Source: a virus. Taken from it: a DNA stretch of 27,408 nucleotides. The stretch is from positions 1 to 27,408 of IMG/VR virus record IMGVR_UViG_3300023184_000440; one strand, given 5' to 3'. How positions within the stretch are numbered: the stretch's first letter is position 1; every line of letters starts with the position of its first letter. The position numbers and the translations under genes are program-made. Of this stretch, positions 1 through 27,408 are shown in pieces. Under the pieces are notes generated by a model. The model ran no database searches, was not told the origin of the DNA, and was given only the letters and a program-made list of their open reading frames with translations.

Positions 1-695
1 TGAATACCGTTCCATTGTACTTCGCCATACCAACGATCACCAAAAATATCAACCATCTTGCGTGATGTCTCACGCATGGCATTCATTACAGCATCATCAC
101 CATTTTCCCAATTTTCCCAAAAGTCAGTAGCATACACTCCACCAAGACAGGCAGAAGATGCAATAATGCCTTCGTTATATTGCTTCAACAATTCATAGTC
201 AATACGAGGAAAACGATAGTAGTTTTCATCTGAAAAACTCTTACTGATAAGAGTGAAGAGATTATTCAGACCTTTCTGATTTTGAGCAAGAACAACAAGG
301 TGTGAACGACGATTGAGAACACTCTTCTTGGTCTTCTTTGTTTCTTCTTCGTTCTCAACAGTTGCTCCAGAGATCTCTTCGTCCTCTTTCTTTGATTTTG
401 TTGTTTTTTCAATTTCTTGCTTGTCTTTTCGCCAAGCAGCAATAGAAGGATGAAAGTACATTTCGCAGCCATAGATCCCTTTGATCTGGCGTCCTTCTTT
501 AATCATCTTCTTGATATGGATAACTTGCCCCGCTAAAGCATTCATATTGCCATGATCCGTGATTGCAAATGCATCCAATCCATTTTCATAGGCAAAATCT
601 AAATGTTCATCAGGCATACCAAGCCCATCATGGATACTATATCCAGTGTGCGAATGAAGACCTACGAACTTGATTTTAGAAATCTTACGTTCCAT
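1..695 (-). CDS. dnaE: DNA polymerase III alpha subunit (DnaE-type), N-terminal PHP part, partial
   Basis: This is the start of a C-family replicative DNA polymerase; the gene continues past the left edge. Reading from the ATG at 695, the first 230 or so codons form a PHP domain. The metal-site motif HSHTGYSIHDGLG is at about residues 14-26, followed by FAITDHGNMNAL, YGCEMYF, and the DnaE-typical HLVVLAQNQKGLNNL and SSACLGG blocks. The HxH and TDHG metal ligands are kept. A charged, low-complexity Lys/Glu insert lies near residues 85-115. The start is supported by GGAG eight bases upstream; the ATG overlaps the last codons of the homing endonuclease gene in another frame. A diverged copy of the first 21 codons lies 1.1 kb upstream, so this start looks rebuilt after a mobile insertion. 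The polymerase core itself cannot be seen here. Confidence 0.93.
   Translation of the reverse strand, partial: MERKISKIKFVGLHSHTGYSIHDGLGMPDEHLDFAYENGLDAFAITDHGNMNALAGQVIHIKKMIKEGRQIKGIYGCEMYFHPSIAAWRKDKQEIEKTTKSKKEDEEISGATVENEEETKKTKKSVLNRRSHLVVLAQNQKGLNNLFTLISKSFSDENYYRFPRIDYELLKQYNEGIIASSACLGGVYATDFWENWENGDDAVMNAMRETSRKMVDIFGDRWYGEVQWNGI
633..695 (-). repeat. Recoded copy B of the dnaE 5' end
   Basis: This is the downstream member of a diverged duplication of the first codons of dnaE, and the one in use. Against the copy at 1811-1876, 16 of 20 aligned residues are identical but only about 41 of 60 bases match (hand alignment). Most differences are at third positions. Homology stops after the Ser-Ile codons in both copies. 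Confidence 0.85.
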
Positions 696-1473
696 TCATT
701 AAACTCCATTTTCTTTCTAATTTAGGTATTTTATAATCTTTTATTCTATTAAAAATACTTGTAAAAGTTTTGCCATTAAAACAAAGTTTGTAAATATTAC
801 CATGCTTCTGTATTTTTGGAAGAACAATATTTAATTCTTTTTCAAGAACTTCTTTAAACCAGAGCATCATTTTCTCTGTGCCCAATATAGCAGAATTTAT
901 ATATTGATATTTATCCTTATTTATAGTTTTATAAATTGTCCCATCACCATCTAAGTAACCAACAAAAAAAGATAATATTAAATCTATATCGTTTAATTTA
1001 GGTGGTTGAAGAATTAAAGATTTTTTTGGTATTATGTTAAAATTTTTCCTTAAATCTTCATATATCTTACGAGAACTTATCGATAAAACTGCAGCACCAG
1101 AATAATTTTTGATATCACCAGAATATTCAATATCTCGTTTTAGTTTATTTAAATGTTCCTTATCTCCCATTTGCAAACAAATATAAGTTCTATAGTCTCT
1201 TTCTCTTACATTTCCGTCAGCCGCTAAAAAGCCAGCCCAATAACAATTTAAAACATTTGGAGTTTCAAAAAAATTCTCATTTATATTATATCGTCTTTTG
1301 TGGGATAGCTTGTTTTTTCCAATACCTCTTTTATTATATAAAGATAATTTTCTAACCTGATTAACGACAGATTCAACTGTTCTTTCTAATTTAGAAGAAA
1401 TTTCTTTATAAGATATTATTTCATAATTTTCTTTTAGATAATTATTTTCTTGTTCCGTCCATCTTTTTCCCAT
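685..1473 (-). CDS. LAGLIDADG homing endonuclease with N-terminal Myb/SANT-like domain
   Basis: A probable homing endonuclease of 262 residues. The N-terminus (about 3-45) resembles a SANT/Myb-like helix-turn-helix, with WTEQENNYLKENY followed by EISSKLERTVESV. Two dodecapeptide motifs follow: CYWAGFLAADGN at about 77-88 and FFVGYLDGDGTI at about 169-180. Two motifs in one chain imply a monomeric enzyme, each motif supplying one catalytic acid. An AGGAG ribosome site precedes the ATG. The gene is very AT-rich. Its last codons overlap the dnaE start out of frame, and a truncated second dnaE start lies upstream, so dnaE is the likely homing target. A weak possible promoter (TTAAAT, 17 bp, TAAAAT) lies in the 60-base gap upstream. 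It is free-standing, with no sign of an intron or intein. Confidence 0.85.
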   Translation of the reverse strand: MGKRWTEQENNYLKENYEIISYKEISSKLERTVESVVNQVRKLSLYNKRGIGKNKLSHKRRYNINENFFETPNVLNCYWAGFLAADGNVRERDYRTYICLQMGDKEHLNKLKRDIEYSGDIKNYSGAAVLSISSRKIYEDLRKNFNIIPKKSLILQPPKLNDIDLILSFFVGYLDGDGTIYKTINKDKYQYINSAILGTEKMMLWFKEVLEKELNIVLPKIQKHGNIYKLCFNGKTFTSIFNRIKDYKIPKLERKWSLMNGT

Positions 1474-1534
1474 ACATTTCTCTCCTACTATATTTAGGTG
1501 TTGAAATGTATTTTACCACAAAAGATAAATTAAT

Positions 1535-1801
1535 TTAACTAATCACTTCACAATCAACTTCATCTTCATAGAAATAGTATTCCTTTCCATCAACTTGCGC
1601 AAACCAGATATAGCCATTGTCGTTTTCAGTTGAACTTTTTTCAAAAAGTTCATTATACTTTTCAACTTCGGTGATAATACCAAGTGTATTTTTAAGGTGA
1701 GAACGAGGACCGGGACGTGAACGAACTCGGGGACGAAGATAAAGACAAAAATAAAAATTAATATCTTTTATAAGGACAACATCGCCAACTTGGTATTTCA
1801 T
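1535..1801 (-). CDS. Small protein with SH3-like N-terminus, in the endonuclease cassette
   Basis: An 88-residue protein of unknown function. The opening YQVGDVVLIKD and later LGIITEV resemble the small beta-barrel (SH3-like) proteins common in phages. They are interrupted at about residues 21-37 by an Arg/Pro-rich stretch (LRPRVRSRPGPRS). The DNA for that stretch (about 1690-1745) is much richer in G and C than its surroundings and has short GGACG-like repeats. The C-terminus is acidic. The start has AGGTG six bases upstream, and that ribosome site overlaps the stop codon of the truncated dnaE leader. It lies inside the inserted cassette, so it may travel with the endonuclease. No function is assigned. 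Confidence 0.6.
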   Translation of the reverse strand: MKYQVGDVVLIKDINFYFCLYLRPRVRSRPGPRSHLKNTLGIITEVEKYNELFEKSSTENDNGYIWFAQVDGKEYYFYEDEVDCEVIS

Positions 1802-1804
1802 GTA

Positions 1805-1876
1805 TCACCTAATAGAAAAGCCCGAATGGGCATGAAGTCCAACAAACTTAATCTTGGACAGTTTACGTTCAGTCAT
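1805..1876 (-). pseudogene. dnaE: Truncated original dnaE start (23 codons)
   Basis: A short reading frame with a good ribosome site (AGAGG) that encodes MTERKLSKIKFVGLHAHSGF and three more residues before TGA. It matches the start of the intact dnaE (MERKISKIKFVGLHSHTGYS) at 16 of 20 residues, including the first His-x-His of the PHP metal site. Homology ends two codons before the stop, where the endonuclease cassette begins. This is best read as the original start of dnaE, cut off by the insertion. It may still be translated as a leader peptide, since its stop overlaps the ribosome site of the next gene. Confidence 0.85.
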
Positions 1877-1887
1877 TTAAACCTCTT

Positions 1888-2079
1888 TTATTTTACGATA
1901 GGGAAGTATTGATAGATACCAGAAGAAATCATCTGTTTCAACTGAAAACGTGTGGAGTATCTGATTTTTCTTTTTCCTGCTTCAAGATGAAGTCCGTTTG
2001 CATCTTGTCTAAGAAAAATCCAAAAGATATTCTCTGTGGAAGTTGCTTCCACAAACATATCTCCAATACTGAATCTCAT
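1888..2079 (-). CDS. Hypothetical small protein (63 aa)
   Basis: Unrecognised. The ATG at 2079 is preferred over an upstream in-frame TTG because it follows the previous gene's TGA by two bases (TGAGCATG), which is typical translational coupling. The sequence starts MRFSIGDMFVEAT and contains an aromatic beta-rich segment and a basic region (GKRKIRYSTRF), suggesting a small mixed alpha/beta protein. It is the last gene before the dnaE locus and is followed after 11 bases by the truncated dnaE start. Confidence 0.6.
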   Translation of the reverse strand: MRFSIGDMFVEATSTENIFWIFLRQDANGLHLEAGKRKIRYSTRFQLKQMISSGIYQYFPIVK

Positions 2080-2081
2080 GC

Positions 2082-2273
2082 TCAATCCGGTATTTGATCT
2101 GCCCAATAAATATTGATAAAGTCCTCTAATGCGCGTTCATCACTTTCATAGTTGAAATCAGGTTTAGCAAATTTTGCGGATGCTTTCATATTAGAGATTG
2201 CTTGTTCACGCGTTATAGTTATTTCTTCACAGCAATCTTCATTATCAGCAGGTTGAATATAACGTATTTTCAA
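2082..2273 (-). CDS. Hypothetical acidic small protein (63 aa)
   Basis: An acidic protein with no recognised domain. Two adjacent cysteines (DCCEE) lie near residue 14. Its ATG overlaps the TGA of the upstream gene in the four-base ATGA arrangement, so the two are translationally coupled. The downstream gene starts two bases after its stop. It is real by context (dense operon, no gaps), but no function is suggested. Confidence 0.6.
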   Translation of the reverse strand: MKIRYIQPADNEDCCEEITITREQAISNMKASAKFAKPDFNYESDERALEDFINIYWADQIPD

Positions 2274-2638
2274 GCTTCACTTTTTCCTGACCAATTAATT
2301 GTAAGAATTTGAGTTTTAGAACTTGTTACAACGAAAAATTCTTTGTATTTCTGCTTGAATTGAATTGCGAGTTCAAAAAAACATGCTTGAGTGAGTTTTG
2401 TACAATCGTAATCAAATTCAAATTTACCTTGCTGTGCATATTTCTGAATATATCTCGCAATATCATTCATATAAAGAGGAATGCTTTTGCGTTCAGCTTG
2501 TGTCATTGGTTTTTCAGAAACAATCATTTCTTGACGAGCTTTTTTTGTTGTTTCCTTAACCTTTTCAAAATCAAGATCATCCTCCATTTTTGGAGAACGA
2601 GCCATAAGTTTCTTATCTTCTGTTAGAGCCATTTCCAT
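2270..2638 (-). CDS. Hypothetical protein (122 aa)
   Basis: A 122-residue charged protein. The first half (about 1-55) is predicted by eye to be helical and Lys/Glu-rich (KVKETTKKARQEM). The second half has more mixed, beta-like sequence ending in an ILTINWSG strand. A strong GGAGGAATT ribosome site precedes the ATG. It lies 17 bases below the nucleotidyltransferase-like gene and overlaps the next gene by four bases. Family unknown. Confidence 0.65.
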   Translation of the reverse strand: MEMALTEDKKLMARSPKMEDDLDFEKVKETTKKARQEMIVSEKPMTQAERKSIPLYMNDIARYIQKYAQQGKFEFDYDCTKLTQACFFELAIQFKQKYKEFFVVTSSKTQILTINWSGKSEA

Positions 2639-2655
2639 AATTCCTCCAAAAGTAA

Positions 2656-3591
2656 TTACTCTTCTAAATCATCTTTATCCACAGCAATAGGACTCCATTC
2701 GTGATATTTAAAAAATGACGGCCTATAAACCAATCTACTATTTTCGGAACGCATGAATTCTTGATAGTTTTTCCAAGAATCTATGCGAGAATACCATGCA
2801 GCTTGGCCTACGTTGTTCCCCTCTAGAGTAGCACACCCGAACACCTTGTCAAGCGTAAAGGAACGGGCACTGTATTGTTGATTTGCTGGGAGTCTTGTTT
2901 CTGTTATATTTTTCGTTACTTTGTCAATCTGGAAATCGGTAAATACTCCTGTTCCTTCGGATCTTATGACTCTGCGGAACTTTTTAAAGTCTTCTTTATC
3001 AAAAGTGAAAGGTAGGTATTCTCCATCTCGTATGGTCTTTCCATCGTGTTGCATATAAAAATTCTTTGGAGAACTTATCAGAGAGCGACTTTTATAGATT
3101 GAATCAAGAGGCACAATACCATATGGAAATGAAACGAAATATTTGTCCGGCACCACCCAAGAACTAATTGTTTTTGAAATGTGAAAAGCTCTGAGAGAAC
3201 CATATATTACACTCCACGCTAAACAATCTCGTTTATCGCGATCTTTTGGATGGATTGGAACATAGTATATTGAGGTTTCTCTAACTTGTTCTCTCGCCAT
3301 TCTTTCTTTAAATCGTGATTGAAGTAGTGAACCATACTCAAATATCCAATCACCTATTCTATCTCGTAAAATAGGCTGCATTTCACGATGAGCAACGATC
3401 CATATACTTTCACACCCGGCATAAGTACATTGAAGGACGGCATTTTCTACTGCTGTTAAATTATCAGCAACAGGCATAAGGGAATCGTGCCATGGAAATT
3501 TAAAATCAAGTTTCTGTCCAGCAATAGGAATTATGCCTGCCAAGTGAAATGTATTAACATCTTTTTTACCGTCTTCTATATCAGTCAACAT
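2656..3591 (-). CDS. Putative nucleotidyltransferase-like protein
   Basis: A 311-residue protein whose first 80 or so residues follow the pattern of sugar-1-phosphate nucleotidyltransferases (RmlA/GlmU fold). There is a hydrophobic strand with GIIPIAG at about 19-25, then SLMPVADNLTAVENAV, then AGCESIWIVAHREMQPILRDRIGDW. The classical GxGTRLxPxT and PK signatures are missing; the space is taken by QKLDFKFPWHD. The protein may therefore use another ligand or be non-catalytic. The rest is unrecognised. The ATG lies inside the last codons of the upstream Rossmann-like gene, an 11-base overlap, so the two are probably made together. Fold assignment is by pattern only; function is open. Confidence 0.55.
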   Translation of the reverse strand: MLTDIEDGKKDVNTFHLAGIIPIAGQKLDFKFPWHDSLMPVADNLTAVENAVLQCTYAGCESIWIVAHREMQPILRDRIGDWIFEYGSLLQSRFKERMAREQVRETSIYYVPIHPKDRDKRDCLAWSVIYGSLRAFHISKTISSWVVPDKYFVSFPYGIVPLDSIYKSRSLISSPKNFYMQHDGKTIRDGEYLPFTFDKEDFKKFRRVIRSEGTGVFTDFQIDKVTKNITETRLPANQQYSARSFTLDKVFGCATLEGNNVGQAAWYSRIDSWKNYQEFMRSENSRLVYRPSFFKYHEWSPIAVDKDDLEE

Positions 3592-4339
3592 ATGGATTTC
3601 CTAACATAACTGTTACTTTTTTCATTAATGGACTTTTTGTTTGTTTTCTTTCCATTAATATCTTATCTTCTTGTTGTTGCGTATCAAACAATACCTCTCT
3701 TTTAAGAGTTGTTGTTTTTATTTTGTGAGTTCTGCAACCTTTTTTTAATTGTTCTACTCTACCAACAATTCCGTGATGTTTCAATACTTCTGTTGCTTTT
3801 AAGCGAGCATAAACTTCGCTATATCTTTCATCACTTAGCTGTTGTTGTGTTAGAGAAGAGATGGCAGCAACTTCAGTAGCTCTTCCCTCTATCATTGTAT
3901 AAAAATTATTGATGAAATCGTCACTGATATTAATTTTATTTATTATTTCTATATCTGGTAATTGTATATTCTCAATCTTAATATAATCAAATACTCTTAA
4001 TTTTCCTGTGTGCTGGGCTTGATCATATCTGATCAATTCTTTGTTCTGAATTTCTATCTTATATGCTGTCTTTCCAAATACAGTAACAACATTGTCCTCG
4101 TCAAGCCTATAACTTCCAGCTTTTTGACCAATAGGATTTAATCCTGCATATGATAAATAATAACTCAGTTTTCTCCATATTCTTGCTTTATTGGAGCCGA
4201 GAGGATCAACATCTCTATAAAAAGGTATTTGAGGATTTACCATTATTAGTGGCAAACCCTCAACATAACTGTGTATAAGTGCTTCTAATGTTCCGCCAAG
4301 GATTACCGTGTCATAACTTAGTTTTTCTAATTTTTCCAT
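3581..4339 (-). CDS. Hypothetical protein with Rossmann-like N-terminus
   Basis: A 252-residue protein. The N-terminus (YDTVILGGTLEALIHSYVEGLPLIMVNP, about 9-36) looks like a dinucleotide-binding beta-alpha-beta unit with a degenerate glycine motif, as in FAD-dependent proteins. The remainder has no motif I recognise and includes a basic C-terminal third. The gene overlaps the PQ-loop gene upstream by 29 bases and the nucleotidyltransferase-like gene downstream by 11. This dense packing suggests the three are co-expressed. Whether it binds a nucleotide is untested. Confidence 0.5.
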   Translation of the reverse strand: MEKLEKLSYDTVILGGTLEALIHSYVEGLPLIMVNPQIPFYRDVDPLGSNKARIWRKLSYYLSYAGLNPIGQKAGSYRLDEDNVVTVFGKTAYKIEIQNKELIRYDQAQHTGKLRVFDYIKIENIQLPDIEIINKINISDDFINNFYTMIEGRATEVAAISSLTQQQLSDERYSEVYARLKATEVLKHHGIVGRVEQLKKGCRTHKIKTTTLKREVLFDTQQQEDKILMERKQTKSPLMKKVTVMLGNPYVD

Positions 4340-4583
4340 ATAAATATTTGTAGTAGAATATCACGGCAACGAAAACAATGTTTAGAGAATAGTTTATCAA
4401 TAATGGATAAGAAAACTTTTCAAGAAGAACATATAGCAAAGTAAAAACTTCACCTATCATCCACAGCCACAGCATACCATGACTTGTGCCATCTGCGTTT
4501 TTATCTTTATAAACCTTTACTGCCTGTGGAAAAGCACAGACAGCAAGACAAAGACCACCAATCCAACCTAATAAATCCATCAT
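4311..4583 (-). CDS. PQ-loop / SemiSWEET-like small membrane protein
   Basis: A 90-residue protein with three predicted membrane segments, at about 4-22, 37-54 and 59-80. The first carries a PQ motif at residues 19-20 followed by AVKVYKDKNADGTSHG, which fits the PQ-loop consensus of SWEET/SemiSWEET proteins. One three-helix bundle per chain is the SemiSWEET arrangement, where two chains form a transporter. The family moves small sugars or other metabolites across membranes; the substrate here is unknown. The ATG overlaps the thyX stop (ATGA), so it is translated with thyX. Membrane location is inferred from hydrophobicity. A membrane transporter in a replication and nucleotide operon is unusual. 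Confidence 0.6.
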   Translation of the reverse strand: MMDLLGWIGGLCLAVCAFPQAVKVYKDKNADGTSHGMLWLWMIGEVFTLLYVLLEKFSYPLLINYSLNIVFVAVIFYYKYLYGKIRKTKL

Positions 4584-5314
4584 AACTTTCTTACTTCGTT
4601 ATAAGCAGCCATTGTCTCTGGAAAAAGTTGTTGTGCTATTTTTTGCATCGCGTTAGCGACCTGAACTATTTCCCACTGTGCTCCTTCATGAGAGCGAAGA
4701 TCAATAAATTTAAGAATATTATTCAAATTTGCGGAAGCGTAATACTGAGTATAAAGATTTTGTGGTAATACGCCTCTTGCTTGTTCCCGACAAACACCTT
4801 TTTCCATCAGTTCATTATAAAGTTTTACACAGTCTTCATGATGCTCACGAATAGCAGTAGAAGCAGTTCTTGTTCTTCCTTGACCCCATTGATCTGTCTC
4901 TGTCAGCGAAGGATCAATAAGCTCATTTTCGTTACTTGCTTGACGATTGCTTTTATGTTGAGTTCTAAACTGTTCTGGCTCATAAAACTCTAACTTTTCA
5001 GTGGTATAGCGCCTTGAAATCTCATTATAACTCCAAGTTCTATGACGATGGTGCTGTGAACGGATGAAAAGAGGAACAATACATTTGAAAGTTATATTAC
5101 AATGTTCCAAAGTGGAAGTATGCCTATGTTTGATTAAATAACGAATAAGTTTTTTATCTTTATCAGATAATTCATCTCCTTGAGCATCTTGTCCAAAACT
5201 AACGCGGGCTGATCTAGCAACAGTGGCATCAGAACCCATTGATTGGATTAACTGTATTTTACCAATTTTATCATCATATAGATCAATACTAACATTTTTA
5301 TCTTCGTGGTTCAT
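4580..5314 (-). CDS. thyX: Flavin-dependent thymidylate synthase ThyX
   Basis: Makes dTMP from dUMP using methylene-tetrahydrofolate, with FAD and NADPH. The protein has 244 residues, the usual ThyX length. The signature RHR-x7-S is complete at residues 90-100 (RHRTWSYNEIS), followed by RRY. HTSTLEHCNITF at about 65-76 and the C-terminal LRSHEGAQWEI block are also typical. The ATG at 5314 is chosen over an in-frame TTG four codons upstream because AGGA sits six bases before it. The first 17 bases overlap the end of the HNH endonuclease gene, so the endonuclease carries the thyX ribosome site. With RNR and the deaminase-like gene it makes up the phage's dNTP supply. Confidence 0.95.
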   Translation of the reverse strand: MNHEDKNVSIDLYDDKIGKIQLIQSMGSDATVARSARVSFGQDAQGDELSDKDKKLIRYLIKHRHTSTLEHCNITFKCIVPLFIRSQHHRHRTWSYNEISRRYTTEKLEFYEPEQFRTQHKSNRQASNENELIDPSLTETDQWGQGRTRTASTAIREHHEDCVKLYNELMEKGVCREQARGVLPQNLYTQYYASANLNNILKFIDLRSHEGAQWEIVQVANAMQKIAQQLFPETMAAYNEVRKL

Positions 5315-5810
5315 CGGTATCCTCAATGGTTTTTAACCATAAATAAAGTTTTTCAATTTCTTCCAAACAAGCATTATTTTTCATTCTATTTGCTTTGTAT
5401 GAAATAAAAACGACATTATCTTTTGTGTATCCCTTTTTGCAATCTATTCTATCAATTGAAGGCGAATTGTCAGCAGCAATTCCATAAGATTTTTCTAGAA
5501 CAATTCCAAGGATTGGACATATTTCTGGTATTTTTATATCTTCGATAGTCAAATCGAAATCTAAATTTAAATTCTTGGAACGACTTCTTGCTCTCGATAG
5601 CATTGTTTTTTCTATATTATTATTACGCCATTTTGCCGATTTATCACTGTGATATTTTTTATAATCTTCGCTTTCTCTTGATTTATAAGACTGTCTGGAT
5701 GTTTCATTGTAGCAAATAATGCATATAGAGCGTTTGTGTTTTTTGCTATCACCCCTAGAATAGTAATCTTCTAATTGTTTATCTTTTTTACAACGTTTAC
5801 ATTTTTTCAT
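5298..5810 (-). CDS. HNH homing endonuclease
   Basis: A 170-residue free-standing HNH nuclease of the phage type. Cysteine pairs near the N-terminus (C4/C7 and C30/C33) look like a zinc knuckle. The nuclease core CPILGIVL, then SIDRIDCKKGYTKDNVVFIS and KANRMKNN spans about 98-146 and matches the common phage HNH pattern in which Asp-Arg-Ile-Asp precedes the Asn helix. Codon use is AT-rich. The gene sits between a small membrane protein gene and thyX and overlaps the thyX start, so thyX or its flank is the likely homing site. Confidence 0.85.
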   Translation of the reverse strand: MKKCKRCKKDKQLEDYYSRGDSKKHKRSICIICYNETSRQSYKSRESEDYKKYHSDKSAKWRNNNIEKTMLSRARSRSKNLNLDFDLTIEDIKIPEICPILGIVLEKSYGIAADNSPSIDRIDCKKGYTKDNVVFISYKANRMKNNACLEEIEKLYLWLKTIEDTDEPRR

Positions 5811-5826
5811 TTGTCGGTTTTACTAT

Positions 5827-6012
5827 TCATTTCCAACCATCCTGTGAGCAAACATATTCTCCACAGATCTTACCACGCTCTTGACAAGCTCCACAGGCAC
5901 TTTCAATTATAATATCTCTTTGCACCGGCATTTCTGTGATACACCATATTGCACTCACAAAGCCACCAACTAACAATCCAATCAAAAATATAGGAAGACC
6001 ATCCTCTTTCAT
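5827..6012 (-). CDS. Small single-pass membrane protein with cysteine cluster
   Basis: A 61-residue protein. Residues 6-26 (LPIFLIGLLVGGFVSAIWCI) form one predicted membrane helix. The short C-terminal part has four cysteines (CGACQERGKICGEYVC), suggesting a disulfide-bonded or metal-binding external domain. The ATG overlaps the upstream gene's TGA (ATGA coupling). It could be lysis-related (a small spanin or holin-like protein), but nothing specific supports this. Confidence 0.6.
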   Translation of the reverse strand: MKEDGLPIFLIGLLVGGFVSAIWCITEMPVQRDIIIESACGACQERGKICGEYVCSQDGWK

Positions 6013-6227
6013 TTTTCCACATCCAAGGTAATTTTGTGTGCTTTACATAACACATTTGCGCTATCCAGTAAATCTTGTGCTGCTTGACAGCCATAGCCAA
6101 TAACATCGCCATCTTGTATCAGGTGTGAGGCTATCACTTGTGTCATTTTTACAAAATCAATAAGTTCTTTGTTTTGTAGGCGAAGTTTTTCAGTTTGTTG
6201 TTCTAAAATACGATAAAGAGCATTCAT
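6009..6227 (-). CDS. Hypothetical protein (72 aa)
   Basis: A 72-residue, probably all-helical protein (LYRILEQQTEKLRLQNKELIDFVK suggests a short coiled coil). The ribosome site is weak (AAGAAAG). It overlaps the next gene by four bases. It is unrecognised and accepted on operon context. Confidence 0.55.
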   Translation of the reverse strand: MNALYRILEQQTEKLRLQNKELIDFVKMTQVIASHLIQDGDVIGYGCQAAQDLLDSANVLCKAHKITLDVEK

Positions 6228-6262
6228 AACTTATTCTTTCTTGTTTTTAGGTCGGCTAAAGG

Positions 6263-6481
6263 TCACAGATCTTCAAAGTCATATACCCATTTCATTTTGA
6301 TTTGTGCCGAACCGATTGCTATATCTCTATAATCTTGAAGAGAATATGGGTTTGGAGGTATATAATCTTTGCTTGTTTTATTATAGATCCACATTTTCAA
6401 AATGTCAAGTGGTATTAGCAAATACCATCTATATCGCCAAAGTTTGATATGCCAAGGTTGGTCTTGGAAGCGATTACTCAT
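6263..6481 (-). CDS. Hypothetical protein (72 aa)
   Basis: A Trp/Tyr-rich 72-residue protein (WHIKLWRYRWYLLIPLDILKMWIY at about 10-33). That segment could be an amphipathic or membrane-associated helix. It has a GGTGATAA ribosome site and is the first gene downstream of the composite terminator-promoter at 6564-6610, so it probably heads the operon that runs to dnaE. Unrecognised. Confidence 0.6.
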   Translation of the reverse strand: MSNRFQDQPWHIKLWRYRWYLLIPLDILKMWIYNKTSKDYIPPNPYSLQDYRDIAIGSAQIKMKWVYDFEDL

Positions 6482-6563
6482 TTATCACCGACTTTCTTTT
6501 GTTGTATTCAGTTGTGAACTTCTAGGAATAAAGCGAAATCATAAGTATGTCATTAAAAAGCGA

Positions 6564-6596
6564 GATCCGTGGCGCTTTGGAAGCATACCACGGATC
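6564..6596 (-). terminator. Rho-independent terminator with a promoter -10 box in its loop
   Basis: A perfect 9-bp inverted repeat: GATCCGTGG at 6564-6572 and CCACGGATC at 6588-6596. On the minus strand it is followed by TCGC and a T run (TTTTT). It would end transcripts coming from the lysozyme and glycosyltransferase genes. The loop contains the -10 box of the promoter at 6582-6610. Confidence 0.7.
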
Positions 6597-6610
6597 AACG
6601 AAGCTGACAA
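6582..6610 (-). promoter_or_regulatory. Sigma70-type promoter threaded through the terminator
   Basis: On the minus strand TTGTCA (6610-6605) is followed by a 17-base spacer and TATGCT (6587-6582). Each box matches the consensus at 5 of 6 positions. The spacer covers the first arm of the terminator and the -10 box lies in its loop. A transcript started about seven bases further on (near 6575) would lack the first arm and so could not form the terminator. It would drive the operon from 6481 to dnaE. Confidence 0.65.
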
Positions 6611-6637
6611 ACAGGGGGAATGATTAAAGTATAAAAA

Positions 6638-6739
6638 TTATCTCTTTCCTTCTTTCTTTTCCTTTTTCTTTTCCTGTTTTTCTTTTGTTGTCAATTTTTG
6701 TTTATTATTCTTGTTGGTTTTTTCTTGACCTTTACCCAT
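6638..6739 (-). CDS. Lysine-rich 33-residue peptide
   Basis: A small gene with a clear ribosome site (GGAGATATAT then ATG). It encodes a very basic, hydrophilic peptide of 33 residues: MGKGQEKTNKNN followed by a Lys/Glu-rich helix and ending GKR. About half the residues are Lys or Arg. It lies 10 bases below the glycosyltransferase gene. A nucleic-acid-binding role or binding to an acidic host protein is possible, but nothing specific is seen. Confidence 0.6.
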   Translation of the reverse strand: MGKGQEKTNKNNKQKLTTKEKQEKKKEKKEGKR

Positions 6740-6749
6740 ATATATCTCC

Positions 6750-7922
6750 TTATATTTTACTGTCCATTGCCAATTCTATCAATCTTTCATAGCCACGAAC
6801 ATTTTCTGGATTGTCCACCATATAACGGTACGAGAATTCACGTGATTTTTTAAGATACTCATCGTTAAGATATTCATTATCATCAAAATTTTCAGCAACA
6901 TATGCCAAATGCTCTACAGCTTTTACAACATCATTTTCATTGTAATACCAACCAAGCTCTTTCATGAATGGACTGTTATGAATAATAGGATAACCAAGCC
7001 AAGAAGCATCAAGGTATACATAATTTAATTCACACTGGTTTTGATGACTCAAAACAATATCTGTATGTTTTTGTAAAGTCCAAGTCATTGGATATCTTGC
7101 TTCAAAGAACATTTTTTTAGCAAGATAACTATCAAGTTCTTTTACAAATGTTACCATGTCTGGTTTTGTTTTAATCTTTTCTCCACAAAATACATTTAAT
7201 CTTTCTAATAAATCAGGATTTTTTCTATAGAAAAGCTCTGTGGTTATGATAGGAACCAAACTGGTTTTCACCATATTAATATTTGGTTCCATTGTTGAAA
7301 TACGTTTTTGCTTTAATCCAGATGGTGTATATTTTCCTGGAAAGTCTTTTGGATTTGAAGCATTTAACAATCTTGCGTGTTCTTCAATGAATCTTGGATC
7401 CCAAATATAGGGACCAATATAAGTTGGGCAACCATATTGTGCTTCAAACAAATATCTATCTCTATCAAAGAAGTGAGGAGATAACCAAACAGCACTAACT
7501 GTTCCGGAGTTTCTTAAATAGATATTTCTTGCTTCTTCGTTTGGTTTAAATAAAACAGTTTCATTAAAGACTGATAATTCGGCGCCCATGATTTGTTTAA
7601 CAATTTTTTTGCCAAGCTTCTTGAAATCGCGATAACGGTCACGATGCATTGAACCTTGACCTACAACAATAAGATCACATTTTTCTTTTGCCTCATCAAG
7701 ACTTATCATGTGCTTGGCATAATCTTTCCATGGACCTGTTGTGTCTAATGGAATCTTTTCTGATGCTGTGTTTATTATATAAGCGTTTTCAACATTACGA
7801 CATTTTTCATAAACATCTCTTAATGTAATAACGTTTTGGCGAATACCATTAGTAAACAAAGAATCGTTCGGTTTATCAACCAAAACTGTAATACCAACAT
7901 TAACTTTTCTTTCAAATTTCAT
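6750..7922 (-). CDS. DUF2827-type glycosyltransferase
   Basis: A 390-residue protein resembling the DUF2827 group of GT-B-like glycosyltransferases. The N-terminal NVGITVLVDKPNDSLFTNGIRQNVITL, the middle VWLSPHFFDRDRYLFEAQYGCPTYIGPYIWDP, and the C-terminal LDASWLGYPIIHNSPFMKELGWYYNENDV are the parts I recognise. The last resembles the sugar-nucleotide-binding end of GT-B enzymes. The ATG at 7922 is preferred over a start six codons upstream because of the GGTAGG site seven bases before it. The acceptor is unknown; phage DNA, virion protein or a host surface glycan are all possible. It follows the lysozyme gene in what looks like one transcript. Confidence 0.7.
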   Translation of the reverse strand: MKFERKVNVGITVLVDKPNDSLFTNGIRQNVITLRDVYEKCRNVENAYIINTASEKIPLDTTGPWKDYAKHMISLDEAKEKCDLIVVGQGSMHRDRYRDFKKLGKKIVKQIMGAELSVFNETVLFKPNEEARNIYLRNSGTVSAVWLSPHFFDRDRYLFEAQYGCPTYIGPYIWDPRFIEEHARLLNASNPKDFPGKYTPSGLKQKRISTMEPNINMVKTSLVPIITTELFYRKNPDLLERLNVFCGEKIKTKPDMVTFVKELDSYLAKKMFFEARYPMTWTLQKHTDIVLSHQNQCELNYVYLDASWLGYPIIHNSPFMKELGWYYNENDVVKAVEHLAYVAENFDDNEYLNDEYLKKSREFSYRYMVDNPENVRGYERLIELAMDSKI

Positions 7923-7943
7923 AAAAATACCTACCACCAATAA

Positions 7944-8408
7944 TTAGTTTTTAAAATAGAGTTCTGCTTCTGCTTGTCTGCGAGTTGTTAAACCTTTTAA
8001 CACCTTTCCAGCAGCTTTATTCCACTTCAGAAACTCGTTCTTGATTAGAGGGTTACTTGGATTGGTATTAATCAATTTAAGTAGTGTAGAGGATTTTAAG
8101 GCGCCCACACCAACATTATAAGCAAAGCATACAAGAGCATCAAACTGATGTTGAATTATATCATCTCTTGAATATGAATCAACATGTTTTTCAAATGTTT
8201 TTAATACATTTTGAAGAAGCTGAGTTGCTCTTTCTTCTGTGATTGGTGGATCATCTAATTTTACTTTTGTTCCATTTTCATAAAATGTTGCACCGTAACC
8301 AATAGTTGGTACTGCCGCTGGACAAAGATATGGTTGAGCACAGAAACCTTCAAACTTCTTTATAAGATTCAACGCTTCCTTTGAAACTTTTGTTATTTTT
8401 TCTGCCAT
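7944..8408 (-). CDS. GH24 lysozyme (endolysin)
   Basis: Cuts the peptidoglycan MurNAc-GlcNAc bond at lysis. The protein has 154 residues, normal for the T4/lambdoid lysozyme family. The catalytic region is KKFEGFCAQPYLCPAAVPTIGYG. Glu20 is followed after eight residues by Cys29 and after five more by Thr35, which lines up with T4 lysozyme Glu11-Asp20-Thr26 with Cys in the Asp position, a known natural variant. The later FDALVCFAYNVG and LTTRRQAEAELY blocks are family-typical. The ATG at 8408 has GGAG nine bases upstream. An in-frame TTG 23 codons further up would add a hydrophobic leader (KKLILLIFLTIFI), but it sits at the foot of a terminator and lacks a ribosome site, so it is not used here. 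Confidence 0.93.
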   Translation of the reverse strand: MAEKITKVSKEALNLIKKFEGFCAQPYLCPAAVPTIGYGATFYENGTKVKLDDPPITEERATQLLQNVLKTFEKHVDSYSRDDIIQHQFDALVCFAYNVGVGALKSSTLLKLINTNPSNPLIKNEFLKWNKAAGKVLKGLTTRRQAEAELYFKN

Positions 8409-8480
8409 ATTTAGAGTCTCCAGTGAATCGCTTTTTATAAATATAGTCAAGAATATTAATAATATTAACTTTTTCAAAAA

Positions 8481-8511
8481 ATAAACCTACCTTGCTTAAG
8501 GGTAGGTTTAT
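8481..8511 (-). terminator. Rho-independent terminator after the adhesin gene
   Basis: Perfect 11-bp inverted repeat (8481-8491 with 8501-8511, core AAACCTACC / GGTAGGTTT, 9-base loop), followed on the minus strand by a T run. It ends the adhesin transcript. A weaker promoter-like pair (TTTACA at 8533-8528, 15-base spacer, TATAAA at 8512-8507) would start transcription in its loop; the short spacer makes that doubtful. Confidence 0.85.
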
Positions 8512-8536
8512 ATCATAATAACAAATTTGTAAAGCT

Positions 8537-10186
8537 TTATAGAGGACCAGGAATAAAGGTACTTGTGTATCTTGCAGTACCTTTAGTGATTCTAAATTCA
8601 TCCATATAACCCAGATAACCATTTACTCCTGGGTTTGCTATGGAGTTAGAACCTATTACGAATGGTGAATTGTCAGAAGTTATAGTACCGGCGATTATTG
8701 ACATCACGGTTTTAACACCATTAATAAATACTGAATATTCATTTCCATTTCTAACAAAAGCTACGTGCGTCCAAACATTTGGAGAAATTACAGCTGTAGG
8801 AGTGGTATAAGCTACACCCCACGTTGTACTGTTGACGGTTGCATAAAATGATAAAGTATATTTAGCTTGAGCAGAATTATACGTCATGAAAGATAGAATT
8901 GATCTAAACAAAGCTGCTGATGCTCTGTTTCCAAATAGGTGTTTTTGAGTATTATTAGCAAGACCAGAAGTTGGATTAATCCACATTTCAACAGTGAAGT
9001 TTCCGCTACCAAAGTTGTAATTACTGCTAGCTGGTGCTGACAAATAATCTCCATTACCATCAAAATATATACTATAAGCTCCATATTTAAACTGTGTTGA
9101 AGTTCTTGATACGTTTCCATAAGGGGTAATATTAACGGCATTTGTACTGCTATCAACAAAGTAATTAGTATTACCATTTATATCAAATGAGTAATCTTCA
9201 CCCTTCAATAGCAATGCAGTACTGCCATAATATTGTTCGCTGGCTACGCCATATAGCGAAATACTACCGGTGCTTCCTCCGCTTGAACTAAATGTTATAC
9301 TTCCTGTTTTAGTGCCAACACTTGTTGGACTAAATGAAGCAGTTATAGTTTTTGAACTACTACCGGTCAAACTAAAAGAAGTTGGTGAAAGAGAATATTG
9401 ATCAGTATTGTCACTAAGTGTTATTGTTTCTGCTGCACCTGCACCGGTAGATATTATATTAAAACTACTAGTATAAGTACTTCCAACTGTGTTGATACCA
9501 CCAAATACCAAACTATTTGTATTAGAAGTGAGTATAAGTGGTCTGTATACACCAGAGCCAGTTAATGAGACATGTGCAACGTCGCCGCCGCTAGCAGAAA
9601 GAGTTAACACTCCAAGTTTTGAGCCATTTGAAGTTGGTGTGAAATAAACAGTGATAGATTGAGTTTGGTTTGTGCCGGTCATACTAACAGAGGATGGAGA
9701 GAAATCAAATTGGTCTGAATCATCTGCGAGAAGAACTATGTCTTGAACTCGTCCACCAGCAGAAATGACAAATGTTGCACTGGATGTTTCATTTACATAT
9801 CCAGAACCAAAATTAAGATTTCCTACACTTGATGTGATTATAAGTGGATTTGCTATACATATACCAGACAAATTTACATTTGCTGTTGAACCGTTACTTG
9901 CAGCAACAGAAATTGAACCAGTTTTAATACCCCAACTTGTTGGAATAAAGGAAACTGTTACAGTTTGACTTGTATTTTGTGAAAGTGAGAAGGTGGAAGG
10001 AGAAAATGAATATTGATCAGTGTTATCTGATAATGTTATTGTCTCTGTTGCATTGCCGGCAGTCGCCGAAACGACAAAAGTGTTTTGACTAGTGTCTCCA
10101 ATACAAGTATTTGCAAAAGATACATTTGAACTATTAACAGATAAAACTAAAGGTACGATTCCATCTATTTCGCTATAAAAAAACAT
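8537..10186 (-). CDS. Tail adhesin-like protein: three Ig-like (ASH-type) repeats plus LamG domain
   Basis: A 549-residue protein built from repeats. Three Ig-like units of about 100 residues (about 12-112, 113-215, 216-317) each run PL(V/I)LxS...F, then (E/D)xIxLxDxxDQ(Y/F), then FxPTSxGxKxGxxxxxxS.G. They resemble the ASH / 'choice-of-anchor D' type. Residues 318-549 form a LamG/concanavalin-like lectin domain (GDYLSAPASSNYNFGSGNFT, VEMWINPTSG, WTHVAFVRNGNEYSVFINGV, YLGYMDEFRITKGTARYTSTF). The composition is Ser/Thr/Gly-rich with no signal peptide, as for a virion protein. It lies between two lysin genes and is probably displayed on the tail or capsid to bind glycans. The N-terminal virion-attachment part is very short, so it may bind through its first repeat. 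GGAG precedes the ATG by ten bases. Confidence 0.75.
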   Translation of the reverse strand: MFFYSEIDGIVPLVLSVNSSNVSFANTCIGDTSQNTFVVSATAGNATETITLSDNTDQYSFSPSTFSLSQNTSQTVTVSFIPTSWGIKTGSISVAASNGSTANVNLSGICIANPLIITSSVGNLNFGSGYVNETSSATFVISAGGRVQDIVLLADDSDQFDFSPSSVSMTGTNQTQSITVYFTPTSNGSKLGVLTLSASGGDVAHVSLTGSGVYRPLILTSNTNSLVFGGINTVGSTYTSSFNIISTGAGAAETITLSDNTDQYSLSPTSFSLTGSSSKTITASFSPTSVGTKTGSITFSSSGGSTGSISLYGVASEQYYGSTALLLKGEDYSFDINGNTNYFVDSSTNAVNITPYGNVSRTSTQFKYGAYSIYFDGNGDYLSAPASSNYNFGSGNFTVEMWINPTSGLANNTQKHLFGNRASAALFRSILSFMTYNSAQAKYTLSFYATVNSTTWGVAYTTPTAVISPNVWTHVAFVRNGNEYSVFINGVKTVMSIIAGTITSDNSPFVIGSNSIANPGVNGYLGYMDEFRITKGTARYTSTFIPGPL

Positions 10187-10235
10187 ATTTATATTTCTCC
10201 AGAGTTCGTGACTCTATTAACAAATATAAATAGTT

Positions 10236-10658
10236 TTATTTAATTGTTAAAACATGTTTTCTATTACGTAAAGAATTCCAAGAAACATGAACCCAACCAC
10301 TTTCAGGAACGCCTTCTTTATAGTATTCTAAAATCAACTGATCAAATTCCATATTATCTTTGATCCAGTTAAACAGCGTTCTATTATCAATTCCAACAAT
10401 CTCAATATCTGCTGCTTGTCCTGTTAAGTGTTGACTATTTTTTGCTCCACCAATTGCCTTATTTAAGGCTGGTCCGCGATAGCCACTATTAATTGTTATT
10501 GGTCTTGCAAAGTTAGCTCTTATTTTTTCTAAAACATTTTCACAAAGGTGTTTTAGGTTTTCTATTACTTCTGGTCCTGGAGTATTATCAATACCTTTAC
10601 GGGCACCAGTTTGTGACTTAGTCATTTCTTCTAGAGTAAAATGTTGAGTTAATTTCAT
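10236..10658 (-). CDS. M15-family peptidoglycan peptidase
   Basis: A 140-residue zinc peptidase of the M15 (D-Ala-D-Ala carboxypeptidase-like) family, expected to cut peptide cross-links in peptidoglycan. INSGYRGPALNKAIGG precedes the zinc motif SQHLTGQAADIEI (His77, Asp84). Glu111 (LILEYY) fits the general base, and His124 in GWVHVSW is the third zinc ligand. The length is that of the minimal catalytic domain, with no cell-wall-binding domain. The adhesin gene lies 50 bases downstream and a tiny membrane peptide gene 5 bases upstream. It could be a second endolysin or a virion-associated lysin. Confidence 0.88.
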   Translation of the reverse strand: MKLTQHFTLEEMTKSQTGARKGIDNTPGPEVIENLKHLCENVLEKIRANFARPITINSGYRGPALNKAIGGAKNSQHLTGQAADIEIVGIDNRTLFNWIKDNMEFDQLILEYYKEGVPESGWVHVSWNSLRNRKHVLTIK

Positions 10659-10663
10659 GATTG

Positions 10664-10777
10664 TTATTTTTTTCTACTTATCCTTTCTAACATAACAGCA
10701 AAGCATATACCAATAAACCAAAAAGGTATACTTGCTATCATGCTTGACATCAGGATATAAACACCTATAATTTCCAT
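10664..10777 (-). CDS. Tiny membrane peptide (37 aa), holin candidate
   Basis: A 37-residue reading frame that fills most of the gap between the 176-residue gene and the peptidase gene. It encodes MEIIGVYILMSSMIASIPFW, then FIGICFAVMLERISRKK. This is one long hydrophobic helix (about 3-30) ending in a basic tail, as expected of an inner-membrane peptide with a cytoplasmic C-terminus. The ribosome site is poor. The stop is five bases before the peptidase ATG. A position directly upstream of a lysin makes a holin or antiholin role possible, but there is no homology evidence. Confidence 0.45.
   Translation of the reverse strand: MEIIGVYILMSSMIASIPFWFIGICFAVMLERISRKK
10744..10771 (+). promoter_or_regulatory. 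Perfect sigma70 consensus on the antisense strand
   Basis: TTGACA at 10744-10749, 16-base spacer, TATAAT at 10766-10771: 12 of 12 consensus bases, pointing right, against every gene here. It would make RNA antisense to the 176-residue gene. No sensible plus-strand gene follows. It lies inside the tiny membrane peptide gene, so it could be a chance product of AT-rich sequence. Confidence 0.35.
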
Positions 10778-10795
10778 AACATATATAATTATATC

Positions 10796-11326
10796 CTAAT
10801 CCCAAAATCTATCAAGTGTTTCTAAGATACCAATAAAATCACTAAATGGGTCTCCACTACGAAATGCACCAACTTGCGTTGGGAAATCGCCATAACGACA
10901 GTAATTGTTATCAATATGATGTTTCATCTCTTCAAGTTGCTTTACAGCTGCTTCTGTAATAAAATTAGAAGAAATATATTGAGAATACTTGAATTTGTTA
11001 TCTCCGAGAGGTACAAGACAATCTGCACCGACGCAATCAAGTATTTTACAATAACCAAGATCATAAGGACTTGGTTTCTTAAATACCATTTGTTTAAATT
11101 CGCTATCTTCTATATCTACGTAAGTTACCTCTGCTGCATCAAAATTAGCGTAATGCTGTTCATACTTTTCACGATCAAGCAAAACAACTGCTTTATAATA
11201 TTTACCAAGCATACCAAAATAGAGATCTTCTGCTGGTGCCTCAAAAACCACAGTAATTTTAAAAAACAAGCTGTTTTCGCTATGTGACTTAGTGTTCTCG
11301 GACTTCTCAATTGAAATGATTTTCAT
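10796..11326 (-). CDS. Hypothetical protein (176 aa)
   Basis: A 176-residue protein with no recognised family. The first half looks beta-rich (KITVVFEAPAEDLYF, YYKAVVLLDREKYEQHY). The second half has ISSNFITEAAVKQLEEMKHHIDNNY and an acidic aromatic C-terminus ending in Trp-Asp. A ribosome site (GAGGAATAG) overlaps the stop codon of the upstream zinc-ribbon-like gene, so the two are coupled. Possibly late or structural by position. Confidence 0.6.
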   Translation of the reverse strand: MKIISIEKSENTKSHSENSLFFKITVVFEAPAEDLYFGMLGKYYKAVVLLDREKYEQHYANFDAAEVTYVDIEDSEFKQMVFKKPSPYDLGYCKILDCVGADCLVPLGDNKFKYSQYISSNFITEAAVKQLEEMKHHIDNNYCRYGDFPTQVGAFRSGDPFSDFIGILETLDRFWD

Positions 11327-11330
11327 GTTG

Positions 11331-11900
11331 CTATTCCTCTGGATTCTCTTTTTTACGACAATTAGAACATAATGTTGTTATCCAACCATTGTTATTGATT
11401 TTTCCCGGTAGTCCACAATCTTCGCAAGTAACAGCACTCATTCTTTCTGCCATAGCAATGACGCCTTCACAGAAGTGATCTCCACCATAGGTGTAGATAC
11501 GCAGGGTTCCAAACTTCTCTTTAATTTGAGAGAATACAAGTCGTGTTGGCACTTGTTGCCATTGTTCTCTAAATTGTTTCTTTTCTATGTCTTTTGCCAC
11601 ATATTCCTGAACTTTTTCATCTGGATATTTAAGTTTTGTCTTATAATGAAAATTGAGATTTTTAGTGTTTCCGTTGATAGCTTGTTTTAGTGCGCGATTA
11701 TATCGCTTAATGAGAGCGGCAGATTTACGTCCTTGTTCAATATGCCAGTCAATAACATTACATGCATTATTTAGAATGCTAAACCAACCATCACCGTGTT
11801 CACATCCAAAAGGCATACAGCTTTGTGTTATGGGAAGGTGTCGTTGTTTAAACAATTTTGGATATTCGTTGTAAAGTTTTTCTTCAAGTTCTTTTTTCAT
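11331..11900 (-). CDS. Hypothetical phage protein with C-terminal zinc-ribbon-like motif
   Basis: A 189-residue protein. The C-terminal part has KFGTLRIYTYGGDHFCEGVIAMAERMSAVTCEDCGLPG, then WITTLCSNCRK. The two CxxC pairs about 20 residues apart form a probable zinc ribbon. This KFGTLRxY...CExCG...LCxxC layout occurs in uncharacterised proteins of many phages, as far as I recall. The N-terminal CMPFGCEHGDGWF also has a Cys/His cluster. It follows the strong terminator at 11927-11971, yet no clear sigma70 promoter is visible before it, so a phage-specific late promoter may be used. Confidence 0.65.
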   Translation of the reverse strand: MKKELEEKLYNEYPKLFKQRHLPITQSCMPFGCEHGDGWFSILNNACNVIDWHIEQGRKSAALIKRYNRALKQAINGNTKNLNFHYKTKLKYPDEKVQEYVAKDIEKKQFREQWQQVPTRLVFSQIKEKFGTLRIYTYGGDHFCEGVIAMAERMSAVTCEDCGLPGKINNNGWITTLCSNCRKKENPEE

Positions 11901-11926
11901 AATTTTATGCCTATCAAAATAATAAA

Positions 11927-11971
11927 AATCCTTGATGGACTAACTCTTTGAAAATTAGTCCATCAAGGATT
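11927..11971 (-). terminator. Strong Rho-independent terminator after the cochaperonin gene
   Basis: A perfect 17-bp inverted repeat (11927-11943 with 11955-11971; core CCTTGATGGAC) and an 11-base loop. On the minus strand it is followed by ATTTTTATTATTTT. It starts nine bases after the cochaperonin stop and separates the replication block from the genes at 11900 and below. Confidence 0.9.
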
Positions 11972-11979
11972 ATCGTAAT

Positions 11980-12258
11980 TCACTCTTTAAGAATTCCAAT
12001 AACAAAATTTTCTTTGCAAGTTAGAAACATTACATCTCCAACCCTGCTTTCTTCAACCATGTTTCCTTCAATCAAAACTAGTGCACCAATATGTACTGAT
12101 ACAATACAATCATTTGAATAATCAAGTACGCGAAACACTTCGTTATCAGATCTGTTCTTCTTTGACTTGTCCGGAAGAATAAAGCCAGATTGAGGTTGTT
12201 CCTCTTCTGTCTTTACCCTTTCCAAGACAAGTCGCTTATTTCTTGCTTCAAGTTTCAT
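11980..12258 (-). CDS. GroES-type cochaperonin
   Basis: A 92-residue GroES/gp31-like cochaperonin that would cap host GroEL, probably to fold phage proteins such as the capsid protein. It opens with EARNKRLVLERVKTEEEQPQ. SGFILPDKSK corresponds to the GroES mobile loop (GGIVL), the part that grips GroEL. EVFRVLDYSND and a GDVMFL strand match the GroES barrel (GxVLAVG, VKVGDIVIF). Length is close to the usual 95-97 residues. The ATG lies 2 bases beyond the stop of the 93-residue gene, and a strong terminator follows. Confidence 0.8.
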   Translation of the reverse strand: MKLEARNKRLVLERVKTEEEQPQSGFILPDKSKKNRSDNEVFRVLDYSNDCIVSVHIGALVLIEGNMVEESRVGDVMFLTCKENFVIGILKE

Positions 12259-12260
12259 TA

Positions 12261-12542
12261 TCAGACTCCAATTTTAAGCTTGTTCTTAATCACACTGATA
12301 AATTCTTCAAAATCTTCAAGTTCTTCGCCTTTTTGGGCCATACGGTATGCACGGAGAAGTTTACTTTGATCTTCGCGTGAAAGAAAGCTATTATCAGCAT
12401 AGTGCTTTTTAAGTGCAAGTTTATGTTCGCGATAAGGTTCAATTGCTTCTTCAATCGTATTCAATTGCTTGAGATAGTTGACAATATGTTCTTCGCGGTT
12501 AAGTTTTTTATCGTTTTGCTCAAGGGTCTTTAGATCAGTCAT
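12261..12542 (-). CDS. Hypothetical helical protein (93 aa)
   Basis: A 93-residue charged protein, predicted almost entirely helical (LNREEHIVNYLKQLNTIEEAIEPYREHKLALKKHY, then LLRAYRMAQKGEELEDFEEFISVIKNKL). AGGAGAATAAA gives a strong ribosome site. It is the first gene after the promoter at 12588-12615 and is paired with the cochaperonin gene. No family recognised. Confidence 0.65.
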   Translation of the reverse strand: MTDLKTLEQNDKKLNREEHIVNYLKQLNTIEEAIEPYREHKLALKKHYADNSFLSREDQSKLLRAYRMAQKGEELEDFEEFISVIKNKLKIGV

Positions 12543-12561
12543 TTTATTCTCCTAATAGAAA

Positions 12562-12583
12562 GCGCCCCGATCTAGTGGGACGC
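12562..12583 (-). terminator. Hairpin after the RNR gene, possible terminator
   Basis: GCGCCCC (12562-12568) pairs with GGGACGC (12577-12583), 7 bp with one G-T pair and an 8-base loop, followed on the minus strand by TTTCTATT. The T run is short, so termination may be partial. The promoter at 12588-12615 would start near 12581, inside the first arm. Confidence 0.5.
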
Positions 12584-12587
12584 CTCC

Positions 12588-12615
12588 AGTCTAACAGGTT
12601 TTCAGTCGGTGTCAA
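12588..12615 (-). promoter_or_regulatory. Sigma70-type promoter overlapping the RNR stop codon
   Basis: On the minus strand TTGACA (12615-12610), 16-base spacer, TAGACT (12593-12588). The TGA stop of the RNR gene (12614-12612) lies within the -35 box. It would drive the 93-residue gene and the cochaperonin. The -10 box matches 4 of 6. Confidence 0.6.
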
Positions 12616-14681
12616 GTCACGACGCAAGCTCCACCGCTACAAGCTGCTTCTCCGGAAAGATTTGTATAGTCTTGATCTTCACGGATCATATCAATATCAA
12701 CGCTAACTAATTGTTCAATACGCTGTTTATATTCAGCTTCACCGATGTCTTGAAATGGCGCCTGATGATAAGTGTGATCGGAATGAGGTAGTAGAGAGAT
12801 TGCTGCATAGCTATCTTTATTGTTCCACATCCAATCAGTAACTTCTGCCCATTCACCATCTCGCACAGACACAGTGATGGAAACATTATGCGTATTGTCT
12901 CCTCTCTTATGTCCACCTTGAACCCAATCAAGATATACTTTCTTCATACGCTCAAGTTGCTCAATACCGGTTTCATTTCTTGTAATGGCACCTTCTGGTG
13001 CTTTTTGTGGTAATACAAGAATACCATTATTTTTATTGAAAGCATCATCTTCAAGAAGTTCTGGGTGGAACATTTTTAGGTAACCATACATCGTTTCTGT
13101 TTTTAGTAGACGCATACGACGTAGATAAAAGTCACTATGCCAAGCATGAATACCAGAGCTTGAACCGAGAACACAAGAAGTTGTACCACTTGGTTTTACG
13201 GTTGTTACACGCGCTGCTTTGTTAATACCAAGAACTTTTGCCATTCTTTCATTTTCTTTTATTGCTACTTCTGCTGCTGCAGCCATATCAAGTTGTAACA
13301 CTTTTCCACTTGCAATACCAGTCATACCAATTCCAAGAAGTGCTTCTTTTTCAGTTGTCTTACGCCAAATATCACGGAGATAATGAAAATCTGTATATGA
13401 AGCTTGTAGAGTTCCAATAAATGCCGCAGCTTTTACGCGAGCTTCATAATCGGCTTGATCAACAAGATCGCTAGCATTGATTTCACAAAGATTGCAGAAT
13501 TGATTGGTCCTCAAGCCAATTTCACCACATGGATTTGTTCCCCAATCTGGATTATTCGTCCAAAAAATACCTGGTTCTCCAGCTTTGCTTTCTTCGGTAA
13601 TTTTTAAAATACGCTCAAAGTCGCTTTTGTCTTTCATTTTGTGACGTACAATAACAACACTATTATTTGCACGACCGCGTTGTTCTTGAACATAAAACCA
13701 TGGAACAATACCGCTATCTAAAAAGAACGGAATGTCGTGTTCTGCTACATCCGCCTCAACGGTGCGGACACCATACGCAGGGTCATTGTAGGCCATTTTA
13801 AGACGTTTGTAAGTGGTATTTGTAGCCTCATCAACAGTACGTACTTCAAGCTTAACTTGATTGCCATATTGATCATGCTTTGTGATGGTAATTGGCTCAT
13901 AACTTACAAGCTTAAAATTACTCTTGCAGGTAAGCATCACTTCATCATCAATGTCAAACAATGAAATCATTGCTGAACGTCGGATTCCACCAGCAAGAAC
14001 AGCGTCAGCCAAATGACAAAGAATGTCATGAATTTGTACTGAACGAAGTTGTTCTCCGCTTTCAACACTGTCAAGGATACCACGAACATTATCAAGTGCT
14101 CGCTTTAGTGGTTCTGGACCGGGTGCTTTGCCTCCACCGGTTTTAATTGGCGTACCTTTGGCGCGAATTGATGAATAATCAAAACGAATTTTTGGGGAGT
14201 TTGATTGCATGTATGATTTTAGCAATACCTTTACAGAGTCAGCCCAACCTTCAATGCTGTCACCAATGAGAAACTTCTTTTCTCCTTTTGTTGGCTTTGT
14301 AACCGGAGGTAGTTTTTCAATGTGTTTTTTCTGAACTGAATAACCTACACCACAACCAGCAAGCAGTAGAAACATAGTTTCGTTAAAACTATGAATACTA
14401 TCAATATGTTGGAATGAACAATTATAAATGCGTGAATTGTTTACTTCAATTGCTTTACCACCAAATTGCATTGAGCGCATTGATGGAAGAACTTTTTTGT
14501 CATAAACAAATTTATATGCTTCTTCAATCTGATCTTTTAGATCAGGAAATTTAGAAATATGCATTGCTTTATTACGATCAACCAACTCAATCCAATTTTC
14601 ACGGCGTCCTAGTTTTTCATCAAACTTGGCATATCGTGAAAAAACTGTTACATCTGACAAAATTTTGCTTGCTTTATCCAT
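12612..14681 (-). CDS. nrdJ: Adenosylcobalamin-dependent (class II) ribonucleotide reductase
   Basis: Reduces ribonucleotides to deoxyribonucleotides with coenzyme B12, like the monomeric Lactobacillus-type RTPR. At 689 residues it is near family length. Cys88 (IYNCSF) and Cys396 (FCNLCE) fit the redox pair, and Cys385 with Glu387 in NPCGEIGL fit the radical cysteine and catalytic Glu. The C-terminal Cys681-x4-Cys686 pair (ACSGGAC) fits the re-reducing cysteines. GGIRRSAMISL and RGRANNSVV are family blocks. About 65 residues between the last of these (about 257-325) appear to be an insertion. The ATG overlaps the helicase stop and has GGAGG upstream. It works without oxygen or a small subunit but needs a host or environmental source of B12. 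Confidence 0.93.
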   Translation of the reverse strand: MDKASKILSDVTVFSRYAKFDEKLGRRENWIELVDRNKAMHISKFPDLKDQIEEAYKFVYDKKVLPSMRSMQFGGKAIEVNNSRIYNCSFQHIDSIHSFNETMFLLLAGCGVGYSVQKKHIEKLPPVTKPTKGEKKFLIGDSIEGWADSVKVLLKSYMQSNSPKIRFDYSSIRAKGTPIKTGGGKAPGPEPLKRALDNVRGILDSVESGEQLRSVQIHDILCHLADAVLAGGIRRSAMISLFDIDDEVMLTCKSNFKLVSYEPITITKHDQYGNQVKLEVRTVDEATNTTYKRLKMAYNDPAYGVRTVEADVAEHDIPFFLDSGIVPWFYVQEQRGRANNSVVIVRHKMKDKSDFERILKITEESKAGEPGIFWTNNPDWGTNPCGEIGLRTNQFCNLCEINASDLVDQADYEARVKAAAFIGTLQASYTDFHYLRDIWRKTTEKEALLGIGMTGIASGKVLQLDMAAAAEVAIKENERMAKVLGINKAARVTTVKPSGTTSCVLGSSSGIHAWHSDFYLRRMRLLKTETMYGYLKMFHPELLEDDAFNKNNGILVLPQKAPEGAITRNETGIEQLERMKKVYLDWVQGGHKRGDNTHNVSITVSVRDGEWAEVTDWMWNNKDSYAAISLLPHSDHTYHQAPFQDIGEAEYKQRIEQLVSVDIDMIREDQDYTNLSGEAACSGGACVVT

Positions 14682-16074
14682 TTGTATTTCCTCCGGTTAA
14701 TTCTTTCTGTTCTTTTTTGTGTTTTGCGTATTTTTCTTTTAATTTCTTAGATTGTTCTGCCGCAGAGTTTTTATTGATTTCATCTATTGATTCGTTTGTA
14801 GGCTCCATCACTTTAATCTCTACGTTTGAGGTATCCATGAAAATTGGGAGAACAATACCATCTGGACCATTTCTATTTTTTGCAATAAAAATACGTCCTG
14901 TATTGTTTTGTTTATGCGTAGCTGTTCTGGAGAGTGAGAAGATAAAATCTGCAACGAAACATTTGTTAAACGCTTCGCTAATACTTTCCATCGTTACAAC
15001 TTCGGCATTTAGACCTGAACGGTTGGTTTGTGAGGCTGTCCAAACAGGGCATTTAAGTTCTGCTGCAATACCACGAAGTTCCTCATAAATACCTTCCAAT
15101 TCATTTCGTTTCTCTCTTTGAGCCATTACTGGCTTCAATAGATCTCCGTAATCAACCACTATCATATCTACCTTAAAGTCTCTTTGTTCAAGTTTCTTAA
15201 GGTGATTTCTCAGCGTTTCCGTTGAAGCTGATTTGGTTGGATACTCTTTAATTATCAACTTGCCGGGAATGTCTCTAACTTTTTCGAAAACTTCTTCTTT
15301 TACAAGATTCAATGCTTTTAATGGAAAACCTGTCAAACAACTGTCAAAACGTCTTCCAATGATCGTATCTCCAAGCTCTAGAGTATAATAAACAACATTT
15401 CTTCCTTGCTTCATTGCCTGTGCGGCAAGATGAACAAGTACCATGCTTTTACCAGCACCGGTTGGAGCAACGACAACACCCAATTCTCCTTTTCCATGAC
15501 CACCCTGGATAAAGTTATCAATAACATCCCAACCGGTTGAAATTGGATCACGGGATTTTAATTTATATCGTTCTTCAAAGTGCTTTAAGAATTCATATCC
15601 ATGTTCAGTATCAAGTCCAAGCTTGAGAGCGTTGTTAATAGTTTTAGCAACTTCGTCAAACGAAGAAGATTCCATCAGACTAACGCTCTTCAACATCGCT
15701 TCTTTGAGTTTCTGTTTTTTACAGAAATCAAGACTTTTATCTTTTACATATTCGTCTTCAATATCTTCAACTGTTCCGGAAAGAACACGCGCAAAATAAT
15801 CACGCACCTGTTTTTGCATTACAGGCGTTTGCTTTTCAAGTTCTGACCGTAGAATTGTCTCTACAGTTGATCGGTTTGGAAAACAACCATATGATTTGTT
15901 GTATTTAAATACATAATCTACAAATACTTGTAGATACTTTAATTCAAAGAAATTAATATCTAATACCTCACTTATTTGTGAGGCAAAAATTGAATCATCT
16001 AGAATTAGTTGAACAAGTTTCTCTTGGAATTCTTTCCCAAAAGAACCAAGTGAAGGTTCGTTTTTTATGGCCAT
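14674..16074 (-). CDS. Replicative DNA helicase, DnaB/gp41 type
   Basis: A 466-residue hexameric 5'-3' helicase that would unwind the fork ahead of the phage polymerase. The N-terminal domain (about 1-150) is helical, as in DnaB/gp41. The RecA-like core begins with PISTGWDVIDNFIQGGHGKGELGV. Walker A is APTGAGKS at about 203-210, Walker B is MIVVDYGDLL near 313-322, and SQTNRSG follows. The C-terminal tail (after about 430) is Lys-rich. No primase domain is fused and no primase is seen in the window. The gene has its own promoter (16095-16123) and overlaps the RNR start by eight bases. Confidence 0.9.
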   Translation of the reverse strand: MAIKNEPSLGSFGKEFQEKLVQLILDDSIFASQISEVLDINFFELKYLQVFVDYVFKYNKSYGCFPNRSTVETILRSELEKQTPVMQKQVRDYFARVLSGTVEDIEDEYVKDKSLDFCKKQKLKEAMLKSVSLMESSSFDEVAKTINNALKLGLDTEHGYEFLKHFEERYKLKSRDPISTGWDVIDNFIQGGHGKGELGVVVAPTGAGKSMVLVHLAAQAMKQGRNVVYYTLELGDTIIGRRFDSCLTGFPLKALNLVKEEVFEKVRDIPGKLIIKEYPTKSASTETLRNHLKKLEQRDFKVDMIVVDYGDLLKPVMAQREKRNELEGIYEELRGIAAELKCPVWTASQTNRSGLNAEVVTMESISEAFNKCFVADFIFSLSRTATHKQNNTGRIFIAKNRNGPDGIVLPIFMDTSNVEIKVMEPTNESIDEINKNSAAEQSKKLKEKYAKHKKEQKELTGGNTNG

Positions 16075-16094
16075 ACTCTCCTCAAGGGAACGTC

Positions 16095-16123
16095 AGCATA
16101 CTTCAGCTGCGCGGTGGTGTCAA
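16095..16123 (-). promoter_or_regulatory. Sigma70-type promoter overlapping the exonuclease stop codon
   Basis: On the minus strand TTGACA (16123-16118), 17-base spacer, TATGCT (16100-16095). The TGA of the exonuclease gene (16122-16120) lies inside the -35 box. It drives the helicase and RNR genes with a short leader. No hairpin overlaps this one. Confidence 0.75.
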
Positions 16124-17088
16124 GGCGCGGTCTTGTGATCATTGATCATCCTATTGAAAGTGGTAAATAATTCATTTAAATTCAAATCAGCAAATCCATC
16201 CATAATGGAAGATTTTAAAAATTCTGTTTTGTTAAATTCTGGTATAAAATTATCTAAAACATAATCACTTTTGCGTTGTGACTGAAGAGACATGTTTGGC
16301 TGGTAGAGTTGCATAATTTGATAGTTTAAGCATATTTTTTCTTTTTCTGCCAATATACTTTCAAATATTTTTCCACCTTCTTTAGTGTTTTCGCATTTCT
16401 CAAAGATATCATCAGTCGTATACCTTTCTTCTTCGGCAAGCCATTGGAATTTCTTGGCTAAATTTACCAATCCAACACCGCGAACACCATCAAGATTGTC
16501 ACTTTTGTCTCCCACAATAGAACGAGCAAGAGCAAAATTATTTGGATGAATCTTAAATTCTTCAATAACACGATTCTTGTTTAAGATCTCTTCTTGAACA
16601 GGTCGCATTAGTATAGTTTTATCGTCCAATAATTGAATAAAGTCTTTATCACTGGATACAATTACTTTTACATAATTTTTATGATTTTTGTGTTGAACAA
16701 CATAAGAAATGATATCATCTGCTTCAACATTTTCTTCCATTAATTGGATTACTGGGCAGAAATTGAGATAATCAAAGGTTTTAAATTGTTGCCAGATACG
16801 ATTTTCAAATTCTTGCTTGTCATCTAACACCTGCATGTTCCTATTAAGACGCAATGGGTTTCTTCCCTCTTTATAATCCTTGTGAAGAGCTTTTTTCTTC
16901 ATACTGCCGCCAGGTCCATCATGACAAATAATGATTTTGTCTGGTTTTGTCTCACGACTAATTTTTTGTAAAGACTTGAAAACACCAACTATTCCACCAA
17001 TAGGTTGTCCTTGTTTAGAAATAGACGGATTAACAACATAAGAACGAATGAACAAGTTCAGAAAATCAATTATCAATATTTTTTTCAT
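16120..17088 (-). CDS. 5'-3' exonuclease / RNase H of the FEN family
   Basis: A 322-residue structure-specific nuclease related to T4 RNase H and the 5' nuclease domain of Pol I. It would remove RNA primers and flaps. Metal-binding acids are seen in LIIDFLN (Asp8), IICHDGPG (Asp57), VEADDIISY (about 121-129), SSDKDF (Asp147, Asp149) and GDKSDNLDGVRGVG (Asp194, Asp197, with the helix-hairpin-helix). HKDYKEGR is the usual basic segment. The ATG at 17088 is chosen because AGGA precedes it and the upstream in-frame sequence runs into a hairpin. Polymerase and nuclease are separate genes here, with the family A polymerase at 22641-23825. Confidence 0.92.
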   Translation of the reverse strand: MKKILIIDFLNLFIRSYVVNPSISKQGQPIGGIVGVFKSLQKISRETKPDKIIICHDGPGGSMKKKALHKDYKEGRNPLRLNRNMQVLDDKQEFENRIWQQFKTFDYLNFCPVIQLMEENVEADDIISYVVQHKNHKNYVKVIVSSDKDFIQLLDDKTILMRPVQEEILNKNRVIEEFKIHPNNFALARSIVGDKSDNLDGVRGVGLVNLAKKFQWLAEEERYTTDDIFEKCENTKEGGKIFESILAEKEKICLNYQIMQLYQPNMSLQSQRKSDYVLDNFIPEFNKTEFLKSSIMDGFADLNLNELFTTFNRMINDHKTAP

Positions 17089-17124
17089 AGCATTTGTCCT
17101 ATATGGTATTGTAATAAAGAATAG

Positions 17125-17148
17125 ATGTGCCCCCATGCGGGGGCACAT
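17125..17148 (-). terminator. GC-rich hairpin before the exonuclease gene
   Basis: A 10-bp stem (ATGTGCCCCC with its complement, 17125-17134 and 17139-17148) with a four-base ATGC loop. The sequence after it on either strand has no solid T run. It may be a weak terminator, an RNA-processing site or a 3'-end protector between the 63-residue gene and the exonuclease gene. Confidence 0.5.
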
Positions 17149-17163
17149 TTATAGTTATATTAT

Positions 17164-17355
17164 TTAGCGTTTGTGATTGAAATTTATAACTAGTTGAAAG
17201 TGATAATCGCCGCTGTCAGTCTCAAAACCAGTAATGCTTTTATCTTCCAAAACAATACCTTTTTTTGCACACCAACCTTTTAGTGCTTCAAGCACTTCAT
17301 GTTTTTCAAATACATAACGTCCCTCGGATGTCTGTTGATTGAAATTACTCTGCAT
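17164..17355 (-). CDS. Hypothetical protein (63 aa)
   Basis: A 63-residue protein of unknown role, with a helix (VFEKHEVLEALKGWCAKKGI) followed by two likely strands (SGDYHFQLVINF). Its ATG overlaps the TGA of the preceding gene (TGATG), implying coupled translation. It lies in the deaminase-to-exonuclease operon. Confidence 0.6.
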   Translation of the reverse strand: MQSNFNQQTSEGRYVFEKHEVLEALKGWCAKKGIVLEDKSITGFETDSGDYHFQLVINFNHKR

Positions 17356-17750
17356 CAGTGGACCACATCTTGCGAATTGGGTTGCGAATTAGTCAACATC
17401 ATATTGTCATTTTTTGAAAACAATAAACCATTATTCTGCTTTTTAATATTTACAAACTTCCAGCCAGTATCTGTTTGAGAAGAAACTGTGATCTTGCCAG
17501 AAAGACCGCTATGAAGCAGCGACAGTTGTAGATTTTTGCGAATACGCTCGGCAATATCTTGCTTTTTAGTATTGAATACCAATTCAGTATATGTAATATT
17601 GCTTGGATAATTTTCCTTGATATATCGGTTCATAATAATGAGCCGACGATCTGACCTTTCCATAGTAAGAAACAAATACTTGATCTTATTAATGTGTTCG
17701 TGTTCTTTTTGAACTTTAATTTTTACGCTGACAATAAAATTCTTATTCAT
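17355..17750 (-). CDS. Hypothetical protein (131 aa)
   Basis: A basic 131-residue protein with no recognised family. It begins MNKNFIVSVKIKVQKEHEH and includes an Arg/Lys-rich helix (ERSDRRLIIMNRYIKENY). The ATG at 17750 is chosen over one eight codons upstream because AAAGGA lies six bases before it. It sits 13 bases after the deaminase-like gene and overlaps the next gene. It could bind nucleic acid by charge, but that is only a guess. Confidence 0.6.
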   Translation of the reverse strand: MNKNFIVSVKIKVQKEHEHINKIKYLFLTMERSDRRLIIMNRYIKENYPSNITYTELVFNTKKQDIAERIRKNLQLSLLHSGLSGKITVSSQTDTGWKFVNIKKQNNGLLFSKNDNMMLTNSQPNSQDVVH

Positions 17751-17763
17751 AATGTTTCCTTTT

Positions 17764-18195
17764 TTAGATAGCAATGAATTCAGTTACAACAAACTTACCA
17801 TGATGCGAGTCGCCATGACGATCAAGAAACAGATTGGTAAGTTTACTTGGTTGTCCAATAAGGCCAATCATGTCGCGGTTCTTCAACTGGCTTACGATGC
17901 CATCGTCGTTCAAATATGTCACGCGTGAAACGCCTGCTTGTTTCAAGTTATGTTGACAAAGAAGACATGGCTTACCATTATGATTTTCGCGAGCAATATT
18001 AGAAGTTGTATTATTGAAACGATACAAATAAAACTTGCTACCGTTTGCTTTTTCTCCCAATTTACTCAACAAATCAATTTCAGCGTGCATTGAACATTTG
18101 AAAACCGACTTATTACGGGCATAACGACGCTTATTTACTCCAAAATTAATAATCTTACCGCCTTTTACGGCAAAAGCAACAATTTGGTGCTGCAA
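17764..18195 (-). CDS. Cytidine/deoxycytidylate deaminase-fold protein, 5' end uncertain
   Basis: A zinc-dependent deaminase-fold protein. Residues are numbered from the TTG at 18195. KGGKIINFGVN leads into HAE at 37-39 (zinc His and proton-shuttling Glu), and PCLLC at 76-80 gives the other two zinc ligands, followed by GVSRVTYLND. dCMP deaminase is the likely role given the thymidylate genes nearby, but other substrates are possible. The start is odd. A strong ribosome site and ATG lie at 18265, but that frame stops after 12 codons. The sequence between (LAESIATEYRDDTLQHQ in the deaminase frame) looks like a genuine N-terminal helix. Either TTG is used or a +1 shift joins the two frames. Confidence 0.7.
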   Translation of the reverse strand: MQHQIVAFAVKGGKIINFGVNKRRYARNKSVFKCSMHAEIDLLSKLGEKANGSKFYLYRFNNTTSNIARENHNGKPCLLCQHNLKQAGVSRVTYLNDDGIVSQLKNRDMIGLIGQPSKLTNLFLDRHGDSHHGKFVVTEFIAI

Positions 18196-18226
18196 GGTGT
18201 CATCACGATATTCAGTGGCAATACTT

Positions 18227-18265
18227 TCAGCGAGATACTACAAACGACGAATAATTCATATTCAT
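18227..18265 (-). other. Short leader frame or frameshifted start of the deaminase gene
   Basis: Twelve codons (MNMNYSSFVVSR) then TGA, preceded by an excellent AGGAGGG ribosome site a few bases before the ATG. It is the first translatable frame after the promoter at 18301-18329. The deaminase frame is +1 to it and is open from just before its stop. It is either a leader peptide or the true N-terminus separated from the body by a one-base shift. Confidence 0.55.
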
Positions 18266-18300
18266 CCCTCCTGTTGACCCGCCCGGGGCGTTGGTCAGCC

Positions 18301-18329
18301 ATCATAACAGGGGATCTCTGCCATGTCAA
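18301..18329 (-). promoter_or_regulatory. Near-perfect sigma70 promoter for the deaminase-exonuclease operon
   Basis: On the minus strand TTGACA (18329-18324), 17-base spacer, TATGAT (18306-18301), 11 of 12 consensus bases. The predicted start is near 18295. The short GC-rich leader can fold as a stem-loop (TGACC with GGTCA around a CGCC/GGCG core) ending just before the ribosome site. Confidence 0.85.
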
Positions 18330-18352
18330 GCGGCAGGGCGGTACAAATAAGA

Positions 18353-18372
18353 AACCCGCATTTCTGCGGGTT
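18353..18372 (-). terminator. Rho-independent terminator after the recombinase gene
   Basis: An 8-bp stem AACCCGCA / TGCGGGTT with a four-base loop, followed on the minus strand by TCTTATTT. It begins seven bases after the recombinase stop codon and sits upstream of the promoter at 18301-18329. Confidence 0.85.
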
Positions 18373-18378
18373 CTTTTA

Positions 18379-19545
18379 TCAATGCTGAATATCTTCTCCC
18401 TTACCATCATTAAGAAAATCTGACGCATTTCCAATTTTTTTATCAAACTTCTGGATTACTTCATAATCAAAAATTTCCATAACGCGTTGTTTGAATTTAT
18501 CATTGGTCTTCATTAGTTTAGTAAATCCTTCTTCAAGACCTTGCCATTTTTCTACTGTTCCGTCGGCATAAGTTAGTTTATTCCATACGCCACTTTCAAG
18601 ATGATCTGTTTTGCCTTTGATTGCTTCAAGTATACTTTCTTCATTCATTACGCCGACTGTGTCTCCCCATAGGATTTTGAACTCTGCAACACGATTCTGC
18701 GTTCCGAACCTACTTTTTTCTATGCGTGCTTTGACATTAGAACCAATCTGGTAGCCTTTGTCATCATAAACCATACTATCTTTGGCAAATGACTTTGTGA
18801 GCCATATACGAAGACTGGTGAAGTAATCTGGTGAACTTCCACCCGGAGTATTATATTTCTGGCTGTCAGTCAAATACTTTCCACCCATTGGGGCTTCACT
18901 TGTTGCTTTAATGTTTATTTTTAGTTGGTTCAAAATCAATAGTGTACATTCTCTTTGGGCAAGAGGTGTAGTTATTTTTTGAAATGCTTTTGCCAATAGC
19001 GCAGCCTTTACACCAATACGTTCATTTGGATTAAAAGTTCCTTCTGTGTCAACTTTTGTTGGTGTAGCAGCAAGGCTATCAATAATAAATAAGAATTTCT
19101 GATCACTTGAACCCATCAATGTTTCAATGGTTTCAAATACAGTTTCAAGATCAGGAGGCTGAATATAAATCAAATCATCTACATTACATCCTGCTTTTTC
19201 TAAGAATTCACTATTCAAAGCACTCTCAGCATCAAAATATACTGGAGTGATCTCTTGCTTTTGAGCATTACCAGCAATTTGGGCTGCGAGATAACTTTTA
19301 CCTGTAGCTTGTAAGCCTGCTAATTCCACTATTTTTCCAACGGGAATGCCGCCCATCTTTCCTTTGGCTACAATGGCGTCAAGCCAAGTAGAACCAGTGG
19401 AAATCCACTCTTTTACATCAGTTGGATTTTCTTTATTTAGATCAAAAACAGCACCTTTCAGTTTTGAATTAAGAGATTTCCTCAATTCACTAACATCTAC
19501 TTTACCGACTTTTACTTCTTGTTTTTCTTTAATTCTTGCTGCCAT
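18379..19545 (-). CDS. uvsX: UvsX/RecA-type recombinase
   Basis: A 388-residue strand-exchange ATPase for recombination-dependent replication and repair. Walker A is GLQATGKS at about 77-84, an acid strand follows at VYFDAESAL (about 102-110), and Walker B is FLFIIDSLAA at about 151-160. LLILNQLKINI and GGKYLTDSQKYNTPGG correspond to the L1/L2 DNA-binding region. Length and layout fit phage UvsX-like RecA proteins; the Walker A differs from bacterial RecA (GPESSGKT). AGGAG precedes the ATG. It has its own promoter (19597-19625), which overlaps the terminator of the single-strand binding protein gene. Confidence 0.9.
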   Translation of the reverse strand: MAARIKEKQEVKVGKVDVSELRKSLNSKLKGAVFDLNKENPTDVKEWISTGSTWLDAIVAKGKMGGIPVGKIVELAGLQATGKSYLAAQIAGNAQKQEITPVYFDAESALNSEFLEKAGCNVDDLIYIQPPDLETVFETIETLMGSSDQKFLFIIDSLAATPTKVDTEGTFNPNERIGVKAALLAKAFQKITTPLAQRECTLLILNQLKINIKATSEAPMGGKYLTDSQKYNTPGGSSPDYFTSLRIWLTKSFAKDSMVYDDKGYQIGSNVKARIEKSRFGTQNRVAEFKILWGDTVGVMNEESILEAIKGKTDHLESGVWNKLTYADGTVEKWQGLEEGFTKLMKTNDKFKQRVMEIFDYEVIQKFDKKIGNASDFLNDGKGEDIQH

Positions 19546-19585
19546 TTGTATTCTCCTGAATATTTCTTTTGGTTCAAAAAGAAAA

Positions 19586-19615
19586 CCACCAAAGAGATTT
19601 TAACCTCTTTGGTGG
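19586..19615 (-). terminator. Rho-independent terminator after ssb, with promoter -10 in its loop
   Basis: Perfect 11-bp repeat (CCACCAAAGAG at 19586-19596, CTCTTTGGTGG at 19605-19615), 8-base loop, then TTTTCTTTTTG on the minus strand. The loop bases ATTTTA (TAAAAT on the minus strand) are the -10 box of the recombinase promoter. Confidence 0.9.
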
Positions 19616-19625
19616 CTCCTGTCAA
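19597..19625 (-). promoter_or_regulatory. Sigma70 promoter threaded through the ssb terminator
   Basis: On the minus strand TTGACA (19625-19620), 17-base spacer, TAAAAT (19602-19597). The spacer contains the first terminator arm and the -10 box is in the loop. Transcription starting near 19590 would lack the first arm, so the new transcript escapes the terminator that stops the upstream one. It drives the recombinase gene. Confidence 0.75.
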
Positions 19626-19638
19626 GTACTAGATATCA

Positions 19639-20376
19639 TCAAAGGTCTAGTTCGCGAATAGCAGCGTCTACAGCATTATCAACGCCACCACCCTTTTCCA
19701 CACCAACACTGGTTTCATCTGGTTCAGCAAGATGCTTATCCAATGCAGCCTGTACTTCCTTTGTGGTCATTCTCGTAAAGATAGCTGAAAGATCAGGAAT
19801 ACTATCCAGCAAATCTTTACACTCCTGACTATCAAGTCCCTTGCACATTGGGGTTGACTTTGGTTTTGGCTTTACGCCCATCATTGAATACCGAGCGCCA
19901 GGCTTCTTGTTCTTATCAACTTTCAAATCAAATCCGTTTTCTGGATCAGTAATATCTCCAAAGTCTGGGTCAAGAACAGTCTTCAGAAGTTCCTCGTAAA
20001 CGACCTTACTGTATGACCATACCTTTACTCCGTCCTTTTCACTTCCCCGAACAAGGATTGGTGAAAGAAAACGTTGACGGACGAAAAGTTCCTTTGCAGC
20101 AGCTACGCTATCAGGTTCACCTGACTTGAATAGCTTGGTTGCAAATTCGCAAATCGGACAATCTTCTCCGAAATTACGCTTTGGACACATTACACTCTGG
20201 CTTCCAACATTATAATGGAACCAGAACTCCTTGAACGGATCACCATCTGGGGTTGGCAGAATACGTACTTCGTGAAGCCCATCTTCTGGCTTCCAAAAGG
20301 CTGATTCTGAATTTGACTTACCTTTGTTGTTGAGCTTCTCAAGTTTTTTCTGCATAGCGCGAATATCAATACCCAT
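19639..20376 (-). CDS. Single-stranded DNA-binding protein, T4 gp32 type
   Basis: A 245-residue gp32-like protein that coats single-stranded DNA at the fork. The N-terminal basic segment (MQKKLEKLNNKGKS) fits the cooperativity region. A zinc site is formed by His54, Cys64, Cys73 and Cys76 (FHY...MCPK...CPIC), the same His-Cys-Cys-Cys order as T4 gp32. The aromatic-rich core follows, and the acidic tail (LAEPDETSVGVEKGGGVDN...IRELDL) fits the partner-binding C-terminus. The ATG has AAGGAG upstream and is preceded by a roughly 150-base leader with an inverted repeat. T4 gp32 controls its own translation through its leader; a similar scheme is possible here. Confidence 0.85.
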   Translation of the reverse strand: MGIDIRAMQKKLEKLNNKGKSNSESAFWKPEDGLHEVRILPTPDGDPFKEFWFHYNVGSQSVMCPKRNFGEDCPICEFATKLFKSGEPDSVAAAKELFVRQRFLSPILVRGSEKDGVKVWSYSKVVYEELLKTVLDPDFGDITDPENGFDLKVDKNKKPGARYSMMGVKPKPKSTPMCKGLDSQECKDLLDSIPDLSAIFTRMTTKEVQAALDKHLAEPDETSVGVEKGGGVDNAVDAAIRELDL

Positions 20377-20454
20377 AATTAATTACTCCTTGTGGCACGT
20401 CAACTTATTGTTGCGTAGACCGTTAATGTTGGAACTAACAATGCCAATCATATT

Positions 20455-20489
20455 GTCGGTAAGCATATCAAATAACTTTCAATACCGAC
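20455..20489 (-). repeat. Inverted repeat in the ssb leader
   Basis: GTCGGTA (20455-20461) and TACCGAC (20483-20489), a perfect 7-bp stem with a 21-base loop, about 80 bases before the ssb ATG. The leader of the adjacent upstream gene has a related ACCGA/TCGGT stem. It could be a protein-binding operator or an RNA autoregulatory element. Confidence 0.45.
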
Positions 20490-20525
20490 TCATATACAAC
20501 TAACATGCTCTCATAAAAAAGTAAA

Positions 20526-20543
20526 GGGCAGATTTCTCCGCCC
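20526..20543 (-). terminator. Rho-independent terminator after the basic-tail protein gene
   Basis: On the minus strand GGGCGGA-GAAA-TCTGCCC, a 7-bp stem with one G-T pair and a GNRA-type tetraloop, followed by TTTACTTTTTT. It lies 24 bases after the stop codon. Confidence 0.8.
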
Positions 20544-20566
20544 CAAACTTCAAGTATCTTTACTTA

Positions 20567-20953
20567 TCAGCTACGTGAACGACTCTTAGTCTTTACTACG
20601 TTACGAGCACGGGTTGCAGTAACACGACCTGAAGCTGCTGACTTCTTTGCACGCGTAGAAGTAGTGGTAGCAGCTACACGATCACGTACCGTGAGTGAAC
20701 AATCTACTGGAACTACTGCGCGGCTATCTTCAGTTGCATATACTTGACCCGTAGCTACATTTGCAAACATAAATGAATCTACTTCATCTAGCGTACCTTC
20801 TTCCAGTGAACGAGCACTAACTGAAAGTAGTTGATATACAGTTCCGGAAGCTGAACGTGGAAAGCGGAAAGTCTCTCCTGCACGAAGATGAGAAAGCGTT
20901 ACACGTCCGGCTTTTCCGGTTGGACCACGACGATTAACAGTTACTTTTGACAT
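20567..20953 (-). CDS. Small protein with beta-rich core and basic tail
   Basis: A 128-residue protein. The core (about 1-90) has strands such as AGETFRFPRSASGTVYQLLSVS and DSFMFANVATGQVYATE. The tail (about 91-128) is composed almost only of Ala, Thr, Ser, Arg, Lys and Val and ends KTKSRSRS, like nucleic-acid-binding tails of chromatin proteins. Its DNA is richer in G and C than that of its neighbours, perhaps for high expression. The ATG at 20953 is chosen because AAGGAA precedes it and a strong promoter lies just upstream; the longer in-frame extension overlaps that promoter. It may be a DNA- or RNA-binding accessory factor beside the single-strand binding protein. Family unknown. Confidence 0.7.
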   Translation of the reverse strand: MSKVTVNRRGPTGKAGRVTLSHLRAGETFRFPRSASGTVYQLLSVSARSLEEGTLDEVDSFMFANVATGQVYATEDSRAVVPVDCSLTVRDRVAATTTSTRAKKSAASGRVTATRARNVVKTKSRSRS

Positions 20954-20973
20954 TTTGAGTTCCTTTGTTAGAG

Positions 20974-21000
20974 CACCGACAACCGCTTGGGTATTCGGTG
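20974..21000 (-). repeat. Stem-loop in the leader of the basic-tail protein gene
   Basis: CACCGA (20974-20979) and TCGGTG (20995-21000) form a perfect 6-bp stem, with a short inner ACC/GGT pairing. It sits in the 58-base leader between the promoter and the ribosome site and is a candidate regulatory RNA element. Confidence 0.45.
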
Positions 21001-21011
21001 ATGATGGACCA

Positions 21012-21040
21012 ATCTTAGCAGAGATCAGATCGCTTGTCAA
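21012..21040 (-). promoter_or_regulatory. Sigma70 promoter overlapping the stop codon of the tubulin-like gene
   Basis: On the minus strand TTGACA (21040-21035), 17-base spacer, TAAGAT (21017-21012), 11 of 12 consensus bases. The TGA of the upstream gene (21039-21037) lies inside the -35 box. It drives the basic-tail protein gene. Confidence 0.8.
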
Positions 21041-21879
21041 GTCTGGCTCGGAGGCTGGATGAACTTGGTTTTTGCGACACAATAAACAAAATTTTCTTTG
21101 TAGTTTGTTTCATATATTTGAAACAATATTTTAACATTTTCTTTTTGTTTCTCTTTAATCTGAGACTTAATGGTTTGTAGCAGATTTTTTTCTTTTTTCA
21201 ACGTGTTTGAATTGATAGCAAAGTAATAAACAATTTCTTCTATATTATTCAATTCAAAAAACCACTTTACTTCTGTGGTACCTATTTCAGACAATCCGTA
21301 GGTCTGAATTCTTGTTATGTCACTTAATTCTATATTATTAGACAATATAGGCTTTATGTTGCTATAGATGTTAATATAATGAGAAGTAGAAGAAATCAAG
21401 TTAGTTAACTGATCGTTCATTTCTAGAATACTAACTTGATTCAGTATTTTTTCTAAATTTATTTTATCAAAAGCTACAAAGGTTTTAAACAGTCCGGATC
21501 TTGTATATTCTTGTAAAATACTGAATGTGATCTTGTCTTGTAATCTTTCAATATTACCCATTAATTCTAAATCAGAACGAACATAATAGATATTGATTTT
21601 TCTTTTTTTAAAATTTTCTAAAAATGCCAGTATTATTCCACTTATAGGTTCCGAACCATCAACAAATACTGATATTTCATCATTCTTGTCAAGAATAAAA
21701 TCTTTTAATTCTTTTGAACACTTTTTTTCATATTCTTCAGAATTTTTAAATTCTGGCATGACAAATGTATTACATTCATTCTCGCTTGTATCTATGCTAT
21801 AAACTTCATATTGAGGATATGAAGAAAATTTATTTACAAGCTCAGAACAAAAACTACCTATTCCAACCAAAGAAATCAT
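21037..21879 (-). CDS. Divergent FtsZ/tubulin-like protein (putative)
   Basis: A 280-residue protein whose order of elements follows FtsZ. A glycine-bearing first loop is LVGIGSFCSELVNKF (4-18), then EVYSIDTSE (25-33, like FtsZ AVNTD). VFVDGSEPISGIILAF (71-86) takes the place of the GGGTGTG tubulin signature, and INIYYVRSDLEL (95-106) that of VGVVTKPF. FKTFVAFDKINLEKIL (131-146) matches the LIVIPNDKLLEVL strand and helix. NNIELSDITR (181-190) matches the T7 loop NLDFADVKT, keeping the Asn and two acidic residues. The G-loop is degenerate, so GTP binding is doubtful. It might form or modulate filaments, or be a repurposed fold. The ATG at 21879 takes its ribosome site (AAGGA) from the end of the endonuclease gene. 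Pattern-based, not database-confirmed. Confidence 0.5.
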   Translation of the reverse strand: MISLVGIGSFCSELVNKFSSYPQYEVYSIDTSENECNTFVMPEFKNSEEYEKKCSKELKDFILDKNDEISVFVDGSEPISGIILAFLENFKKRKINIYYVRSDLELMGNIERLQDKITFSILQEYTRSGLFKTFVAFDKINLEKILNQVSILEMNDQLTNLISSTSHYINIYSNIKPILSNNIELSDITRIQTYGLSEIGTTEVKWFFELNNIEEIVYYFAINSNTLKKEKNLLQTIKSQIKEKQKENVKILFQIYETNYKENFVYCVAKTKFIQPPSQT

Positions 21880-21880
21880 A

Positions 21881-22615
21881 TTATTTTCCTTCTTGTTTCT
21901 TCGCTGATATTCTGCCTTTAAGTGCTTCACTGATTTTCTTTTTATGTTCTTCGCTGTGTTTTTTACCTTTAAGTGTTTCACGGATTTTCATTTTTGTTTC
22001 TTCGGAGTGTTTTTTACCTTTATTTGCTTCACCTATTTTTCTTTTCGTTTCTTCGCTTCTATTTCTATTTACTTCACTGATTTTCCTTCTTGTTTCTTCG
22101 CTGAATATCTTGCCTTTGTGGGCTTCACTCATTTTCCTTCTTGTTTCTTCGCTGATATTCTGTTTTGCTTCAATCATTTTCTGCCTTGCTTCTTCGCTTA
22201 CTACTTTGCCTTTAAGTGTTTCACGGATTTTCATTTTTGTTTCTTCGGAGCGTTTTTTACCTTTATTTGCTTCACCTATTTTTCTTTTCGTTTCTTCGCT
22301 GCGCTTCATTCCAAGATGAGAACCAGCAACTTTACATAGATTATAACCTCTATCAACTTCATAGGATTTATAATAATTTAAATAAACTTGTTCATATGCT
22401 AATAAGTGTTCTTGATTTATTACTTCTTCTATTATCTCAAATGTGAAACTTTGTTCTCCATATTTATCCCAGGCTTTTTGTAAATGTTCGGAGTGATGTT
22501 TTCTTTCGTTCAGATAATGCTTGTGTTGTGACCATCTTTTAGAGATATTAACTGCCGAACCTACATAAACTTTATTGTTTATTTTATTTTTTATTAGATA
22601 TATACCACTTTTCAT
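21881..22615 (-). CDS. GIY-YIG homing endonuclease with tandem NUMOD3-like repeats
   Basis: A 244-residue homing endonuclease. The GIY-YIG domain covers about 1-95: GIYLI at 4-8, [13 protein letters not shown] at 17-28 with the catalytic Arg27, and the probable Glu75 in [12 protein letters not shown]. Residues 103-240 are eight or so tandem copies of a 14-18-residue helical motif ([16 protein letters not shown] and variants) of the NUMOD3 DNA-binding type. This is many more copies than the two to four usually seen, and a 92-base block is duplicated within them. GIY-YIG enzymes of this kind nick or cut next to their host gene. It lies between the family A polymerase and the tubulin-like gene, with AGGAG before its ATG. 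Confidence 0.92.
21966..22057 (-). repeat. 92-base direct repeat, copy 1, within the NUMOD3 array
   Basis: Identical to 22209-22300 except for one base (AGTGT against AGCGT). The offset is 243 bases, a whole number of codons. It encodes [16 protein letters not shown] plus most of the next motif. Confidence 0.9.
22209..22300 (-). repeat. 92-base direct repeat, copy 2, within the NUMOD3 array
   Basis: Partner of the copy at 21966-22057. The near identity, including third positions, shows a recent in-frame duplication or gene conversion inside the DNA-binding array. Confidence 0.9.
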
Positions 22616-22640
22616 ATAAATTTCTCCTATATGTAAGTAG

Positions 22641-23825
22641 TCAGATGTTTATTTTCCTCATATCTCCCAAAGTCTTACCAATCTTAACCGATGACTTAAA
22701 TTTACCAAACTCAGTATTGTTATATACATCAACAATTTGTTGAATCAAGTGTTTATCTTCTTTTTTCATGTCAATAACAATATTATCATGAATAACAATT
22801 TTAATCTTTGATTGACTACCTTTTAACAATTCATTTACTTTTAAAGCTTGCCTCAAGGCAAGACCTGCTGTCGTACTTTGAACAATATAATTTACTGAGT
22901 GGAACTCATCTGCTTCAATGACCTTACCATAATGATTTTTAACTGTTCTTCCATCCCAATACTTCTTCTTAATTAAGTCTGAGTTATAAATTTCTTTAAA
23001 TTGCTTTTCTTTTTCATTCTTCTTACCATACAACCAAGAAATGAATTCGTTTTTTGCCACTTTTCTATCATCGTAACCAAATTTAACTCGGTTCCACTCA
23101 TGGATATCATTAATAGGCTGATTGAGTCCACTTAGAGCAAGAAACATACGAACTTCTGCAGCATTATAATCAATATCAAGCAGGAAGTCTCCATCTGGTT
23201 TAATGAAGCCTCTCAAGTCTTTGCTTAAGTTCAAAATTGGAAAACTATTATCATCTGTTGTCAGCCGACCAGTTTTTGAATGGAACTGATTATAAACAAT
23301 CAAGTTATCTCTGTTAGAGTATTTTTGATGAAACTCTTTTACTTTATTATCATGTAAATTGTTTTTAATCAAGCTTTCATCAAATGAAAGTTTTTGAAAC
23401 GAGATATCTTGGATCAAGATTGATAAATCTTTTTGAAAATCATAATCAATTGGTTTTGGATTATTTTCTATAATATGATCAATTATCTGACACTTAATAT
23501 CACAAAAATCAATTAAAAATTTGCGTGGAACAAGATCGTAAAAACAATTTTCTTTTAATGAAACCTTTGCTTCAATAAAAGAACGAATAAATGATTTTGC
23601 TTGTGTGTTAAGCGATATCCAAAGATCTTTTAGATGTTCTGGACATGCTTCTTCATAATCTTTTCCTTCGCAGAAAAGACTAGCATATAAAGTATTTTTA
23701 TTGCTAAATTTTGAATATTTCCAAGTTTTATCTAAAATTTCAACTGGGGCTTGACCAAATATAAGTTCGCCATTAGAATAGAACCCGATGCATTCACTTT
23801 TATCGTCTAGCGTTAGGTAAGTCAT
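22641..23825 (-). CDS. Compact family A DNA polymerase (Pol I palm/fingers only)
   Basis: A 394-residue family A polymerase, much shorter than Pol I (about 900) or T7 polymerase (about 700). It has no 5' nuclease and no recognisable 3'-5' exonuclease domain. [19 protein letters not shown] (183-201) is the TGRLSSxxPNLQN block. Motif A is [10 protein letters not shown] (217-226) with catalytic Asp219. The fingers helix is [14 protein letters not shown] (254-267). Motif C is VIHDN (344-348), with Asn in place of the usual Glu after the catalytic Asp347. It probably fills gaps or repairs DNA alongside DnaE and the free 5' nuclease. The ATG follows its promoter -10 box by only eight bases and has no ribosome site, so translation may be leaderless. 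Confidence 0.88.
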
Positions 23826-23833
23826 AAGAACCG

Positions 23834-23862
23834 ATCATAGCCGCAATCTAGCCCAATGTCAA
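23834..23862 (-). promoter_or_regulatory. Near-perfect sigma70 promoter for the family A polymerase
   Basis: On the minus strand TTGACA (23862-23857), 17-base spacer, TATGAT (23839-23834), 11 of 12 consensus bases. It begins one base after the stop codon of the upstream gene. The polymerase ATG starts at 23825, about where transcription should begin. Confidence 0.85.
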
Positions 23863-23863
23863 C

Positions 23864-25138
23864 CTATAGGAATGTTTTCGTATATTTTATATCGCCTGTA
23901 TCTCTTGCACTCTTACATTTATTATTAATAAAATCAAAAGCAGCAATATTTCCATTATATCTATTAATTGTCAAAATTTCAGAAAACATCTGTTCAAATT
24001 GACTTTCAGATGAAATTATGTTATTTTCTTTTACTTTTATGTAAAAATATAATTTTAATAAATTTTCTTCTGGCATATGATTGTACAGATCTTCATATCG
24101 TATAAATTGTCTTAGAATTTGTTTTTCATATATGCACGCTTTACCATTTTTAAAACTTGTTTGTACACTTCTTGCAATTGGTTGTTCTTTTACAATAAAA
24201 TTAAATAAATTTAATAAATAAATCTTTAAACTTTCAAAATTAAAATATTCAGTAAAATAATAAAATTGATCAAAATAAGAGTTTAGCTCTTGAGCATCAT
24301 AAGATTGTAAATATTGTTTAGCATTTGCCCCAGCAATATCAAAAGTCAATCTCCAAGGAGAGTGTTTATCCATTACAAAGCCATGTTGTTTTGATAAGGT
24401 ATCAAATATACCGAAAGACTCATCAATTAAATAATTTTCATATGATTTTTTATCATCACCATGTTTATCCGGACCGATCTCAACAACTAAAGCAGAACAA
24501 TAAGGAGAACATGCAGCAGTTCTCATAAATTCTGTTTTATTGAATATCTTGTCGTTTTGATTATAAAAAAATATAAAATATTTTACAAATGTCTTAAAGT
24601 CAACAATTTTGTTATTTAATTTATTGTTGTTGATAAAGTCATAAAATTTGTTAAAATAAGCATTGATATATTCAGAATGTTGTAAATTTGCAGAAATAAA
24701 TGCTTTTTTTGGTTTTATATTGTAAAACTTACTTTTTGAACTTATAGCATTTGAATCTATTAAACGTTTGTGACGACTATACAATGCGTTAAAAGCATCA
24801 GCTGCCGGTGAAACAAGCATTAATTTTTGATCTGCGTCTAAGCTTTTTAATTTGTTTTCATCAATATTGATAATATCATTATTTAAATTTAACTTTCCGT
24901 ATAATTGATGTGAATAAAGATAATCTTTAAAATTTTCTGAAATCACTCCATTCATCACAGTGACGCTGTTAAACTCTGATTCGTAATTTAATCTTTGATA
25001 ATACAAGATTTTTGTTGTTAGGTTATTATTTCCTTGTGGGATTATTCTATACTTTGGATCGGTAGAATACAGATCAGCTTGATCAGCTATTCTGTTCATT
25101 TCCTGAAGGTATTTGTCTTGTGTGTTTTTATATTTCAT
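23864..25138 (-). CDS. Putative virion-associated protein (424 aa)
   Basis: A 424-residue, Asn/Tyr/Phe/Lys-rich soluble protein. There are no transmembrane segments and no catalytic motif that I recognise. KQHGFVMDKHSPWRLTFDIAG (about 247-267) resembles a block I associate with uncharacterised structural-region proteins of large marine myoviruses. AACSPYCSALVVEIGPDKHGDDKK is another distinctive block. It is 9 bases below the large gene at the window's right end and shares its composition, so the two are likely co-transcribed and possibly parts of the neck, tail or baseplate. The ribosome site is poor. Function remains open. Confidence 0.6.
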   Translation of the reverse strand: MKYKNTQDKYLQEMNRIADQADLYSTDPKYRIIPQGNNNLTTKILYYQRLNYESEFNSVTVMNGVISENFKDYLYSHQLYGKLNLNNDIINIDENKLKSLDADQKLMLVSPAADAFNALYSRHKRLIDSNAISSKSKFYNIKPKKAFISANLQHSEYINAYFNKFYDFINNNKLNNKIVDFKTFVKYFIFFYNQNDKIFNKTEFMRTAACSPYCSALVVEIGPDKHGDDKKSYENYLIDESFGIFDTLSKQHGFVMDKHSPWRLTFDIAGANAKQYLQSYDAQELNSYFDQFYYFTEYFNFESLKIYLLNLFNFIVKEQPIARSVQTSFKNGKACIYEKQILRQFIRYEDLYNHMPEENLLKLYFYIKVKENNIISSESQFEQMFSEILTINRYNGNIAAFDFINNKCKSARDTGDIKYTKTFL

Positions 25139-25147
25139 AATGTATTA

Positions 25148-27408
25148 TTATTTTTGACCGGAGACTATACCAATACCTAAGCTTCTTCTTTCAATTTCTG
25201 CAGAACGCATTTTTGATTCTTCAAGTAATGGATTGACTTTTAATTGTTCAAGTGGTTTTGAAAGTTTTATTACTTTAAATGGTAAATCTCTTAAGTCTGA
25301 ATAATCGCCAGTTCCCGTTGCAACCCAATTTGCTTCAAGTGTGGTAATAAATTTACCAGATTCAATAGATGTCTTTATTGATATAACAACAAAGTATCCA
25401 CCAATCCCATAATCGATTGGATCGCCAAAGTTAATAACTCCAGGAAAAGATGGAGAAAGATAAATCATACTGCCAATTCTAAAATTTACAGTGCCAAGCA
25501 TATCAATAGTGACATTATATTTTCCTCTTAAAAATACACCGGCTTTCCATGGCTTTTTATCAACTTGAGTTTGTATATTTGCTTCTCTTACGAAAGGCAT
25601 ACTTTCTTCTCTAAAAGTAATTTTATTTATTATTCCTTTGCTTTGTCCATAGAAAAAATGTGGTATTCCATCTTCAAGATCTGTAGAAAAATTACTTTTT
25701 CTTGTGTTATGAGTTGGCATTGTATAAAATATTATAATATTTTTTTTAATTGAGCTTGATGATTTTATTTGTTTATTAATAATAAAGTCTTCAATTTTTC
25801 CATATGTACTTTTTGTTAATATCTCTGTTTCATAGTTGCCTTGATTTTTTTTTATTAACGTTAAAAATTCATCATCTTGATTTAATTCAACTTTATCAAA
25901 GAAAAATTTAAAATTTAAATTTTGAGTTGGAACGTAATCTTCGTTTGTAGGTTTTACCGCTAAATTTAATAAATCTGTAATACAAATATTTAAAAAATTA
26001 ATTAAACTCATTTGTGTAATGTTTTGAGAAGTTATATTTTTATTTATCCAATATTGAAATGTAGAAATTGCTATTGGTATTTGTGTTATATTTATGGGAG
26101 TAACATTGTTTTCTAATATTGCTAAATTATCTCCAATTACAAGACCATTATCAATGTATATTTTATATTTATCATTTTTTGATAAATCTTTTGCATCAAC
26201 AAAGTTTCCGTCTCCAAAAGAAGCAATATTGCAATCTGCACATAGTATGATAAAATCACTTTCTTTTGTTTGGCCATTTTCAGTAACGGCACCCAAAGAA
26301 TCAATTGCCTTCAAAAGTCTTCCAAACGTAAAAAAAGGAATTGAATAAATATCTCCGGAAGTTGCAGATTCTTCTAGATCTTTTAAATATTTTTCAATAT
26401 CAGGTTCTTCACGGCGTTTTAAAGCGGATGTCTGATCAAACCTGACATTATATGGATTTTTTTTATTTGAAATTAAATTTATAGACTGTTCTGTTTTATT
26501 AACTTTTTGCGCTTCATTCGCTGCAGAATAAGAAATAATGATATCTTTTCTTTTGTTATATTCTGATTGATTTATTTTTAACTTTGGAAAACTTCCACCA
26601 TATTGTTCATTAATTTTATTAAAAATTGCATTTAAGAATTTATTTCTACTGTTTGTTGTAAGTTGAGTTTGTTGGTTATACAATCTTTCTAGATCACTTT
26701 GACTATCAGATTTTTCGTTACCTTCTTTATCAACAATTTTTACTGTGATCTTTCCGTCTTTATCTTCGGTGGGCGTAGCAATTAGGTTTCTTGTTTGCAA
26801 GCTTTCTTTAATATCGTCTATCTGCTTTGAAACATCATCTAATTCTTTAGATTCCCCACCTAAAACAGTTAATTTAGTTGGGTTTCTTGCTACTGCTTCA
26901 AGTGAACCTATATACTCAACTTGCAATGCCACAGAACCATCTTCGTTTATTGTTAAACGGTGTATAACGTAGCTTAAAAACAATTCACTACCAGAAGCAT
27001 CGGAAAATACTTGTAGTTCTTTTGGATTTAAATCTGATGGCAAATCTTTATCAAAATTCCATCCAAATTTTAATTTTATTTGGTAATAATTTGGATCGCT
27101 ATCACCTCTTAGAGATTTGCCTGATTTTTTTGGAGGATTAAAAAGCTGGAGATATCTAGATTTTTCATTAAACAACGTTTGAACTGAATCAAATATTATA
27201 TTTAATTTTACTTGATATATAAAAGTTGTTGCGATATCTTTGCCTTGAGATACGAATTCTAAATTAACCAAATTAGCCTGATGGCCTCTGTCGGAACCCG
27301 CACTGGTGATTGCATCAATCGCAGATTTTGGATAAAAATTATTAAAAGGTATTAAAAATTCGGATTCATCTTCATAAACTTTATAAATTTGTATATAAGG
27401 AATCAAAG
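25148..27408 (-). CDS. Large putative tail/baseplate protein, partial at its N-terminus
   Basis: An open frame of 752 codons that reaches the right edge, so the real start lies beyond it. It has an N-terminal beta-rich domain (IQIYKVYEDESEFLIPF, TFIYQVKLNIIFDSV) and a probable coiled segment with Lys/Glu/Asp near 188-212. A long Asn-rich middle follows. The C-terminal beta domain (about 615-715) has GVFLRGKYNVTIDMLGTVNFRIGSMIYLSPSFPG, GIGGYFVVISIKTSIESGKFITTLEANWVATG. That ending, with a barrel and 'VISIKTSIESGKFITTLE'-like strands, resembles baseplate hub or tail-lysozyme-type proteins of contractile tails. The assignment is by general look and size, not by a named family. Confidence 0.5.
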   Translation of the reverse strand, partial: LIPYIQIYKVYEDESEFLIPFNNFYPKSAIDAITSAGSDRGHQANLVNLEFVSQGKDIATTFIYQVKLNIIFDSVQTLFNEKSRYLQLFNPPKKSGKSLRGDSDPNYYQIKLKFGWNFDKDLPSDLNPKELQVFSDASGSELFLSYVIHRLTINEDGSVALQVEYIGSLEAVARNPTKLTVLGGESKELDDVSKQIDDIKESLQTRNLIATPTEDKDGKITVKIVDKEGNEKSDSQSDLERLYNQQTQLTTNSRNKFLNAIFNKINEQYGGSFPKLKINQSEYNKRKDIIISYSAANEAQKVNKTEQSINLISNKKNPYNVRFDQTSALKRREEPDIEKYLKDLEESATSGDIYSIPFFTFGRLLKAIDSLGAVTENGQTKESDFIILCADCNIASFGDGNFVDAKDLSKNDKYKIYIDNGLVIGDNLAILENNVTPINITQIPIAISTFQYWINKNITSQNITQMSLINFLNICITDLLNLAVKPTNEDYVPTQNLNFKFFFDKVELNQDDEFLTLIKKNQGNYETEILTKSTYGKIEDFIINKQIKSSSSIKKNIIIFYTMPTHNTRKSNFSTDLEDGIPHFFYGQSKGIINKITFREESMPFVREANIQTQVDKKPWKAGVFLRGKYNVTIDMLGTVNFRIGSMIYLSPSFPGVINFGDPIDYGIGGYFVVISIKTSIESGKFITTLEANWVATGTGDYSDLRDLPFKVIKLSKPLEQLKVNPLLEESKMRSAEIERRSLGIGIVSGQK

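Follow-up and report, generated by a model that had tools for sequence, protein, structure and literature searches.

A probable terminator-promoter fusion at the ssb-uvsX junction of uncultivated T4-related phages

Sequence signals of an intrinsic terminator and of a sigma70-type promoter overlap at the junction between the ssb and uvsX genes of a T4-related phage and its close relatives. Judging from its sequence, the element, called site 2, is very probably an intrinsic terminator fused to a sigma70-type promoter, a unit which would insulate two adjoining transcription units. The window, i.e. the whole stretch of DNA analyzed, is an entire IMG/VR record (IMGVR_UViG_3300023184_000440) of 27,408 bases, and the genome is incomplete. 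A sequence-only reading of the window had placed a promoter within a terminator at 19586-19625, between ssb and a recombinase gene. Both points are borne out: an 11-bp stem with TAAAAT in the loop and TTGACA 17 bases upstream is found on the minus strand, between the end of a gp32-like ORF (19639) and the start of a uvsX-like ORF (19545). All features are listed in Table 1. Phages of this group feature gp32 and UvsX, and a DNA polymerase of family A; no family B DNA polymerase was detected in carriers of the fused element, in the records searched.

Table 1. Position of the signals at sites 1 and 2, and of the genes flanking site 2, in the window
Feature	Coordinates	Strand	Evidence
-35 hexamer TTGACA	19620..19625	-	sequence; TTGAC invariant in 15 related contigs
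-10 hexamer TAAAAT, in hairpin loop, 17 nt past -35	19597..19602	-	TAA[A/T]AT in 15/15 contigs
Core stem, 5' arm CCACCAAAGAG, within promoter spacer	19605..19615	-	fold; double-sided changes among 15 relatives
Core stem, 3' arm CTCTTTGGTGG	19586..19596	-	fold
Complete terminator hairpin, with the A-T and G-U pairs outside the core	19582..19619	-	fold
Terminator T-tract TTTTCTTTTT	19576..19585	-	sequence; T-rich in all relatives
Site 1, weaker candidate: hairpin, TTGTCA-17-TATGCT, tail TCGCTTTTTA	6562..6610	-	sequence, fold
gp32-like single-strand DNA-binding protein (ssb), upstream gene	19639..20376	-	PF08804 E 8e-13, phrog_1192 E 3e-27
UvsX/RecA-like recombinase, downstream gene	18379..19545	-	PF00154 E 1e-34, phrog_97 E 1e-50
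AGGAG ribosome-binding site of uvsX-like gene	19553..19557	-	sequence

The minus-strand sequence TTGACA-N17-TAAAAT (19625-19597) matches the promoter consensus at 11 of 12 positions. The hexamers are conserved in 15 contigs, and the distance between them falls within the 16–18 nt that separate the conserved hexamers of sigma70-type promoters. The core stem is made by 11 bp, all perfectly paired, and the loop is GTTAAAAT. RNA folding of the hairpin (19619-19582) gave values of -24 to -25 kcal/mol (z -3.7), and the T-tract directly follows, so that a GC-containing stem and a T-tract occur together, as in intrinsic (Rho-independent) terminators. Given the usual distance between -10 and +1, transcription would be expected to start at ~19590, within the 3' arm. 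In 200 dinucleotide-preserving shuffles of the window, terminator-like hairpins with a promoter matching at least 11/12 positions at the loop were never found.

The close set includes 15 contigs, the window being one of them, with ssb 83–100% identical. The element is kept at the ssb-uvsX junction in all 15. The TTGAC residues, the 17-nt spacing and the motif TAA[A/T]AT are unchanged throughout, and four versions of the core stem were found. Covariation was counted from the arms themselves: three of ten core pairs are changed on both sides (C-G/G-C, A-T/T-A, A-T/G-C), and pairing is kept in 150 of 150 pair cells. The 5' arm is one base off relative to the -35 hexamer in three contigs, in which both pairing and promoter spacing are still intact. 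The fixed hexamers and spacing, combined with a compensated stem, indicate that promoter and hairpin are both under constraint.

The element might alternatively be a promoter alone with a palindromic spacer, the hairpin serving as a structured 5' end or as a translational operator. Most elements of phage RB49 featuring the -10 in the loop would fit such a reading, as they have no T-run directly after the stem. At site 2, in contrast, the tract following the stem is T-rich in all relatives, and a start at ~19590 would exclude the 5' arm from the uvsX RNA, so that pairing would not be preserved for a 5' structure; we consider a promoter alone very unlikely. A point against the fused reading is that the element is dispensable at this junction: in Microcystis phage Mel-JY01, the closest isolate found, the ssb-uvsX gap measures only 8 bases and no element is located there, and most distant relatives carry at the same place a plain terminator or none.

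When the close group alone was analyzed by offset and permutation tests with a 9/12 cut-off, 3 composites were observed vs 2.7 expected, a result which is not decisive because the composites of this group are nearly all one homologous site. More distant relatives, in which UvsX is ~50% identical, provided 155 loci and 670 non-redundant terminators. Promoters with the -10 centred on the hairpin loop were counted, and compared to those found at 20 other offsets. Promoters matching at least 10/12 positions were found at the loop of 17 of the 670 terminators, against a mean of 1.9 at the other offsets, and those matching at least 11/12 were 10, against a mean of 0.55. These counts are not fully independent, because related contigs inherited the element of a given junction from a common ancestor. 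An earlier subset, analyzed with permuted motifs as control, gave 9/284 against a mean of 0.54. An excess over chance in related genomes was the test set in advance by the sequence-only reading, and such an excess was found. Its suggestion that the design, rather than the sequence, is repeated agrees with the stems of the distant composites, which are mostly unrelated in sequence.

Almost all loop-centred composites (16 of 17) lie on the plus strand of their locus, which is the strand of ssb and uvsX. The ORF context was analyzed for 14 hits of an earlier scan, several of which match only 9/12 positions: most are intergenic, often located directly after uvsX, and two fall inside a same-strand ORF. 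Perfect 12/12 promoters mark composites just after uvsX in L029 (12001) and L032 (12023), and a third 12/12 composite was found in L199 (11161). Several of the stems after uvsX are alike (GCCTT...TGTGTTA), and their similarity suggests that they may share descent. At the uvsX 3' junction, which holds the fused form in distant relatives, the two signals are adjacent and unfused in the window: a separate terminator (18376-18349, minus strand) precedes by ~20 bases the promoter TTGACA-17-TATGAT (18329-18301), whose -10 is preceded by TG.

These data bear on two other readings of site 2. The first is that of a terminator alone, in which the AT-rich loop and TTGACA resemble the promoter consensus by chance. 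Promoter-like matches are frequent in this phage DNA, which is ~34% GC (99 found vs 78 expected), but neither the hexamers nor the spacer change across 15 contigs in which the stem varies, promoters peak at the loop in distant relatives, and the shuffled windows yielded none; a fortuitous promoter is thus quite unlikely. The second, that the palindrome extrudes in DNA and presents the -10 as a single-stranded loop, as in phage N4, with its hairpin promoters, or in the ssDNA promoters of plasmids, strikes us as most improbable. In the close group the -10 falls within the loop or right at it, as extrusion would have it, but it lies partly in the stem in several distant relatives (L029, L032, L065), and the conserved 17-nt spacing suits ordinary double-stranded sigma70 recognition.

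A second site in the window, at 6564-6610, had been described as having the same geometry. This holds in part. The hairpin of site 1 is sound (stem GATCCGTGG/CCACGGATC, plus further pairs), the promoter spacer measures 17 nt, and the stem is unrelated to that of site 2. The promoter, in contrast, matches only 9/12 positions, with TG before the -10, and since 9/12 composites occur at 0.22 per shuffled window, the match alone is not above chance. Site 1 was found in a single relative, G001, whose sequence identity over the region is 95%, and conservation of the site therefore says little. Site 1 is weaker than site 2, and as a promoter may be due to chance. A perfect 12/12 promoter (TTGACA-17-TATAAT, 6408-6380, minus strand), better than that of site 1, is located in a short ORF downstream.

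The fused terminator and promoter at site 2 could work as follows, the activity of both signals, the start point, the timing in infection and the polymerase reading the element being predicted from the DNA. Polymerase molecules coming from ssb would make the full hairpin and the U-tract, and then stop. The host holoenzyme, or a phage-modified host enzyme, would bind TTGACA-N17-TAAAAT and start near 19590, in the 3' arm. RNA begun there would lack the 5' arm and contain only part of the 3' arm, hence would form no hairpin and read into uvsX. Segments with little sequence demand would serve twice: the promoter spacer as 5' arm, the terminator loop as -10, and the beginning of the new transcript as 3' arm and T-tract. 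Because each signal uses parts left free by the other, both fit together without conflict. In the sequence-only reading, polymerase bound at the promoter could interfere with terminator formation and so link the expression of the two genes; as the hairpin arises in RNA being made by a different polymerase molecule, the bound enzyme would rather be a roadblock than a block to hairpin folding.

Regulatory overlap may be envisaged as an addition to the fused element, not as an alternative to it. The polymerase ending the ssb RNA would stay on the DNA and restart at the promoter, coupling uvsX to ssb. E. coli polymerase is known to remain on DNA after intrinsic termination in vitro, to slide and to restart (PMC6978322, PMC6978380), and an overlapping promoter would be the shortest possible path. 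Plain compaction, however, accounts for the layout, and terminator and promoter after the uvsX gene of the window are separate; coupling is in our opinion unlikely. Each ssb transcript could then prime a uvsX transcript, via polymerase released by the terminator and captured by the promoter inside it, in an arrangement made many times by this phage group with unrelated stems, and this also is unlikely. Site 2 is a natural template for asking whether polymerase restarts where it just terminated.

PeSLs (promoter(early) stem-loops) join in one element a stem-loop terminator, effective in vivo, to a strong sigma70-type promoter that is active early. They are found as many copies, similar in sequence and able to recombine, in hyperplastic regions among non-essential genes. 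The fused design is not new, being known as PeSL in T4-type phages since 2010 (Arbiol et al. 2010 and Comeau et al. 2014 on composite promoter-terminator motifs of T4-like phages, as cited in PMC4503421). In the part of RB49 scanned, the -10 falls inside the loop of a hairpin in about seven near-consensus promoters (TTGACA-16/17-TATAAT-like). The one at L089 3201 (TTGACA-16-TATAAT) has a long stem followed by a tail rich in T, and matches site 2 in stem, loop and tail.

Site 2 resembles PeSLs in the fusion of promoter and stem-loop, with the -10 at the loop, and the phage group resembles T4 in having a Gp23-type capsid protein, found in 10 of 13 related records. In contrast to PeSLs, site 2 lies at a junction of core replication genes, not in a plastic region, and has a canonical T-tract. 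The window, a 27-kb incomplete record, carries two candidates with unrelated stems, and thus no repeats for recombination. Carriers also differ, as phages with site 2 have the family A, and not a detectable family B, polymerase. Since the traits linked to shuffling, i.e. similar copies and a plastic location, are not seen in the incomplete record, site 2 is best classed, on its sequence features, as a variant of the known composite rather than as a true PeSL. The terminator-promoter fusion of RB49-type phages hence extends to a large uncultivated T4-related group, in which mostly unrelated stems and the location at core genes argue that it is not only a recombination cassette but a general means of keeping transcription compact and insulated. 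In the haloarchaeal myovirus HGTV-1 a TATA box and an inverted repeat precede many ORFs, an arrangement likened to PeSLs in the literature (PMC3950731). A promoter element and an inverted repeat are found in both HGTV-1 and site 2, but promoter and host of HGTV-1 are archaeal.

Searching the window against Rfam and for tRNAs yielded nothing, and the T4 late promoter TATAAATA occurs in 5 copies, which is the chance level. The DNA-level search of isolates with the region 17000-23900 gave short matches only, nearly all to homing endonucleases. Those of the region 21881-22615 are to homing endonucleases of Bacillus phage G, Sinorhizobium phage phiM9 and T4-like phages. The ORF residing there (minus strand) features repeated motifs and a GIY-YIG-like start, and is probably a homing endonuclease. 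The family A DNA polymerase ORF (22641-23825, minus strand) is only ~394 aa long, and adjoins an unassigned ORF of 424 aa (23864-25138). As short polymerase ORFs (394-414 aa) are common to the relatives, the remaining domains may sit in a separate gene or be missing.

Further signals mark the window. A hairpin of ~20 pairs with a T-rich tail and no promoter in the loop (11971-11927, minus strand) follows a 92-aa ORF (11980-12258). A very strong two-way hairpin (ATGTGCCCCC/GGGGGCACAT, 17121-17152) overlaps the called 5' end of an exonuclease-like ORF, which suggests that the true start codon is further downstream. A perfect 12/12 promoter on the plus strand (TTGACA-16-TATAAT, 10744-10771) opposes the surrounding minus-strand genes, and is faced by TTGATA-16-TATAAT on the minus strand (10815-10788).
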